Shown here in pieces: positions 1-64,000 of a DNA stretch of 64,000 nucleotides. The translations under genes and the position numbers were made by a program. Within the stretch, counting starts at the first letter, position 1. The number at the start of each line of letters is the position of its first letter. Below the pieces are notes generated by a model that searched no databases, was not told where the DNA came from, and saw only the letters and a list, made by a program, of their open reading frames with translations. Source of the DNA: Pseudoxanthomonas beigongshangi (lineage in GTDB: Bacteria; Pseudomonadota; Gammaproteobacteria; Xanthomonadales; Xanthomonadaceae); the NCBI RefSeq assembly GCF_016820515.1, contig NZ_JADHDV010000015.1, positions 1 to 64,000 of the forward strand, written 5' to 3'.

Positions 1-26
1 AGCTGGAGGTCAATGCCGGGTTCTGA
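1..26 (+). CDS. 3' end of an outer-membrane protein, probably a TonB-dependent receptor (partial)
   Basis: Only the last seven codons and a TGA at 24-26 are visible; they read LEVNAGF. A terminal phenylalanine after alternating hydrophobic residues is the usual C-terminal signature of outer-membrane beta-barrels. SapC genes like the one starting at 475 often lie downstream of TonB-dependent receptors in this bacterial group, which fits. The identification is an inference from seven residues and gene order; the rest of the gene lies left of the window. Confidence 0.4.
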
Positions 27-40
27 CGCCGCCCGCCGGG

Positions 41-62
41 GCCGCTTCCGCACGGAAGCGGC
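41..62 (+). terminator. Perfect 10-bp hairpin after the upstream gene
   Basis: GCCGCTTCCG at 41-50 pairs with CGGAAGCGGC at 53-62 across a two-base gap. It lies 15 bases after the stop codon of the upstream gene, so it probably stabilises or ends that transcript. There is no run of T after it, so it is not a classic intrinsic terminator. Confidence 0.45.
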
Positions 63-134
63 CGGCATCCGCACAGGCATCCGCCTTGATGGGGGAGGGC
101 ATGGATCGTCTCCCCCGAACCAAGAAGTGAAAAA

Positions 135-425
135 GTGAAAGAAGGCTTCATCTCGCTGAGAAAATTCACCGAAAAGTTCGCCGAGGTCGTACTGGTGGCG
201 GACGGTCCCGTCCTGCTCACCCGCGGCAAGGTGCCGCTGGGTTTCTACCTGCCGATCAAGGTCTGGGGGGCGCAGCACGATTCGGACATCTGCCGGCATA
301 TGGTTGAAATGGTTTTGCGGCAATCTGGGCAGACACCGGAGGACATCGGCGAATGCATCGAGTCCTTCGTCGAGGGCAAGCAGATCCTGTACGCCATGCG
401 CGGCCGGTTCGAGCCGCCCGGCTGA
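135..425 (+). CDS. Small Phd/YefM antitoxin-like protein without a toxin partner
   Basis: A 96-residue protein starting at GTG 135. Residues about 7-42 contain a stretch ending in LLTRGKVPLGFYLPI that resembles the core of Phd/YefM antitoxins (a short helix, then a strand with ITRxGKPVAVLVP). In that family the N-terminal half binds the operator and the C-terminal half wraps the toxin. The C-terminal half here (residues 45-96) is acidic and unlike any antitoxin tail I know. No RelE, Doc or PIN-type toxin gene follows; the next gene is sapC 49 bases away. It may be a stand-alone regulator of the sapC region. The start has only weak support because no clear ribosome-binding site precedes it. 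Confidence 0.55.
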   Translation: MKEGFISLRKFTEKFAEVVLVADGPVLLTRGKVPLGFYLPIKVWGAQHDSDICRHMVEMVLRQSGQTPEDIGECIESFVEGKQILYAMRGRFEPPG

Positions 426-474
426 AGCAGGCATCCACCTCCGAACCCGATCACAGAAACGAATGGAAGATCCC

Positions 475-1230
475 ATGACCACGCAGAACCCCGAATCCGC
501 CACCGTCGCATCCAACGGCGCCGCCGAAGCCAATCCCTGGCCGCTGTTCTATCGCGAGCCGCGCGTACTGTCCTCGGTCGAACACGCCCAGTGGCGGGTG
601 CGCCCGACCGGCGTCGGCTTTGCCGCCGCCAGCAATTCCGTACCGGTGGTGATCGGCGAGTTCGCCGCCGCCGCGCGCAACTATCCGCTGGTGTTCGCCG
701 GCCCGGACAACACCCCGCTGGCGGTGCTGGGCGTGGAAGCCGGACGCAACCGCTTCGTCAACGGCGACACCTGGAGCGACGGCGCGTACGTGCCGGCCTA
801 CGTGCGCCGCTATCCGTTCGTGTTCGTGCAGACCCGGGATCCGGAAGGCTACGTGCTGGCCATCGATGCCGGCTCCGACGCGGTGATCCCGTCGGGCGAG
901 GAGGGCAATCCGCTGTTCGAGAACGGCGAGCCGAGCGAGCTGACCAGGCAGGCGCTGCAGTTCTGCGACACCTTCACCCGCGAGGACCAGGCCACACGTA
1001 CCTTCGCCGCCGCGCTGGCCGAGCAGGGGCTGCTGATCGAACGCAGCGCCAACATCGCCTTCGCGGATGGGCGCCGCAGCAGCGTCGATGGCTTCCAGGT
1101 GGTCGATGGCGAAAAATTCGCCGCGCTGCCGGACGCGGTGATCGTCGACTGGCATCGCAAGGGCTGGCTGGCGCTGGTGCACTTCCACCTGGCGTCGCTG
1201 GGCCGCTTCAACGACCTGCTGGCACCCTGA
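475..1230 (+). CDS. SapC family protein
   Basis: A 251-residue protein with the SapC pattern: an aromatic N-terminal motif (PLFYREPRVLSSVEH), central PLVF and ALLG-like strands, and a C-terminal segment with VDWHRKGWLALVHFHLASL. SapC was named in Campylobacter/Caulobacter surface-layer work, but in Xanthomonadaceae and Caulobacterales the family mostly sits beside TonB-dependent receptors and tryptophan-halogenase-like genes. Its biochemical role there is not established. There is no signal peptide, so the product is probably cytoplasmic. I chose ATG 475 because a GGAAGA sequence lies just upstream; an in-frame ATG at 463 would add four residues. Confidence 0.8.
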   Translation: MTTQNPESATVASNGAAEANPWPLFYREPRVLSSVEHAQWRVRPTGVGFAAASNSVPVVIGEFAAAARNYPLVFAGPDNTPLAVLGVEAGRNRFVNGDTWSDGAYVPAYVRRYPFVFVQTRDPEGYVLAIDAGSDAVIPSGEEGNPLFENGEPSELTRQALQFCDTFTREDQATRTFAAALAEQGLLIERSANIAFADGRRSSVDGFQVVDGEKFAALPDAVIVDWHRKGWLALVHFHLASLGRFNDLLAP

Positions 1231-1272
1231 TTGGAACCCCACCTCTGTCAACCGGACGACGACAACATTCCC

Positions 1273-1899
1273 ATGTGCAAGAATTCCTCCAACACACTCC
1301 GCTTCCTCACTCTCGTCGTGACGCTCACTGCGGCCAATGGCGCCTGCGCGCAGGCGGCTGGCGGCGCGACGGCCTCGCTCGAAGGCCCGGTCGTCGCCGG
1401 TGTCTGCTACCTCAGCCGCGAAGCGGTGTTCTCCAACGCGGCCGCCGGCAAGGACGCGGGCGTGCAGTTGCAGAAACTGGTGACCGACGCCCAGGCCGAG
1501 ATCGAACGCGACAAGAGCCGCGCTGAGGCGGAACTGATCCGCGTGGGCGTGCGCGGCAACATTTCCGCTGACAAGTTCACCCCCGAGCAGAGCAAGGCGG
1601 TGCAGGAAGCGCAGGCCGTGCAGCAGCGCGCCAGCCAGCGCTCGCGCGAGATCGAGGCGACCCGCGCATCGGTGCTGGAACGGATCTCCACCGCCGCCCA
1701 GCCGCTCATCGCCGAGGCCTACCAGCGCCACGGCTGCGGCGTGCTGCTGGATCGCGGCATGGTGCTGGCCGGCAACATGAGCCACGACCTGACCGCCGAC
1801 GTGGTCAAGGCGCTGGATGCGCGGGTCAAGTCGATTCCGGTCACGCTGCAACGCGAGTCCGCCACGCCCGCCGCGACGCCCGCACCGGGCAAGCGCTGA
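1273..1899 (+). CDS. Skp/OmpH-like periplasmic chaperone homologue
   Basis: A 208-residue protein. Residues 1-26 form a signal peptide ending ANGACA before Q27. After a short strand (VCYLSREAVF) comes a long charged helical region at about residues 60-145, rich in Lys, Glu, Gln and Arg and suited to a coiled coil, then a strand-like end (GCGVLLDRGMVLAG) that matches the closing strand of the OmpH fold. Skp binds unfolded outer-membrane proteins in the periplasm, usually from the bamA-skp-lpxD operon. This copy is instead next to sapC, so it is probably an accessory paralogue, perhaps for receptors. The tail (residues 190-208) is rich in Ala and Pro. Confidence 0.7.
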   Translation: MCKNSSNTLRFLTLVVTLTAANGACAQAAGGATASLEGPVVAGVCYLSREAVFSNAAAGKDAGVQLQKLVTDAQAEIERDKSRAEAELIRVGVRGNISADKFTPEQSKAVQEAQAVQQRASQRSREIEATRASVLERISTAAQPLIAEAYQRHGCGVLLDRGMVLAGNMSHDLTADVVKALDARVKSIPVTLQRESATPAATPAPGKR

Positions 1900-1961
1900 G
1901 CCGCGACGCGCGGCCGCTCCGGCGCACGCCACGGCGCCGGGGCCACACTGCCATCAACTGC

Positions 1962-1967
1962 TATACT
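1962..1967 (+). promoter_or_regulatory. Candidate -10 box of the cobalamin operon
   Basis: TATACT lies about 11 bases before the start of the riboswitch fold, a spacing that would put the 5' end of the RNA just before the aptamer. No good -35 match is visible 16-18 bases upstream. A small GC-rich inverted repeat at 1919-1940 may close the previous transcript. Confidence 0.4.
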
Positions 1968-1977
1968 CGCGCCGCCT

Positions 1978-2182
1978 GAGGTGACCGCCGGCCTGGCCGG
2001 TGGTTGAAACGGGAATCCGGTGCGCCGGATCGTGTTCGCACGATCGGCAATTCCGGAGCTGCCCCCGCAACGGTAGGCGAGACAAGGTACCGCAACAGCC
2101 ACTGTGCTTGATGCATGGGAAGGCGCGGACCGGAAGCACGGATCTTTCCCGGCTTCACTCGCGAGCCCGGAGACCGGCCTTT
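1978..2182 (+). promoter_or_regulatory. Cobalamin (AdoCbl-class) riboswitch
   Basis: The conserved blocks of the cobalamin aptamer occur in order: AAACGGGAATCCGGTG near 2007, the B12 box GCTGCCCCCGCAACGGTA near 2059, GCCACTG near 2098, GGGAAGGCG near 2118, and the closing GCGAGCCCGGAGACCGGCCT at 2162-2181. The family binds adenosylcobalamin and shuts off the downstream genes when B12 is plentiful. It precedes btuB by about 125 bases, and the tightly packed genes to 11801 are presumably all under its control. I could not settle the expression platform: no intrinsic terminator is obvious between 2182 and 2309, so control may be at translation initiation. Confidence 0.95.
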
Positions 2183-2295
2183 GAGCGGCGTGACATGCGG
2201 TGGGCGATGTCATGGAGGCCGGCTCGTTTCCGGTCGCCATAGCACTCTCTTTCCGCCTGTCCTTTTCCATCGCTTCCGCGCGGGCAGGCGCGGTC

Positions 2296-2301
2296 AAGGA
2301 G
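2296..2301 (+). promoter_or_regulatory. Ribosome-binding site that decides the btuB start
   Basis: AAGGAG lies seven bases before GTG 2309 but only one base before the in-frame GTG 2303, so 2309 is the better start. It is the likely target of riboswitch sequestration. Confidence 0.6.
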
Positions 2302-2308
2302 TGTGTCA

Positions 2309-4168
2309 GTGCATCCGCAGTCGTCGTTCCACCGCCAGATCCTGGCGGTTTCGTTGTTGCCTTCCCTTTGCTTCATCGCCCCGGCCTTCGCCGAAGCGCC
2401 GGCCACCGATCTGGATGGCGTGATCGTCACCGCGACGCGCACCGCGCGGACCCAGGATCAGACCCTGGCCGCGGTCACCGTGATCGATCGCGAGGAGATC
2501 GAGCGCCTGCAGCCGGCCTCGCTGCCGGATCTGCTGACTGGCCGCGCGGGCCTGTCGCTGGCCAACAACGGCGGTCCGGGCAAGTCCACGTCGCTGTTCC
2601 TGCGCGGCACCGAATCCGATCACGTGCTGGTGTTGGTCGACGGCATCAAGCTGGGGTCGGCCACCAGTGGCGGCGCATCGCTGCAGGACATTCCCGTCGA
2701 GCAGATCGAGCGCATCGAAATCGTGCGCGGGCCATTCTCCAGCCTGTACGGATCCGAGGCGCTGGGCGGCGTGATCCAGATCTTCACCCGCCGGCCGCAG
2801 GGGCCGTTCCAGCCCAACTTCAGCGCCAGCATCGGCAGCGAAAGGACCCGACGCGCCTCCGCCGGCATCGGCGGGCGCAGCGGCGATGCCGAGCGGGGCG
2901 GCTGGTATGCAATCCAGGCCGCGCACCAGGACACCGACGGCATCAACGCCTATCGCGGCCGGCGCAACTTCGATCCGGATCGCGATGGCTACCGCAATGC
3001 CTCGCTGACCGTGCAGGGCGGCTATCGCTTCGACGAGCATTGGGACGCGGAACTGCGGTTGTTCCGCGCCGAAGGCCGCAACGAATACGACGGCAGCCTC
3101 AACAACGAGGCCGATACGGTCCAGCAGGTGGTTGGCGGGCGCGTGCGCTACGCGGCCAATGATCGGCTGCGCATCACCGCCAGCGCCGGCGCCAGCGCGG
3201 ATCTGAGCGAGAACTTCCTCGATGGCGTGTATTCCTCCCACTTCGACACCCGCCGCAAGCTGGGTTCGCTGCAGGCCGACCTGGGGCTCGGCGCGGGCTT
3301 GTTGACCCTGGGCTACGACTGGTCCGGCGACGAGGTGGACAGCAATACCGGTTACGCGCGCGATCGCCGGATCAATCGCGGCGTGTTCGGCCAATGGCAG
3401 CAGGAATTCGGCCGGCAGTCGCTGCAGGCCAGTGCGCGCCGCGACGACGACAGCCAGTTCGGCGGCGAGACCACGGGCAGCCTGCAATGGGGTTGGGACT
3501 TCACCGAACAGCTGCGCCTGGGCGCCAGCTATGGAACCGGCTTCAAGGCGCCCACCTTCAACGAACTCTACTTCCCGGGCTACGGCAATCCGGAACTGGG
3601 TCCGGAAACCTCGCGCAGCGTCGAGCTGAGCCTGCGAGGCGATCACGGGCGTGCGCGTTGGGCGCTGCATGCCTACGAGACGCACATCGACGACATGATC
3701 GCGTTCGATGCCTCGCTGGGAGACTCCGGCGGCCCCAACAACATTGATCGCGCGCGCATCCGCGGCATCGAGGCCGAAGGCGCGGTACGGCTGGCGGACT
3801 GGGATCTGCGCGCCAGCCTGACCCGGCTGGATCCGCGCAACGATGGCGACAATCCCAACCGCGACAACCTGCTGCCGCGACGAGCGCGAAGCAGCGCCCG
3901 CATCGATGCCGATCGCCGCTTCGGCGCGTTCAGCGTAGGCGCCAGCGCGATCGGCGTGGGCGAACGCTACGACAACCTCGCCAACACCACCCGCCTGGGC
4001 GGGTACGGGCTGGTCGACCTGCGCATGGGCTACACGCTGACCCCGGCGTGGCAATTGCAACTGGCGGCCTCCAACGTGTTCGACAAGCGCTACGAAACCG
4101 CCGCGCTCTACAACCAGCCAGGACGGACCTGGTTGTTGACTGTCCGCTACCAGCCCGTCACCCACTGA
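2309..4168 (+). CDS. btuB: Vitamin B12 TonB-dependent outer-membrane receptor BtuB
   Basis: A 619-residue receptor, a normal length for BtuB (about 600). It has a signal peptide ending near PAFAEA, a TonB box region DGVIVTATR, a plug domain at about residues 40-150 (LPDLLTGRAGLSL, IRGPFSSLYGSEALGGVIQI-type motif), and a 22-strand barrel closing with WLLTVRYQPV. It binds cobalamin or precursor corrinoids at the cell surface and passes them to the periplasm using TonB energy. It is the first gene after the cobalamin riboswitch and lies 12 bases upstream of the first BtuM-like gene, which fixes its substrate with good confidence. Confidence 0.92.
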   Translation: MHPQSSFHRQILAVSLLPSLCFIAPAFAEAPATDLDGVIVTATRTARTQDQTLAAVTVIDREEIERLQPASLPDLLTGRAGLSLANNGGPGKSTSLFLRGTESDHVLVLVDGIKLGSATSGGASLQDIPVEQIERIEIVRGPFSSLYGSEALGGVIQIFTRRPQGPFQPNFSASIGSERTRRASAGIGGRSGDAERGGWYAIQAAHQDTDGINAYRGRRNFDPDRDGYRNASLTVQGGYRFDEHWDAELRLFRAEGRNEYDGSLNNEADTVQQVVGGRVRYAANDRLRITASAGASADLSENFLDGVYSSHFDTRRKLGSLQADLGLGAGLLTLGYDWSGDEVDSNTGYARDRRINRGVFGQWQQEFGRQSLQASARRDDDSQFGGETTGSLQWGWDFTEQLRLGASYGTGFKAPTFNELYFPGYGNPELGPETSRSVELSLRGDHGRARWALHAYETHIDDMIAFDASLGDSGGPNNIDRARIRGIEAEGAVRLADWDLRASLTRLDPRNDGDNPNRDNLLPRRARSSARIDADRRFGAFSVGASAIGVGERYDNLANTTRLGGYGLVDLRMGYTLTPAWQLQLAASNVFDKRYETAALYNQPGRTWLLTVRYQPVTH

Positions 4169-4180
4169 CCGGAGCACAAG

Positions 4181-4765
4181 ATGAAACCACTGTCACGGCC
4201 TTTCCATCTCGGTCTGCTCGCCACCTTCGCGGTGCTGATGATCGCCACCCGTTACCATCACTTCGGCGATGTCCTGCATCTGCCGGACGCGTCGATGGCG
4301 ATCTTCTTCCTGGGCGGCCTGTACCTGCGCGGACACCTGCCGTTCCTGGGCTTGCTGGGGCTGGCGGTGGGCATCGACTGGGCGGCGGTGGAACTGGCCG
4401 GCGTCAGTGATTTCTGCGTGACACCTGCCTACGCCTTCCTGCTGCCGGCCTACGCGGTGCTCTGGTACGGCGGCCGCGCCTACGCGCCGAGGATGGCGCA
4501 AGACTGGCGCGGGCTGTGCGGCGGGCTGTGCGGCGCGCTGCTGGTGGCGCTGGCCTGCGCCTCGCTGTCGTTCCTGATTTCCAACGGCGCGTTCTACTGG
4601 CTGGGCGGGCGCTACCTGAATCCGGAATGGCCGCAGTACCTGGCGCGGATCTGGCAGTGGGGACCGCTGTTCGTGCGGACCACGCTGACCTACGTGGCCA
4701 GCGCATTGCTGGTGCACGGCCTGTTGCTGGCTACCCGTCGTCGTCCCGCCTCCCTCGGCACCTGA
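4181..4765 (+). CDS. btuM: BtuM-like small cobalamin transporter, copy 1
   Basis: A 194-residue protein with about six membrane segments. It contains the motifs IATRYHHFGDVLHLPDAS and GVSDFCVTPAYAF, with Cys79 in the second. From memory, BtuM of Thiobacillus denitrificans is a solitary transporter of about 22 kDa resembling an ECF S-component, in which a conserved cysteine (Cys80) coordinates the cobalt of the corrinoid; size, topology and cysteine position fit here. It would carry corrinoids across the inner membrane after BtuB. No BtuCDF ABC system is in this window, which supports the assignment. A GGAG ribosome-binding site precedes ATG 4181. Assigned from motif memory and operon context, not a search. 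Confidence 0.78.
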   Translation: MKPLSRPFHLGLLATFAVLMIATRYHHFGDVLHLPDASMAIFFLGGLYLRGHLPFLGLLGLAVGIDWAAVELAGVSDFCVTPAYAFLLPAYAVLWYGGRAYAPRMAQDWRGLCGGLCGALLVALACASLSFLISNGAFYWLGGRYLNPEWPQYLARIWQWGPLFVRTTLTYVASALLVHGLLLATRRRPASLGT

Positions 4766-4779
4766 TCAGGAGAACCGCG

Positions 4780-5400
4780 ATGTCCGCAAAGCACCTGTCC
4801 GTCACATCCGAACCCGCGCTGCCGCTGACGTCCACGCGTGCGCAGCTCCTCACCGGCATCGCCCTGGCGCTGCTGATGATCGCCACCCGCGGCCAGCACT
4901 TCGCCAGCGTGGATGCGCTGCCCAGCGCATCGTGGGCGGTGTTCTTCCTGGCCGGCGCGCTGCTGCGGCCGATGTGGACGCTGCCGGCCTTCTTCGTGCT
5001 GTCGTCGCTGCTGGACTTCGGCAGCCTCGCCAACGGCACCATCACCGACTGGTGCCTGTCGCCGGCCTACTGGGCATTGGCGTTCGCCTACGCGGCGCTA
5101 TGGCTGGGCGGCCATGCCTATCGCGGGCTGCACCGGGACCACGCGGGCACGGTACCCCGCCTGGCATTGACGCTGGCGGTGACGGCGAGCGTGGCCTACC
5201 TGTTGTCCAAGGGCGGTTTCTATTTCTTCTCCGGGCGCTATCCGGAGCCGACCCTGGACGGCTTTCTCGCTCGCATTCCGCACTACTATCCGCGCGCCCT
5301 GGGCACGCTGGCCGGTTACGTGGGCGTCGCTTTCCTGGTTCGCGCATGCCTGCGCGGGCTGGCCGCACGCGCCGCCTCCCGCCAGGGCAGCCCGGCATGA
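4780..5400 (+). CDS. BtuM-like small cobalamin transporter, divergent copy 2
   Basis: A 206-residue six-segment membrane protein that shares the layout of its upstream neighbour: MIATRGQHFASVDALPSAS near residue 35, TDWCLSPAY with Cys92, and KGGFYFFSGRYPEPTLDGF matching NGAFYWLGGRYLNPEWPQY in copy 1. It is clearly a paralogue by tandem duplication, but most loops differ. The cobalt-binding type cysteine is kept. It could be a second transporter with a different corrinoid preference, or a partner subunit. AGGAGA lies seven bases before ATG 4780, and the stop codon overlaps the cobO start (ATGA), so the two are translationally coupled. Confidence 0.72.
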   Translation: MSAKHLSVTSEPALPLTSTRAQLLTGIALALLMIATRGQHFASVDALPSASWAVFFLAGALLRPMWTLPAFFVLSSLLDFGSLANGTITDWCLSPAYWALAFAYAALWLGGHAYRGLHRDHAGTVPRLALTLAVTASVAYLLSKGGFYFFSGRYPEPTLDGFLARIPHYYPRALGTLAGYVGVAFLVRACLRGLAARAASRQGSPA

Positions 5401-6023
5401 GCCGCGGTTCGGAACGCCGCGGGCTCAGCGAGGAGGAGCACTATCGCGAACGCGCCCAGCGCAAGAAGGAACTGGTCGATCGCCGGGTCGCCCGCGCCAC
5501 CATCGACCGCGGCGTGCTGGTGGTGAACACCGGCAATGGCAAGGGCAAGAGTTCCTCCGGTTTCGGCATGCTGGCGCGCAGCCTGGGACACGGCTTCCAT
5601 TGCGGGGTCGTGCAATTCATCAAGGGCAGCTTTTCCACCGGAGAGGAGGCGTTCTTCCGTCGCTTCGACGAGGACGTCGATTATCGTGTGATGGGCGAGG
5701 GCTTCACCTGGGAAACCCAGGATCGCGAGCGCGACATCGCCGCGGCCGGCGCGGCCTGGCAGGAGGCCGCGCGGATGCTGTCGGATCCGGCCTATGATTT
5801 CGTCCTGCTCGACGAACTCAACATCGCCCTGAACAAGGATTACGTCCCGCTGGACCAGGTGCTCGCCGCGCTGGCCGCGCGACCGCCGCGCCAGCACGTG
5901 GTCGTCACCGGACGCGGCGCGCCGCAGGCACTGATCGACGCGGCCGACACGGTCACCGAGATGCGCCTGATCAAGCATGCGTTCAAGGCGGGTATCAAGG
6001 CCCAGCACGGCATCGAACTGTAG
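5397..6023 (+). CDS. cobO: Cob(I)yrinic acid a,c-diamide adenosyltransferase CobO
   Basis: A 208-residue protein with a P-loop (NTGNGKGKSS, residues 44-53) and the CobA/CobO-type motifs FIKGSFSTGEE, LLDELNIAL and VVTGRGAP. It transfers the adenosyl group of ATP to cobalt(I) of the corrin ring, making the adenosylated form used by later enzymes and by the riboswitch ligand. Length matches the family (about 200). The first 35 residues are charged, as in CobO proteins. ATG 5397 overlaps the previous stop by four bases, and cobB starts three bases after its stop. Confidence 0.93.
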   Translation: MSRGSERRGLSEEEHYRERAQRKKELVDRRVARATIDRGVLVVNTGNGKGKSSSGFGMLARSLGHGFHCGVVQFIKGSFSTGEEAFFRRFDEDVDYRVMGEGFTWETQDRERDIAAAGAAWQEAARMLSDPAYDFVLLDELNIALNKDYVPLDQVLAALAARPPRQHVVVTGRGAPQALIDAADTVTEMRLIKHAFKAGIKAQHGIEL

Positions 6024-6026
6024 ACC

Positions 6027-7325
6027 ATGGATTCCGAAACCTTCCGCTGTCCGGCATTGCTGGTCTCCGCGCCCGCTTCGGGGCAGGGCAAGACCAGCGT
6101 GACCGCCGCGCTGGCCCGCTGGCACCGTCGCCAGGGCCGTCGCGTGCGGGTATTCAAGACCGGTCCGGATTTCCTGGATCCGATGGTGCTGGAACGCGCC
6201 AGCGGAGCGCCGGCCTACCAGCTGGATCTATGGATGACCGGCGAGGCCGACGTGCGCGCACGCCTGCACGCGGCAGCGGGCGAAGCCGACCTGATCCTGA
6301 TCGAGGGCGTCATGGGTCTGTTCGACGGATCGCCCTCCAGCGCGGATCTGGCGCAGGCGCTGGGCGTTCCGGTGCTGGCGGTCATCGACGGATCGGCGAT
6401 GGCGCAGACCTTCGGTGCGCTGGCGACGGGGTTGGCGCGCTATCGCGAAGGTCTGGCCGTGCATGGCGTGGCCGCCAATCGCATCGGCAGCGCCCATCAC
6501 GCCGATCTGCTGCGCAGCAGCCTGCCGGCGGATCTGCACTGGCTGGGCGCGTTGCCGCGCGATGCGCAACTGGCGTTGCCGGAGCGTCACCTCGGTCTGG
6601 TGTCGGCCGGTGAACTCGGCGACATCGACGCGCGGCTGGATGCGCTGGCCGATGCCTGGGGTGTTCATGCGGCCACAACCTTGCCGCCGCCGGTGGCATT
6701 CGCGCCGGTGGATATCGAACCCGTACCGCCGTTGCTGCGTGGCCTGCGCATCGCGATCGCCCGCGACGCGGCGTTCTGCTTCCTGTATCCGGCCAATCTG
6801 GATCTGCTGCGCGCGGCGGGCGCGGACCTGCGCTTCTTCTCGCCGCTGGCGGGCGAGTGCTTGCCCGACTGCGACGCAGTCTGGCTGCCCGGCGGTTATC
6901 CGGAGCTGCATCTGGCGGTGCTTTCGCAACAGCATGAATTGCACGCAGCGCTGCGTGCGCATCGCGATGACGGCAAGCCGATGCTGGCCGAATGCGGCGG
7001 CATGCTGTTCGTCCTGGAGGCACTGACCGGCAAGGACGGCGAGCGTGCCGCGATGGCCGGACTCATGGCGGGCGAAGCGGCCATGCAGCCGCGACTGGCC
7101 GCGCTGGGCCTGCAATCGGTCGAACTGCCCGAAGGCGTGCTGCGCGGACACACGTTCCACTATGCCCGCGCGGAGTTGGCCTCCGTTCCGCTCGCCGTCG
7201 CCAGCAACCCGAATGGCGGTCCCAGCCGGGAAACCGTCCATCGGGATCGCCGCCTCACCGCCAGTTTCGTCCACTTCTATTTCCCGTCGAATCCGCAGGC
7301 CGCGCTGCGGTTGTTCCTGCCATGA
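6027..7325 (+). CDS. cobB: Cobyrinic acid a,c-diamide synthase CobB/CbiA
   Basis: A 432-residue two-domain amidotransferase. The N-terminal domain is a dethiobiotin-synthetase-like ATPase ([16 protein letters not shown], then [10 protein letters not shown]). The C-terminal domain is a triad glutaminase with nucleophile Cys323 in LAECGGML. It amidates the a and c side chains of cobyrinic acid using glutamine and ATP. Its presence in an operon without corrin-ring genes suggests that early incomplete corrinoids can be taken up and finished, or that ring synthesis genes lie elsewhere. Its stop overlaps the next start by four bases. Confidence 0.93.
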
Positions 7326-8248
7326 CGCCGGTGCTGGCGATGCTGGCCGGCGTCGGCCTGGACACTTTGCTGGGCGAACCCCGCCGTTGGCATCCGCTGG
7401 TGGGATTCGGCCGCTGGGCGGACTGGCTCGAACGTCGCCTGCATCGTGATGCGCGCGGCGCGGGAGCGCTCGCGTGGAGCGTGGCGGTGCTTCCGCCGGT
7501 GGCCGTGGTCGCAGGCGTGGACGTCTGGCTGCGACAGGAAGTCCCGTGGCTCGCGACCGCGTTCGCGGCGGTCATGCTGTACCTGGCCATCGGCCGGCGC
7601 AGTCTGGGCGAGCACGCGCGTGCGGTTGAAGATGCATTGGCGGCCGCCGAGCTGGACGCCGCGCGTCGGGCGGTCGGGCGCATGGTCAGCCGCGACACCG
7701 GCGGACTCGATGCCTCGCAGGTGGCCGCGGCGGCCACCGAATCGGTGCTGGAGAACGGCAGCGACGCGGTGTTCGGTGCGTTGTTCTGGTTTGCCGTGCT
7801 CGGCGCGCCCGGCGTAGTGCTGTATCGGCTGGCGAACACGCTCGACGCGATGTGGGGTTATCGAACCCCGCGCCATTTGCGTTTCGGCTGGGCCGCCGCG
7901 CGGCTGGACGACCTGCTGAATCTGCTGCCCGCGCGGCTGACCGCGTTGAGCTATGCCTTGCTGGGCCGGACCACCGGCGCGCTGCGTTGCTGGCGTGCGC
8001 AGGCGGGGCAATGGAAGAGTCCCAACGCCGGGCCGGTGATGGCGGCGGGTGCGGGCGCGCTGGGAGTCCGGTTGGGCGGACCGGCGCCATATCACGGTGT
8101 CTGGCAGCAACGTCCGCCGCTGGGCGAGGGCAGGGCGGCGGACCGGGCCGGCATCGCGGCGGCGCGACGATTGGTGAACCGCGGCGTGGTGCTGTGGTTG
8201 GCGATCGCGCTGATCATCGGACTCGGACGGGAGATGCTGCATGCTTGA
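7322..8248 (+). CDS. cbiB: Adenosylcobinamide-phosphate synthase CbiB (CobD in the aerobic nomenclature)
   Basis: A 308-residue membrane protein of normal length. Family features include the start ML...[21 protein letters not shown], the motif [29 protein letters not shown], and [28 protein letters not shown]. It joins aminopropanol phosphate to adenosylcobyric acid at the inner membrane. The start ATG 7322 overlaps the cobB stop, and the end overlaps the following gene by eight bases, which indicates translational coupling. Confidence 0.92.
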
Positions 8249-9236
8249 ACATGGCGGACGCCTGCTGCGCGCCGCGCGGCAATACGGAATCCCGGCGTCG
8301 GACTGGCTGGACCTGTCCACCGGCGTCAGCCCGTTTCCGTGGCCGGTGCCGGAATTGCCGGCATCGGTCTGGCACCGACTGCCGGAGGATGACGATGGCC
8401 TGATCGAAACCGCGCGTGCCTACTACGGTGCGCCGGATCTGCTGCCGGTCGCCGGGTCGCAGGCGGCGATCCAGGCCTTGCCGCAGTTGCGGGTTCCCTC
8501 GCGGGTGGGCGTCATCGCCCCCGGTTACGCCGAACACGCGCATGCATGGCGGCGCGCCTGGCACGAGGTGGCGACCCTGCCTGCCGGGGAACTGCTGGCG
8601 CAGGCGCATCGCTTCGACGTGGTGGTACTGATTCATCCCAACAATCCCGGCGGCGAGCGCTTCGGTTCCGCGCAGTTGCTCGAACTGCACGCGCGCCTGG
8701 CCGCGCGTGGCGGCTGGCTGGTGGTCGACGAAGCCTTCATCGATGTCGAGCCGGACGCCAGCCTGTGCGCCGAGACCGCGCGGGAAGGCCTGATCGTGCT
8801 GCGCTCGGTCGGCAAGTTCTTCGGCATGGCCGGCGCGCGGGCGGGATTCGTCTGCGCATCGCCCCTGCTGCTGGACGCATTGCGCGAACGGCTGGGACCC
8901 TGGACGTTGAGCGGTCCCAGCCGCCATGCGCTGCGGCTGGCGCTGGCCGACAAGGCCTGGCAGGCGTCGGCGCGTCCACGCTTGCGGGCCGCCGGCGAGC
9001 GGCTTTCCGGAATCCTGCGTGCGGCCGGGCTCGAACCGGCCGGCGGTTGCGCGCTGTTCCAGTGGTGCCGTCACGCCGATGCGCGCGCATTGCACGAGGC
9101 GCTGGCGCGGCGCGGCATCCTGACCCGGTTGTTCGACACGCCGGCCAGCCTGCGCTTCGGCCTGCCGGCGGATGAGGCGGGATTCCTGCGCCTGCGCGAC
9201 GCACTCGCCGGCATCCACGCGGAAGCCATCGCATGA
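8241..9236 (+). CDS. cobC: L-threonine-O-3-phosphate decarboxylase (CobC/CobD type)
   Basis: A 331-residue fold-type I aminotransferase-like protein. It opens with HGG then [13 protein letters not shown], typical of this family, and has the PLP lysine at about residue 192 in [16 protein letters not shown]. It decarboxylates threonine phosphate to (R)-1-amino-2-propanol phosphate, which the preceding CbiB attaches to cobyric acid. The gene order cbiB-cobC-cobQ puts the side-chain steps together. The name is confusing across species: this is CobC in Pseudomonas nomenclature and CobD in Salmonella. Confidence 0.9.
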
Positions 9237-10705
9237 ACGCGCGCGTGCTGATGGTGCAGGGCTGCACGTCCGATGCCGGCAAGAGCACGCTGGTCACCGC
9301 GCTGTGCCGCTGGCTGCAACGCCAGGGCGTGCGGGTGGCGCCGTTCAAGCCGCAGAACATGGCACTCAACTCGGCGGTCACGGCGGACGGTGGCGAAATC
9401 GGGCGCGCGCAGGCGGTACAGGCGCAGGCGTGCGGGCTGGCGCCGCATACGGATTTCAACCCCGTGCTGCTCAAGCCCGACAGCGACACCGGTGCGCAAG
9501 TCATCGTCCACGGACGCGCGGTCGCGCGCCTGGGAGCCAGCGCATATCACGACTACAAGCGGGTGGCGCTGGAAGCGGTGCTCGCTTCGCACGCGCGGCT
9601 GTGCGCCGGCTATGACGCGGTGGTGGTGGAGGGCGCCGGCAGCCCGGCGGAAATCAACCTGCGCGCCAACGACATCGCCAACATGGGGTATGCGGAAGCC
9701 GTCGATTGCCCGGTGATCCTGGTGGCCGACATCGATCGCGGCGGCGTGTTCGCGCATCTGGTCGGCACCCTCGCATTGCTTTCGGAAAGCGAACGGCGGC
9801 GGGTGAAGGGTTTCGTCATCAACCGTTTCCGCGGCGACATTTCCCTGCTCGAACCGGGATTGGCCTGGCTGGAGCGCGAAACCGGCAAGCCGGTGCTCGG
9901 CGTGCTGCCCTACCTGCAGGGCCTGCATCTGGAAGCGGAGGACGCACTGCCCGTCGCCGTCGCCGACAAGCCCGAAGCCCGCCTGCGGGTGGCGGTACCG
10001 GCATTGCCGCGCATCAGCAACCACACCGATCTGGACGCGCTGCGTGCGCATCCGCAGGTGGATTGCCGGTTCGTCGGCCCGGGGCAATCGCCGCCGCACT
10101 GCGACCTGATCATCCTGCCGGGCAGCAAGTCCACCCGCGCCGATCTTGCCTGGCTGCGCGAGCAGGGATGGGAGGTGGCACTGGCCCGGCACCTGCGCTA
10201 CGGCGGCAAGGTGATCGGCATCTGCGGCGGCTTCCAGATGCTGGGCCGGCGCATCCACGATCCCGAGGGCATCGAGGGCGCGCCGGGATCCAGCGCGGGG
10301 CTGGGCTGGCTGGATATCGAGACGACGCTGGAAGCCGGCAAGCAACTGCGGAACGTGCGCGGCATGCTCGCCCTGGCGGACGACGCGGCGCCTGTCAGTG
10401 GATACGAGATCCATTGCGGCGTCAGTCGCGGTGTCGCGCTGGCGTCCGCGCCGATCACGCTGGAGCAGGGACGCGCCGATGGCGCGCGTTCGGACGACGA
10501 CCAGATCCTCGGCACTTACCTGCATGGCCTGTTCGATTCGCCACCGGCGCTGGCCGCGCTGTTGCGATGGGCGGGTCTGGAGCGGGCCGCCCCCGTGGAC
10601 ATGCAGGCACTGCGCGAGAGCGCCATCGATCGTCTGGCCGACGCGGTGGAAGCGCACCTGGACACCGCCGCGTTGCACCGGCTGCTGGGACGGGAGAACG
10701 CATGA
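9233..10705 (+). CDS. cobQ: Cobyric acid synthase CobQ/CbiP
   Basis: A 490-residue protein of normal length. The N-terminal ATPase domain shows [20 protein letters not shown], then [13 protein letters not shown] and [14 protein letters not shown]. The C-terminal glutaminase domain has [15 protein letters not shown] and nucleophile Cys331 in [10 protein letters not shown], then YLHGLFD near the end. It amidates four further side chains of adenosylcobyrinic acid a,c-diamide. It overlaps cobC by four bases and cobP by four bases. Confidence 0.95.
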
Positions 10706-11235
10706 ACCCTCCACGACACACGCTGATTCTGGGGGGCGCGCGATCCGGCAAGAGCGCGCTGGCCGAACGCTGGGCGCAGGCCTCCGGGCATGCGGTCACC
10801 TACATCGCCACCGCGCGCAGCGGCGATGATGAAATGGCCGCGCGCATCGCCCACCATCGCGCCCGGCGTCCGGCCGACTGGGCCTGCGTGGAAACGCCCA
10901 TCGAACTCGCCGCGACCCTGGCCCGGCATGCGGCAGCGGATCGCTGCCTGCTGGTGGACTGCCTCACCCTGTGGTTGAGCAACCTTCTGATCGACGCGGA
11001 AGGCACGGCGTTCGAACGCGAGCGGAAAGCGCTGCTGGACACGCTGCCCGGCTTGCCGGGCGAGATCCTGATGGTCAGCAATGAAGTCGGATCCGGCGTG
11101 GTGCCGATGGGCGAACTGAGCCGCCGGTTCGTGGACGAGGCCGGGCGATTGCACCAGGCGCTGGCGGAGCGTTGCGGACGGGTGGTGTTCGTCGCCGCGG
11201 GTCTGCCGCTGGCGCTCAAGGGAAGCCTGCCGTGA
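10702..11235 (+). CDS. cobP: Adenosylcobinamide kinase / guanylyltransferase CobP (CobU)
   Basis: A 177-residue protein with P-loop GGARSGKS (residues 10-17), the motif [12 protein letters not shown] and the strand [24 protein letters not shown]. It phosphorylates adenosylcobinamide and transfers GMP to give adenosylcobinamide-GDP, the substrate for cobalamin synthase. The genes that usually follow (cobT, cobS) are not here. It starts at ATG 10702 inside the cobQ stop (ATGA) and its own TGA overlaps the next GTG start. Confidence 0.93.
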
Positions 11236-11801
11236 GCCTTGGCGCGGACGCGCCCGGGGTCGAGTTGATGCGGCATGGCGACACCGGTCGCATCAGTTAT
11301 CGGGGACAGCTCGATGACGCGCTTTCGCCGATGGGCTGGGCGCAATTGCGCACGGCGGTCGCCGGTCGGCACTGGGATGCGATCGTGGCTTCCACGCTGC
11401 GGCGCTGCGCGGCGTTCGCGACCGAGCTGGCGGCCCGGCGCGGGTTGCCGCTGCGGCTGGATGCGCGACTGGCCGAGTACCACTTCGGCGAATGGCAGGG
11501 TATGCCGATCGAAACACTGCAAACGACCTCGCCCGACGCGCTGCACGCGTACTGGTCGGATCCGGTGCGTTTCCCTCCGCCGGGCGCGGAACCCTTCGCA
11601 GCGTTCCGTGAACGCCTGTCCGCCGCGCTGGACGAAATTGCCGCCGAATCACACGGACGGCGCGTCCTTGTCCTGACTCACGGTGCGGCGATTCGCCTGT
11701 TGCGGTGTCTGGTGGAGGGCCGCGATTTCGGCGAGATGGCGGGCATCCCCGTGGATCACGCCTCGCTGCATCCGTTGGCCTGGCCGCCAGCCGGGCGATG
11801 A
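11232..11801 (+). CDS. Histidine phosphatase family protein, probable alpha-ribazole phosphatase
   Basis: A 189-residue phosphoglycerate-mutase-fold protein. The catalytic motif is near residue 12 as LMRHGDTG (usual LxRHGxT), followed by GMPIETL and a second histidine in VLTHGAAIRLL. In cobalamin operons this family removes the 5'-phosphate of alpha-ribazole phosphate or of adenosylcobalamin phosphate. The start is GTG 11232, overlapping the cobP stop; an earlier GTG would lie inside cobP. Because no cobT or cobS is adjacent, its exact substrate is inferred from context only. Confidence 0.75.
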   Translation: MSLGADAPGVELMRHGDTGRISYRGQLDDALSPMGWAQLRTAVAGRHWDAIVASTLRRCAAFATELAARRGLPLRLDARLAEYHFGEWQGMPIETLQTTSPDALHAYWSDPVRFPPPGAEPFAAFRERLSAALDEIAAESHGRRVLVLTHGAAIRLLRCLVEGRDFGEMAGIPVDHASLHPLAWPPAGR

Positions 11802-11916
11802 AACGCCATCGTCCGGCTGGCGGCGATGGCAGGCAGGGCGGGGAGCGGGCCCAGGCTTGCTGCAAGGCAGCATGCGCCAGGCAAAACCCTGTGGTACTAA
11901 TCTCGCGCCTACCCGC

Positions 11917-11930
11917 TTGAATCGATCCAA
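11917..11930. promoter_or_regulatory. Candidate operator, ATCGAT-centred semi-palindrome (distal)
   Basis: TTGAATCGATCCAA pairs at six of seven positions around a central CG. A central CG with AT-rich arms is typical of LacI-family operators. It lies 186 bases before the receptor start. Confidence 0.45.
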
Positions 11931-12040
11931 ATAAGGAAGCGGTCACTGTTGGGGAATAACGGCGGGTAATCGAAGTGCATATGGCATTCCGGCGACGGAG
12001 TGAGTGCGCGCATTTGCAACGAGGTAAATCGCTACAGAAA

Positions 12041-12056
12041 TTTAGATCGATATAAA
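12041..12056. promoter_or_regulatory. Candidate operator, ATCGAT-centred semi-palindrome (proximal)
   Basis: TTTAGATCGATATAAA pairs at seven of eight positions around the central CG. It includes a TATAAA that could serve as the -10 box, 47 bases before ATG 12104. It differs at only two of 16 bases from a site at 52356-52371 in front of another receptor of the same class. Confidence 0.55.
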
Positions 12057-12103
12057 AATTCCGCGTCAGCAACCGTTATTCAATCCAGGAGAGGGTGATT
12101 GAA

Positions 12104-15100
12104 ATGAACCAGGTTCCACGCAAGCGCATCAGGAATTCACTATCCACGGCGATCGCCATCGCCCTGACCGCAACCGCGGCGCTGCCGGGCAGCGCATTCG
12201 CCCAGCAGGCGCCAGCCCAGGAGCAGGCCGACGCGCCCGCCAGCGCCACCGACCTCGACAAGGTGACCGTCACCGGTTTCCGCTACTCGATCGAGCAGAG
12301 CCTGGAACAGAAGCGCAACGCGAACGCGGTCGTCGAAGTCATCACCGCCGAAGACGTCAGCAAATTCCCCGACAAGAACGTGGCCGACGCGCTGCAGCGC
12401 GTGCCCGGCGTGATCATCACCCGCGACGGCGGCGAGGGAAAAACCGTCAGCGTGCGCGGCCTGTCCTCGGACCTCACCCTGACCCAGTTGAACGGCAACT
12501 ACGTCGCCTCGTCGGAAACCAACGACGAAGCGTCGCGCTCGTTCAACTACACGCTGCTGCCGGCCAACATGCTGTCCAGCGCGGAACTGTTCAAGACCCC
12601 GGAGGCGCGCATCGACGAAGGCGGCATCGGCGGCACGGTGATTCTGCATACCCGGCGCCCGCTGGATCTGGAGAGCAATTCGGGCTTCGCCACCGTCGAA
12701 GGAACCTATTCGGACACCAGCAAGACCACCGACCCGCAGCTGTCGGCCATGTATTCCTGGCACAGCGACGATGACCGGTTCGGCGTGCTGGTGGGCGTGA
12801 CCAAGCAGAAGCGCACAAACCGCAGCATGGAGGTCAGCACCGAGGACTACCAGTGGTACGGAGATGACTACGAAGGTTCGCCCGCGACCGATGTCAACGG
12901 GAGGCCATTCACCCAGGACGGCATTGGATACTGGTGGGGACAGTCGGGTTTTTACAACCAGACGGGCGACTACTACTCCAACTTCTTCCTGCCGACCTCG
13001 GTCAACTTCGCCGTGCGCGAGGAAGAGCGCGAGCGCGAGGGCGCGCAGCTGACCTTCCAGTTCAAGCCAACCGACAACCTGACCCTGACCGCCAACTATT
13101 TCCGCTTCGAACTCCAGGGCGATTACACCCTGAACATGCTGAAGATCCCGGAATGGAACCTGGCCCGCTATTCGGGCGACGGCAACTGGCCCGGCGGCCG
13201 CCTGCTCAATGGGCTGACCTTCGATCGCAGCGGCACCATCGTGACCGGCGCCGAGTACGAAAAGCTGCCAGGCAAGGTCTATTATTGCAGCGAGGACGAA
13301 GCAGTGGCAGCCGGCCTGGAACGCGGCGGTTGGGGACCGGATGACTGCACCATCCCGACTCCGCAGCTGACCGGCGGCTACAGCCGCGAAAAGGCGCTGT
13401 CGCAGACCGCGGATCTGGCGATCGAATGGGATATCGGCCCGCTGTGGAAGGCATCGTTCAAGGGCGGCCGGACCTGGTCCGAAGGCGGCCCGTCGATGAA
13501 CTTCCGCATGTCGGCCAAACCGCGTCGCCAGGTCGACGGCGTGTGGCAGGCCGGCAATACCTACAGCGCCTGGGATCTGAGCGGGACGCCGACGGCGACC
13601 TTCTCGCCGAATCTGCAGGAGATGCTGATGGCGGGCGTGGCGGAAATCGACACCGGCTCGACCGATTCGTCCTGGATGGAAACCGAACTCGAGCAGAACT
13701 ACTTCCAGGCCGACTTCACCAAGCTGTTCGAGGACGGCTGGCTGGATTCGATCCAGTTCGGCGCGAAGTACCGGGACGGCAAGGTGCACCGCAACACCGG
13801 CAATACCTACTGGGTCTGCCAGGGCGCCTCGCCCGACGACTATGACGCCCGCTACCAGAGCAGCGGCTGTGCCGATCCGGAAAAGGGCATCGCCCAGCCA
13901 GGCTTCTTCTACTCCAAACCCATCGGCAACATCGCCGGCGGCTTCAACGCCAATGTCTTCCCCGGCATCAACTTCCCGGCCTACATCAACTATCTCAACA
14001 GCCGCTATGGCGGCATGCAGAACCGTCGCGAACCCGACTTCGTCTACAACGTCGGCGAGAAGATCTATTCGGGCTACTTCCAGGCCAATTTCCGCACCGA
14101 GCGCCTGCGCGGCAACATCGGCGTGCGCGTGGTGCGCACCAAGCAGAGCGCCGAATCCACCGACTCGGTGGAACGGTTCATGGACTACTTCGTGGATGGC
14201 CCGGATGGCAACCCGCTGGCGTGTCCCGCCGGCGAACCGCCCGCGGGAACCGTCTGCGAGTCGGGCTTCGTGCGCCGCGACGTGCGCGAGAAGACCTACG
14301 AACTGGCCTCGCTGGACAAGACCTACACCGACGTGCTGCCGAGCTTCAACATCGCCTATGACCTGACCGAGAACCTGGTGCTGCGCGCCGCGGCCTCCAA
14401 GGTCATTTCCCGTGCGGGCTACACCAGCATCGCCTATCCGGGCGGGCTGCAGTTCTACAGCGAGGAATACAGCAACGACCGGCGTGTCGCCGGCGGCACC
14501 ACCAACCCCGGCTGGTACGGCTCGGGCAGCAACAAGGATCTGCAGCCGTTCGAGGCCACCCAGTTCGATGTCGGGCTGGAGTGGTACTACAAGCCGGGTT
14601 CGGTGCTGGGCGCAGGACTGTTCCGGAAGAACGTCAAGAACTTCACCGTCGAGGTCGTCCGCGACCAGCAACTCGTGGTGGGTGGAGAGACGGTGACGAT
14701 CCAGGGGTACAGCACCGATGCCAATGGCCGCGACGCGGTGTCGCAGGGCGTGGAACTGTATGCCCAGCACACCTTCGATTCGGGATTCGGATTCCAGGCC
14801 AACTACACGTACAACGACACCAACCTGGCTTCCATCGTTCTCGACGGCGAGAACATCGGCGAATCGCCGCTGGCGGGCAGCGCCAAGAACCAGGCGAACC
14901 TGACGGTGTTCTACGAGAACGACCGGTTCCTGGCCCGTGCTTCCTACAATCGTCGCGGCGAGGTGATCGGCAACCTGGACAATGGTCTCACGGTCTACAG
15001 CGAGCCTTACGATCAGCTGGATCTGAACGCCGCGTACAACATCACCGACTACCTGACCCTCACCGGTTCGGTGCTGAATGCGACCAAGTCTGAGCAACGG

Positions 15101-15190
15101 CAGTATCTGGGCAACGACACCGAAGCCCGCACGTACTCCAACAACTACTCCGGGCGCATCCTGTACCTGGGCCTGACCTACAAGTTCTGA
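12104..15190 (+). CDS. TonB-dependent receptor of the Caulobacter/Xanthomonas carbohydrate class
   Basis: A 1028-residue receptor with a signal peptide ending near GSAFAQQ, a TonB box region DKVTVTGFRYSIEQSLEQK, and the plug motifs FPDKNVADALQRVPGV and KTPEARIDEGGIGGTVILHTRRPLD that mark the Xanthomonas/Caulobacter receptor subfamily (TIGR01782 type). The barrel ends YLGLTYKF with terminal Phe. Such receptors import oligosaccharides or other scarce nutrients. The ligand is unknown; the gene after it is a tryptophan-halogenase-like flavoprotein, an arrangement common in this group. ATG 12104 is chosen because AGGAGAGGG lies eight bases upstream. Confidence 0.88.
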   Translation: MNQVPRKRIRNSLSTAIAIALTATAALPGSAFAQQAPAQEQADAPASATDLDKVTVTGFRYSIEQSLEQKRNANAVVEVITAEDVSKFPDKNVADALQRVPGVIITRDGGEGKTVSVRGLSSDLTLTQLNGNYVASSETNDEASRSFNYTLLPANMLSSAELFKTPEARIDEGGIGGTVILHTRRPLDLESNSGFATVEGTYSDTSKTTDPQLSAMYSWHSDDDRFGVLVGVTKQKRTNRSMEVSTEDYQWYGDDYEGSPATDVNGRPFTQDGIGYWWGQSGFYNQTGDYYSNFFLPTSVNFAVREEEREREGAQLTFQFKPTDNLTLTANYFRFELQGDYTLNMLKIPEWNLARYSGDGNWPGGRLLNGLTFDRSGTIVTGAEYEKLPGKVYYCSEDEAVAAGLERGGWGPDDCTIPTPQLTGGYSREKALSQTADLAIEWDIGPLWKASFKGGRTWSEGGPSMNFRMSAKPRRQVDGVWQAGNTYSAWDLSGTPTATFSPNLQEMLMAGVAEIDTGSTDSSWMETELEQNYFQADFTKLFEDGWLDSIQFGAKYRDGKVHRNTGNTYWVCQGASPDDYDARYQSSGCADPEKGIAQPGFFYSKPIGNIAGGFNANVFPGINFPAYINYLNSRYGGMQNRREPDFVYNVGEKIYSGYFQANFRTERLRGNIGVRVVRTKQSAESTDSVERFMDYFVDGPDGNPLACPAGEPPAGTVCESGFVRRDVREKTYELASLDKTYTDVLPSFNIAYDLTENLVLRAAASKVISRAGYTSIAYPGGLQFYSEEYSNDRRVAGGTTNPGWYGSGSNKDLQPFEATQFDVGLEWYYKPGSVLGAGLFRKNVKNFTVEVVRDQQLVVGGETVTIQGYSTDANGRDAVSQGVELYAQHTFDSGFGFQANYTYNDTNLASIVLDGENIGESPLAGSAKNQANLTVFYENDRFLARASYNRRGEVIGNLDNGLTVYSEPYDQLDLNAAYNITDYLTLTGSVLNATKSEQRQYLGNDTEARTYSNNYSGRILYLGLTYKF

Positions 15191-15203
15191 GTCGAGTTGT
15201 CCG

Positions 15204-15233
15204 CCCCCTCACCCGAGGGTGAGGGGGATTTTC
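15204..15233 (+). terminator. Strong hairpin with short T tract between receptor and halogenase-like gene
   Basis: CCCCCTCACCC at 15204-15214 pairs perfectly over 11 bp with GGGTGAGGGGG at 15217-15227, followed by ATTTT. It lies 14 bases after the receptor stop and probably ends or sharply reduces transcription before the halogenase-like gene. Confidence 0.75.
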
Positions 15234-15275
15234 CATGTTGGCGACAGGCGCGTTCCCGGGGAGGGGAGTGCAGGA

Positions 15276-16796
15276 ATGAACACAGACAACCGCATCCAGC
15301 GCGTGGTCGTGGTCGGCGGTGGCAGTTCCGGCTGGATGGCGGCGGCGACCCTGGCCACGTTCATCGGCAAGGGCGCGGACATCCGCCTGATCGAGTCCGA
15401 GGAGATCGGCATCATCGGAGTGGGCGAGGCCAGTGTCCCGCACATGCGCATCTTCAACGCGCATGTGCTAGGCATCAAGGAGGCCGATTTCGTCACCCAT
15501 ACCCAGGGCACCTTCAAGCTGGGGATCCAGTTCAACGACTGGGCACGCATCGGCGACAGCTATGTGCACGGGTTCGGCACGCTGGGGCGTTCGCTGGGAC
15601 CGCTGCCATTCCACCAGTTCTGGCTCAAACTGTTCCTGGCCGGCCGCGCGCCGGCGATCGGCGCCTATTCGTTGCCGACCGTGGCCGCACCCCTGTGCCG
15701 GTTCACCAACAGTCCGGAAGGTGCTCCGGCCGGTTCTCCACTGGAGGACATCGCCTACGGCTATCACTTCGACGCCGGGCTGTATGCACGTTACCTGCGC
15801 AACCTGTCCGAGCGCAGGGGCGTGACGCGCATCGAGGGCAAGGTGGTGGACGCGGTCCAGCGCGCCGAGGATGGCTTCATCGAGGCGGTCGTGATGGAAA
15901 GCGGCGAACGCATCGAAGGCGATTTGTTCATCGATTGCTCCGGGTTTCGCGGCCTGCTGATCGAACAGGTGTTGAAGACCGGCTACGAGGACTGGTCGCA
16001 CTGGCTTCCCTGCAACCGGGCGATGGCGGTGACCTGCGAAGGCAGCGCGCCCCTGACGCCGTACACGCGGGCCACCGCGCGGGCGGCGGGTTGGCAGTGG
16101 CGCATCCCCTTGCAGCATCGCGTCGGCAACGGCTATGTCTATTCAAGCGAGCACCTGGGCGACGACGAGGCCGCCGCGACCCTGCTGGCGAATCTCGATG
16201 GCCGCCCGTTGATCGAACCGCGGCCACTGCGCTTCACCACCGGCAGGCGCAGGCGATTCTGGAACCGCAACGTGGTCGCGCTGGGTCTGGCCGGCGGCTT
16301 CATGGAGCCGCTTGAATCCACCAGCATCCACCTGATCCAGTCGGGCCTGCAGCGCTTGCTGGGGCTGTTCCCGGATCGCACGTTCGATCCCTTGCTGATC
16401 GAACGCTTCAACCGGGACTCGATTTTCGAGTACGAGCGAATCCGCGATTTCCTGATCCTCCACTACAACGCCACCGAGCGCGACGACAGCCCGTTCTGGG
16501 ATTACTGCCGGACGATGCCGATCCCGGACAGCCTGCGCGAAACGGTCGATCTGTTCCGCCTGGACGGACGCTACTTCCGCAACGGCGAGGATTTCTTCGC
16601 GTTGCCGAGCTGGGTGCAGGTGATGCTGGGCCAGCGTGTCGTGCCGCGCGGCTACCACCCGATCGTGGACGAGATGCCCGAGGAGGAACTGGCGGGATTC
16701 GTCGAACGGGTGCGTCGGACACTGGCGACGTGCGTGGACACGATGCCGTCCCACCAGGACTACATCGACCGTTACTGCAAGGCGCAGATGAACTGA
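15276..16796 (+). CDS. Tryptophan-7-halogenase-like FAD-dependent protein
   Basis: A 506-residue flavoprotein. It has the FAD motif VVVGGGSSGWMAAATLA (GxGxxGW type), GVGEASVPHM, the halogenase motif WxWxIP as WQWRIP, Lys81 in TFKLGIQFNDW at the position of PrnA Lys79, and Glu347 in EPLESTSIHLIQSG at the position of PrnA Glu346. The family uses FADH2, oxygen and halide to make HOCl, which a lysine directs to the substrate. The key residues are therefore present, but members beside TonB receptors in Xanthomonadaceae mostly have no known substrate. It needs a separate flavin reductase. ATG 15276 has AGGA close upstream. Confidence 0.85.
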   Translation: MNTDNRIQRVVVVGGGSSGWMAAATLATFIGKGADIRLIESEEIGIIGVGEASVPHMRIFNAHVLGIKEADFVTHTQGTFKLGIQFNDWARIGDSYVHGFGTLGRSLGPLPFHQFWLKLFLAGRAPAIGAYSLPTVAAPLCRFTNSPEGAPAGSPLEDIAYGYHFDAGLYARYLRNLSERRGVTRIEGKVVDAVQRAEDGFIEAVVMESGERIEGDLFIDCSGFRGLLIEQVLKTGYEDWSHWLPCNRAMAVTCEGSAPLTPYTRATARAAGWQWRIPLQHRVGNGYVYSSEHLGDDEAAATLLANLDGRPLIEPRPLRFTTGRRRRFWNRNVVALGLAGGFMEPLESTSIHLIQSGLQRLLGLFPDRTFDPLLIERFNRDSIFEYERIRDFLILHYNATERDDSPFWDYCRTMPIPDSLRETVDLFRLDGRYFRNGEDFFALPSWVQVMLGQRVVPRGYHPIVDEMPEEELAGFVERVRRTLATCVDTMPSHQDYIDRYCKAQMN

Positions 16797-16817
16797 GCCG
16801 GCGGGCCGGACCGCTGC

Positions 16818-17702
16818 CTAGCCGCGTGGCCGCGCTTCCACCAGCCGCCCCAGTTCGGTCGCCAGCACCTGTACCAGCGCGTCCGCGCTGGGCCGGTGGA
16901 ACAGGGCGACTTCGTAGCTGTCCACCGGCGGCAGGCCGTGGCGCCGATCGAGTACACGATGCTGGCGGGTGATGGCGCGACGCGGCAGCAGGCTGATGCC
17001 CATGCCGTCGGCGACCGCGTCCTGGATGCTGGCCAGCGATGAACTGGAAAAGGCGATGCGCCAGCGCCGCCCGCCGGCTTCGATGGCGCTGATCATCTCT
17101 TCCCGGTACAGGCCACGCATGGGAAAGGTCACCAGCGGCACCGGATCCTGTCGAAGGCAGGGACGCTGCGGACTGTCGATCCAGTGCAAGGGCTCGGGCC
17201 AGCACCGGACCGCCTCGCGGGTATTGCGGCGTTGCTTGACCAGGGCCAGATCGAGCTCGCCCCGGTCATAGGCCTGGGTGAGATCGCGGCTCAGTCCGGT
17301 GGTGACTTCCAGCTTCACCTGCGGATGGCGGCGGTTGAACGCGGCCAGCATGCGGGTGGCGCGGGTGCCGGCGAAATCGTCCGGCACCCCCAGCCGGATG
17401 GTCACCGCCACGGTGGCGCCGGCGAGACTGTCGAACAACTGGTCGTTGACGTTGAGCATGTGCCGGGCGTGGCCGAGCAGCACGTATCCGGCCTCGGTGG
17501 GCTGGACGTCGCGGGTGCCGCGGGTCAGCAGGCGGTGGCCGGTCAGCTCCTCCAGCCGGCGCACTTTCTGGCTGATGGTCGACTGGGTGGAATGCAGGTG
17601 GGTGGCGGCGGTGGTGAAGCTGCCGCAGTCGGCCACCATCAGCAGCGCCCGCAGCAGATCCAGCTCGATCAGCGGCCTATTCGTTTTCTGGATTCCGGCC
17701 AT
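16818..17702 (-). CDS. LysR-family transcriptional regulator
   Basis: A 294-residue protein of normal LysR length. Residues about 10-68 form the winged helix-turn-helix (LDLLRALLMVADCGSFTTAA, then STQSTISQKVRRLEELTGHRLL). The rest is a substrate-binding domain with IRLGVPDDFAG and GMGISLLPRRAI. It is divergent from the ankyrin gene, the classic arrangement for a LysR target, with 105 bases between the starts. ATTCGAAT, a perfect 8-base palindrome, lies at 17701-17708 overlapping the start codon and may be part of an autoregulatory site. An alternative upstream ATG at 17744 would add 14 residues. Confidence 0.87.
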   Translation of the reverse strand: MAGIQKTNRPLIELDLLRALLMVADCGSFTTAATHLHSTQSTISQKVRRLEELTGHRLLTRGTRDVQPTEAGYVLLGHARHMLNVNDQLFDSLAGATVAVTIRLGVPDDFAGTRATRMLAAFNRRHPQVKLEVTTGLSRDLTQAYDRGELDLALVKQRRNTREAVRCWPEPLHWIDSPQRPCLRQDPVPLVTFPMRGLYREEMISAIEAGGRRWRIAFSSSSLASIQDAVADGMGISLLPRRAITRQHRVLDRRHGLPPVDSYEVALFHRPSADALVQVLATELGRLVEARPRG

Positions 17703-17807
17703 TCGAATATTTAATTTCCCGATGGAGCATGCGCGTTCTAGCATCGGTCGCAGGTCCGGGCAAGCGTGCCCGGCAAGCCATGCCGCGGATTTCGCCGGGA
17801 GTTGCCG

Positions 17808-18488
17808 ATGCCATCGTTGTTCCGCCTGGGTGCGGTCGTCCTGACCGCCACGTTGCTGCTGTTGGCGGCGATGGCCAGCGTGAAGGGAGGAGAGTTGGAA
17901 AACCGTTTGTGGAAGGCCGCCAGCGCCGGCGATGCGCGCGGTGTCGATACCCTGATCCGGCAAGGCGCCGCGGTGGACGCCCGCGATGGCGAGGGACGCA
18001 CCGCGTTGTTGCTTGCCACCCACGCGAACCAGATCGAAGCCGCGCGGGTGCTGATCCAGGCCGGCGCCGACGTCAATGCCAAGGACGCCATCCAGGACAG
18101 CCCCTACCTCTATGCCGGCGCGCGCGGGCATCTGGAAATCCTGCGGATGACCCTGGCCCACGGCGCGGATCTGCTCAGCACCAACCGCTACGGTGGAACC
18201 GCGCTGATTCCGGCCGCCGAACGCGGTCACGTGGAGACGGTGAAGACCTTGATCGAGGCCGGCGTGGATGTTGACCACGTCAACCGGCTCGGCTGGACCG
18301 CGCTGCTGGAGGCGATCATCCTCGGCCAGGGCGGCCCGCGGCACGTGCGCATCGTGGAGGCGTTGATCGCGGCGGATGCCGACGTGAATCTCGCCGACGG
18401 TGAAGGCGTCACCCCGCTGCAGCACGCGCGTCGTCGCCAGCAGCACGGCATCGTCGATCTTCTCGTGCGGGCCGGCGCGCGCGGATAG
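17808..18488 (+). CDS. Exported ankyrin-repeat protein
   Basis: A 226-residue protein with a hydrophobic N-terminal segment (LGAVVLTATLLLLAAMASV) that is a signal peptide or anchor, followed by about five ankyrin repeats from residue 38 to the end. Clear repeat marks are GRTALLLATHANQIEAARVL, AGADVNAKD, GHLEILRMTLAHGADLL, GGTALIPAAERGHVETVKTL and EGVTPLQHARRRQQHGIVDLL. Ankyrin repeats bind proteins; small exported ones in proteobacteria have been linked to oxidative-stress protection and catalase, but the partner here is unknown. GGGAG precedes ATG 17808. A 7-bp hairpin at 17756-17773 lies in its leader. Confidence 0.83.
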   Translation: MPSLFRLGAVVLTATLLLLAAMASVKGGELENRLWKAASAGDARGVDTLIRQGAAVDARDGEGRTALLLATHANQIEAARVLIQAGADVNAKDAIQDSPYLYAGARGHLEILRMTLAHGADLLSTNRYGGTALIPAAERGHVETVKTLIEAGVDVDHVNRLGWTALLEAIILGQGGPRHVRIVEALIAADADVNLADGEGVTPLQHARRRQQHGIVDLLVRAGARG

Positions 18489-18521
18489 CAGGCCGGCCGG
18501 GTGGTCCGGCCTGTCGTTTTT
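18489..18521 (+). terminator. Intrinsic terminator after the ankyrin gene
   Basis: CAGGCCGG at 18489-18496 pairs with CCGGCCTG at 18506-18513 and is followed by TCGTTTTT. It begins immediately after the stop codon. Confidence 0.8.
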
Positions 18522-18533
18522 CCTCCCGGCATC

Positions 18534-18569
18534 GGTTGGCTGCGCGCATCTCCTGGCGCGCAGCCAACC
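18534..18569. repeat. Perfect 14-bp inverted repeat with 8-base loop
   Basis: GGTTGGCTGCGCGC at 18534-18547 pairs fully with GCGCGCAGCCAACC at 18556-18569; the loop is ATCTCCTG. It sits 12 bases after the terminator and 57 bases before the next gene. It lacks a long T tract, so it could be a second stop, an RNA-stabilising hairpin in the leader of the amidohydrolase gene, or a member of a dispersed repeat family. Confidence 0.65.
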
Positions 18570-18626
18570 CTTTCGATTCACGCGCGCCCGGCAACGGCGC
18601 GCAGTCACCGCGAACCTGGACACCCC

Positions 18627-20075
18627 ATGCTCAAGTCACTGCTTTCCGCACTCTCGCTGGCGCTGGCATTCTCGACGCCGGCCATCGCCGCCGAGCGCGC
18701 CGACGTCATCATCCGCCACGCCGCCGTCATCGACGTTGCCGGTGCGCGCGTGCTGCCCGGGCAGGCGGTGGTGCTGCGCGGGGAGGACATCGTCGCGGTA
18801 GGACCGGACGCGGAGATCGCTGCCCGCTGGCAGGCCGGGCGCAGCATCGAAGGCCGCGGACGGTTCCTGATTCCGGGCCTGTGGGACATGCATGTGCATT
18901 TCGGCGGCGGTCCGGCACTGATCGAGGAGAACAAGGCGCTGCTGCCGCTGTACATCGCCCACGGCATCACCAGCATCCGCGATGCTTCCGGGGATCTGCC
19001 CGTGCAGGTGCTGGAATGGCGCGAGGCGATCCGCAGCGGGAAACTGGCGGGGCCGCAGCTGTTCACCTCCGGGGCCAAGATCGAGGGCATCCGGCCGGTC
19101 TGGAAGGGCACACTGGAAGTCGGCGACGAGGCCGGCGTGGATGCGGCGCTGGAACGGCTGCGGCGCGATCGGGTCGATTTCGTCAAGATCACCGACAGCA
19201 CCCTGACGCCGCCGCTGTTCCTGTATGCGCTCTTCCGCGCACGCAAAGCCGGCTTGCGCACGTCCGGCCATATTCCGATGGCATTGACCGTCGCGCAGGC
19301 GATGGATGCGGGCATCCGTTCGCTGGAGCACATCGACTATGCGTACAAGGCAGGAGTGAAGGGCGAGGCCGCGATTGCGGCCGATTTCGCCGCTGGCCGC
19401 ATCGATCGCGCCGAGGCCAACCGGCGCCTGCGGGAGGGATTCGATCGCCAGACGGCGTTGGCCGCCTACCGCAATCTGGCCGCCAAGGACGTATTCGTCA
19501 CGCCCACCCTCAACGGCGGCCGGATCATCGATTTCCTGGATGTCGACGATCACCTGGATGACGACTACCTGGCCTACATCGGCCCGGGCCTGCGGGCGAC
19601 CTACGCGTGGCGCGTGGAACGCGCGGCCAAGGCGACGCCGGAGCAAATCGCCGCGCGTCACGCGCACTACCGCCAACTGGCGGCGGTGCTGCCGCTGCTG
19701 CAGGAAGCCGGCGTCACGATCATGGCCGGTACCGACGCGGGTTTCCTCAATTCGTACAACTATCCCGGCATCGGCCTGCACGACGAGCTGTCGCTGTATG
19801 TCAAGGAAGGGCTGACGCCGGCACAGGCGCTTGCGTCCGCCACCCGTGCCGGCCCGGCCTGGTTCGGCCGGCTGGACCGCTATGGTGCGATCGAAACAGG
19901 CAAGGCGGCCGATCTGGTGCTGCTCGACGCCAACCCGCTGGAAGACATCCGTGCGACGCGCGCGATCCACGCGGTGGTGCTGCGTGGTGCCGTCCACGAA
20001 CGCGCCGATCTGGATCGCATGCTGGACCAAGCCAGACGCCAGGTGGCCGCCTGGAACGCGCAGCGCGCACCCTGA
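18627..20075 (+). CDS. Exported metal-dependent amidohydrolase
   Basis: A 482-residue protein with a signal peptide (LLSALSLALAFSTPAIAA) and the amidohydrolase-superfamily fold. Metal-ligand motifs are WDMHVHF (HxH), a lysine in FVKITDS that could be carboxylated, His in SGHIPM and LEHIDY, and Asp in MAGTDAGF. The C-terminal part has GAIETGKAADLVLLDANPLEDI, which is typical of imidazolonepropionase- and prolidase-like members. Family reactions hydrolyse C-N bonds in peptides or cyclic amides; the substrate cannot be read from sequence. The periplasmic location suggests breakdown of imported compounds. It stands alone and converges on the gene at 20119. Confidence 0.84.
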   Translation: MLKSLLSALSLALAFSTPAIAAERADVIIRHAAVIDVAGARVLPGQAVVLRGEDIVAVGPDAEIAARWQAGRSIEGRGRFLIPGLWDMHVHFGGGPALIEENKALLPLYIAHGITSIRDASGDLPVQVLEWREAIRSGKLAGPQLFTSGAKIEGIRPVWKGTLEVGDEAGVDAALERLRRDRVDFVKITDSTLTPPLFLYALFRARKAGLRTSGHIPMALTVAQAMDAGIRSLEHIDYAYKAGVKGEAAIAADFAAGRIDRAEANRRLREGFDRQTALAAYRNLAAKDVFVTPTLNGGRIIDFLDVDDHLDDDYLAYIGPGLRATYAWRVERAAKATPEQIAARHAHYRQLAAVLPLLQEAGVTIMAGTDAGFLNSYNYPGIGLHDELSLYVKEGLTPAQALASATRAGPAWFGRLDRYGAIETGKAADLVLLDANPLEDIRATRAIHAVVLRGAVHERADLDRMLDQARRQVAAWNAQRAP

Positions 20076-20085
20076 ACCTCAGGGC

Positions 20086-20110
20086 GGCCGGGCACTGACC
20101 GCGCCCGGCC
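20086..20110. terminator. Hairpin between convergent genes
   Basis: GGCCGGGC at 20086-20093 pairs with GCCCGGCC at 20103-20110 between the stops of the amidohydrolase and amidotransferase genes. There is no T tract on either side, so termination is only suggested by position. Confidence 0.4.
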
Positions 20111-20118
20111 AACCCCGC

Positions 20119-20820
20119 TCACGCGGGCAGGCCGTCCAGCCATTCGCCGAACACCTGCCGGCTCCGCACGCGCATGGTTTCGTCGTGCTGGCCGGCGAGC
20201 TCGAGCATCGCGGCCGCATCCACGCCGCTGTCGCGCACTTCGCCGGCATGGCCTTCGGTCCATTCGCGCAGGCGATGCAGTTCCGCTTCCGGATGGAACT
20301 GCAGGCCGAGGATGCGGGTTCCGATCCGGAATGCCTGGACCGCGCAGGCGTCGGTTTCCGCCAGCCGCTCGGCCTGTGGCGGCAGGGTGATGGCTTCGCC
20401 GTGCCAGTGGAGTACCGGTTGCCCGGCCGGCAGGTGCCGCAGCGGCGACCGCCGGCCCGCCGGGGTAAGCCTGATCGGCGCCAGGCCGATCTCGCGTGCC
20501 GGCATCGGTGCGACCGCGCCGCCCAGCACCAGCGCGATGATCTGCGCACCCAGGCAGATGCCGAGCAGGGGAATGCCGCGCTCGGCGATGATCGATGCCA
20601 GCCGCAATTCGTCGGCGATGGCCGGATCATGACGATGATCGTTGGCGCTCATCGGTCCGCCCAGGATGATCAGCAGGTCCACGTGCAGCGGATCGATCGA
20701 CCACACTTCGTCGCCGGGTGGCCGGTAGGTGGTGACGCGGTAACCGCGTTCTTGCAGCAGCGGCGCCAGGTGTCCGGCGTCCTCGAATTCCACGTGCTGG
20801 ATGACGATCGCGTTCTTCAT
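20119..20820 (-). CDS. Class I glutamine amidotransferase-like protein
   Basis: A 233-residue protein with the triad glutaminase fold: LIILGGPMSAND, nucleophile Cys89 in LGICLGAQIIA, and the His/Glu pair in LGLQFHPEAEL near residue 173. It resembles the GuaA-type free-standing glutaminase domains that hydrolyse glutamine or gamma-glutamyl compounds; the true substrate is unknown. Its start overlaps the end of the peroxiredoxin-like gene by four bases, so the pair is co-translated. The location in a thiol-redox cluster could point to a gamma-glutamyl thiol, but this is inference. Confidence 0.78.
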   Translation of the reverse strand: MKNAIVIQHVEFEDAGHLAPLLQERGYRVTTYRPPGDEVWSIDPLHVDLLIILGGPMSANDHRHDPAIADELRLASIIAERGIPLLGICLGAQIIALVLGGAVAPMPAREIGLAPIRLTPAGRRSPLRHLPAGQPVLHWHGEAITLPPQAERLAETDACAVQAFRIGTRILGLQFHPEAELHRLREWTEGHAGEVRDSGVDAAAMLELAGQHDETMRVRSRQVFGEWLDGLPA

Positions 20821-21386
20821 TCGGCTTTCCGCGCGTTGTCATCGATGGCGCAGCCTTCGTCGGTACAGCCGGCGCTGGCGGGAGCCTCCGCATCGCCCAC
20901 CGGGATCACCGCGGACTCGGCGAGCAGGCCGCCGATCTGCGCGCCCAGCACCAAGTCGCTGACCTGGCCGAAATGCTGCATGCGGACCCGGCCGAGGCGA
21001 TCGATCAGGGTGAGGGTCGGCGTGCCCTGCATGGCGTAGGCGCGCATGGTCTGCGGAATCGGACCGCGCGGGGCGGGCCGGTCCACGCCGACCGGGAAGG
21101 GGATGCGGTATTCGTGCAGGAAAGCCTGCAATGCCTCGTGCGTCATCACCTCGCGATGCTCGAACACCGTGTGCAGTCCGATCACGGCGACCTGATCGCG
21201 TGGAAAGCCGGTGTGGACGCGCAGCGCCTGCGGCAGGCCGTGCGAAACGCAGCCGGGGCAGAGCATCTGGAAGGCTTCGAGCACGATCACCTTGCCGCGC
21301 AGGGATTCCAGGCTCGGCGGCGTGGGCGTGTTGAACCAGCGTTCCACCTGCCAGGCGGGCGCGGGGGGATGGTAGGTGTTGTCCAT
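20817..21386 (-). CDS. Thioredoxin-fold redoxin with CPGC motif
   Basis: A 189-residue protein. After GKVIVLEAFQMLCPGCVSHGLP, an AhpC/TlpA-like motif with vicinal active-site cysteines (CPGC, about residues 43-46), come VAVIGLHTVFEHRE and the cis-Pro region GTPTLTLIDRLGRV. This is the pattern of TlpA/ResA-like or redoxin proteins. No signal peptide is present, so it acts in the cytoplasm. The C-terminal tail has two more cysteines in GCTDEGCAIDD. It lies in a leftward cluster with a glutaredoxin-sized CPVC protein and a cysteine-rich MarR regulator. Confidence 0.78.
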   Translation of the reverse strand: MDNTYHPPAPAWQVERWFNTPTPPSLESLRGKVIVLEAFQMLCPGCVSHGLPQALRVHTGFPRDQVAVIGLHTVFEHREVMTHEALQAFLHEYRIPFPVGVDRPAPRGPIPQTMRAYAMQGTPTLTLIDRLGRVRMQHFGQVSDLVLGAQIGGLLAESAVIPVGDAEAPASAGCTDEGCAIDDNARKAE

Positions 21387-21395
21387 ATGGCTTGG

Positions 21396-21424
21396 GGCGC
21401 CCGCACCGTTGCGATGCGGGCGCC
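21396..21424. repeat. 10-bp inverted repeat between two redox genes
   Basis: GGCGCCCGCA at 21396-21405 pairs with TGCGGGCGCC at 21415-21424. On the minus strand it follows the CPVC gene and precedes the redoxin start by about ten bases. It may tune expression within the cluster; no T tract follows. Confidence 0.5.
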
Positions 21425-21460
21425 GCTCTCCTGTCAGTGGGGGCGAACGGCTTTTCCGGC

Positions 21461-21697
21461 TCAGCGCAGATCGGCCAGCGCGGCGCCGAAGTTGACGTGC
21501 AGTGGCAGGCCGCCCAGCACCAGCGCGGGCACGGATTTCACCCCGGCCGCTTCGGCTTCGCCGAGACGGGACTTCTGTTCGCCCAGATGGACGATTTCAA
21601 TATCGAACCGCGAGGGATCCAGCGCGGTGGCGAGCTGCTGCTCGGCATCGACGCAGACCGGGCAACCGGCGTGATAGAAAATGGCTTTCTGGCGCAT
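21461..21697 (-). CDS. Small thioredoxin/glutaredoxin-like protein with CPVC motif
   Basis: A 78-residue protein with active site CPVC (residues 12-15) right after the first strand (AIFYHAGCPVC), then FDIEIVHLGEQ and the cis-proline motif VKSVPALVLGG. This is the minimal glutaredoxin/thioredoxin fold. AGGAG lies eight bases before ATG 21697. It is 24 bases downstream of the MarR gene, so the regulator probably controls it. It is likely to reduce or be reduced by the CPGC redoxin downstream. Confidence 0.8.
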   Translation of the reverse strand: MRQKAIFYHAGCPVCVDAEQQLATALDPSRFDIEIVHLGEQKSRLGEAEAAGVKSVPALVLGGLPLHVNFGAALADLR

Positions 21698-21721
21698 ACT
21701 TGCATCTCCTCTTGCTGCTCT

Positions 21722-22432
21722 TCACAGGGTCGTTGGGGGAACCGGGCGGCGATCGATGGCAGTCGATCGCCGCCCACTCGTTTCCGCCTGGGGCGGAAGG
21801 GGAAGCCGGAACCGTTCGCGGTTCGCGGCCAGAAGTTCGTCTTCGGCGGGCGATTGCTCGCCGCAATCGATCCGCAGTTCGGCGTCGCCGAACGGGGCGC
21901 CGATGAAGGCGCAGAAATGCGGTTTCGCCGCATCGTCGCTGGCGAAGGGACGGAAGAACCGGCAGCCCAGGCAGGTCCGCAGGCCGGTGGCCAGTCCCTG
22001 CTGCTGTGCCTGTGCGATCAGCAACTGGCTCACCCGCAGCAGCGCGCCCACGTCGTCGGATTCCAGGCCCTGCAACAGGGCGGCCAGGCCATGGGCGGGA
22101 TGCTTCAACCGGTTCGCCTGCGTGCGTCCGGCCGCGCTCAGGCGGACGATGCTGGCGCGGCGGTCCTCCGTGTCGGCGCGGCGGCGGATCCAGCCCTTGG
22201 CTTCCATCGCCTTGAGCGAATCACTGAGGCTGGCCGGCGATACGCTCAGGCGCTCGGCGATCTGGCGCGCGCGCAGCCCGTCGGGCGCGGCGGCCAGCAT
22301 CCGCAATACCTGCGCCTGGCTCGGCGGCAGGGCGGCGCCCGCATCACTGCGCCAGGCCTGCGCGCGCACCAGCGAGGCGAGTTGCTCGAGGCCCGCGGCT
22401 GCCTGTTCGCGCTGGTGGGAAGGATCGGACAT
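21722..22432 (-). CDS. MarR-family regulator with a four-cysteine C-terminal extension
   Basis: A 236-residue protein. Residues about 30-130 form a MarR winged helix (PPSQAQVLRML, then ARQIAERLSVSPASLSDSLKAMEAKGWIRRRADTEDRR). The next part (about residues 150-200) holds four cysteines spaced C-X2-C-X16-C-X15-C (TCLGCRFFRP, HFCAFIG, RIDCGE), unusual for MarR proteins of about 150 residues. The spacing suits a zinc or iron-sulfur site, or redox-active thiols. Upstream, at 22443-22453, is a palindrome that is probably its own operator. Downstream are two thiol-redox genes, so a redox-sensing regulator of that cluster is a natural reading. Confidence 0.82.
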   Translation of the reverse strand: MSDPSHQREQAAAGLEQLASLVRAQAWRSDAGAALPPSQAQVLRMLAAAPDGLRARQIAERLSVSPASLSDSLKAMEAKGWIRRRADTEDRRASIVRLSAAGRTQANRLKHPAHGLAALLQGLESDDVGALLRVSQLLIAQAQQQGLATGLRTCLGCRFFRPFASDDAAKPHFCAFIGAPFGDAELRIDCGEQSPAEDELLAANRERFRLPLPPQAETSGRRSTAIDRRPVPPTTL

Positions 22433-22442
22433 GGCGGTATGG

Positions 22443-22453
22443 TAGGAGTCCTA
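22443..22453. promoter_or_regulatory. Palindrome before the MarR gene, probable autoregulatory operator
   Basis: TAGGAGTCCTA is a perfect palindrome around a central G. It lies ten bases upstream of the MarR start and next to TATAGT (minus strand, 22459-22454), a good -10 box. Confidence 0.55.
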
Positions 22454-22486
22454 ACTATATCGTTCAATGACCGTTCGTCGGCGCGC

Positions 22487-22720
22487 TCACAGCGAGGCCG
22501 GTTGGAACAGCGGCTCCCGGCTCAATACCCGCAGCCCTTCGGGCCCGCTTTCCAGCAGGCGGCGCTCGTCATGCGCCACCAGCAACTCCAACTGGAAACC
22601 GTCCTCGGGGCGCAGCAGCGCGGCGATGCGGTGAATCGCCTGCAGCGCTTCGGCGCCCTCGGCATCGAAATGACCCAGGTGGCGGTCCTGCTGCTGGACG
22701 AGAAGGCGATAGCTGGACAT
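22487..22720 (-). CDS. Small hypothetical protein downstream of pdxY
   Basis: A 77-residue protein of unknown family. It is soluble and charged, with motifs YRLLVQQQDRHLGHFDAEGA and GFQLELLVAHDERRLLESGP, which suggest a small alpha/beta fold. It starts seven bases after the pdxY stop, so it is probably the last gene of the yggS-pdxY transcript. No strong ribosome-binding site is visible. Base composition by codon position looks like real coding sequence, but its reality rests on that and on position. Confidence 0.45.
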   Translation of the reverse strand: MSSYRLLVQQQDRHLGHFDAEGAEALQAIHRIAALLRPEDGFQLELLVAHDERRLLESGPEGLRVLSREPLFQPASL

Positions 22721-22727
22721 GGTGATC

Positions 22728-23629
22728 TCAGGGAGAAAGGGAGGAGGCGGGCAGCAGCAGCTCGCCGCTGCGATGGAGCAGGGTGTGGCGAAGCGCCGCG
22801 ACGACGCGTTCGCATGCCTGCGCGACCGCGTCGTCCAACGGAATTCCCGCCAGCAGGCGCGCGGCGAGTTCCGCGCTGAACAGATCGCCGGTGCCCTTGG
22901 TGTCGGCGGACAGGCGCGGATGCCGGATCACGCGGGTGCTGTCGCGGGTGACGACCGCCACCCACATGCATCCGGCTTCCCATGCCTCCGGCGCCGCGCT
23001 GGTGACGACCACCCAGCGGGTGCGGCCGGTCAACAGGCGGCGCGCGGCCGCGAACACGCTTTCGGGGGCGCGGCCATGATCCGGCACCAGTTGCGCGAGT
23101 TCAAATCCGTTCGGGGTGATGCCATCGGCGAGAGGCAGCAGATGGCGCCGGTAGGCGTCGATCATGCCGGGGTCGACATAGATGCCGCTGTCGTGATCGC
23201 CGATCACCGGGTCGACAAACAGTTGCAGCTCCGGCAGTTCCACGCGAAGCCGGGCGATCCAAACCGCCAGCGCCGCGGCCTGCGCGGGCTCGCCGAGGTA
23301 GCCGACCACCACCGCGCGTAGTTGCCGCAGCGCGCCGCGCGCGCGCAGGTCCGACAGATAGCCTTCGAACCACGGCAGCGGGATGACGCCGCCATGCAGG
23401 CTGGGATGTGCGGCGTGTTGCTCAGCAGCACCGTGGGCACCGCAGCCACGCTCAATCCGTGCGCCTCCAAGGCCGGTACGGCGACGGCGTTGCCGACCCG
23501 GCCATAGACGACCTGTGACTGCACGGACACCACGTCCAGCCGCAATGGCAGCGACGCGGCGTCCACCTGGTGGGTCACCGTCGCCAGCCGCTCCGCCAGT
23601 CCGGCGCCGCCGTCGTCGCGCAGGCTCAT
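22728..23629 (-). pseudogene. pdxY: Pyridoxal kinase PdxY, disrupted by a one-base frameshift
   Basis: Two frames together make a complete PdxY of about 300 residues. The 5' frame, starting at 23629, gives [20 protein letters not shown] and [11 protein letters not shown]. The 3' frame continues with [51 protein letters not shown] and SADTKGTGDLFSAELAARLL, which carries the catalytic GTGD. The junction is at about 23407-23408: adding one base there restores NTPHYPSLHGGV, the expected family sequence. The enzyme phosphorylates pyridoxal to PLP. Either the gene is broken or the read has a one-base error. Its start overlaps the yggS stop by four bases. Confidence 0.85.
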
Positions 23630-24444
23630 GCCGCGCTGCCTTCGCCGGGCCAGAAGTGGCTGTCGGGCAGGGCGCGGGCGCCGAAGATGGCCTGGCCGAC
23701 CCGCACGACGGTGGCGCCTTCCTCGATCGCGATCTCGTAATCGCCGGACATGCCCATCGACAATTCATGCAGTTCGATGCCGGCCGGCGCCTGATCGCGC
23801 AGGCGATCACGCAGTTCCCGCAGCTGCACGAAACAGCGGCGCACCCGCTCGGCATCCTCGGAGAACACCGCCAGGGTCATCAGGCCGCGTACCCGCAGGG
23901 CGGAGAAGGCGGGCAGTTCGCGCAAGAAGGCGGCGACCTCCTCCTCCGGCAGGCCGTACTTGCTGGCCTCGCCCGAGGTATTGACCTGCACGAACACGTC
24001 CAGCCCGCGTCCTTCCAGTTGCAGGCGCCGGTCCAGTGCCTCGGCCACGCGCAGGCTGTCCAGCGCCTGGAACTCGGCGGCGAACCGCGCCACCAGCTTG
24101 GCCTTGTTGGTCTGCAGGTGGCCGATGACCGACCAGCGCAGATCCGTGAGGTCGGCCATCGCCTCCCACTTGCGATGCGCTTCCTGCACCTTGTTTTCCC
24201 CCAGCAGGCGGCAGCCCGCGGCATGGGCCAGGCGGATGTGCGGCTCGTCCATGGTCTTGCTGACCGGCAGCAGGCGCACGCCGGCGGGATCGCGACCGAT
24301 CCGCGCGCAGGCCGCCCGCATGCGTGCATCGACTGCGGCGAGGTTGTGGTGGAAGTCCTCGACGCTCTCGGCGCGCGGATAGCGACCGTGCCGCGAATGC
24401 GAGGTGGAAGTGGACGGAACGGGAGCGGGGGAGGAGGTGTTCAC
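23626..24444 (-). CDS. yggS: PLP homeostasis protein YggS (PLPBP family)
   Basis: A 272-residue protein from GTG 24444, preceded by AAGGAAA eight bases upstream. The core from about residue 28 is the YggS barrel: LLPVSKTM (PLP lysine in the strand), [61 protein letters not shown] and [13 protein letters not shown]. It binds PLP without catalysis and balances free PLP pools. The first 27 residues are a low-complexity extension. It is co-transcribed with pdxY and divergent from ptsJ, so the whole group manages vitamin B6. Confidence 0.9.
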
Positions 24445-24510
24445 CAGGATGGTTTCCTTTGCGTGAAGCGCGCGTTTGGCACGGGCGCCGTTGACACAGG
24501 CCAGATTCTA

Positions 24511-24528
24511 TATTGTCATGGGACAATA
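24511..24528. promoter_or_regulatory. Perfect 7-bp-arm palindrome at the ptsJ start, candidate PtsJ operator
   Basis: TATTGTC at 24511-24517 and GACAATA at 24522-24528 flank ATGG. It sits between the divergent yggS and ptsJ genes and touches the ptsJ start codon. A TTGACA at 24491-24496 could be the ptsJ -35 box. Binding there could control both directions. Confidence 0.6.
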
Positions 24529-25826
24529 TGAAAATCACCGGAAACACCGCCGCCGAGATCTTCGAGCGCATCCGCCTGCTGGTGCGGAGCGGGCAATTGC
24601 GACCGGGCGATTCACTGCCGCCGGTGCGGGAACTGGCGCTCAACCTGGAGGTCAACCGCAACACCGTCGCCGCCGCCTACAAGCGCCTGGTCGCGGCGGG
24701 TATCGCCGCCACCCAGGGCAGGCTGGGCACGGTGATCCGCGGCGACGAGGTGCTGGGCGAGCAGGAGGGCACACCGCATGCCACTCCATTGATCGATCTG
24801 GCCGGCGGCAATCCGAATCCGGACTGGCTGCCCGATCCCGCCGCCGCGCTGGCCTCGCAACGGCGACCGCCGCGGCTTTATGGCGCGCCGTTGATGAATC
24901 CCGAGCTGGAGACCTATGGCCGCGCATGGTTGTCGCCCGATTGCCCGGCCGGGCCGGCCATCGACCTGACCCACGGCGCGGTCGATGCGGTCGAGCGCCT
25001 GCTCGCCGCCTATCTCGCGCCGGGCGATCGGGTGGTGGTGGAGGATCCGTGCTTCCTCAGCAGCATCAACACCCTGCGCACCGCCGGCTTCGACGCCATC
25101 GGCGTGCCCATCGATGGCCAGGGCATGCGCGCGGACGCGCTCGAAGCCGCGTTGGAGCAGGGCGCACAGGCGGTGATCATCACGCCGCGCGCGCACAACC
25201 CCACCGGTTGCAGCCTGGGCGCCAGCCGCGCGAAGGCGCTGCGCGCGGTGCTTGCGCGCCATCCGCACGCGCTGGTGATCGTGGATGACCATTTCGCGCT
25301 GCTGGCGAAGGCGCCGTACCACGACGTGATTCCGAAGAACGCGCAGCGCTGGGCGCTGGTGCGTTCGCTGTCCAAGGCGCTGGGGCCGGATCTGAGGCTG
25401 GCGTTCGTGGCATCCGATGCGCGGACCTCGAATCGCCTGCGCCTGCGCCTGGCGGGCGGCACCAGTTGGGTCAGCCACATCCTGCAGGACATCGCGCAGG
25501 CCTGCCTGCTGGATTCGCGCAACCGGCAGATCAAGGGGGCGCGGGAGGACTATGCGCGCCGCAGGCAGCAACTGGCCGAGGCGCTGCGCGACGAAAACAT
25601 CGCGACCCCGGCGGCGGACGGCCTCAATCTCTGGTTGCCGCTGGCCACGGATGGCGGCCGAATCGCCGGCGATCTCGCCCGCCACGGCTGGCTGGTGCGG
25701 GCGGGTGAAGCATTCGGCGTCGGCGCTCCGGCGCGCGGACTGCGTGTGACGATATCGACGCTGACGCCGGAGCAGGGCCGGCGCTTCGCCGCCGATCTGC
25801 GTGGTGCGCTTACGCGCGCCGGCTGA
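24528..25826 (+). CDS. ptsJ: MocR-family PLP-dependent transcriptional regulator PtsJ
   Basis: A 432-residue protein: a GntR-type winged helix at residues about 5-70 (RPGDSLPPVRELALNLEVNRNTVAAAYKRLVAAGIA) joined to an aminotransferase-like domain with LTHGAVDAVERLL, VVVEDPCFLSSINTLR, TPRAHNPTGCSLGA, DDHFALLA and the PLP lysine at about residue 283 in RSLSKALGPDLRLAF. These match enterobacterial PtsJ, which senses PLP and represses the pyridoxal kinase gene pdxK. The divergent yggS-pdxY pair makes the same role likely here. ATG 24528 gives the normal start (MKITGNTAAEIFERI); very little leader separates it from the likely promoter. Confidence 0.9.
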   Translation: MKITGNTAAEIFERIRLLVRSGQLRPGDSLPPVRELALNLEVNRNTVAAAYKRLVAAGIAATQGRLGTVIRGDEVLGEQEGTPHATPLIDLAGGNPNPDWLPDPAAALASQRRPPRLYGAPLMNPELETYGRAWLSPDCPAGPAIDLTHGAVDAVERLLAAYLAPGDRVVVEDPCFLSSINTLRTAGFDAIGVPIDGQGMRADALEAALEQGAQAVIITPRAHNPTGCSLGASRAKALRAVLARHPHALVIVDDHFALLAKAPYHDVIPKNAQRWALVRSLSKALGPDLRLAFVASDARTSNRLRLRLAGGTSWVSHILQDIAQACLLDSRNRQIKGAREDYARRRQQLAEALRDENIATPAADGLNLWLPLATDGGRIAGDLARHGWLVRAGEAFGVGAPARGLRVTISTLTPEQGRRFAADLRGALTRAG

Positions 25827-25841
25827 TCGCCGGCGCCAGGT

Positions 25842-27485
25842 TCATGCCTTGAAGCCGCGCCGGCCGCGTTCCACCGACAGCCGATGGGTGCCGGCCAGCG
25901 CCAGGCTGCGTTCCTTCACGGTGCGCAGGAACCGCCATTCGCCGGTGACCTGCTGCGGAGTGATGTCCAGGCGCATGTAGCCGCGCTGGCTGGTGTCGGC
26001 CCAGGCCAGTTCCGGATTGGTGGCGACCAAGGCGGCGGCGACCTGTTTCGGATCCACGGCCATGTTTCCCTCCATGCCGTGCGAGCTCACGCTGTGGCCG
26101 GCGAACTCGGTGCCGGCGGGGCGGCCGTCCTCGACCAGCGAGTACGCCCAGGCGTTGTGGCTGTCGCCGGACAGCATCACCAGATCCGCGTCCGCCTGCT
26201 GGGCCGCGCGCAGCAGGCGCGAGCGCGCAGCCGGATAGCCATCCCAGCGGTCCATCCACATCGGCACGCCCTGGCGCGACGCGCGCACGTCGCGGCGGAA
26301 CTTGTCGGCCACGCGCTCGCCGGCCTCGGGCCGGAGCCAGCCCGGCATCTGCTCCGGCATCAGGGTGCGGCCGAGGATCGTGCCCATGCCCACCATCTGC
26401 CAGGTGGAGCTGGCGGCGTTGCGGGCGAATTCGCGCGACAGCCAGTGTTCCTGATCCGAACCGAGCATGGTCGCCGCCGGATCCTGCCAGGCACCGTCAC
26501 GAAAACGCCGCAGCGCCGCGTCCGGATCCGCTGACTGGTGCGCCTCGGCCAGTTCCGCCGCCGGTGGCCGCGTGCGCGCCAGCACCCGTGATTCGGTGCG
26601 GTACAGGGTCGCGAGGGAGCCGATCGGATAGGCCTTCCACGGTTCTTCCGATATCGGCATCCACTCGCGATAGGCCTGCATCGCCGCCATGCGCCGGGTG
26701 TTCCAGTCGCCCTCGGCGGCCGGCTGGTGATTCTGTGCGCCGCCTTCCCAACTGTCGTTGGTGATTTCATGGTCGTCCCACAGCGCCAGCATTGGCGCCA
26801 TGCGGTGCAGTTGCCGCAAATCCGGATCCGCCCGGTAGCAGGCGAAGCGCAGCCGGTAGTCGGCCAGGCTGATCATCTCGTGGTCGTGCGCGGGCAGGAC
26901 CTCGCGCACGGCGATGCGGTCTTTTTCCTTGTAGGAACCGATACCGTACTCGTAGATGTAATCGCCCACGTGCAGCCACAAGTCGAGATCGTCGCTCGCC
27001 GCCGCGTGCGCATAGGCGTTGAACCAGCCCATCGGCAGGTTGGAGCAGGAGAACAGGCCCAGTCCGAACCTTTCGACCTCGCCTTCCGGCAGGGTGCGGG
27101 TGCGGCCGACCGGCGATCGGGTGCCGTCCGGCGCGATGAAGCGATACCAGTACGTCGTGCCGGGCCGCAGTCCGTCCACGGTCTGCTTGACAGTCCAGTC
27201 GCGATGGGCGCCGGTGCTGGACTGGCCGCCCGAGACCACCCGGGTGAATTCGCGATCCAGCGCCACTTCCGCGACCAACCGCGCTTCGTCCGCGCCGCCG
27301 GCCGGCACGTAGCGGGTCCACAGCAGCATGCTGTCCGGTCCGGGTTCGCCGCTGGCGACGCTGTGGGTGAATCCCCGCGCGCCCAGCAGTTCCATCGCCA
27401 GGCCGCGGCCGCCCGGCAGCGCCAGCATGCCCAGGCCCAGGGTGCCGCCGACGATCAGGCGACGACGTTCGATGTTCACGCTCAA
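25842..27485 (-). CDS. PhoD-type alkaline phosphatase / phosphodiesterase
   Basis: A 547-residue protein with a twin-arginine signal (ERRRLIVGGTLGLGML) and the PhoD fold. An N-terminal fibronectin-like domain (FTHSVASGEPGPDSMLLWTRY) precedes the metallophosphoesterase domain with GDYIYEYG, LWDDHEITNDSWEGG and LSGDSHNAWAYSL, the Fe/Ca ligands of this family. Tat export fits folding with metal in the cytoplasm. It releases phosphate from mono- or diesters in the periplasm. TTG 27485 overlaps the stop of the upstream gene and has GGAG at good spacing; GTG 27479 is the alternative. It ends a probable operon begun by a TonB receptor. Confidence 0.87.
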   Translation of the reverse strand: MSVNIERRRLIVGGTLGLGMLALPGGRGLAMELLGARGFTHSVASGEPGPDSMLLWTRYVPAGGADEARLVAEVALDREFTRVVSGGQSSTGAHRDWTVKQTVDGLRPGTTYWYRFIAPDGTRSPVGRTRTLPEGEVERFGLGLFSCSNLPMGWFNAYAHAAASDDLDLWLHVGDYIYEYGIGSYKEKDRIAVREVLPAHDHEMISLADYRLRFACYRADPDLRQLHRMAPMLALWDDHEITNDSWEGGAQNHQPAAEGDWNTRRMAAMQAYREWMPISEEPWKAYPIGSLATLYRTESRVLARTRPPAAELAEAHQSADPDAALRRFRDGAWQDPAATMLGSDQEHWLSREFARNAASSTWQMVGMGTILGRTLMPEQMPGWLRPEAGERVADKFRRDVRASRQGVPMWMDRWDGYPAARSRLLRAAQQADADLVMLSGDSHNAWAYSLVEDGRPAGTEFAGHSVSSHGMEGNMAVDPKQVAAALVATNPELAWADTSQRGYMRLDITPQQVTGEWRFLRTVKERSLALAGTHRLSVERGRRGFKA

Positions 27486-28672
27486 GGTTGTTTCTCCGTA
27501 TCGACCCGGGTGAAGGGCGCGTCCACGTTCCCCGTCCACCGTGTCAGGTTGATTTCAGCGGTCTGCGCGCCCTTGGCGCCTGAATTGATCGCCAGATAGA
27601 ACAGGCCCCGGCCGACCGGCTGGAAGCCGACGTCGGCTTTCTGATGCCAGCCGCGCACGCCGCTGGCCTCGTCCTTCAATCCCTCATCGGCCAGTGCAAG
27701 CAGACGGCCCCGTTCCCAGCCATCCCCGTCGCGAGCGGGAACACCCACCAGATCGTCCAGGCGTGGCGCGGCGCGCGCGTCGATCGCGAACAATCCGTAG
27801 TTGGGGAAGGAAGGCTTCTTGCCGGGATACACGCCCATGAACCAGCGTTGCGATGCGCCGTCGTAGGCCAGGGTTTGCACGCCATAGGTGGTGTTGCCCG
27901 TACGGACGAAGTATTTGCCGTGCGGTGCACGCGGACCGCTGTGGTGCGGCGCGGCTTCATCCAGTGGGCGGGCAAGCGCGTCCCATCCCTGGATGTCGTA
28001 TTGCAGCAGCACCTGGTGATCGTTGTCTTCGCGGGCGGTGTTGCCGTAGATGCCGTAGGCGACCGTGAGCAGGCGCGATCCGTCCACACGGCCGAAGGCC
28101 GGACCAAAGCCGACGCCGTCGATGCCGGAACAGCCATAGTGGTGATCGGGCGTGGCCGCGACATTGCCGTCGAAGCGGCCATTGCCGTCCAGGTCGGCGG
28201 TGTAGTCCGCGGCCACCTCCGGCAGGTAGACGGTACGCAGGATATCCGTGCCGTCGGCTGAGACGCCGACGCGGTCGATGCGGTCCACATCGATGACGGC
28301 GATATAGAATGCCTGGTCAGCCTTGTACTCGAGCGAACCGTAGAGCTTGCCGTCGTCCGGATTGAAGTCGAGATCGCCCAGATGGCCGCTCCAGCCCACC
28401 AGCGTGCCAATCAGCCTGCCGCTGAAGTCGTACTTCGCCAGCAGATCGGTGAACGAGTAATAGACATGGCCACGTTCGAGATCCACCGCGATGCCCTGGA
28501 CATGTCCGGAAGCCCACGTGCCGCCGTTCTGCGTTGACGGCAGCCGCGGCGCGGGTACGGGATTCGCGGTGCCGGCCCACGCCGGGATGGACACGCCGGA
28601 CACGATGGATATCAGGCAGAGGCCGGCGAACCATCGGATCCGGTGCGGGAGTCGATGGCCATCACGGCGCAT
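27482..28672 (-). CDS. Exported propeller-like protein paired with PhoD
   Basis: A 396-residue secreted protein of no family I can name. Residues 1-32 are a signal peptide (FAGLCLISIVSGVSIPAWA). The mature part has repeated strand motifs such as VQGIAVDLERGHVYYSFTD, LGDLDFNPDDGKLYGSLEYK and YGVQTLAYDGASQRWFMGVY, which suggest a beta-propeller like those of phytases and esterase-like proteins. It is coupled to phoD (overlapping stop and start) and follows the STN-type receptor. Its role may be binding or cleavage of the phosphorylated nutrient. In-frame ATGs at 28702 and 28708 are alternative starts; 28672 gives the best signal peptide. Confidence 0.68.
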   Translation of the reverse strand: MRRDGHRLPHRIRWFAGLCLISIVSGVSIPAWAGTANPVPAPRLPSTQNGGTWASGHVQGIAVDLERGHVYYSFTDLLAKYDFSGRLIGTLVGWSGHLGDLDFNPDDGKLYGSLEYKADQAFYIAVIDVDRIDRVGVSADGTDILRTVYLPEVAADYTADLDGNGRFDGNVAATPDHHYGCSGIDGVGFGPAFGRVDGSRLLTVAYGIYGNTAREDNDHQVLLQYDIQGWDALARPLDEAAPHHSGPRAPHGKYFVRTGNTTYGVQTLAYDGASQRWFMGVYPGKKPSFPNYGLFAIDARAAPRLDDLVGVPARDGDGWERGRLLALADEGLKDEASGVRGWHQKADVGFQPVGRGLFYLAINSGAKGAQTAEINLTRWTGNVDAPFTRVDTEKQP

Positions 28673-28818
28673 GCAGGTAGGCAAGGAACGGGGAGGGTGC
28701 ATGAACATGTCCGTCGAGGCGGAATCCGCGCCGAGCCACCGGTGCGGAGAGGGCCCGCGACGCCGGGCCGGATCCGTGCACGTCGCGGGAAGGGGAGGGT
28801 CGCCGGCCTCGCGCGGCC

Positions 28819-31800
28819 TCAGAACCTGGCCTTGATGCCGAAATTCCACATCGAGCCGTAGACGGTGTACTGCTGGACCCGGCCGGGCACGTTGGAATAG
28901 ATGATGTCGGGCTCGTTGAAGATGTTGCGTCCGGCCAACTGCAACTCGATGTTCTCGGTGAGCTTGTAGCTGGCGCTGATGTTCCAGAGCTCGCGCGGGG
29001 TGTGGTAGAGGATGCCGTTGTTGGCGGTGGTCGGCGTGTTGCTCAGCGCGCTGACCCGGTACGTGCCCTGGCGGTTGCCGTTGATCTGGAGATCGAAGCG
29101 GCCGTAGTTGTAGCGGATACCCCAGTTGGCCGCCTGTTCCGGCATGTTCTGGCGCTCGCCGTCCGGATTGACCTTGGTGTAGGAGCCGTACAGGCTCAGC
29201 CCGCGAAACGCGCCGGGCAGGAAGGTGAGCTGCTGGCTGTACTCCAGGGTAAGGCCTTCGTTGGTGCTGGTGCCGGGCAGGTTCTGCGCGCTGCGGAAGG
29301 TGTAGCCGGAATACTCGTCCGGATCGAAGCCGACATCCTCCGGATTGACGGTGATGCCGGTGACCTGCATGTCCTTCATGTCCAGTTTGTAGTAGGACAG
29401 GCCAACGATGCCGGACGGTTCCAGGTAGTACTGCAGGCTGGCGAAGTACTTGGTGGAGTGCTCGGGCTTGAGCAGCGGATTGGGCACGTTGACGACCATC
29501 GTGTCCTCGTTGACCGACACCACGCCGCCCAGGTTGCCGTAGTCCGGGCGCAGGATGGATTCGCTGAAAGCCAGCTGGCCGACCAGCCTGTCGGTGAAGT
29601 CGTACTTGATGCCGCCGCTGAGGAACCAGTCCTCGTACTGGCCGCGGCGCATAGAGTAGGCGCCGTTGTTGTACTGGTACAGCAGCCCTTCGACGGTATT
29701 GACCGACAGCCCGGCCTCGGTCACTTCGCTGGCCGGGCGAACATTCGCCACGCGCGCGGCGGTACGGGTCTTCTCGTAGCGCAGGCCCAGATCGAAACGG
29801 GCCTTGCCAATCCGGGTCTGCGCCTCGATGTAGGCGGCGTCGACCTGTTCCTGGATACGCTTGTTGTTGTCCAGCCGGCGCTTCAGGTTGCCCACTGTGT
29901 CGGCGACGAAATACTCGGGATGTTCCCGGTAGATGTCGTACACCGCGTAGTTGTTGTCGGCGCGCCAGTTCTGCTGGTTCATGTTGCCGGCGTCGAAGCC
30001 GAGGATGCCGAACTGGTAGTGCTGGGTCCACGGGATCACGGCGGCGGGATCGCGCTGGCTCAGATCGCCGTTGGGACCAACGTACTGGTACTGCTGGTAG
30101 GACCCCTCGTTGGTGCGCCAGTCGTTGCTGCGGCTGCCGAAGCCGCCCATCAGGGTGATCGGCAGGTCGCGAATGGTCAGGTGCTTCTTCAGATCCAGGT
30201 AGGCGCCGTACTGATCGTTCACTGCGTCGGACTGGGCCGTGCGCACGTTGTTGCCGATGTCGGCATCGCGGTTGTAGCTGGTCGGATCCCCCCAGGGACG
30301 GCCGGCGGTCTGGGCCAGCGTCCACGCGTTGGAGCCCTCGGTCGGCCGGTCCATGGTGAAGCCGATGCCGGTCAGCCAGCTGTCGGTGCGCTGGAAGAAA
30401 CCCTCGTCGTTGTCGCGGAAATTGAATTCTGAGCGCGAGTAACTGCTGCGCAGGGTGGCTTCGAAGGTATCGTTCTTGAACTCCAGCTTCGGCGCGATCG
30501 TGTAGGTGGGCGTGCCGGCATAGCGGTGGGAGTACTCGGTACGCAGGCGGGTGTTGTTGCCGTTGGGATTGACCACGATATGGGTGGGCGTGGAATCCGG
30601 CGTGGCATAGGAGGCCGTGGGCGTGCCGAAATACAGGAACGTGTACTGGTTGAAGTACTCGACGTCATAGAACGAGTAGGTGCTGCGCAGGGACAGGACC
30701 AGTTCGTCGGTGAGCTGGTAGTCGGTGCTCAGGTTGGCCGCCGTGCGGCTGGTCATCTTCGGACCCGGTCGCCACATCACCCGGTAGGGCATGACCCGGC
30801 CGTCCGCCAGGTAGGACCAGTCGGTCTGGATGCGATCCTGCTGGACGTAGTTGGCGTTGTAGCTGGTATTGAACTCCACGCCCAGGCGACCTTCCAGGAA
30901 TACGTCGCCGAAACCGAACTGGGCCGAGGGATAGAGGGTCGAGTGCTTGCGATCGTCGGGAAAGTACTTGCGCGAAAGCGTGGAGTCGGAGGTGCCCACG
31001 CCGCCCAGCTGGGCCACGATCTGGCGGCCGGTGCGGTTGAACGCGTACTTGCTGCGCAGGTTGATCTGGCCGCCCGGGGAGTCGGCGTCCATGCTGGCGG
31101 TCAGCGTGTTGTTCAGTTCGATGGACTCGATGCCGGTGATGGACATCTGTTCGAACGAGTTCTGCCGGCCGGTGTTGTTGTTGGAGGTCGCGGTCGCCAT
31201 GCGGGCGCCGTCGATGGTGAAGGTCGAGTATTTCGGATCCAGGCCGCCGATGCGCACGGCGGTGGCATCCACCTCCGTGTAGTCGAGCGAGATGCCGGGC
31301 ATGGACTTCATGAACTCGCCGACGTCGCCCATGGTCAGGGCGCCATAGTTGTCGGCGGCGACTACGTTCTTCGCGTTCATCGCCGCGCGGCGCTCCATGA
31401 TCGCGCTGGCCTGGCCCTCGCGCTTGGCGGTGACCATGATCATGTCCATCTCGACCGCCTCGCCGCCGCCACTGGCGCCGGCACCGGCGTAGGAAGGCAC
31501 CTTCAGTTCGAAATCCAGCGTGGAGACCTGGCCGGCGGCAACGCTGGCCACCGCTTTCGATTCCTGCAGGCCGGTGTACCTGACGGTGACGGTGACATCG
31601 CCCGCCGGCAGTCCTGACAGGCGGAAATTGCCGCCATCCTCGGAGTAGGTGACAAGGGTGGTGCCTTCGACCCGGATCTCGGCGTTGCGCACGTATTCGC
31701 CGGTGGCAGTGTTGAGCACGCGGCCGCGCAGGCTGCCGGTGCCGATCTGCGGCCCGGAACGCGGACGTTCGGGCGCGACGTCGTCGGCCTTCTGCAACAG

Positions 31801-32088
31801 GATGATGTTGCCCTCGTCGGATTTCACTTCCAGCCCGGTCCCTTCCAGCAACAGGCGAAGGGCTTCGCGCGCATCCATCTCGCCCACGATGGCCGGCGCC
31901 TGGATGCCTTCCAGCGAACCGGCCGGCGCGATGATCTGCAGTTGCGCCTGCCGTGCCAGCTCCGGGATGGCCGTCACCGCGGGCTGCGCGGGCACTTCGA
32001 ACTTGCGCTGCTGCGCCATGGCCGGGGACGTGCAGGCCAATGCGGCGAGGATGGCGCTGGTCAACAGGACTTTCTCGTAGCGATTCAT
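28819..32088 (-). CDS. Signal-transducing TonB-dependent receptor with STN domain
   Basis: A 1089-residue receptor. Residues 1-25 are a signal peptide (ending SPAMAQQ). Residues about 28-100 form a secretin/TonB short N-terminal (STN) domain that contacts FecR (FEVPAQPAVTAIPELARQAQ, IVGEMDAREALRLLLEGTGL). About 115-200 is a carboxypeptidase-regulatory-like beta domain (GSLRGRVLNTATGEYVRNA). The plug follows with MVTAKREGQASAIMERRAAM and the barrel ends FGIKARF. With the FecI/FecR pair just upstream it forms a cell-surface signalling system: ligand binding outside activates the sigma factor. The ligand is not iron by necessity; the PhoD gene downstream suggests a phosphorylated compound. Confidence 0.87.
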   Translation of the reverse strand: MNRYEKVLLTSAILAALACTSPAMAQQRKFEVPAQPAVTAIPELARQAQLQIIAPAGSLEGIQAPAIVGEMDAREALRLLLEGTGLEVKSDEGNIILLQKADDVAPERPRSGPQIGTGSLRGRVLNTATGEYVRNAEIRVEGTTLVTYSEDGGNFRLSGLPAGDVTVTVRYTGLQESKAVASVAAGQVSTLDFELKVPSYAGAGASGGGEAVEMDMIMVTAKREGQASAIMERRAAMNAKNVVAADNYGALTMGDVGEFMKSMPGISLDYTEVDATAVRIGGLDPKYSTFTIDGARMATATSNNNTGRQNSFEQMSITGIESIELNNTLTASMDADSPGGQINLRSKYAFNRTGRQIVAQLGGVGTSDSTLSRKYFPDDRKHSTLYPSAQFGFGDVFLEGRLGVEFNTSYNANYVQQDRIQTDWSYLADGRVMPYRVMWRPGPKMTSRTAANLSTDYQLTDELVLSLRSTYSFYDVEYFNQYTFLYFGTPTASYATPDSTPTHIVVNPNGNNTRLRTEYSHRYAGTPTYTIAPKLEFKNDTFEATLRSSYSRSEFNFRDNDEGFFQRTDSWLTGIGFTMDRPTEGSNAWTLAQTAGRPWGDPTSYNRDADIGNNVRTAQSDAVNDQYGAYLDLKKHLTIRDLPITLMGGFGSRSNDWRTNEGSYQQYQYVGPNGDLSQRDPAAVIPWTQHYQFGILGFDAGNMNQQNWRADNNYAVYDIYREHPEYFVADTVGNLKRRLDNNKRIQEQVDAAYIEAQTRIGKARFDLGLRYEKTRTAARVANVRPASEVTEAGLSVNTVEGLLYQYNNGAYSMRRGQYEDWFLSGGIKYDFTDRLVGQLAFSESILRPDYGNLGGVVSVNEDTMVVNVPNPLLKPEHSTKYFASLQYYLEPSGIVGLSYYKLDMKDMQVTGITVNPEDVGFDPDEYSGYTFRSAQNLPGTSTNEGLTLEYSQQLTFLPGAFRGLSLYGSYTKVNPDGERQNMPEQAANWGIRYNYGRFDLQINGNRQGTYRVSALSNTPTTANNGILYHTPRELWNISASYKLTENIELQLAGRNIFNEPDIIYSNVPGRVQQYTVYGSMWNFGIKARF

Positions 32089-32179
32089 GATCCGTGTGTT
32101 CTCAGGAAATCTGCGTGGGTGGCGGTACTGAGAACTGAGAGACTCGACGGATGCGCTTTCCGCTACCTGTCAAAAAAAT

Positions 32180-33166
32180 TTAATGCGCGCGGGCCACCAC
32201 GATGCGTCCGCGTTCCTGGCGAACGTCCGCATCGAACACTTCGGCGATGGCGCGGCTGAATCCCAGCGGATTGTTGGTCGCGAACAGGCCGGTGACCTGC
32301 ATGCGGGCCAGCGCTGGATCCGCGATGACGATGGGCGTGTCGCTGTAGCGCGCGTAGATTGCGACCGCTTCGCCGAGGGTTTCGCCTTGCAGGGCAATCT
32401 TCCCTTCGCGCCAGGCCAGCTCGCGATCCATCTGGCCGGTGCGCAGGGAACTCAGCCGCCAGGCCTGCGGCGTGCCCTGCCGGAATGCATAGCGGGTGTT
32501 CGCGGCCAGCGAAGCGTGCTCGGCGGGCGTGCCGCCGGCCACGTCTACCCGGCCGTCCTGGACCAGGATCTGGGTGGCGTCGCCATCGAGCTTGCGCACG
32601 ACGAAGGTCGCCTGCGTGGCATCCAGTTTTCGGCCATCGACTTCGACCCGGGTTGGCGATGTCGCCGTGGTGCCCTCGATCAGCACCTCGCCGCGCAGGA
32701 CGCGGATGGTGCGCCGGCCGTCGTCCTGATAAATCCGGATGCGTGTATCGGTATTGAGGGTGACGGTGGCGCCATCGCCCAGCGGCACGCGGCGCATCTC
32801 GCCCTTGGCGGTGGCGTAGGCGGTGGGCATCTGCAGGGTTGCGGCCAGCGTCACGACCAGCAGCAGGGAGGCAGCCATGGCGCCGCCCCAGCGCATCCAG
32901 CGGCGCGAAGGCGGGGCGGGGCGGGACGCCGCGACGGCGGCGGGCTGGAAGTCGTCCGGGTCGTAGTGCGGCCCGAGCGCGCGCGCGGCTTCGCTGCGCA
33001 TCCATACGGCGCGCGCACGGATGAAGGCGCCCCGACGGCGCGGATCGCCGGCGAGCCAGTCCTTCAGTTCGTGGCTTTCCACCGCCGACAGGGGGGCACG
33101 GTCCATCCGCGCCACCCATTCCGAGGCGGTCTGGTCAATGTTCTGGCTGGTTTCGCGCTCTTCCAC
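32180..33166 (-). CDS. FecR-family anti-sigma regulator
   Basis: A 328-residue inner-membrane protein. Residues about 5-45 are the sigma-binding domain (ASEWVARMDRAPLSAVESHELKDWLAGDPRRRGAF). One membrane segment follows near residues 90-110 (GGAMAASLLLVVTLAATLQM). The periplasmic part has the FecR core (TAKGEMRRVPLGDGATVTLNTDTRI, VLRGEVLIEG) and an STN-binding C-terminal domain. It relays receptor occupancy to the sigma factor. GTG 33166 is preceded by AAGAAGG with seven bases of spacing and overlaps the 3' end of the sigma gene by 32 bases. Confidence 0.88.
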   Translation of the reverse strand: MEERETSQNIDQTASEWVARMDRAPLSAVESHELKDWLAGDPRRRGAFIRARAVWMRSEAARALGPHYDPDDFQPAAVAASRPAPPSRRWMRWGGAMAASLLLVVTLAATLQMPTAYATAKGEMRRVPLGDGATVTLNTDTRIRIYQDDGRRTIRVLRGEVLIEGTTATSPTRVEVDGRKLDATQATFVVRKLDGDATQILVQDGRVDVAGGTPAEHASLAANTRYAFRQGTPQAWRLSSLRTGQMDRELAWREGKIALQGETLGEAVAIYARYSDTPIVIADPALARMQVTGLFATNNPLGFSRAIAEVFDADVRQERGRIVVARAH

Positions 33167-33782
33167 TGGCACGCCTTCTTTCCCGCTCCAATTGACTAGA
33201 GGTTTTGGCGGGTGGGTTTCCGCCACTGGCGAACCAGTCTTCCAGCCAGCGGAGTCCCCGGGCGATGTGTTTCTCGACCGTGTTCTCCGAAAGTCCCATC
33301 CGGGAGGCAATCTCCCGCTGGGGGATTTCGCGGATGCGGCGCATCACGAACGCCTCGCGCGTCTGCCCCGGCATGCTCGCGATCACCCGCGCCAGCTGGC
33401 GCAGGTCGTCGTGCGCGATGGCGCTCTGCTCCGGGGTGGCGGCCTCGTCGGCAAAATCCAGCATGCCCAGATCCTCGACCGCGTGGATCGGCACGATCCG
33501 GGCCCGCCGGATGTTGCGCACCACCAGCGAGTGCGCCACCTGGAACAGATAGGCGCGGGGATTGAGGATGTCGTCCACCCGCTCGCGCTCGGCCAGCACC
33601 GCGTAGCTTTCCTGCACGATGTCCTCGACATCGTAGGTGCTGCGGCGGGACAGCCAGTTCCTCAGCGCCGCCTCGTGCGGCAGGATGTGGTGCATGAACC
33701 AGCGCGTCCGTTCGACATCGTCCAGGGTGCCCTCCGTGCTCCCCGCCGCTTCAGTTCGCTCAGACACCCGGTTCCCCGCCAT
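33135..33782 (-). CDS. FecI-type ECF sigma factor
   Basis: A 215-residue sigma factor. Region 2 is at about residues 25-95 (LRNWLSRRSTYDVEDIVQESYAVL, then LNPRAYLFQVAHSLVVRNIRR). Region 4 is at about 130-185 (MPGQTREAFVMRRIREIPQREIASRMGLSENTVEKHIARGLRWLEDW). It is held inactive or activated by the FecR product and should transcribe the receptor gene at 32088. ATG 33782 has GGAAGGA close upstream. A start at TTG 33797 would add five residues. The last 30 residues are Arg-rich and overlap fecR. Confidence 0.9.
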   Translation of the reverse strand: MAGNRVSERTEAAGSTEGTLDDVERTRWFMHHILPHEAALRNWLSRRSTYDVEDIVQESYAVLAERERVDDILNPRAYLFQVAHSLVVRNIRRARIVPIHAVEDLGMLDFADEAATPEQSAIAHDDLRQLARVIASMPGQTREAFVMRRIREIPQREIASRMGLSENTVEKHIARGLRWLEDWFASGGNPPAKTSSQLERERRRASGRARNQPEH

Positions 33783-33929
33783 CCGTCCTTCCGGCAAATG
33801 AGGAGCGATGCTAGGCGTCGCGCATGACAGTCATGTTGCGGTGGGCGCGGAGTTCGGCGTCGTCTGCCTGCGTGGCCGCACCCAATCGAGCCAGGGCACT
33901 TCGCCGGCGTCGCCGCGCGCCAGGACGCG

Positions 33930-34766
33930 CTAGCCCAGGAACAAGTGCAGACCGCTGGCGTCGTCGCGGCGCTTGAGCGACGCGTCGCCGGTGCGGGTGC
34001 TGGCTTCGTGTTCGCGCAGGGTGGCCAGCAGCGTCGGCAATCCTTGTTCGGCGATCAGCGCCAGCGCCTGTTCCCGACTCATCAGATTGTAGGTATCCCA
34101 CACCCGCGACAGCCCGTCGCTGCCCAGCACGATGTGCACGGGCGCGGTCAGTACCTGCTCCTCGATCACCGCGTTGTGCGCGCTGAGCGGATTCAGGGTC
34201 AATGCCGTGCCTCCGGTATTGGCCTGCTGCTGGCGCCTGCGCGCCCACATGCGCTCCAGGGCCGGTAATCCGAAACCGGAATGGGGTTTCCACTCGTCGT
34301 GGCTCTGCGTGGGCAGGACCGCCGGCACCATCGACCGCGGCGATGCGTGCGCGGAATGGATTTCCAGGAAGCAGTCCTCGTAGCGATGAACCCGCATCCG
34401 CAGGGCAGGGCCGGACGGGCTGATTTCGGCCACGACGGCGGCGGCGACCGGCCAGGCGTGGAGCGGCTGCGCCTCGCCACCGGCGCGGAGGTACTCGTCA
34501 CGCAGGACTCGCAGTCCTTCTTCCAGCAATGAAGGACTGAACGATTCCAGCGCACCGCGTTCGGCCAGCCATCGCTCCATGCCGCGCGCGAACCAGCCCG
34601 CATCGGTCAGGTCGGGGAAGGTGGTGAAGGGATGTTCCGTCAGCGTGGTCGCGCCGTCGATGGCCCAGGCCAGCACGGCGTCACCACGCCGTACGCAGCC
34701 GACCACGTCCTCGCCGGGAATGTGTTCGTAGATGCCCTGGCAGACCTGATCGATGTTCACCTGCAT
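33930..34766 (-). CDS. Probable PP2C-like serine/threonine phosphatase
   Basis: A 278-residue protein without clear close family. Several elements match the PP2C order: an early GDAVLAWAIDGAT (Asp-Gly metal site), a central VHIVLGSDGLSRVWDTY, and a final RRDDASGLHLFLG like the (K)DDxT motif of PP2C enzymes. This suggests a metal-dependent phosphatase or degenerate relative. No signal or membrane segment is seen. It is divergent from the autotransporter, with 413 bases between the starts, and ends 148 bases from the ECF sigma start. ATG 34766 lacks a strong ribosome-binding site. Confidence 0.55.
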   Translation of the reverse strand: MQVNIDQVCQGIYEHIPGEDVVGCVRRGDAVLAWAIDGATTLTEHPFTTFPDLTDAGWFARGMERWLAERGALESFSPSLLEEGLRVLRDEYLRAGGEAQPLHAWPVAAAVVAEISPSGPALRMRVHRYEDCFLEIHSAHASPRSMVPAVLPTQSHDEWKPHSGFGLPALERMWARRRQQQANTGGTALTLNPLSAHNAVIEEQVLTAPVHIVLGSDGLSRVWDTYNLMSREQALALIAEQGLPTLLATLREHEASTRTGDASLKRRDDASGLHLFLG

Positions 34767-35179
34767 GTGGCTGTACCTGTCGAGTGGTGGGGAAGGGACG
34801 GCGACGCATCCGGCGTGAAGGCCGTCTTCACGCATGCATCCGGCACCATCGCGATGCTCCGGTTCCGAACCCGCGCCGCGAACGACGCAGATGCGCATGT
34901 GCATGGCGAGGTTCGCGCGTCGATCATGCATTGCCATCGCGTCGATGGCGTTACGGGGAAGAACCGCGCCACCCGCGAATAGATGCTTCGATTTGCGTAT
35001 CTCGTCACAGGCTACTGTGTTCCGCGCGCCGACGGGCCTGCGCTACATTCGCCAGCCGGGCTCGCACAATCTCTCGCGGGCTCACGCTGCGGTGGCCGAT
35101 GCGATCCCGCGCATACAAATTCCCCCGAACTTGCCGAGCGCGCATGCGGGGGAGCGACTCACGGAACGGAGCACCCTGT
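34767..35179. other. Intergenic region between divergent PP2C-like and autotransporter genes
   Basis: No gene is visible in these 413 bases. A short inverted repeat CACAG-GCTA-CTGTG lies at 35008-35021 and could be an operator. GGAG at 35168-35171 is the ribosome-binding site of the autotransporter gene. I saw no convincing -35/-10 pair. Confidence 0.5.
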
Positions 35180-38100
35180 ATGGCCCAGATCGAACGCAAG
35201 CGGTTGTCGATGGACATTGCCCGGCTGCTGCATGCCAGCCGGTTGCTCGGGGGCTTGGCGCTGCTCGCGCCGGCGCTGGCCGCCGCCGAATGCGTCACCA
35301 CCGGCACCACCACGGTCTGCACCACCGCCGCGCCCAATCCCTGGGTTGCCACTGTGGGCGAGGGCAATGTGCCCGCGGCCGACAACCGTACCGTCGACGT
35401 GCAGGCCGGTGCCCGGATCGCGGTGGGCGACGCCAACGCGATTTCGTTGCGCGACAATGCCAGCATCCACATGGGCACGGATGCCGTGGTCAGTTCCACG
35501 GCGGTCAGCGCCCCGGGCTTGTTCAATGCCGGCGCCAACACTGTCGAGATGCGCACTGGCGGCACCCTGACCATCGATGCGGGCGGTCAGGTGCTGGCGC
35601 TGGGCACGCAGGGCAGTGCCGAGGCGGTCAACTTCCTGGGTACGGGCAACGTCATCCGGAACAGCGGCACCATCCGAGCGACCAGTGCGATAGCCATCTG
35701 GTCACAGAACATGACCGGGTTGAACACGATCACCAATACCGGGACCGGCGTCATCGAGGCGACGGGCACCGTGATTGGCGGGTCCGGCAGCAGCGCGGTG
35801 CATTTCATCAACCACGGCACGATAAACGGCAATCTGGTTCTCGCTGGCGGTGACGACCTGGTCGAAATGCTGGGCGGCACCATCAACGGAACCACCAGCC
35901 AGGGCGACGGCAACGATGCCCTGATCTTGAACGACGGCCAGATCGGCCCGGTCGACCAGGGAGCCGGCCAGGATCGCATGGAGGTCAACGGAGGCAGCGT
36001 CGCCGGCACGGTCCAGCAGGGCGGCGGCATCGACGACTTCGTGATGACAGGCGGCGAGATCGGCGCGCTCTTCCAGGGCGATGGCCTGGACACCTTCCGA
36101 ATGACCGGCGGACGCATCATCGGCGCGTTCGAGGATGGCGACTACGCCGAGATGACCGGCGGACGCATCGGCCGGGTCAACATGAAGCTCGACGACAATA
36201 CCTTCGACATGTCCGGCGGCACCATCGACGGCAACCTGGTGACCGGGTTCGGCCGCGACACCATCCGCCTGTCCGACGGCTACATTGGCGGCAACATCAG
36301 CGTCAGCGGCGGCGACGACCGCATCACCGTTACCGGCGGCACCGTGCGTGGCGAAGTCCGCGTGAGCCTGGGCAACGACGTGTTCGAATGGAATGGCGGT
36401 GGCGTGATCCATGGCGCCATCGATCTGGGCGACGGCGATGATGTCGCCAACCTGACCAGCCTGAACCAGGCGCACCTGGGCGCCACGCCGCTGCTGGACG
36501 GCGGCGCCGGCAACGATGCGCTCAATTGGTCGAACGTGACCACCGGCGGCATTTCGCGCTTCCAGAACTGGGAACGGGTGGATGCGCTCAACGACACGGA
36601 ACTGGGTTTCGACAGCGACCTGGTGCTCGGCGACGCCGGCAGCGGTACCGGCACTTTCAACATCGATGCGACCAGCACGGTCTATGCCGGCGATGGCACC
36701 CATGCCGCGGTGCGCGCGTTCGACGCGGCGCAACTGGCCAATGTCGTCAATGCAGGCCGCATCGACCTGACCAACGGCAATACCGGTGACGCCAGCGATA
36801 CCTTCACCATCGTCGGCAACTATGTCGGCAACAACGGCGTGGTCCACCTGCAGACGGTGCTTGGGGACGACAGTTCCGCCTCCGATCGACTGATCCTCTC
36901 GGGAGGGCAGGCCAGCGGCAGCACCGGCCTGGACATCATCAATTTTGGCGGTCCGGGTGCCCAGACGGCGCTGGACGGCATCATGGTGGTGCAGTCGATC
37001 GAGGGCGCGACGTCAACGAGCAGTGCCTTCGCGCTGACCGGACCCGTGGCGGCAGGCGCATTCGAGTACTACCTGTTCAAGGGCGGCGCCAGCGACGGCA
37101 GCAGCGAGAACTGGTACCTGCGTTCCACCCTGCTCAGCGGTATCGATTCCACGCCGGCGCCCGCACCGGATCCGACCGAACCCGCGCCGCCGGAACCGCC
37201 ACCGCCTCCGCCTCCGGAGCCGCCGGCGCAACCCCCGCCGGAATTGCCGCCGCCACCGCCACCGCCGCCGCCGCAACTGCCGGGGGATCCGGACATCCCC
37301 GATCCCGATCCGGAAGCACCCACGCCGGAGCCCCCGGCGCCGCCGCCGGAACCACCGCCGGTCCAGCCGCCTTCACCTCCGCCACCGGAACCCCCGGTGC
37401 CGCGGAATCCGGCGCCGCTGCCCGGCGGAGACCGCACGCCGCCAACGCCCGGGGCCACCGAAGCCGAAGGCGAAGTGATCCCGCTGTATCGCGTGGAAAC
37501 GCCTACCTACGCGGTGGTGCCGCCACTGTTGCGCCAGGTCTCGCTGGCCAGCCTGGGGACCTTCCACGAGCGCCAGGGCGAACAGGCGTTGCTGGGCAAC
37601 GACGGCACCTTCCGCGCCGCCTGGGGCAGGGTGATCGGACAGAACACCGAGCAGAGCTGGCGCGGAACCGTCTCGCCCACCTTCGACGGTTCCATCACCG
37701 GCGTGCAGGCGGGCGTGGACATCCATGCCTGGGAGAACACCGAGGCCGGGCGCCGCGACCATCTGGGCCTGTTCCTCGGTCGGACCCGCGCCGACGGCGA
37801 CGTGCGCGGTTTCGCCATCGGCTGGAACAACCTCACCGTGGGCAAGAACAAGCTCGACGAGGACCACCTGGGCCTGTACTGGACGCGCATCGGCGAACGC
37901 GGCGGCTATCTGGACGCGGTGCTGATGGCCAGCCGCTATGACGGCGATGCACGTTCGACCCGGGGCCAGGGCATCGAACTGGACGGCGACGGCCTGACCG
38001 CTTCGCTGGAGATCGGCGCGCCTGTGCGCTGGCGCGAAGGCTCGCGCTGGTCGCTGGAACCCCAGGCCCAAATCATCTGGCAACGCACGGATCTGGACGA

Positions 38101-38449
38101 TCAGCGCGACCGCTTCGCCCGAGTGGCGTTCGACATGGACAGTGCGCTGACCGGACGCGTCGGCCTGCGCCTGGCCGCGGATTTCCCGACCGCGCACGGC
38201 TTGTGGCAGCCCTACCTGAAGCTCAACTACTGGCACACCTTCGAAGGCCGCGACGTGATGCGGATGGATACCGATGCCGTCGTTACCCGACAGATGGCCA
38301 ATGCGGTGGAATTCGGCGGCGGGGTAGTGGCCAAGTTCAGCGATCGCTTCAGCCTGTACTTCACCGCAGACTACACCAGCGATACCGGCGACGAAGGTCT
38401 GGATCGCGAAACGGTGGAAGGCAATCTGGGCATGCGCTTCAACTGGTGA
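35180..38449 (+). CDS. Autotransporter (type Va) with repetitive beta-helical passenger
   Basis: A 1089-residue protein in three parts. Residues 1-35 are a signal peptide (LLGGLALLAPALAAAE). The passenger runs to about residue 655 and includes about ten repeats of roughly 20 residues with GGDD/GDGxD and MTGGxI motifs, as expected for a right-handed beta-helix. A Pro-rich linker occupies about residues 658-750. The C-terminal 300 residues are an autotransporter barrel (RAAWGRVIGQNTEQSWRG, GVQAGVDIHAWE, ending NLGMRFNW). The passenger would be displayed on the cell surface, probably as an adhesin. No protease triad is visible. GGAG lies eight bases before ATG 35180. Confidence 0.87.
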   Translation: MAQIERKRLSMDIARLLHASRLLGGLALLAPALAAAECVTTGTTTVCTTAAPNPWVATVGEGNVPAADNRTVDVQAGARIAVGDANAISLRDNASIHMGTDAVVSSTAVSAPGLFNAGANTVEMRTGGTLTIDAGGQVLALGTQGSAEAVNFLGTGNVIRNSGTIRATSAIAIWSQNMTGLNTITNTGTGVIEATGTVIGGSGSSAVHFINHGTINGNLVLAGGDDLVEMLGGTINGTTSQGDGNDALILNDGQIGPVDQGAGQDRMEVNGGSVAGTVQQGGGIDDFVMTGGEIGALFQGDGLDTFRMTGGRIIGAFEDGDYAEMTGGRIGRVNMKLDDNTFDMSGGTIDGNLVTGFGRDTIRLSDGYIGGNISVSGGDDRITVTGGTVRGEVRVSLGNDVFEWNGGGVIHGAIDLGDGDDVANLTSLNQAHLGATPLLDGGAGNDALNWSNVTTGGISRFQNWERVDALNDTELGFDSDLVLGDAGSGTGTFNIDATSTVYAGDGTHAAVRAFDAAQLANVVNAGRIDLTNGNTGDASDTFTIVGNYVGNNGVVHLQTVLGDDSSASDRLILSGGQASGSTGLDIINFGGPGAQTALDGIMVVQSIEGATSTSSAFALTGPVAAGAFEYYLFKGGASDGSSENWYLRSTLLSGIDSTPAPAPDPTEPAPPEPPPPPPPEPPAQPPPELPPPPPPPPPQLPGDPDIPDPDPEAPTPEPPAPPPEPPPVQPPSPPPPEPPVPRNPAPLPGGDRTPPTPGATEAEGEVIPLYRVETPTYAVVPPLLRQVSLASLGTFHERQGEQALLGNDGTFRAAWGRVIGQNTEQSWRGTVSPTFDGSITGVQAGVDIHAWENTEAGRRDHLGLFLGRTRADGDVRGFAIGWNNLTVGKNKLDEDHLGLYWTRIGERGGYLDAVLMASRYDGDARSTRGQGIELDGDGLTASLEIGAPVRWREGSRWSLEPQAQIIWQRTDLDDQRDRFARVAFDMDSALTGRVGLRLAADFPTAHGLWQPYLKLNYWHTFEGRDVMRMDTDAVVTRQMANAVEFGGGVVAKFSDRFSLYFTADYTSDTGDEGLDRETVEGNLGMRFNW
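35846..36450 (+). repeat. Array of about ten degenerate 20-residue coding repeats in the autotransporter passenger
   Basis: The translated repeats follow the pattern G-D-G-x-D-x-F-x-M-x-G-G-x-I-x-G (examples: GDGLDTFRMTGGRIIG, GGIDDFVMTGGEIGA, GFGRDTIRLSDGYIGG). One unit is about 60 bases. The DNA copies have drifted, so this is an old protein-level repeat and not a slippage array. Confidence 0.75.
37151..37425 (+). repeat. Proline-rich low-complexity linker
   Basis: About 90 codons dominated by Pro, with Glu, Ala and Asp, in patterns such as PPPPPPPEPP and PEPPAPPPEPP. It joins passenger to barrel and may span the outer-membrane surface layer. The CCG-rich DNA is prone to length change. Confidence 0.85.
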
Positions 38450-38456
38450 CCGCAGG

Positions 38457-38488
38457 AAGGCGCGGGGCATCCCTATGACCCGCGCCTT
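38457..38488. terminator. Hairpin between the convergent autotransporter and copZ genes
   Basis: AAGGCGCGGG at 38457-38466 pairs with CCCGCGCCTT at 38479-38488 around a 12-base loop, starting eight bases after the autotransporter stop. Only a short T run follows (CTTTC). Confidence 0.5.
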
Positions 38489-38533
38489 TCACGCCACGTC
38501 GCCGCGATCACGGGTGTGGTCCGGACGGATCGG

Positions 38534-38794
38534 TCAGGCGGCCTTGCAACTGCCGCAGCACTGGCTGCCGGATTCGGCCGGCGCCGCGGCGACCGCTTCG
38601 TCCGTCGCGACGACGTCATAACCTTGCGCGGCCAATGCCTGGGTCGCTTCCGCCGCGCGGATGTCGCCCCGGACCAGGACGGTCTTGCCCGGAAGATCCA
38701 CGGAAACGGACGCATTGGCGTCCAGCGCCTGCAGCGCGTAAGTGACCGTGCGTACGCAGTGGCCACAGGTCATGCCTTCGACAATGAGTTTCAT
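38534..38794 (-). CDS. copZ: Copper chaperone CopZ-like heavy-metal-binding protein
   Basis: An 86-residue protein with one HMA domain: [21 protein letters not shown] gives the CxxC copper site at Cys10 and Cys13. The tail carries three more cysteines (CCGSC near residues 79-83), which could add a second metal site. It delivers Cu(I) to the CopA ATPase. It is divergent from copA and has its own CueR box at 38845-38866. The first residue is ATG 38794. Confidence 0.87.
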
Positions 38795-38844
38795 GATGCC
38801 TCGGAGAGGATGACCGGCCCATCGCCGGCACGCACACGTTCGGG

Positions 38845-38866
38845 CTTGCCCCTGTGGGAAGGTCAA
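38845..38866 (-). promoter_or_regulatory. CueR box and -35 for copZ
   Basis: Read on the minus strand this is TTGACCTTCCCACAGGGGCAAG. TTGACC is the -35 box, and the dyad CTTCCC-ACAGG-GGCAAG is the MerR-family copper operator with one arm imperfect. It lies 51-72 bases before copZ. Confidence 0.75.
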
Positions 38867-38891
38867 TCCCGGGGCGGGAAATGGTGGTGGT

Positions 38892-38922
38892 TTGACCTTC
38901 CCATCGTGGGAAGCCGCATCGT
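38892..38922 (+). promoter_or_regulatory. CueR box and promoter for copA
   Basis: TTGACC at 38892-38897 is the -35 box. The perfect dyad CTTCCC-ATCGT-GGGAAG at 38897-38913 lies in the spacer, as in MerR-family copper promoters. A 19-base spacer would place the -10 hexamer at 38917-38922, but that sequence (CATCGT) matches poorly. Confidence 0.8.
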
Positions 38923-38950
38923 GCCGGCAACCCCACCGATGGATGCCGTC

Positions 38951-41371
38951 ATGAACTCCTCCCTGTCCCACGCCGCCGCCGCCATCCAGGACCGGTTCCG
39001 TTTCGGCGTATCCGGCATGACCTGCGCGTCCTGTGTCGGCCGCGTCGAACGCAGCCTGCGCGAGGTCCCGGGCGTGGCCGACGTGGCGGTGAATCTTGCC
39101 ACCGAAACCGTCGAAGTCCACGCCGCGCGACCGCTGCCGTTGCAGGCGCTGGACGCGGCCGTGCGCGACGCCGGCTATGAAATGGCCACCCGCGAGATCG
39201 AACTGGCGCTGCAGGGCATGACCTGCGCGTCCTGTGTCTCGCGCATCGAACGCGCCCTGGTCGCCGTGCCGGGCGTGGTCGAAGCCAGCGTCAATCTCGC
39301 CACCGAACAGGCACGCGTGCGGGTCACTTCCCAGGCGGCCGAAGCCGATCTGGTGGCGGCAGTGGCGGCGGCCGGCTACGGCGCCACGCCGCATGCCGCG
39401 GCACGGTCCGGCACGGATGCCGCGCAGGTCGCGGCTTCCCGCGAAGCCCGGCACCTGTGGTTCGCCGCGTTGCTGTCGCTACCGCTGGTGCTGCCGATGC
39501 TGGGCCTGTTGTGGGGCGAACACTGGATGCTGCCGGGCTGGGTGCAGTTCGCATTGGCGACGCCGGTGCAGTTCTGGCTGGGCGCGCGCTTCTACAAGGC
39601 CGGCTGGAAAGCGCTCAAGGCGCGTACCGGCAACATGGATCTGCTGGTCGCGCTGGGAACCAGCGCCGGCTACGGCCTGAGCGTGTACCACCTGCTGGCG
39701 GGCACCTCGTCGCATGCCGCGCAACCGCTGTACTTCGAGGCATCTGCCGTCATCATCACCCTGATCCTGATGGGCAAGTGGCTGGAAGCACGCGCCAAGC
39801 GCCAGACCACCGAAGCCATCCGCGCGTTGCAGGCATTGCGTCCGGCCACCGCGCGGGTGCGCCAGGCCCATGGCGACGTGGAACTGCCCATCGATCAGGT
39901 TCGCGTGGGCGACGTGGTGCTCGTGCGTCCGGGCGAACAGATTCCGGTGGACGGAGAACTGCTCGAAGGCCGCACCCATGCCGATGAGTCGATGATCACC
40001 GGCGAGTCGCTGCCGGTGGCCAAGAACCCGGGCGATCGCGTGACCGGCGGCGCGGTGAACGGGGAAGGCAACATCGCGATCACCACCGTGGCGGTGGGCG
40101 CGGAAAGCGCGCTGGCCCGCATCATCCGCCTGGTCGAGGACGCGCAGGCCCGCAAGGCGCCCATCCAGCGGATCGTGGATCGGGTGAGCGCGGTGTTCGT
40201 TCCGGTGGTGATCGGCATCGCCCTGCTGACCCTGGTGGCCTGGGGTGTATTCACCGGCGACTGGAACCAGGCCATCCTCAACGCGGTTGCCGTCCTGGTC
40301 ATCGCCTGTCCCTGTGCGCTGGGCCTGGCCACGCCCACCGCGATCATGGCCGGCACCGGCGTGGCGGCGCGCGCGGGCATCCTGTTCAAGGACGCCGAGG
40401 CGCTGGAGACGGCCCGCAAGGTCACCATCGTCGCGTTCGACAAGACCGGTACGCTGACGCAGGGGCGGCCGCTGCTGGCCGAAGTACTGCCCACCGAGGG
40501 CAGCGCTTCGGATCTGCTCGCGCTGGCCGCCGCGCTGCAGGCCGGCAGCGAACACCCGCTCGCCAAGGCGGTACTGGCCGCCGCGGCCTCCGGCCCGGCG
40601 CCGCAGCTGGCGGTCGATGTGCAGGCGCTGCCGGGGCGTGGTCTTTCCGGTGAGGTGCAGGGACGCCGGCTGTGGCTGGGCAGTGCGCAACTGATGCGTG
40701 AACTGGAGGTCGATGTTTCCACGCAGGCCGTGCAGGCCGATTCATTGGGCAATTCAGGGCATACGGTGTCCTGGCTGGCGGAAGCGCGGGACGGAACGAT
40801 CCGGTTGCGTGGCCTGTTGGCATTCCGCGACGAGCCCCGGGAAAGCGCGGCCGACGCGATCGCGCGGCTGCATGCGATGGGGCTGCGCACGGTGATGATC
40901 TCCGGTGACAACGCCGGCGCCGCCGGGGCGGTGGCGGCGACCCTGGGCATCGACGAAGTGCGCGCGAACGTGCTGCCCGACGGCAAGGCCGAGGTGATCC
41001 AGCAATTGCAGCAGGCCGGCACCGTGGCCATGGTCGGCGACGGCATCAACGATGCGCCCGCGCTCGCGGCGGCATCGGTGGGACTGGCGATGGGCTCGGG
41101 CACCGACGTGGCGATGCACGCCGCGGGCGTGACCCTGATGCGTCCGGATCCGCGGCTGGTCGCCGCGGCCATGGATGTTTCCCGCCGCACCACCCGCAAG
41201 ATCCACCAGAACCTGTTCTGGGCATTCGCCTACAACGTCGTCGGCATTCCGCTGGCGGCCCTGGGCCTGCTCAATCCGGTGCTGGCCGGCGCGGCCATGG
41301 CGCTGTCCTCGGTGAGCGTGCTCGCCAATACCTTGCTTTTGCGCCGTTGGCGACCCACCTTGGACGCCTAG
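38951..41371 (+). CDS. copA: Copper-exporting P1B-type ATPase CopA
   Basis: An 806-residue ATPase. Two HMA domains carry MTCASC (near residues 23 and 97). Then follow eight membrane segments, the TGES actuator loop ([15 protein letters not shown]), the CPC metal site in [18 protein letters not shown], the phosphorylated Asp in [11 protein letters not shown] in GSEHPLAKA and [10 protein letters not shown]. It pumps Cu(I) out of the cytoplasm. CueR boxes upstream and cueR 12 bases downstream confirm the copper role. ATG 38951 has GGA seven bases upstream; ATG 38939 is an alternative. Confidence 0.95.
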
Positions 41372-41383
41372 GAGATTTCCGCA

Positions 41384-41839
41384 ATGTCCAGACGAACCCA
41401 GGCACCACGCCCCGAACTGGCCGACGCCCGCCGGCAGGGCCTGCACAACATCGGCGAGGCGGCGGCCATCAGCGGCGTGAGCGCCAAGATGATCCGGCAC
41501 TATGAAAGCATCGGCCTGCTGTCGCCGGCCGAACGCACCTTCGCCGGCTATCGCATCTACTCGGACAACGACCTCCACCGCCTGCGCTTCATCAAGCGCG
41601 CCCGCGTGCTTGGTTTTCCGATCAAGCAGATCGAGGTGCTGCTGGGACTGTGGGACAACCGCGAGCGCGCCAGTTCGGAGGTCAAGGAACTGGCACGCGC
41701 ACACGCGGATGAACTGGGCAGGAAGATCCGGGAAATGCAGGCCATGCAGCAGACCCTGCTGGATCTGGCCCGGCGTTGCCACGGCGACGATCGGCCGGAC
41801 TGTCCGATCCTGGAAGATCTGGCGACGCTCGAACGCTAG
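41384..41839 (+). CDS. cueR: Copper-responsive MerR-family activator CueR
   Basis: A 151-residue MerR protein. The helix-turn-helix is at about residues 20-60 (LHNIGEAAAISGVSAKMIRHYESIGLL), followed by a long dimer helix and the metal-binding loop RRCHGDDRPDCPIL, with two cysteines spaced by seven residues as in CueR (Cys112 and Cys120 of E. coli). It distorts the 19-base-spaced promoters of copZ and copA when Cu(I) binds. It has about 18 extra N-terminal residues (SRRTQAPRPELADARRQG) compared with E. coli CueR. Confidence 0.93.
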   Translation: MSRRTQAPRPELADARRQGLHNIGEAAAISGVSAKMIRHYESIGLLSPAERTFAGYRIYSDNDLHRLRFIKRARVLGFPIKQIEVLLGLWDNRERASSEVKELARAHADELGRKIREMQAMQQTLLDLARRCHGDDRPDCPILEDLATLER

Positions 41840-41964
41840 GTCTCAGGCGCGTCCGGAGCCTCATCCCATCCTTTTGCCTGCGCGTCGCCCGGTCGGTAGA
41901 CCCGGCGCGCGTCGATGATGGACGCCGCGGCGGCGCGAGCGCACCGCCGCGCGTTCGCCCGCAC

Positions 41965-43893
41965 TCAATAGACCGGCAACTCGATCGAGCTCGCCGCTTC
42001 CGGCGTGTGCCAGATGCGCTGCGTCGCCTTGCGGTAGTCCTCCGGCTTGGCGAAGTAGATGTTCGGGACGAAGGTCTGCGGATTCCGGTCGTACAGCGGG
42101 AACAGGGTCGACTGCACCTGCACCATCACCCGATGTCCGGGCAGGAACACGTGGTTGGCCTCCGGCAGCGCGAAGCGATAGGGCAGGGTCTGGTCGGAGG
42201 GAATCGCCTTGGCGTGCTCGAAGCTCTCGCGATAGCGTCCGCGGAAGATCGCCAGCGAGACCGGCAACTGGTAGCCGCCCATCTCGGTCGCCGAGGCGAC
42301 CTGCTCGGGATACACGTCGATCAACTTGACCACCCAGTCGCTGTCGCTGCCACTGGTGGACGCCTGCAGGTTCACCCACGGCGTGCCGGCGATGCGCAGC
42401 GGTTCGGTCAGCGGTTCGGTGATGAAGGTCAGCACGTCCGGCCGGCCATCGACGAAGCGCTGATCCTTGACCAGCCACGTCGTCCACATGTCGCGATCGC
42501 CGAAACGCACCGGGCGCGGCGCGAACGGCACCGGCTTGGCGGGATCGGAAACGTATTCCTCGAATCCGCTCTCGCCGGCCGCCGGCGGCTGGAACGAGAG
42601 CTGGCCGCCCGCGCGCAGGTACAACGGCCGGGCGGGGGAGCCACACCCCTGGGCGCAGCTGCGCGGCCAGTTCGGCAGGCGGTCCCAGCGGTCCTCGCCG
42701 GTGTTGTAGACCAGCACCGGCGGCGTATCCGCCTTCGGCGCGCCTTCGACCAGGTACTGATCGAAGAACGGCTTGAGCACGTCGCGGCGGAACTGCAACG
42801 CGGTATCGCCGTCGAATTTCAGCGCGCCCAGGTTGCGTGCCTCGTAGTTGACCTGGCTGTGCCGCCACGGTCCCATCACCAGGTAATTCAGGTTGTTGCC
42901 GGTATCGCGTCCTTCCATCGCCTGGTAGCTGTGGTTCGCGCCCCACATGTCTTCCTGGTCCCACAGGCCCTGCAGCCACATGGTCGGGACCTTCAGTGGT
43001 GTGCTGGCCATCTTCCGATCCAGTGCCTGCTCCTGCCAGAACGCGTCGTAGGCCGGATGCTCGGTCATCTTGTGCCACCACGGAATCTGTTCCAGTCCAT
43101 GGGTCCGGGCGTAATCGCCGGCCGAACCGGCACGCAGGAAGGTGGTGTAGTCGTCCAGCCCCTCGCTGGGCACCGAAGTTCCCTTGCCGCGCTTGGTCAG
43201 CTGGCCGGTGAAGTAGCCGAAATTGACCTGCCGGAACGCACCGTAGTTGAGCCAGTCGTCGCCCATCCAGCCATCGATCATCGGGCTCTGCGGCGCCGCC
43301 ACCTTGAGCGCCGGATGCGGATCGGTCAGCGCCATCACCACGGTGAAGCCTTCATAGGAAGAGCCGAGCATGCCGACGCGTCCGTTGGACTCGGGCACGT
43401 GCTTGACCAGCCAGTCGATGGTGTCCCAGGCGTCGGTGGCGTGATCGACCTTGGTCGGATTCAGCGGCCCGCGCAGCGGACGGGTCATCACGTAATCGCC
43501 CTGTGAACCGTACTTGCCGCGCACATCCTGGAACACCCGGATGTAGCCGGCGGGCACGAACACCTCATCGCCCTGCGGCAGGATGTCGATCATGCGCGGC
43601 GATTCCATGCGCTGGGCGCGGCCCGCCGCGTCGTAGGGCGTGCGGGTCAACAGCATGGGGGCGTTCTTCGCCCCCTTGGGCACGACGATGACGGTATAGA
43701 GCTTCACCCCGTCGCGCATCGGCACCATCACCACGCGCTTGTCGTAGTCGAAATCCTGCTTCGGTACGACGAATTCCTTGCCGGTGATGTCCGGCGTGAT
43801 CGCCGGTGTCTGGGCCAGGGCGAAAACCGCGGGAAGGAACAACGCCAATGCCGCCAGCCTGCGGCAGCCGAGGGCCTTGCAAGTCATCTTCAT
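41965..43893 (-). CDS. Alpha-amino-acid ester hydrolase (CocE/NonD family)
   Basis: A 642-residue exported serine hydrolase. It has a signal peptide ending near FALAQ, then an alpha/beta-hydrolase domain with nucleophile Ser179 in GMLGSSYEG, Asp312 in LWDQEDMWG and His345 in GPWRHSQ. All three sit five residues after the triad I recall for the Xanthomonas citri enzyme (174, 307, 340). The C-terminal jelly-roll has WVNLQASTSGSDSDWVVKL and FLPGHRVMVQVQSTLFP. The family hydrolyses or transfers alpha-amino acyl groups, best known on beta-lactam side chains; natural substrates may be dipeptide esters. ATGs at 43893 and 43887 are both possible starts. Confidence 0.9.
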   Translation of the reverse strand: MKMTCKALGCRRLAALALFLPAVFALAQTPAITPDITGKEFVVPKQDFDYDKRVVMVPMRDGVKLYTVIVVPKGAKNAPMLLTRTPYDAAGRAQRMESPRMIDILPQGDEVFVPAGYIRVFQDVRGKYGSQGDYVMTRPLRGPLNPTKVDHATDAWDTIDWLVKHVPESNGRVGMLGSSYEGFTVVMALTDPHPALKVAAPQSPMIDGWMGDDWLNYGAFRQVNFGYFTGQLTKRGKGTSVPSEGLDDYTTFLRAGSAGDYARTHGLEQIPWWHKMTEHPAYDAFWQEQALDRKMASTPLKVPTMWLQGLWDQEDMWGANHSYQAMEGRDTGNNLNYLVMGPWRHSQVNYEARNLGALKFDGDTALQFRRDVLKPFFDQYLVEGAPKADTPPVLVYNTGEDRWDRLPNWPRSCAQGCGSPARPLYLRAGGQLSFQPPAAGESGFEEYVSDPAKPVPFAPRPVRFGDRDMWTTWLVKDQRFVDGRPDVLTFITEPLTEPLRIAGTPWVNLQASTSGSDSDWVVKLIDVYPEQVASATEMGGYQLPVSLAIFRGRYRESFEHAKAIPSDQTLPYRFALPEANHVFLPGHRVMVQVQSTLFPLYDRNPQTFVPNIYFAKPEDYRKATQRIWHTPEAASSIELPVY

Positions 43894-43973
43894 GGAGCGT
43901 CTCGATTCCGGAGTCGTAACCTGCCGATTAAACCGCGCCGCGAGGCCCGCAGCCAGTGCTGAATGCGCCGTAG

Positions 43974-43991
43974 AGCGGAGCTCGCTCCGCT
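43974..43991. terminator. Small hairpin after the GH92 gene
   Basis: AGCGGAGC at 43974-43981 pairs with GCTCCGCT at 43984-43991. It lies on the 3' side of the leftward GH92 gene. No T tract follows on the minus strand, so it is a weak terminator candidate. Confidence 0.35.
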
Positions 43992-44039
43992 TGCCTTTGC
44001 GAACGCCCCGTCAACCCCGTGCCGGCAAGCCCAGCCGGA

Positions 44040-46382
44040 TCAACCGAATCCGGGCGGCAAATCCTCCGGACCGGTACCAAACGAAAGATTGGGTCGCGGC
44101 CCCATTTCGAACTCCAGCGTCCCGCCCGCGGCCAGGTCGGCGTGGCTTATCCAGTTGCGCGCATACGGCTCGCCATTCCAGCGCACCCGTTGCACGAAGA
44201 CATTCCGCGCATTGTTGCGACGAGCGAGGACGTGCAGCCGGCGTCCGTTGCCAACGTGCAGCTCGGCTCGGCGGAACAAGGGACTACCGAACACATAGTT
44301 ACCGCTGACCGGATCGACCGGATAGAAGCCCAGTGCGCTGAGCACGAACCAGGCGCTCATCTGCCCGCAGTCCTCATTGCCGGACAGGCCGTCGCGGGCA
44401 TCGCGATATTGCTCGCGCATCAGGCGGCGGACCATGGCCTGGGTTTTCCAAGGCTGGCCGGCATAGGCATACAGATAGGCCACGTGATGGCTGGGCTCGT
44501 TGCCATGCGCGTACTGGCCGACCATGCCGTCGATGTCCGGCGGCGCACCGGCCGGCAGCTCGGAGCTGGTGCCGAACAACTCGTCCAGCTTGCGCACGAA
44601 CCCGTCACGCCCGCCAAAGCCCTCCATGTAGCCGTACAGGTCGTGCTGGTTGAGGAAGGTGGCCTGCCAGGCGTTGGATTCGGTGAAATCGTGCCAGCGC
44701 TCCGAGTGGCCCAGCGCGCGCGGGTCGAACGGCTCGGCCCAGCGGCCGTCCTCCAGCCGGGGCTGGATGAAACCGCTGTCCGGGTTGAACAGATGACGGT
44801 AGTTGCGCGAGCGCGCGAGCAGCGCCTGATGATCGTCCAAGGCGCCGGCTGCGCGTGCCAGATGCGCGCAGGCCCAGTCGTCGTAGGCGTATTCCAGGGT
44901 CCGGCTGGCCGCCTCGCTGACCTTGTCGCTGGGAATGTAGCCCAGCCGGCGATACCAGCCCAGCCCGTGGAAGTCGTCGTCCATTGCGCGCTTGCGGAAC
45001 AGCGGCCAGGCCGCGGCGTAGTCGATGCCGTCGAAACCCTTGGCGTGCGCCTCGGCCAGCACCACCGCCGAGTGGTAGCCGATCATCGTGCCGGTTTCCA
45101 CGCCCTGCAGCGGCCAGATGCCGACGCCGTCCGGGCATTCGGCCGCGCCGCGCACCAGTCCCTGGGCCAGATCCGGTACGCGCTCGGGCTGCACCAGGGT
45201 CAGCAGCGGATGCAGCGCGCGATAGGTGTCCCACAGCGAATAGGTACTGTAGTTGTGGTAACCCTCGGGCAGGGTGTGCACCTTCAGATCCATGCCGCGA
45301 TAGCGACCGTCCGTATCGCTGAACAGTGTCGGTGCCAGCAGGCTGTGGTACAGCCCGGTGTAGAAGATGCGCCGCTGCCCGCCGTCACCGGTATCGATGC
45401 GCACCCGCGCCAGTTCCCGCTCCCAGGCATCGACCGCCTCGGCATGCACGCGGGCGAAGTCGAAGTCCGGCAACTCGGCATCGAGATTGGCCAGCGCGTT
45501 TTCGGCGCTGACCGCCGAAATGCCGACCTTGACCAGCAGCGGCGCGGCGCCGGCATCCGGGTAGTGCAGGGCGGCCTTCAGCCGGGTGCCATCGATGCTT
45601 CGCGCGTCCTCGGCCAGCGGCTGGTCATCGGCGTACAGCTGCGCGCGCGCGAATGGACGCGACAGTCGCATCGCGAAGAACAGGTAGCGCCCCCTGGCCC
45701 ACTGATGGACGCGACGGCCACCGACCAGCGTGCGCTCGTCGACGACGCGCAGTTGCGCCTCGCTGGTCCGGGTGGGCGTGTCGGCGTTGTCCTGGTAGCC
45801 GTGGCACAGATCCAGCAGCAGGTGGCCTGGCTTGCCTGCGGGAAAACGATAGCGATGCAGGCCGGTACGCGCGGTGGCGGTCAGTTCCGCGAGGATATCC
45901 GTGTCCTTCAGCCTTACCCGGTAATAGCCTGGCGAGGCGGCTTCGTCCTCGCGGTCGAAGCGCGAGCGGTAGCCGGTTTCCGGCGCATCCGGCGGACCCG
46001 GATGCAGCCGGACCTCGCCGGTGCGCGGCACGACCAGGAAGTCGAGCATGTCGCCGATGCCGGTACCGGACAGATGGGTGTGCGAAAAACCCATGATCGA
46101 ATCCTGCGCCTCGTGGTAACCGCTGCATCCGTCCCAGGTCGTGTTGTAGGTATCCGGGCCGAGCTGCACCATGCCGAAGGGCAGGGTCGCACCGGGAAAC
46201 GTGTGGCCGTGGCCGCCGGTGCCGATGAATACATCGACGTGCCGGCTCAAGTCCATTCGCGCGCGACTGTCGGCGGGCAGGGCGGGTCTGCCGGTGCGCG
46301 CCGAAGCGGCGATCGCGGGGCCACCGACGCCGGACAGGCCCAGCGCGGCGGCGCCCTTCAGGAATCCACGTCGTGTCGTCAT
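44040..46382 (-). CDS. Glycoside hydrolase family 92 exo-alpha-mannosidase
   Basis: A 780-residue protein with a Tat-type signal (TTRRGFLKGAAALGLSGVGGP). Family marks include HVDVFIGTGGHGHTFPGATLPFGMVQLGPDT, GFSHTHLSGTG, YSLWDTYRALHPL and the catalytic region GNEDCGQMSAWFVLSALGFYPV. GH92 enzymes remove alpha-linked mannose (mostly 1,2 and 1,3) from mannans and N-glycans using calcium. It follows the GH3 gene by 51 bases on the same strand, behind a TonB receptor. That suggests uptake of alpha-mannosides or N-glycan pieces, with periplasmic trimming. Confidence 0.9.
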   Translation of the reverse strand: MTTRRGFLKGAAALGLSGVGGPAIAASARTGRPALPADSRARMDLSRHVDVFIGTGGHGHTFPGATLPFGMVQLGPDTYNTTWDGCSGYHEAQDSIMGFSHTHLSGTGIGDMLDFLVVPRTGEVRLHPGPPDAPETGYRSRFDREDEAASPGYYRVRLKDTDILAELTATARTGLHRYRFPAGKPGHLLLDLCHGYQDNADTPTRTSEAQLRVVDERTLVGGRRVHQWARGRYLFFAMRLSRPFARAQLYADDQPLAEDARSIDGTRLKAALHYPDAGAAPLLVKVGISAVSAENALANLDAELPDFDFARVHAEAVDAWERELARVRIDTGDGGQRRIFYTGLYHSLLAPTLFSDTDGRYRGMDLKVHTLPEGYHNYSTYSLWDTYRALHPLLTLVQPERVPDLAQGLVRGAAECPDGVGIWPLQGVETGTMIGYHSAVVLAEAHAKGFDGIDYAAAWPLFRKRAMDDDFHGLGWYRRLGYIPSDKVSEAASRTLEYAYDDWACAHLARAAGALDDHQALLARSRNYRHLFNPDSGFIQPRLEDGRWAEPFDPRALGHSERWHDFTESNAWQATFLNQHDLYGYMEGFGGRDGFVRKLDELFGTSSELPAGAPPDIDGMVGQYAHGNEPSHHVAYLYAYAGQPWKTQAMVRRLMREQYRDARDGLSGNEDCGQMSAWFVLSALGFYPVDPVSGNYVFGSPLFRRAELHVGNGRRLHVLARRNNARNVFVQRVRWNGEPYARNWISHADLAAGGTLEFEMGPRPNLSFGTGPEDLPPGFG

Positions 46383-46433
46383 CGTCCGTTTCCTCGTTCC
46401 CTTGTCTCTTTTGTGCCTGTCCGAGCCAGCGGA

Positions 46434-49094
46434 TCAGCGCGGCAATGGCGCGCGGCCAATGATGGAGAAGCCGGCCGCACCGCCGGGCGCACCGGTACCG
46501 GGCTGGCCGCCGCCAACGAAGACCTGGTAGTCGCCGGCCTCGACCGCTCGCTGGCCGGCGCGATCGACCTCGCTGAGCCTGCGCGCGTCCAGCTCGAACG
46601 TCACCTCGCGCGATTCGCCCGGCGCCAGCGCCACGCGCGCGAATCCGACCAGGCTGCGGATCGGCGACTGCGGCCCTTGCGGAGGCTGCAGATAGACCTG
46701 CACCACTTCCTCGCCACGGCGTCCGCCGCTGTTTCGCACCCGCGCGCTCACCCGCAACGTCTCGCCGGCCTTCAAGGTCCGCGTCGACAGGCGGGGGGCG
46801 TCATAGGCGAAGGTGGTGTAGCTCAGGCCATGGCCGAACGGATACAGCGGCTGGCCACCGAAGTAGCGGTAGGTGCGTCCCTTCATGTCGTAGCTGACGT
46901 AGGGAGGGAGATCCCGGGTCGACGGGTAGAACGTCACCGGCAGGCGTCCGCCCGGACTGAAGTCGCCGGCCAGCGCCTGCGCGATCGCGGTACCGCCGGA
47001 TTGACCGGGATACCACGCGGCAAGGATGGCGTCGGCATGTTGCTGCGCCCAGTTCAGCGCCACCGCGCTGCCGCTCATCAGCACCACGATCAACGGCTTG
47101 CCCGCCGCCTTGGCGCGCTCGAGCAACACTTGCTGCGCCGGCGGCAGGCCAATGGCGTTGCGATCGCCGCCATCGAAGCCCAGCACGTCGACCTTCAGTT
47201 CCTCGCCTTCCACGTCCGGCGACAGGCCGACGAAAGCGACCACCGCGTCGGCCCTTTCCGCCACGCGCGCGGCCTCGGCCAGTTGCGCGTCGGCCGGAGC
47301 CAGCCATTCCAGCCGCAGGCCCTGATCCTGGCCGTGATGCTCGATCTCCAGGCGAATGCGGCGGGGCCGTGTATCGGTGAAATGCAGGCGCGTTTCGACA
47401 TTGCGGCCATCGGCGTTGTGCACGCCGGCGGCGACGCGCTTGTCTTGCGCGTTACCGGCGATCACCAGTTCGTCGTCGATGTACAACCGCACCGGATCGT
47501 GCCCGCTGCAATCGAAGCAGCGCGCCACGCGCACCGCGAGGGTGTATTCGCCGGGTCCGGGCGGCAGCAGTTCACCGGTCCAGCGCACCGAATAGTGATT
47601 CCGATCGACTCCGGCGGCGGGCGCCACCTGATCCCAGTTGAAGCTGACCACGCGATCCCGGCGCACCACGCGTGGGGCGCCGGCCAGATCCGGATTGTCG
47701 AAGTACTCGCCCCTGAGTCCGGCCTGGCCATCGCTGCGCAGGGCGGTCTCGGGAATCATCACCGGCACGCCCGCCGCCAGCGGCGCACCCTGCGCGTAGC
47801 TCACCCGGGCCTGGCCGAAGCGTTCCCGCAGGCCACGCAGCGGCGTCACCGGGTCCGTGGACGTGCCCTGATAGTTGGCTTCCAGCGCGGCCAGCGCATC
47901 GGCATTCGGACCGATGACCGCCAGCCGGGCATCCGGTTTCAGCGGCAGGGTCGCATGTTCGTTCTTCAACAGGACCAGCGATTGCCGCGCGGCTTCGAGG
48001 GCCAGATCGCGGCTGGCGGGCGCATCGATGTCAGCCGCGCCGAGTTGAGCGTAGGGGTCATGCCGCGGACGCTCCAGTTCGCCCAGGCGGTAGCGCGCGG
48101 CGAACAGGCGCACCAGCGACCGGTCCAGCGACGCCTCGTCGGTCTCGCCGCGATCCAGCGCCTGGCCCAGGGCGCGATAGGTGTTGCCGCAATTGAGGTC
48201 ATGCCCGGCGTTCAGGGCGGCGGCGCTGGCGCCGGCTTCGTCGGAACGGAAGTAGTGGAAGTGCAGCATGTCGTAGAGCGAATCGCAGTCGGACACCACG
48301 AACCCGCGGAATCCCCAATCCTTGCGCAGGCGGCCATCGAGCAGCCAGTCCGCGGCGCAGGCCGGCGTGCCATGCAGCGAGTTGTAGGCGCACATCACCG
48401 CGCCGGCGCCGCCGTCGACCAGTGCGGCGCGGAATGCCGGCAGGTAGGTGGCTTCCAGATCGCGCGGGGAGACATCGACGTCGAAGCCGTGGCGTCCCGG
48501 TTCCGGGCCGCTGTGCACGGCCAGATGCTTGGGCGTGGCGATGGTGCGCGGATGCCGGGGATCGTCGCCTTGCAGGCCGCGGATGAAGCCGACCGCCAAC
48601 TGCCCGGTGAGGTAGGGGTCCTCGCCGTAGGTTTCCATGCCGCGTCCCCAGCGGGGGTCGCGGAAAATGTTGATGTTCGGCGACCAGATGGTCAGCCCTT
48701 CATAACGCCGATGGTCGCTGCCCGGCCCGCCGGCCAGGTTGAACTTGGCGCGGGCCTCGGTCGAGGTCACCGTGCCGACCTGTTCCAGCAGATCGACATT
48801 CCAGGTCGCCGCCAGCCCGATGGCCTGCGGAAACACGGTCGCGTGGCCGCTGCGGGCGACGCCGTGCAGGCCCTCGTTCCACCACTCGTAGGCCGGTACG
48901 CCCAGGCGTGGAATCGCCAGAGCGGCATTCATCGTCTGCGCGATTTTCTCCTCGCGCGTCATCTTCGCCACCAGCGCCGCCGCCCGCTGCTCGGCCTCGT
49001 CCGCATGTGCCGGGGCTGCCAGCGACATTGTCGCCAGCGTCCATCCCGCGGCAATCAGGAACGGCAGGGCCTGGCGGCGAAGGAACACGGGCAT
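46434..49094 (-). CDS. Glycoside hydrolase family 3 beta-glycosidase with PA14 domain
   Basis: An 886-residue exported enzyme. After a signal peptide (FLIAAGWTLATMSLAAPAHA) comes the GH3 barrel with RRYEGLTIWSPNINIFRDPRWGRG, KHLAVHSGPEPGRH and nucleophile Asp269 in GFVVSDCDSLYDM. The second domain is interrupted near residues 430-600 by a PA14-like module (GLRGEYFDNPDLAG to LEIEHHGQDQGLRLEWL). A fibronectin-III-like end follows (VRVSARVRNSGGRRGEEVVQVYL-type). The sequence resembles beta-glucosidase/xylosidase members more than N-acetylhexosaminidases. ATG 49094 (MPVFLRRQ) gives the signal peptide; GGAG lies 11 bases upstream. Confidence 0.9.
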   Translation of the reverse strand: MPVFLRRQALPFLIAAGWTLATMSLAAPAHADEAEQRAAALVAKMTREEKIAQTMNAALAIPRLGVPAYEWWNEGLHGVARSGHATVFPQAIGLAATWNVDLLEQVGTVTSTEARAKFNLAGGPGSDHRRYEGLTIWSPNINIFRDPRWGRGMETYGEDPYLTGQLAVGFIRGLQGDDPRHPRTIATPKHLAVHSGPEPGRHGFDVDVSPRDLEATYLPAFRAALVDGGAGAVMCAYNSLHGTPACAADWLLDGRLRKDWGFRGFVVSDCDSLYDMLHFHYFRSDEAGASAAALNAGHDLNCGNTYRALGQALDRGETDEASLDRSLVRLFAARYRLGELERPRHDPYAQLGAADIDAPASRDLALEAARQSLVLLKNEHATLPLKPDARLAVIGPNADALAALEANYQGTSTDPVTPLRGLRERFGQARVSYAQGAPLAAGVPVMIPETALRSDGQAGLRGEYFDNPDLAGAPRVVRRDRVVSFNWDQVAPAAGVDRNHYSVRWTGELLPPGPGEYTLAVRVARCFDCSGHDPVRLYIDDELVIAGNAQDKRVAAGVHNADGRNVETRLHFTDTRPRRIRLEIEHHGQDQGLRLEWLAPADAQLAEAARVAERADAVVAFVGLSPDVEGEELKVDVLGFDGGDRNAIGLPPAQQVLLERAKAAGKPLIVVLMSGSAVALNWAQQHADAILAAWYPGQSGGTAIAQALAGDFSPGGRLPVTFYPSTRDLPPYVSYDMKGRTYRYFGGQPLYPFGHGLSYTTFAYDAPRLSTRTLKAGETLRVSARVRNSGGRRGEEVVQVYLQPPQGPQSPIRSLVGFARVALAPGESREVTFELDARRLSEVDRAGQRAVEAGDYQVFVGGGQPGTGAPGGAAGFSIIGRAPLPR

Positions 49095-49167
49095 GGGCAA
49101 GGGTTCTCCGGAGCGTGGCTCAATGTACAACGGGTACGGGAGGGTGCCTGTCTGGAACGAGGCGCTG

Positions 49168-49201
49168 AAAAAAGCGCGTGGCCGTAGGGGCGGCCACGCG
49201 C
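49168..49201 (-). terminator. Strong intrinsic terminator between receptor and GH3 gene
   Basis: On the minus strand GCGCGTGGCCG pairs with CGGCCACGCGC (11 bp, six-base loop) and is followed by six T. It will stop much of the receptor transcript before GH3-GH92. Confidence 0.88.
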
Positions 49202-49208
49202 ACGGAAC

Positions 49209-49241
49209 GGCACGCCATCGAGGGAGGACCGATGGCGTGCC
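49209..49241 (-). repeat. 12-bp hairpin directly after the receptor stop
   Basis: GGCACGCCATCG at 49209-49220 pairs perfectly with CGATGGCGTGCC at 49230-49241. It lies ten bases after the receptor stop and just before the terminator, so it may protect the receptor mRNA 3' end. Confidence 0.7.
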
Positions 49242-49250
49242 TTGGCCGCC

Positions 49251-51797
49251 TCAGAACTTGAAGGTGAAGGCCACCTGGTAGTTGCGCCCGCTCTTGTAGA
49301 GGCCCAGCGGGGTGCGCTTCTGGGTGTCGTACCAGTAGTAAGTGTCATCCAGCAGGTTGGAGGCACTGAAGGTAACGCCGAGCATCTCGTTGAACTGATA
49401 GCCGGCAATCAGATCCAGCTGCTTGTACGCGTCGGCGAACACGCTCGCGTTCTGGCGTCCCACCTGGTTGTAGTACTCCGAGCGGTAGCTGTAGTTGACG
49501 CGCACGCTGAACGGGCCTTTCTCGAAGTACGGCGTCACCGTATAGGCGTTCTTCGAGACGTACGGCAGGAACAGGTTCGTGCTGGTGTCGGTGTCCGTAT
49601 AGGTGTAGTTGGCGTTGATGCCGAACCCGTTGTCGAACGCCTGCTGGTAGATCAGCGACACGCCGGTGGCGGAGGCGTCGGCGACGTTGATCGGACGGCT
49701 GATGGAATAGACGCCGGACACGCCGGAGATCGGGTTGGTCAGCTGCTGCTCGATGGTATTGGTCACGACGTAGTTGCTGATGTCGCGGCGGAACACCTCG
49801 GCCGCCAGCATGCTGCTGGGAGCGAAGTACCACTCGAAGGCCAGGTCGTAGTTGGTGGCCTCGTAGGGTTCGAGATCGACGTTGCCGCCGCCGCCGGTGA
49901 AGTCCTGGTCGTTGAGATCCAGCGTGCCGGCCAACTGGCCATAGCGGGGGCGGGCCATCACCTTGGCGGCGGAGAAGCGGGCCACCATGTCGTCGGTCAG
50001 CTCGTAGGCCAGATTGAAGCTCGGCAGCGGCTTGTAGAAGCTGCGGTTCGCCAGGGCCCGGTCGTAGCCGCCAGAGCCGTTGCTGACCCAGTACAGCGAC
50101 TTGTCGGAGGTATCCACGTAGCGCACGCCCAGGTTGCCGCGCCACTTGCCGGACTCGAAGTTCGCCTGCGCGTACAGGGCCGTGGTGATCTCCTTGACGT
50201 TGAAAGAGGGACCGTAGTTGTAGGTGTACGGGCCGCGCGGCGCCAGCGAGTTGAAGTAGGCGATGGCCTTGCCCAGATCGGCCACCGGCCAGGAGGCCAG
50301 GTCGCCGCCGGCGCCCAGGCCGTCATACAGCCCGCTCGGCGACATGCCGCCCAGGATCTCGGTCAGGTTGAGCGCCGACACCACGTCCACCGCGTTGCCG
50401 CGCGAGGACACGCCGTTGTCGTGGTTGGTGTACTTGTAGCCGACCTGGATCTGGTTGATCGGACCCCAGGCCACGTCATGGGTCGCGTCGAACTGGAAGT
50501 AGCGCTCCTTGTCGCGGCTGGTTTCGTAGTACTGGCCGCCGTACTGCTGGCCCGGCGCCAGGCCCCAGTTGGACGCGGCGTCGTTGTCGTAGTTCACCAC
50601 GGTATGCCGCGCGTCGTACTCGAAATCGAAGCCACCGCTGAGCAGCAGGGTCTTCATCAGGTATTCCGGATCCTTGCCGCCCTTGGCGCTGGTCACGCCG
50701 GCCTGGGTGGTGAATACCCAGCTCTCGCCGGACCAGTCGTGGCGCAGGTTGATGCTCCGCGTTTCGACCTCGCTCTTGCGCAGGTTGAAATCGTGCTGCG
50801 CGTACGCGTCGCCGCCGACCTCGGCCGCGACCACGTAGCCATTGTCGATGGTCGCGCTGGTGATCTGGCCCAGGCTGCAGGCCGGGCAGATGTAGCGCGC
50901 CTGGCTGAAGTTGTCGTACTTGCCCTTGACGTAGATACCGGTCAGGTTGATTTCGTTGTTTTCGTTGGGCTTCCACTGCAACGCCGCCTGCAGGCCGTCA
51001 CGCTCGCGATCCTGCTGGAAGTAGGAACTGCTGATGCCGACCGGCAGCTTGGCGGCGGCGGGGTCGCCTTCGCCACTGATGACGGCGGTGTCGGGCAGGC
51101 CGGTCGTGTAGCCCCAGTATTCGAGGCCGGCGCGGGAAATGCTCTGCTTGTCGTGGGTGGCCGAGATCAGGAAGCCAAGGTCCTCGGCGGCATTCTTCCA
51201 GCTCCACAGCAGCGAGGCGCGCGGATTGCCGTCTTCCGAACGGTCGTTGTAGTTGTAGCCGACCGTGCCGCGCAGCGTGTTCCTGGGCAGGTCCAGCGGC
51301 CTGCGGGTATGCACGATCACGGTGCCACCGATGCTGCCCTCGTCGATGCGCGCTTCCGGTGTCTTGTAGACCTCCATCAGGCCGATGATTTCCGGAGAGA
51401 GCAGGGTGTAGTTGAAGGTGCGCCCGCTGGTGTCGGTGGGATTGCCGCCCCAGTCGCCGGAGGCGATGGTCTGGCCGTTGACCAGCACCCGGTTGAGGGC
51501 CGGATCGGTGCCGTTGATGCTGACTTTCTCGCCTTCGCCGAACTGGCGATCAACGGTGATGCCGGGCAGGTGCGACAGCGATTCGGCGGCATTGGTGTCC
51601 GGGAACTTGCCGATGTCCTCGGCGCTGATCGCATCGACGATCGAATTGGCCGAGCGTTTGACCGCCTGGCTCTTTTCCAGCGAAACGCGATAGCCGGTGA
51701 CGGTGACGGTATCCAGATCCGAGGCTTCCTGTGCCTGGGCGTTGAAGGCAATGCAGGCAATGACGGCTGCCGACAGTGCGGACTTGCGGTATTTCAT
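49251..51797 (-). CDS. TonB-dependent receptor of the carbohydrate class, linked to GH3/GH92
   Basis: An 848-residue receptor. The signal peptide ends near FNAQAQ. DTVTVTGYRVSLEKSQAVKR, FPDTNAAESLSHLPGITVDRQFGEGE and KTPEARIDEGSIGGTVIVHTRRPLD mark the same Xanthomonas/Caulobacter subfamily as the receptor at 12104. The barrel ends YQVAFTFKF. It should import the oligosaccharide that the GH3 and GH92 enzymes process. GAGGAAAGG precedes ATG 51797 closely. A long upstream region carries candidate operators at 52028 and 52356. Confidence 0.88.
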   Translation of the reverse strand: MKYRKSALSAAVIACIAFNAQAQEASDLDTVTVTGYRVSLEKSQAVKRSANSIVDAISAEDIGKFPDTNAAESLSHLPGITVDRQFGEGEKVSINGTDPALNRVLVNGQTIASGDWGGNPTDTSGRTFNYTLLSPEIIGLMEVYKTPEARIDEGSIGGTVIVHTRRPLDLPRNTLRGTVGYNYNDRSEDGNPRASLLWSWKNAAEDLGFLISATHDKQSISRAGLEYWGYTTGLPDTAVISGEGDPAAAKLPVGISSSYFQQDRERDGLQAALQWKPNENNEINLTGIYVKGKYDNFSQARYICPACSLGQITSATIDNGYVVAAEVGGDAYAQHDFNLRKSEVETRSINLRHDWSGESWVFTTQAGVTSAKGGKDPEYLMKTLLLSGGFDFEYDARHTVVNYDNDAASNWGLAPGQQYGGQYYETSRDKERYFQFDATHDVAWGPINQIQVGYKYTNHDNGVSSRGNAVDVVSALNLTEILGGMSPSGLYDGLGAGGDLASWPVADLGKAIAYFNSLAPRGPYTYNYGPSFNVKEITTALYAQANFESGKWRGNLGVRYVDTSDKSLYWVSNGSGGYDRALANRSFYKPLPSFNLAYELTDDMVARFSAAKVMARPRYGQLAGTLDLNDQDFTGGGGNVDLEPYEATNYDLAFEWYFAPSSMLAAEVFRRDISNYVVTNTIEQQLTNPISGVSGVYSISRPINVADASATGVSLIYQQAFDNGFGINANYTYTDTDTSTNLFLPYVSKNAYTVTPYFEKGPFSVRVNYSYRSEYYNQVGRQNASVFADAYKQLDLIAGYQFNEMLGVTFSASNLLDDTYYWYDTQKRTPLGLYKSGRNYQVAFTFKF

Positions 51798-52027
51798 GAC
51801 CTTTCCTCATCAAATGGGTGGTTGCTGCGATGGTTGCCTGCTGCCGATTTGCGGTGGTTCCGTGCCCATCCCCGGCGTGGGACGCGCCCCTCCGTTTTCT
51901 TCAAGGTCCTGTTCGTTTTCGTGCGCCGCCGGTCGGACGGCGGATGCGAGTGGCGTTGCTTTGCCCGATGCCCGGACCTGCATCCGTGGCTCGCCCCGGG
52001 CGACTTGCCCGGGTTTTGTTCTCGTCA

Positions 52028-52039
52028 GGTAGCGCTACC
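52028..52039. promoter_or_regulatory. LacI-type operator candidate
   Basis: GGTAGCGCTACC is a perfect 12-base palindrome with a central CG, and the next base makes CCA on the right arm. From memory, the Xanthomonas xylan regulon box is TGGTAGCGCTAACA, which it resembles closely. It lies 231 bases before the receptor start. Confidence 0.6.
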
Positions 52040-52355
52040 AAATGGCGGCCAAATAAAAAGGCGGGTGACTCGAATTCGATTTCGCGAACCGGGCGGTCGC
52101 GCGCCGCGCCGAGGGTCGAGCCGAACGATGCCGCGGCCTGGAGAAAAGAAGGGGAGGGACCGTGGTCGCGTCGGGGTGGCCGAGGCGAGCGCGGGGTGTT
52201 CGAAGCCTGCGCGGGTGGCGAACCGGCTTCGGCATGACCGAGGGCCACTGTGAGAAGTGGCACATCGTTGATCGGTACGTCCGTTCGAGATGCAACAGCC
52301 ATTGCAAGGTGCCCCCACCCGTGATGCGCCGGCACGGGCGCCAACGCGAGCCGAG

Positions 52356-52371
52356 TTTGAATCGATATAAA
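52356..52371. promoter_or_regulatory. ATCGAT-centred operator candidate overlapping a promoter
   Basis: TTTGAATCGATATAAA pairs at six of eight positions and matches the site at 12041-12056 at 14 of 16 bases. On the minus strand a perfect TTGACA (52383-52378) lies seven bases upstream, so the site occupies the -35/-10 spacer and the -10 region. Confidence 0.55.
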
Positions 52372-52914
52372 TTCAGATGTCAACGACCTGTCATCGGATG
52401 CTGCTAGGAAGGGGCGATAGCACTCATTGGGCCCTGTTCATTTAAGAAAATTGGAACTTTGCTCGCAAATTTGAACGCAATCAGGCCATTTGGATCGTTT
52501 CATATGAGTTCTTTTTCGGGCCATCGGCGCCAGGGAACAGCCATCCGGAGGTGAAAAATCCGGCCGGGAAGGAGGCTTCAACAGACCGCTGAAAGACGGT
52601 GCGGACGAGGACGGGAATCCGCCCATTTCACCCATTCCCCCTGCCTCCCATGTCATGGGCGACACCCTTCGGCTACCGCGAGAACGGGCGCTCCGGCACC
52701 GCCCCCTCCCGCGAACAACAGGCGTTCGACCATCAACCTGCCTTGGCCTGCCGGCACGCATTCGCGTGGTCGCGCCAGCGGGCGCCGGTGATGATGAGGC
52801 AGCCAACCCACGGGTTCCACGGCATGCATCGGGGCGACTATCCGCAGGGATTACCGCGCGGGCGACGCCACGATTTCCTTCGACCGACAACGCCATTGAC
52901 GATAGGGGACCACG

Positions 52915-53877
52915 ATGAAACGACGGAGCTTTCTGCAGGCATGCGCGGCGATTGCGGGTACCGCCGCCCTCAGCGCGTACCGGATGGCGCCGGGCAGGGA
53001 AGGGACGACGCTGGACGCGGCGGCGTTCACCGCGCTGCGCCGTTTCGCCGACACGCCGTTCGGACGCATCGCCCACGTGGAAGTCGGAAGCGGCCCGGCG
53101 GCCCTGTTTCTCCACGGCCTTCCGTTGAACGGCTTCCATTGGCGCGGTTCGCTCGAACGCCTCGCGCCGCATCGGCGATGCATCGCGCCGGACTTCATGG
53201 GACTGGGCTATACGGAGGTCTCCGGGGAACAGGATCTTTCCCCGCAGGCGCAGGCGGACATGCTGGTGGCCTTCCTTGACCGTCTCGACGTTTCGTCCGT
53301 CGACCTCGTCGCCAACGACAGCGGCGGAACGATCGCGCAACTCTTCGCCGTGCAACATCCGGAACGGGTCCGGACGATGCTGCTGACCAACTGCGACGTC
53401 CACGAGAACTGCCCGCCGGAACAGATGCGCAACTCGATCAACGCGGCCAAGGCCGGCAACTATGATCCGAAGATGCAGCGCCACCTGGACGATCGCGTCT
53501 ACGCCCGTTCGGACAAGGGCATCATCGGGTCGGCCTACATGACGCCCGCGAACGTCACCGACGAAACGATCGAGTACTACTTCAAGCCGCTCGTGTCGTC
53601 GCCGCTGCGCAAGTCGCAACTCAACCGCTATCTCGCCGATCTCGACCCCAATCCCTTGCTGGCGATCGAACCGGACCTCCGGCGCCTGGACACGCCGACG
53701 CGCATGGTCTGGGGCACGGCGGACCCGCTGTTTCCGGTCCGCTGGGCGAACTGGCTCGACCAGGCCCTGCCTGGCAGCCGCGGGGTCCGGCGGGTCGAGG
53801 GCGGCAGGCTGTTCTGGCCGGAAGAGATGCCGGAGGTGGTCGCCGGGGAGGCGCGGGCGCTCTGGGGTGTTTCGTAA
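52915..53877 (+). CDS. Exported alpha/beta hydrolase
   Basis: A 320-residue protein with a possible Tat-type start (KRRSFLQACAAIAGTAAL). The fold shows LFLHGLPLNGFHWR (oxyanion HG) and the nucleophile elbow LVANDSGGTIAQLF. The elbow has Asp in the nucleophile place, as in haloalkane dehalogenases and epoxide hydrolases. The usual C-terminal catalytic His is not at its expected place: the segment reads VEGGRLFWPEEMPEVV with Arg. So it may be a divergent or inactive member, or use another His. The substrate is unknown. The next gene (GFA type) starts 69 bases later. Confidence 0.75.
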   Translation: MKRRSFLQACAAIAGTAALSAYRMAPGREGTTLDAAAFTALRRFADTPFGRIAHVEVGSGPAALFLHGLPLNGFHWRGSLERLAPHRRCIAPDFMGLGYTEVSGEQDLSPQAQADMLVAFLDRLDVSSVDLVANDSGGTIAQLFAVQHPERVRTMLLTNCDVHENCPPEQMRNSINAAKAGNYDPKMQRHLDDRVYARSDKGIIGSAYMTPANVTDETIEYYFKPLVSSPLRKSQLNRYLADLDPNPLLAIEPDLRRLDTPTRMVWGTADPLFPVRWANWLDQALPGSRGVRRVEGGRLFWPEEMPEVVAGEARALWGVS

Positions 53878-53946
53878 CGCGATCACCGTGTCGAAATCGG
53901 ATCAGCCCGTTCGTCGAAGAATGGAATCCACGACGGAAGGAAAGAC

Positions 53947-54483
53947 ATGTCGCCGACCACGAGCCTCGCTTGCGCCTGCGGACAGTTCAAGCTGACCCTC
54001 CGGGGAGAGCCCATCACCAGCGTCGCATGCCATTGCGACAGTTGCCGTGCCGCCGGCGCGCGACTGCAACGGTTGGCCTGCGCGCGGCCCCTGCTTGATC
54101 CGTTGGGCGGGACGCGGTTCGTTCTCTACCGGAAAGACCGCATCCGCTTTGTCGCCGGCATGGACCGCCTGAAGGCCTTTCGGCTGTCATCCGACGCCAG
54201 CACCCGGCGCGTTCTCGCGTCCTGCTGCAATACGCCCGTGTTCCTCGAATTCAAGGGCGGGCATTGGTTGAGCCTTTATGGGGCCCTGTGGCCCGACGCC
54301 ACGCTGCCGCCACTGGAGATGCGCACGATGACCGGCGACCTGGCGGATGCGTCGTTCCTGCCCGCCGACGTTCCCAATTTCAAGCGCCAGTCGTTCTCGT
54401 TCTTCGCCCGTTTGTTGAACGCATGGATCGCCATGGGGTTCCGCAGTCCCCGCATCGAGGTCGGCGGCGAGATCCATGCCTGA
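53947..54483 (+). CDS. GFA/CENP-V family zinc protein
   Basis: A 178-residue protein with the cysteine pattern of the glutathione-dependent formaldehyde-activating (GFA) fold: CACGQFKLTLRG, ACHCDSCRAAG and ASCCNTP. These ligands hold two zinc ions. Family members are linked to thiol adducts, but most, including this one, have no proven reaction. It lies 69 bases after the alpha/beta hydrolase on the same strand and may be co-transcribed. A 274-base gap without a gene follows. Confidence 0.8.
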   Translation: MSPTTSLACACGQFKLTLRGEPITSVACHCDSCRAAGARLQRLACARPLLDPLGGTRFVLYRKDRIRFVAGMDRLKAFRLSSDASTRRVLASCCNTPVFLEFKGGHWLSLYGALWPDATLPPLEMRTMTGDLADASFLPADVPNFKRQSFSFFARLLNAWIAMGFRSPRIEVGGEIHA

Positions 54484-54757
54484 GAGTAGGCGGGAGACGC
54501 GGGAAGGAGCATCGATGCGGAAAACTGAACCGACGCCTGCCGCAAAGGCAGGGCCGTCTGGATTGCGGTGGCGCCGCCGGCGCAGGATGGCGTTCCGGAC
54601 CACTCGCCGCGTGTAGGGATTCGCGCATTGCCCACATCCGTGGAAGGGTGAATTCCCTTCGGGCCGTCTAGTGAGGCGGATGGGCAGGTCATAGAGTCCG
54701 GATACACAACACGGGTAACGCGCCGGATGGGTGCAGCCCGAACAGCCAGAGACCCCC

Positions 54758-55189
54758 ATGAAAATTCGTGAACTTCTGAAGTCCAAGCCCGGCGATGTGG
54801 TCACCATCGATATCGGGGATACCATCGGCGCCGCCGCCAGGAAGATGACCGCCCACAAGATCGCGGCACTGGTCGTGACCCGCCTGGCGCAGCCGGTTGG
54901 CGTCGTGTCCGAACAGGACGTCGTGGCCGCGCTGGCGGAACACGGCGCGCAGGCCGGCGAGCGGCCGCTGAGCCGGCTGGTGGAAACCGCTATCGAAAGC
55001 ATCACGCCCGACAGCACGCTGAAACAGGCGATGTCGATGATGACCCATGCGCGCCGGCGTCATCTGCCGGTGATCAGCGACGATGAGCTGGTGGGCATCG
55101 TCAGCCTGGGCGACATCGTCAAGAACCGGCTGGACGAACTCTCGCTCGAACGGGACGTGTTGCGCGACATCTACATCGCTGCGCATTGA
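54758..55189 (+). CDS. CBS-pair protein
   Basis: A 143-residue protein made of two CBS domains (about residues 8-65 and 75-132), with VTIDIGDTIGAAARKMTAHKI, PVGVVSEQDVVAAL, TLKQAMSMMTHARRRHLPV and LVGIVSLGDIVKNRLDE. CBS pairs bind adenosine nucleotides and act as energy sensors or regulators. Nothing else is fused to it. It is a stand-alone gene ended by a strong terminator. ATG 54758 is the natural start; a GTG at 54731 would add nine residues without homology. Confidence 0.88.
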   Translation: MKIRELLKSKPGDVVTIDIGDTIGAAARKMTAHKIAALVVTRLAQPVGVVSEQDVVAALAEHGAQAGERPLSRLVETAIESITPDSTLKQAMSMMTHARRRHLPVISDDELVGIVSLGDIVKNRLDELSLERDVLRDIYIAAH

Positions 55190-55207
55190 CTGGCGCGGCA
55201 CGAGACT

Positions 55208-55235
55208 AAAAAACCGCCCTTTCGGGCGGTTTTTT
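55208..55235. terminator. Bidirectional intrinsic terminator
   Basis: AAAAAACCGCCC-TTTC-GGGCGGTTTTTT is a perfect hairpin with a T run on both strands. It ends the CBS gene (plus) and the TonB receptor gene (minus). Confidence 0.93.
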
Positions 55236-55277
55236 GGAGCAACCCGTGACGATGCCGGAGCATCGGCACCGACGGTC

Positions 55278-57947
55278 TCAGTAGTCGAAACGGACGCGCA
55301 GGCCGACGGTGCGCGGATCATTCCAGTAGGCACGGATGAAGCCGCCGGCATCGTCGGCCCAGTTCTTGGTCATCTTGTCGGTGGCGTTGAGCACGTACAG
55401 CTCGGCGCGCCAGAAGGAGGGTGACTGCAGGCTCAGGCTGGCATCGACCGTGGCATAGGCTTCCTGCGCATCGGAGACGTGCGCGTTGTCCAGGTTGCGC
55501 AGGGTGAAGTACATCTTGTCCTGCCACTTGACGTTGATCCAGGGCACCAGCTCATAGCCGTTGCCGAACCGGAAGGTGTGCGCCACGTTGACGCCGGCGG
55601 TGAACTTCGGGGTCAGCGGCAGGTGGTTGCCGGTGATGTCGTAGATCTGCCGGCCCGCCAGCTCGGGATTGGGACCGTTGTAGGGTGGCGGGCAGGGCAC
55701 CGCGCCGAACTCCTCGCGCACGCCGCAGTTCCACTCGTCGCTGAAGGTGGGATAGTCCTTCATCTTGCTGTTGATGTACGAGAAGAAACCGCCAATGCGG
55801 GTGTTGGCCGTGGGCAGGTAGTCGAACTCCACCTCCACGCCCGGGATGTTCACGGTGCCGACGTTGACGGTCTGCCATTTCTTGACCACGTCGCAGGTCG
55901 GATCCCATTCCGGGCAGGGCTCGTTGACAATCACCTTGGCGGCGAAGAAGTCGCCGGTCACCTGCATGTCCTTGTAGCGGCTGTAGAAGGCGGTGACCGA
56001 CAGGCTCAGGCGCTTGTCCAGCAGCAGGCCCTTGTAGCCGACTTCCAGGTTGGTGACGGTTTCCGGCCGGTAGGGGAAGAAGGTGTAGTGCGGGCCGGCG
56101 GGGCCGTCCACGCAGACCTTGCCGTCACAGGCGTCGTCCTTGTCGCCGAAACCGCCCGCCTTGTAGCCGGTGGACAGCGAGGTGAACAGGATTTCGTTGT
56201 CCGACAGATCCTTGGTCAGGCCCAGGCGGTAGGTGAACTTGCGCCACGAATCGGAATGGGCGTTTTCCGCCGGCGGTCCCCACAGCCGGTAGGCGCCGAT
56301 GCCGGCGAACGGTCCCATCCCTTCGGTCAGGTCACGGCCGTTGTGCGGGCGGAAACCGGGTTCGCCCGGCGTGCCCGGGTCGTACAGCCCGTTGTAGTAG
56401 GCCGTCGATTCGCTGTCCCAGCCGCCATACACCTGGCCACCGCGATCGGTCTTGGAATCGCGGCTGAAACGCGCGCCGAAGGTCGCCGTCCAGGTGGGCG
56501 CGAAGCGCCAGTCGGCCTGCGAGAAGATCGCCTTGGCGTCGATCTGGCGGTTGGGCTGGTGATAGAACTGGCTGATCGGATAACCGAACGGGGCGTTGAC
56601 CAGCATTTCCTGGGCGTAGTCGATCGAATTCTTCTCGTGCATCCAGAACAGGCCGGACACCAGCTTCAGACGCTCGCCCTGGTGCTTGAACTGCAGTTCG
56701 TGGACGAACGACTTGTACTCCGAATCCAGGGTGATGGAGGTGTTGTCGCGCACCGGCCAGACGCCCCAGTCGCCTTCGGCCGGCACCGGCAGGGTCGCGG
56801 TGACCTGCGAGGGAATCTCGTGGTAGCCGCCATCGTCATCGGAGATCTGGAAGCGCTTCTGCCTGGCGAACGCCACGCTGTACTCGATGCTGTTGGTGTC
56901 GCTGAGATACCAGTTGAGGTTCGAGCGCACCGTGTCGATGGACATGTCGGTGCGGCCGGGCACGTTGATCTTCACGTCCCACTTGCCGCCGGTGCAGGCG
57001 AAGCGGGTGCCAGCGGCCTGCTTGCAGTCCTTCAGCCCCACCTGGCCGGCGCCGGAGTTCTGGAACTTTTCATAGGCCAGCAGCCACTCGACATCGTCGG
57101 TGATGGCGAAACGGGCGGCGATGCGGGCAGCCCATTCGTCCCGGTTGTAGTAGTACTTGCTGCGCGGGACCTTGACGTTGCGACGCTGGTCCACGTCCGG
57201 GATGCCGTCGGCGATGAAACCCCGTTCCGGAATGTTGACGTCGGTGAAGTCCTGTTGCTGGTCGATCCAGCCGTCGCGCTCGATCTTGGTGGCGGCCACG
57301 CGCAGGGCGAAGCGATCGTTGACGGCGAGGTTCTGGATCAGGTTGATCTGGCGCAGGTTGTAGCTGCCCAGTTCGATCTCGGTGCTGCCGAAGCTGGAAT
57401 CGAAACGCGGCTTGGCCGGAATGATGTTGATGCTGCCGCCGGTCGAATTGCGGCCGAACAGGGTGCCCTGCGGCCCGCGCAGCACTTCGACCTGGTCCAC
57501 GTCGAACATCAGCGCCAGCGCGCCCTGCGGGCGCGGGGAATACAGGCCGGCCACATGCAGGCCCACGGCCGGGTCGCCGATCTCGGTGAAGTTGTTGGCG
57601 CCTATCCCGCGGATGGTGACCTGCACGCCGGAATCCGGACCGGCGGCGATCTGCAGGTTGGGCATCTTGCCCGACAGGCCGCGCACGTCGCGGATGCCTT
57701 CGCGGGTCAGCGTTTCCTGGGTGACCGCGGTGACGGTCACCGGAGTCTTCAGCAGATCCGATTCCAGGCGCGTGGCCGACACCCGCACGGTCTGCAGGGT
57801 GGTCGTGGGTTCGCCCTGGCTGGCCTGCTTGTCCTCGCCATCCGTGCTGGACTGGGCCAGGACCGGGGCGGTGGCACAGCCGAGCAATACCGCCGCCACC
57901 GCGGCGGCGATGCCGGTCGGTCGAACAGCGCTGGGATGCTTTTTCAT
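55278..57947 (-). CDS. TonB-dependent receptor of a sugar-uptake locus
   Basis: An 889-residue receptor. The signal peptide ends near CATAPVLAQS. The TonB box region is TVRVSATRLESDLLKTPVTV. The plug has GIRDVRGLSGKMPNLQIA, VTIRGIGANNFTEIGDPAVG and VEVLRGPQGTLFGRNSTGG. The barrel ends GLRVRFDY. This is the FyuA/IroN-like subclass (IRGIGANNF type), often used for plant or glycan-derived ligands in Xanthomonads. It follows a FucP-like transporter and a PfkB kinase on the same strand, so its cargo is probably a sugar oligomer. AGGAG is six bases before ATG 57947 and three before ATG 57950. Confidence 0.87.
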   Translation of the reverse strand: MKKHPSAVRPTGIAAAVAAVLLGCATAPVLAQSSTDGEDKQASQGEPTTTLQTVRVSATRLESDLLKTPVTVTAVTQETLTREGIRDVRGLSGKMPNLQIAAGPDSGVQVTIRGIGANNFTEIGDPAVGLHVAGLYSPRPQGALALMFDVDQVEVLRGPQGTLFGRNSTGGSINIIPAKPRFDSSFGSTEIELGSYNLRQINLIQNLAVNDRFALRVAATKIERDGWIDQQQDFTDVNIPERGFIADGIPDVDQRRNVKVPRSKYYYNRDEWAARIAARFAITDDVEWLLAYEKFQNSGAGQVGLKDCKQAAGTRFACTGGKWDVKINVPGRTDMSIDTVRSNLNWYLSDTNSIEYSVAFARQKRFQISDDDGGYHEIPSQVTATLPVPAEGDWGVWPVRDNTSITLDSEYKSFVHELQFKHQGERLKLVSGLFWMHEKNSIDYAQEMLVNAPFGYPISQFYHQPNRQIDAKAIFSQADWRFAPTWTATFGARFSRDSKTDRGGQVYGGWDSESTAYYNGLYDPGTPGEPGFRPHNGRDLTEGMGPFAGIGAYRLWGPPAENAHSDSWRKFTYRLGLTKDLSDNEILFTSLSTGYKAGGFGDKDDACDGKVCVDGPAGPHYTFFPYRPETVTNLEVGYKGLLLDKRLSLSVTAFYSRYKDMQVTGDFFAAKVIVNEPCPEWDPTCDVVKKWQTVNVGTVNIPGVEVEFDYLPTANTRIGGFFSYINSKMKDYPTFSDEWNCGVREEFGAVPCPPPYNGPNPELAGRQIYDITGNHLPLTPKFTAGVNVAHTFRFGNGYELVPWINVKWQDKMYFTLRNLDNAHVSDAQEAYATVDASLSLQSPSFWRAELYVLNATDKMTKNWADDAGGFIRAYWNDPRTVGLRVRFDY

Positions 57948-58014
57948 CATTGGCTCCTGGTTGTACGGCGACTCGGGGCGATCGGGCCCGCGCAGTGGCT
58001 GGTGTGGTTGCCCA

Positions 58015-59232
58015 TCAGGGCGAGGCGGGGGTATTTTTCGCGGAATACAGCGTCTGGTTGCGCACCAGCGGCCTGGCCCAGGCACTGACGCTGAGGATGT
58101 AGAGCAGGGGGATGAAGACCAGCGACAGGCCCACGCGCAGGCCCCAGTGATCGGCGACGACGCCGATCAGCAGCGGCACGATGGCGCCGCCGAGGATGCC
58201 GCTGCACAGGATTCCCGAGAACGCGCCGTGGTGCTGGCGTACCGAGTTCAGTCCCAGCGAGAAGATCACCGAGAACATCACCGACAAGAAAAAGCCCGCA
58301 GCGGGAAACGCCAGTGGAGAGACGGCTGCGGAACCGAAGAGGGCGAGCGCGAGGCAGGCGATGGCCAGGAGGGAGAAAATCGCCAGCACCAGCTTCGAAT
58401 CCAGCAGTTTCAGCAGCCCCAGTCCGGCCAGGCAGCCCAGCGACATCAGCCCCCAGAAGCGGCTGACGGCGACGGCGCCGTGTTCGGTGGCCGACAGGCC
58501 GTGATAGCTGTGCAGGAATTGCGACATCCAGTTGGCGATGGACTGCTCGGTGCCGACATAGGCGACGATGGCCAGGAAGAACAGGCGCACGTCGCGACGT
58601 CGCAGCAGGCTGCGGTAGGCTTCGCGGCTGCCGGCGCGTTCGTCTTCCTTCAGTTCCACCGCCGGCAGCGGCAGCTTGTAGTTGAGCAGGGCGAGCAGCA
58701 CGAAGGCGGCGCTGAAGTACCAGTAGAACGTCAGCCAGGCCAACGGCTGACCCTCCACGCCGGGACGCTGCATGTACAGCCTGAAGACCAATGGGCTGAG
58801 GAAGGACGCCAGGCCGAATACCAGCTGCGCCATGACCGAGAAGAACGCGAAGTGCCCCTCGCCGCCGGCGGTGCGCATCAGCGGATTGATCACCACCTGC
58901 AGCAGGGCCATGCCGAGGCCGATGACGAACAACCCGGCGACCACCGAGACATAGCCGGGAAGCAGGGCGATGGCCAGCGCGCCAAGGAAATTCAGCGCGA
59001 AGGCGGCGAACAGGGTGTAGCGGGTGCCACGGGTCTCGATCAGCATGCCGCCCGGAATCGAGACCAGCCCGTAGGCGAGGAAAAAGGAGAACGGCATGAA
59101 GCCGGCCATGGTCAGGCTCAGCTTGAAATCCTGGATGGCGATGGGCATCAACGGCCCGATCAGGTTGGTGATGAAGGAGATCGCGAACCAGATCAGGAGG
59201 ATGTAGCTGATGATCAGTGGCCGGTGCTTCAT
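58015..59232 (-). CDS. FucP/NagP-like MFS sugar:proton symporter
   Basis: A 405-residue, 12-segment transporter. It opens KHRPLIISYILLIWFAISFITNLIGPLMPIAI and has FFLAYGLVSIPGGMLIETRGTRYT, the FucP-type motif between segments 2 and 3, and MALLQVVINPLMRTAGGEGH. The fucose:H+ symporter family includes carriers of glucose, N-acetylglucosamine, fucose and galactose. It lies 16 bases after the kinase, in the kinase-transporter-receptor order. It would take up the sugar released by the periplasmic hydrolases. Confidence 0.85.
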   Translation of the reverse strand: MKHRPLIISYILLIWFAISFITNLIGPLMPIAIQDFKLSLTMAGFMPFSFFLAYGLVSIPGGMLIETRGTRYTLFAAFALNFLGALAIALLPGYVSVVAGLFVIGLGMALLQVVINPLMRTAGGEGHFAFFSVMAQLVFGLASFLSPLVFRLYMQRPGVEGQPLAWLTFYWYFSAAFVLLALLNYKLPLPAVELKEDERAGSREAYRSLLRRRDVRLFFLAIVAYVGTEQSIANWMSQFLHSYHGLSATEHGAVAVSRFWGLMSLGCLAGLGLLKLLDSKLVLAIFSLLAIACLALALFGSAAVSPLAFPAAGFFLSVMFSVIFSLGLNSVRQHHGAFSGILCSGILGGAIVPLLIGVVADHWGLRVGLSLVFIPLLYILSVSAWARPLVRNQTLYSAKNTPASP

Positions 59233-59248
59233 GGTCGTGGCTCCGGGA

Positions 59249-60196
59249 TCAGGGAGACGGGTGCAGGCAATGCGAGAGTTCACCCGCGGCGATGGTCTTG
59301 CGCGGGAAGCGCGGCAGGATCGCCGCAGCAGTCCGGCAGCCGGCGCCGAGCGCATCGTGCAGACCGGCCTGGTTCAACCGCGCCGCCAGGTAGCCGGTGT
59401 TGAAACTGTCGCCGGCTCCCACCGTGTCGAAAATCCCGTGGGCCACTTCAATCGCGTAGTGGGTGCTCTGTCCGTCGACATGCCCGAGCGCGCCGGCCGC
59501 ACCCAGCTTGATGATCAGATGGGCGCCGGGCTTGAGCAGGCGGGCCACGCGCTGCACCGCGATCGTCAGGTCCTGGGTGCCGGCGATGCTCATCGCCTCC
59601 AGTTCGTTGATCAGCAGATGGTCGCAATGGACCAGCCAGCCTTCGACTTCCTCGTGCACCCGGGGCGTCCAGCCTTCCGGCGGCCAGCCCGGATCCAGCG
59701 CCACCTGGTAACCCCTGGCCGATGCCTGCGCCAGCAACTGGCTGTAGTCGTCGCGCAGGCCGGGCAGCAGGAAAGGGGCGGTGAACAGGGCGATGCTGCC
59801 GGCCGGCGCCGGCGGCAGGTGTTCGAGTACGAAGGCCGGGGTCAGGTGCTGCAGGTGCCCGCAACTGGTGAAGAAAGTGCGTTCGCCATCGGCGTGCATC
59901 AATCCGACCGACATGGTGGTGTCGCTGGCGCAGGTTTGCAGTTCGACCGGAATGCCGGCCAATTGCAGCAACAGCCACTGGGCCAGGTCATCGTTACCGA
60001 TGGCGCCGATCAGGCGGGGACTCAGGCCAAGGTGGCGCGCCGCCAGGGCGGAGTTGGCCGCCGAGCCTCCCGCACGCAGCTCGCTGCGCGGCAGCAGCTG
60101 TTCGGTGCCAATCTTGGGCCAGCTGTTCAGCGTGCCCAGGACCAGGTCCACGCTGACATCGCCGATGATGCTGAATTGGGGCTGATCGTGCTTCAT
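59249..60196 (-). CDS. PfkB-family carbohydrate kinase
   Basis: A 315-residue ribokinase/PfkB protein. The N-terminal GGSAANSALAARHLG and C-terminal DTVGAGDSFNTGYLAARL (catalytic Asp in GAGD) are the two family signatures. It phosphorylates a sugar from ATP. Neighbours suggest the monosaccharide delivered by the FucP-like transporter, but fructose, ribose, KDG or amino-sugar specificity cannot be read. Its promoter ends only seven bases before ATG 60196, which implies a leaderless or nearly leaderless mRNA. Confidence 0.88.
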   Translation of the reverse strand: MKHDQPQFSIIGDVSVDLVLGTLNSWPKIGTEQLLPRSELRAGGSAANSALAARHLGLSPRLIGAIGNDDLAQWLLLQLAGIPVELQTCASDTTMSVGLMHADGERTFFTSCGHLQHLTPAFVLEHLPPAPAGSIALFTAPFLLPGLRDDYSQLLAQASARGYQVALDPGWPPEGWTPRVHEEVEGWLVHCDHLLINELEAMSIAGTQDLTIAVQRVARLLKPGAHLIIKLGAAGALGHVDGQSTHYAIEVAHGIFDTVGAGDSFNTGYLAARLNQAGLHDALGAGCRTAAAILPRFPRKTIAAGELSHCLHPSP

Positions 60197-60203
60197 GGGG
60201 CCG

Positions 60204-60233
60204 ACTATAGGCAGCCCGATTCTTCCCTGTCAA
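60204..60233 (-). promoter_or_regulatory. Promoter of the kinase-transporter-receptor operon
   Basis: On the minus strand, TTGACA (60233-60228), an 18-base spacer and TATAGT (60209-60204). Only CGGCCCC separates the -10 box from the ATG. Confidence 0.8.
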
Positions 60234-60252
60234 TAAAAATATCCAGTGGAAG
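60227..60252 (-). promoter_or_regulatory. 26-bp motif shared with the GH9 promoter, candidate ROK operator
   Basis: The minus strand here matches 61565-61590 (plus strand) at 19 of 26 bases, and both copies contain TTTATTGAC ending in the -35 box. See the finding on this pair. Confidence 0.6.
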
Positions 60253-60262
60253 TTTAATTAAA
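60253..60262. promoter_or_regulatory. TTTAATTAAA palindrome at the ROK stop codon
   Basis: A perfect ten-base palindrome overlaps the TAA of the ROK gene and adjoins the shared 26-bp motif. AT-only palindromes resemble NagC/Mlc-type operators. Confidence 0.4.
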
Positions 60263-61508
60263 TTCGACGCCCCCCATTGGCCGGGCGGTGGCCCAGCAGT
60301 TCCGCGGCCTGCATGTCGCCCGGATCGTCCTTCTGCACGCCCTGCAGGCGCGGCGAGAGCAGCTCATGGATGGGCAGCACGGCGGCACCCAGCAGCGAGC
60401 AGTCTTCCTCGCGCTGGGAAATCATCACCCGCGGCAGTTGCGGCGCGGGGCGGCCGCGCACCGAACGATGCAGCGGCTGGGCCAGTTCGACCAGGCGCCG
60501 GACCAGCTTTTGCGGCGCGGAGCCGCCGATGACGATGGTCTGCGGGTCGAGCAGGTTCTCGATCATGCAGATGGCGTCGCGCAGGCGCTGGGCGGCCTGC
60601 TGGCACCACTGCTGCAAGGGCTGGTCATTGGCGTCGTCCAGCCGATCCAGCAGGTCCGATGTGCGGATCTGGCCGTCGTCCATGCCCAGCGCCTCGGCCA
60701 GCGAGTGCAGCGACAGGTAGCGCTCCAGACAGCCCTGGTTGCCGCAGTAACAGGGCGTGCCGCCGGGAACGACCGGCACGTGGCCGATCTCGGTGGCATT
60801 GCCGTCGGCGCCGCGGTAGTGGTTGCGGCCGACGATCAGCGAGCCGCCCAGGCCCATGCTCAGGTGCAGGTAGAAGAAGTTGTCCAGGTGCCGGGCGACG
60901 CCGTACAGGGTCTCGCCGAGCGCGCCGGCCACGCTGTCGACGCTGTGGAACAGCGGCAGGCCGGTGGCTTCCTGCAACTGGTCGAGGATGGACAGATCCT
61001 TCCAGCCCTCCAGCGCGGTGGGGCCGACGAAACTCAGTTCGGTATCGCCGAGCGGGCCGGGCAGGGCCACGCCGATGCCCCAGACCCGGGCATTGGCCTG
61101 CCGGCGCAGGTTGGCCACCAGTTCCAGCAGCCCGGCCAGCAGCTGCGGGCGGTCGCAGCCCTGCAACTGCACTTCGAAACGGGCGTCGATCCGGCCGACC
61201 AGATTGACCAGCGCACCCGAGGCACGGCCCGGTTCCAGGCTGATGCCGATGGACTGGCCGGCGTCGGGATTGATTTCGAAGGCGATCGGCGGCTGGCCGC
61301 GGGTTTTAAGGTCCTTCTGCCGGCGCGAGACGATCAGGCCGATGGACTCCAGCTCATTGGTGATGTTGGCCACCGTCTGCGGGCTGAGCGAGACCTTTTC
61401 CTGGATGTCCTTGCGCGAGGCCGCGCCATGCTGGCGGATGAAATCCAGCACGAGGCGGCGGTTGTAGGGGGCGCTGGACTGCTGGGTGGCGCCGCGGCCG
61501 ATGTTCAT
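60258..61508 (-). CDS. ROK-family transcriptional regulator
   Basis: A 416-residue protein. Residues about 15-75 are a winged helix (NRRLVLDFIRQHGAASRKDIQEKVSLSPQTVANITNELE). The sugar-kinase-like domain has GVALPGPLG, SMGLGGSLIVG, EIGHVPV and the zinc motif CYCGNQGCLE (CxCGxxGCxE). It most likely senses the sugar brought in by the locus. The kinase operon lies downstream and the GH9 gene is divergent, and both promoters share a 26-bp motif, so the target set can be read from the DNA. The final 25 residues (PRLQGVQKDDPGD onward) are an extension. Confidence 0.88.
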   Translation of the reverse strand: MNIGRGATQQSSAPYNRRLVLDFIRQHGAASRKDIQEKVSLSPQTVANITNELESIGLIVSRRQKDLKTRGQPPIAFEINPDAGQSIGISLEPGRASGALVNLVGRIDARFEVQLQGCDRPQLLAGLLELVANLRRQANARVWGIGVALPGPLGDTELSFVGPTALEGWKDLSILDQLQEATGLPLFHSVDSVAGALGETLYGVARHLDNFFYLHLSMGLGGSLIVGRNHYRGADGNATEIGHVPVVPGGTPCYCGNQGCLERYLSLHSLAEALGMDDGQIRTSDLLDRLDDANDQPLQQWCQQAAQRLRDAICMIENLLDPQTIVIGGSAPQKLVRRLVELAQPLHRSVRGRPAPQLPRVMISQREEDCSLLGAAVLPIHELLSPRLQGVQKDDPGDMQAAELLGHRPANGGRRI

Positions 61509-61564
61509 AGGCGTTGAAACCGGTTGAGCGTAGGGGAGGGGAGGTGCATACCCATATATTTATA

Positions 61565-61590
61565 CATCCATGTGAAATATTTATTGACGG
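61565..61590 (+). promoter_or_regulatory. 26-bp motif shared with the kinase promoter, candidate ROK operator
   Basis: This copy lies in the divergent ROK/GH9 region and ends in the GH9 -35 box. Bases 61537-61585 around it are mostly A and T. Confidence 0.6.
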
Positions 61591-61612
61591 CGGCCGAATC
61601 CGTGGCTAAGTT
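61584..61612 (+). promoter_or_regulatory. Promoter of the GH9 gene
   Basis: TTGACG at 61584-61589, a 17-base spacer and TAAGTT at 61607-61612. The -10 box is weak, in line with a controlled promoter. Confidence 0.55.
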
Positions 61613-61641
61613 GCGACGCTAGTCTATCCGGAACCGTGCCA

Positions 61642-63567
61642 ATGACCCGATTGCCGCCTTCCTGCAAGACCGGTGTTTTCCTGGTGGCCGCGCTGGCGAC
61701 GGCGCTGTCCGCCCAGGCCTACGCAGCGCCCGCCTCGGAGCAGAAGCCGGCGACCACGGTGTCGGTGAGCCTGCCCAGCGAACCGCTGCTGGTGCAGATC
61801 AACCAGGTGGCGCTGGAGCGGCGGGGGCCGAAGCAGGCCATCGTCGAATACACGGGCGAGGCCACGAAGGGCAGCTACACGGTGCTGGTCGATGGCAAGC
61901 CGGTGCGGAACGGCGACCTGCGGCCGCTGCAACCCTTCACCGAATGGGGCTCGGGCAAGCGCTATTTCAGCGTCGATTTTTCCGATGCCGAGCAAAGCGG
62001 CCGGTATCAGGTGGACGCGCGCATCGGCGGGCAGCATGCGCTGTCGGCGCCGGTGGCGGTACGCGACAACGCCGTCTTCGCCACCACGGCCGCGCAGCTG
62101 CTCGGCTACTTCCAGCGCAGCCGGCATACCGACGACGCGGATCGGGATCTGCCCATCTTCCAGACCTCGCGCCGGGTGAACGTGTGGGGCGGCTGGCAGG
62201 ATGCCGGCGGCGACAAGGGCAAGTACCTGTCCCATCTAGGCTACGCCAATCACTTCAATCCGCAGCAGGCGTCGATGGCGGTCTGGGTGCTGGCCTACGG
62301 CGCGGATACGCGCAAGGCGCTGTTCGCCGCCCACGGCCTGCAGAAGCAGGTCGAGGACGAGGCGTTCTGGGGCGCGGATTACCTGCACCGCATACTGGAC
62401 GCGGAGGGCTACTTCTACACCACGGTGTTCGATCAGTGGGGCACACCCGGCGCAAAGCGCATGGTCACCGGCTACGAGGGCGCCGCGGGAACCTATACCA
62501 CCCTGTATCGCTCGGCCTTCCGCGCCGGCGGCGGCATGGCGATCGCGGCGCTCGCGCGCGCCTCGATGCTGGCCAAACAGGCCGGACGTCACGGCGAATT
62601 CGACGGCGCGACCTATCTGGCCGACGCGGAGCGCGCCTATGCGCATCTGCGCCGGTTCAACCCGCAGTACTGCGCCGACGGCAAGGAAAACATCATCGAC
62701 GACTACACCGCGCTGATGGCGCTGGTGGAACTGCACAACGCCACCAGCCAGCCGCGTTATCTCGACGATGCGCGCGAGCGCGCCGCCAGCCTGATGGCGC
62801 GCCAGCAGGCCGATGGTGGTTTCATCAGCGATGGCGGCAGCCGTCCTTACTACCATGCGGCCGAAGCCGGCCTGCCGGTGATCAGTCTGTCCGCCTATGC
62901 CGATATCGAACCGGAACAGGCGCGCCGTCAGCGCGCACTGGACGCCATCGCTTCAGCGCTGAAACACGAACTGGCCATTACCCAGGCGGTGTCCAATCCG
63001 TACGGCTATGCCCGCCAGCGCTTCCAGCTCACGCAGGACGGCAAGGCCGCGGGCGAGGTGCTGGAAGGATTCTTCATTCCGCACCGTAATGAAACCGGCT
63101 ACTGGTGGCAGGGCGAAAGCGCCCGCCTGGCATCGCTCAGCGCGGCCATGGTCATCGGCGGACGCAAGCTGGCCGCCGATGGCAAGGCCGGATACGGCCT
63201 GTCTGGCGAGCAGGCCGGCTATGCGCAGGCGCAGCTCGACTGGACGCTGGGCCGCAACCCGTACGGCATGTCCATGCTGTATGGCTTCGGCCAGAAGAAC
63301 CCGCCCACGGTCCTGGAGAGCGCCGGCGAAATGTTCGTGGGCGGCATCTCCAACGGCATCACCGGGGCGGTGGGCAGCGACACCGGCGCCGGCATCACCT
63401 TCGCACCGGGTCCGGACTCGGAACAATGGCGCTGGGTGGAGCAATGGATTCCGCATACCACCTGGATGCTGTTCGCGGTGATGGCGATGAGCGAGGATTC
63501 CCGTCCGGCAACCCCGGCGTCTGCCATGGGCAGCCCGGCATCCGATACCAGGAGTACCGCGCATTGA
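61642..63567 (+). CDS. Exported glycoside hydrolase family 9 enzyme
   Basis: A 641-residue protein. The signal peptide is TGVFLVAALATALSAQAYAA. Residues about 45-150 form the Ig-like N-terminal domain of the CelD-type cellulases (VQINQVALERRGPKQAIVEY). The (alpha/alpha)6 catalytic domain has GGWQDAGGDKGKYLSHLGYA (the DAGxxGKY site with the base Asp), YWWQGESARLASLSAAM and TLGRNPYGMSMLYGFG (the LGRNP motif). GH9 covers endoglucanases and also exo-beta-glucosaminidases of chitosan loci, so cello- or chito-oligosaccharides are both possible. GGAA lies eight bases before ATG 61642; GTG 61636 is an alternative. Confidence 0.88.
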   Translation: MTRLPPSCKTGVFLVAALATALSAQAYAAPASEQKPATTVSVSLPSEPLLVQINQVALERRGPKQAIVEYTGEATKGSYTVLVDGKPVRNGDLRPLQPFTEWGSGKRYFSVDFSDAEQSGRYQVDARIGGQHALSAPVAVRDNAVFATTAAQLLGYFQRSRHTDDADRDLPIFQTSRRVNVWGGWQDAGGDKGKYLSHLGYANHFNPQQASMAVWVLAYGADTRKALFAAHGLQKQVEDEAFWGADYLHRILDAEGYFYTTVFDQWGTPGAKRMVTGYEGAAGTYTTLYRSAFRAGGGMAIAALARASMLAKQAGRHGEFDGATYLADAERAYAHLRRFNPQYCADGKENIIDDYTALMALVELHNATSQPRYLDDARERAASLMARQQADGGFISDGGSRPYYHAAEAGLPVISLSAYADIEPEQARRQRALDAIASALKHELAITQAVSNPYGYARQRFQLTQDGKAAGEVLEGFFIPHRNETGYWWQGESARLASLSAAMVIGGRKLAADGKAGYGLSGEQAGYAQAQLDWTLGRNPYGMSMLYGFGQKNPPTVLESAGEMFVGGISNGITGAVGSDTGAGITFAPGPDSEQWRWVEQWIPHTTWMLFAVMAMSEDSRPATPASAMGSPASDTRSTAH

Positions 63568-63677
63568 TTGGCGCGGCAGGGAGTTCGTCCAGGCAGGCTT
63601 GATCGCTTTCCGCGTCCGGGTGCAGTCCGCATGCCGAGCCTGGCGCTTGTCTATCGCGTCATCGCGGTAGACGGCCG

Positions 63678-64000
63678 CTACCGGACAGGCACATAGGCGT
63701 GAAGCCCACCACGTATGGTCGGGACATAAACGGTGCCATCCGAATCCACGGTTGTTCCGACGGTGAACATCGGTCTTCCAGGCAAATGTTCCCTGTCATG
63801 AACCTTGCCGGTCTGGACGTCGACGACCACCAGATCCAGGGTGCCATCTCCATTGGCCACCGTTGCATAGGCGAGGTGACCTGCGGTCTGGGTCGCGATG
63901 CCCCGGTTTTGCAGGTCGTCCCTGCGCCATAGAACGCGCGGCTGGTTTCCCAGATCGCGAATGGCCATGAGGGGAGCATCGCCACCGCCGGCGGGCAGGA
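63678..64000 (-). CDS. 3' part of a PQQ/beta-propeller-like protein (partial)
   Basis: The reading frame is open from the window edge to the stop at 63678 and gives about 107 residues. LAYATVANGDGTLDLVVVDVQTGKV and VGTTVDSDGTVYVPTIRGGLHAYVPVR are typical blades of PQQ-binding or BamB-like propellers (xGTxYVPTxxGxLxAY). The 5' end lies beyond 64000. The ATG at 63968 is probably internal, since the frame continues upstream without a stop. The function is unknown. Confidence 0.7.
   Translation of the reverse strand, partial: LPAGGGDAPLMAIRDLGNQPRVLWRRDDLQNRGIATQTAGHLAYATVANGDGTLDLVVVDVQTGKVHDREHLPGRPMFTVGTTVDSDGTVYVPTIRGGLHAYVPVR

Follow-up and report, generated by a model that had tools for sequence, protein, structure and literature searches.

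The window, a stretch of 64,000 nucleotides from a contig of Pseudoxanthomonas beigongshangi, carries near its start an operon with the order btuB-btuM1-btuM2-cobA-cobB-cbiB-cobD-cbiP-cobU-cobC, led by a cobalamin riboswitch. The features are as follows.

1962..2197, + strand: cobalamin riboswitch RF00174 (cmscan 111 bits, E 5.9e-27, full model)
2303..4168, + strand: btuB, TonB-dependent outer-membrane B12 receptor, GTG start (TIGR01779, 761.4 bits, cut-off 599.7)
4181..4765, + strand: btuM1 (P0001), 194 aa, predicted BtuM-family inner-membrane corrinoid carrier, lineage M1
4780..5400, + strand: btuM2 (P0002), 206 aa, predicted BtuM-family inner-membrane corrinoid carrier, lineage M2
5397..6023, + strand: cobA/btuR, CobA-type corrinoid adenosyltransferase (TIGR00708, 224.8 bits, cut-off 167.75)
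6027..7325, + strand: cobB/cbiA, cobyrinic acid a,c-diamide synthase (NF002204, 425.1 bits, cut-off 254)
7322..8248, + strand: cbiB, adenosylcobinamide-phosphate synthase (TIGR00380, 191.8 bits, cut-off 165.9)
8241..9236, + strand: cobD, threonine-phosphate decarboxylase (TIGR01140, 359.3 bits, cut-off 290.55)
9233..10705, + strand: cbiP/cobQ, cobyric acid synthase (NF001989, 681.9 bits, cut-off 273)
10702..11235, + strand: cobU/cobP, adenosylcobinamide kinase/guanylyltransferase (NF004469, 217.2 bits, cut-off 161)
11172..11801, + strand: cobC-like histidine phosphatase, start uncertain (PF00300, 138.9 bits; TIGR03162, 126.6 bits, under the cut-off of 162.9)

An earlier, sequence-only reading had assigned both btuM genes to a single B12 operon, and the riboswitch, btuB and the cob/cbi genes bear this out, with the pair linked to both btuB and btuR/cobA. 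The two btuM genes are separated by 14 nt, and the btuM2 stop overlaps the cobA start in the ATGA at 5397-5400. A cobalamin riboswitch was likewise present in all eight of the other tandem-pair loci examined. The operon is flanked on the same strand by SapC and OmpH-like genes (475-1899) and by genes for a TonB-dependent receptor and a tryptophan halogenase (12095-16796). Genes of these four kinds often cluster together, so one such cluster may have been interrupted by insertion of the B12 operon.

The same reading had described two adjoining ORFs encoding six-segment proteins with three shared motifs. Both ORFs were confirmed, and AlphaFold2 models (mean pLDDT 91.0 for BtuM1 and 89.3 for BtuM2) show six long helices in each protein. 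Two of the motifs stand as described (SDFCVTPAY and GGRYLNPEW in BtuM1, TDWCLSPAY and SGRYPEPTL in BtuM2); the first, given as ATR-x-HF, is present in both but with the spacing ATR-x-x-HF (ATRYHHF and ATRGQHF). BtuM1 and BtuM2 share 39% identity over 175 columns (BLASTP, E 7e-29, 94 bits), a likeness far above chance.

In the BtuM of Thiobacillus denitrificans (PDB 6FFV), cobalt is bound by C80, and H28, D67, Y85 and R153 are the other residues studied, according to passages of PMC6072759. The BtuM entries in our searches were 8c7p and 8ovv (‘Tagless BtuM’), of which 8c7p, to judge by its title and by numbering that agrees with PMC6072759 at all five residues, appears to be the T. denitrificans protein. 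BtuM1 matched this chain by sequence search with E 2.6e-28 and BtuM2 with E 1.4e-42 (phmmer, 149 bits), whilst the BtuM2 model matched the BtuM structure with a Foldseek E of 1.6e-12; as predicted, both structures have a six-helix S-component-like fold that is nearest to BtuM. Across 140 unique aligned BtuM sequences (the solved BtuM and 139 taken from loci), the cobalt-cysteine column was C in 140/140, with C79 of BtuM1 and Cys92 of BtuM2 equivalent to Cys80, and the D67 and Y85 columns were invariant in all 139 locus sequences. The equivalents of H28/D67/Y85/R153 are H27/D66/Y84/R156 in BtuM1 and H40/D79/Y97/R165 in BtuM2. The BtuM-like identity first proposed from the letters of the DNA is therefore upheld by sequence, fold, cysteine and the four pocket residues, as is the proposed match of both proteins to T. 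denitrificans BtuM, and on these comparisons and models it is near certain that BtuM1 and BtuM2 belong to the BtuM family. At E up to 1, neither Pfam nor NCBIfam assigned a family to the two proteins; the only hits were two weak Pfam matches, both to BtuM1 and both below the Pfam cut-offs. Sequence matches up to E 1 included no S-component other than BtuM for either protein. Annotation with Pfam and NCBIfam may overlook BtuM-type importers.

BtuCDF, already noted from the sequence as missing from the window, is also missing from the rest of the assembly to the extent that it was searched for (68 contigs totalling 4.23 Mb, completeness listed as 100%). There was no FecCD-type permease, the family of BtuC, in an assembly search that found this type in 13/14 control genomes; CbiQ/EcfT (PF02361; 10/14 controls), CbiC (7/14), CbiN (2/14), SbmA_BacA (2/14) and ABC_membrane_2 (2/14) likewise gave no match in the assembly. 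As no FecCD-, EcfT-, CbiN-, CbiC- or BacA-type protein was found, the host appears to be a corrinoid salvager, and the only inner-membrane corrinoid importers recognized in the genome are BtuM proteins. The genome holds three of them, the third lying on a separate contig:

L003:1474-2082 (contig C5; also L023:8362-8970), strand -: third BtuM

This third gene lies 16 nt from a gene for a PduO-type adenosyltransferase (the family call comes from the equivalent gene in a relative's locus, L027, 100% identical to the window genome's own copy over the match), and no riboswitch was found in the surrounding 17 kb. It belongs to a separate, well-supported lineage in which PduO adjoins in 7/7 tree rows, the H28 equivalent is L in 19/21, the R153 equivalent is N in 21/21 and the cysteine is kept. 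On another contig, C23 (L115:7104-11874), cobT, a cobC-like gene and cobS run divergently from the genome's second btuB, which comes with a second cobalamin riboswitch. Likely corrinoid users in the genome are MetH and an IcmF-like protein, both scanned as partial frames with scores under the model cut-offs.

A maximum-likelihood tree of 115 proteins, with a midpoint root for drawing only, separates the first members of the pairs from the second members by a branch with support 100/98. The second-member side holds the characterized BtuM and many single BtuM proteins from other orders; the first-member side holds M1-type singles, some from other orders, and the PduO-linked lineage. Forcing M1 (39 rows) and M2 (24 rows) into one clade, a hypothesis that was the earlier reading's own but whose exact rows were named after the tree was seen, costs 107.6 log-likelihood units (p-AU 0.000116). 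The tree strongly supports M1 and M2 as two deeply separated BtuM lineages. The pair had been attributed to a duplication and its members are indeed homologous, adjacent and 39% identical, but the score of BtuM2 is higher with the solved BtuM (149 bits, phmmer) than with BtuM1 (94 bits, BLASTP), and because of the 100/98 split and the failure of the one-clade tree, a tandem duplication inside the operon or in a recent ancestor is rejected under the model used and has a very small probability.

The second members require one change on the best tree, on a weak branch (41/0), with one origin in 50% of bootstrap trees, and the first-of-tandem label requires ten changes, at least seven of them on well-supported branches. 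Read most simply, these relationships would mean an early arrival of M2 in the M1 operon, followed by many losses or moves. With its root placed for drawing only, the tree is compatible with an ancient duplication at the origin of the BtuM family.

The closest named relatives of BtuM1 are from Pseudoxanthomonas (94% and 81%). Within this genus at least one BtuM occurs in 36/37 genomes, the window's own included, and three of the 37 were found to carry the M1-M2 pair (G000, which is the window's assembly, G012 and G036); G022 has an operon with a lone M2-like gene. A locus of the same genus (L028:4419-5024; L006:1486-2091) has the same operon with a single fast-diverged M2-like gene, on an end branch of 1.61, and no M1 was found adjoining it. 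Across the order, 252/397 genomes match the BtuM alignment and an immediate tandem was confirmed in at least 27/397, spanning 13 genera and two families. These 27 are G000, G036 and 25 genomes with fetched loci; G206, G294, G365 and G397 (three or four matches each) and many two-match genomes stand outside the count. The gene order was M1 then M2 in 27/27. M1 occurs alone in eight further fetched loci of the order (L116, L124-L130) and is the sole BtuM type, among the matches listed in a search for BtuM only, in three genomes with the full operon (G047, G271 and G373), and M2 is the sole BtuM type with the operon in, for example, G529 and G533. Among loci from named genomes, the pair was present in 7/34 (L032-L037 and L039), a sample that favours the M1 lineage because it was fetched with P0001 patterns; the carriers are two Pseudoxanthomonas, Lysobacter penaei, L. 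soli, Lysobacteraceae bacterium P, Rhodanobacter sp. Root480 and Luteimonas cucumeris, and six of the seven records also occur in the genome search.

In the class as a whole, BtuM was found in 44/370 genomes, and no immediate tandem was seen in this sample beyond the order itself. Two BtuM genes occur in six of the sampled genomes from other orders, where they lie on separate contigs or are spaced by about 4 kb or more. Three genomes of other orders (loci L131, L132 and L133) have their second BtuM not beside the first but at the opposite end of the cob cluster, close to cobT/cobS. One possible near-tandem comes from Methylococcales: locus L055, where a second, partial match lies about 0.8-0.9 kb downstream, near the locus end. 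Titles and abstract openings of the BtuM literature yielded no description of a two-BtuM operon, nor any paper joining BtuM and Lysobacter, and the passages on BtuM in PMC11109136, PMC10378866 and PMC8123684 make no mention of a pair; the arrangement may already be recorded in subscription papers or supplementary tables, including the BtuM homologue list, which lay outside the scope of that survey. The BtuM family is ordinary, and the tandem arrangement is unusual and recurrent.

With moderate confidence, we favour a model where BtuM1 and BtuM2 are two independently working solitary corrinoid carriers, from anciently separated lineages, brought together in a riboswitch-controlled salvage operon and differing in corrinoid range or affinity. 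BtuB would deliver corrinoids into the periplasm, where each BtuM would bind its substrate with the conserved cysteine on the cobalt and, with no dedicated ATPase, move it over the inner membrane. Adenosylation by the CobA encoded alongside would trap the imported corrinoid, and partial corrinoids would be completed by CobB, CbiP, CbiB, CobD and CobU, together with CobT and CobS encoded elsewhere. Both carriers would be kept because their range or affinity differs. Family membership, the cysteine, the operon, the lack of any BtuC- or EcfT-type match, the separate lineages and the occurrence of each alone come from sequence and comparison; cobalt-cysteine ligation, uptake and the trapping idea are carried over from published BtuM. 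That each protein works alone is likely, and a differing corrinoid preference is plausible as the leading reason for keeping both. M1 and M2 differ at 23 alignment columns, each at least 80% conserved per lineage (a count with no null distribution behind it); some of these columns adjoin the cobalt cysteine, which suggests different corrinoid handling, although drift or packing, and not substrate, may account for the differences.

A more specific and doubtful version of this model divides the pair by corrinoid completeness, with one lineage, perhaps M1, carrying cobyrinic acid, cobyric acid or cobinamide and the other carrying complete cobamides; the incomplete corrinoids would then be finished by the CobB-CbiP-CbiB-CobD-CobU enzymes of the operon. 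Co-occurrence with cobB was 20/24 in tandem rows versus 15/27 in M1-matching rows without M2 (Fisher p 0.04, uncorrected for kinship). This count leaves out ten M1-matching rows whose locus stretch lacked a visible btuB, cobA or cbiB, and the window, which itself has cobB, was represented by the gene list of a close relative (L024). After phylogenetic correction, seven pairs were available, with means of 1.2 in agreement, 0 in disagreement and 5.8 uninformative, and the tie of M2 to cobB and early-precursor salvage is weak. If the precursor split is true, these would be, to our knowledge, the first solitary S-component-like carriers specialized for precursors.

It is rather unlikely that the two proteins do the same job and the second copy just raises uptake capacity. 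All of the studied pocket residues are common to both, and the tree suggests repeated changes of the tandem state, as expected of a dispensable gene. However, comparison with two close relatives shows purifying selection on both genes (dN/dS 0.11-0.23), the residues beside the cobalt cysteine are lineage-specific in 28/28 M1 rows and 28/28 M2 rows, and the genome holds a third BtuM besides.

The sequence-only reading had also raised a heteromeric transporter; in such a complex, one subunit might bind the corrinoid while the other aids toppling or release. The genes are adjacent, their order does not vary among the 27 confirmed tandem genomes, and M1 and M2 divergence is correlated (r 0.73 over 27 loci, not the same 27 as the tandem genomes), with 0/2000 permutations as high. 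But M1 and M2 also correlate with CobA (r 0.66 and 0.62), so the correlation between them is largely what shared descent would give, and the tree requires at least seven changes of the first-of-tandem label. Genomes with M1 only and with M2 only have the same kind of operon, and, in the relevant passages of PMC6072759, the characterized BtuM alone restored growth in E. coli; both observations argue against an obligate heteromer, and we consider a single transporter built from the two proteins quite improbable.

Lastly, one of the pair could be a decyanating or corrinoid-sensing membrane protein rather than a transporter, given that BtuM also decyanates (passages of PMC6072759) and that the S-component fold is shared with receptors (passages of PMC11109136). 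We regard this as very improbable: both proteins keep the same pocket residues, and an M1-type protein is the only BtuM among the matches listed in the three full-operon genomes named above.

The pair bears on how BtuM proteins move corrinoids without an energizing module and on what they select. Two deeply separated BtuM lineages in one recurrent operon offer a natural comparison, with the same membrane, receptor and adenosyltransferase, two carriers, and no BtuC-type, ECF or BacA-type route found.

Set against known systems, BtuM1 and BtuM2 share with the BtuCDF ABC importer the expected role of moving corrinoids over the inner membrane, and differ in that no FecCD-type BtuC permease was found in the window's genome. 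ECF-type S-components (ThiT, RibU, BioY and FolT) were absent from the matches of the window proteins up to E 1, and the EcfT/EcfA module that defines their systems had no CbiQ/EcfT counterpart in the genome. According to the parts of PMC6072759 that treat BtuM hosts, most have btuM linked to btuR/cobA and they lack an ECF module, with one exception among the homologues. T. denitrificans BtuM is the closest precedent: homology extends over nearly the full length, the six-helix S-component-like fold, the cobalt cysteine and the H28/D67/Y85/R153 equivalents are all shared, and the pair is linked to btuR/cobA, as the paper describes for most BtuM hosts, with no EcfT found in the window's genome. 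The T. denitrificans protein shares its side of the tree with M2, not M1, and acts, in the same account, as a single gene, whereas here two lineages stand in tandem and a third is encoded elsewhere in the genome.
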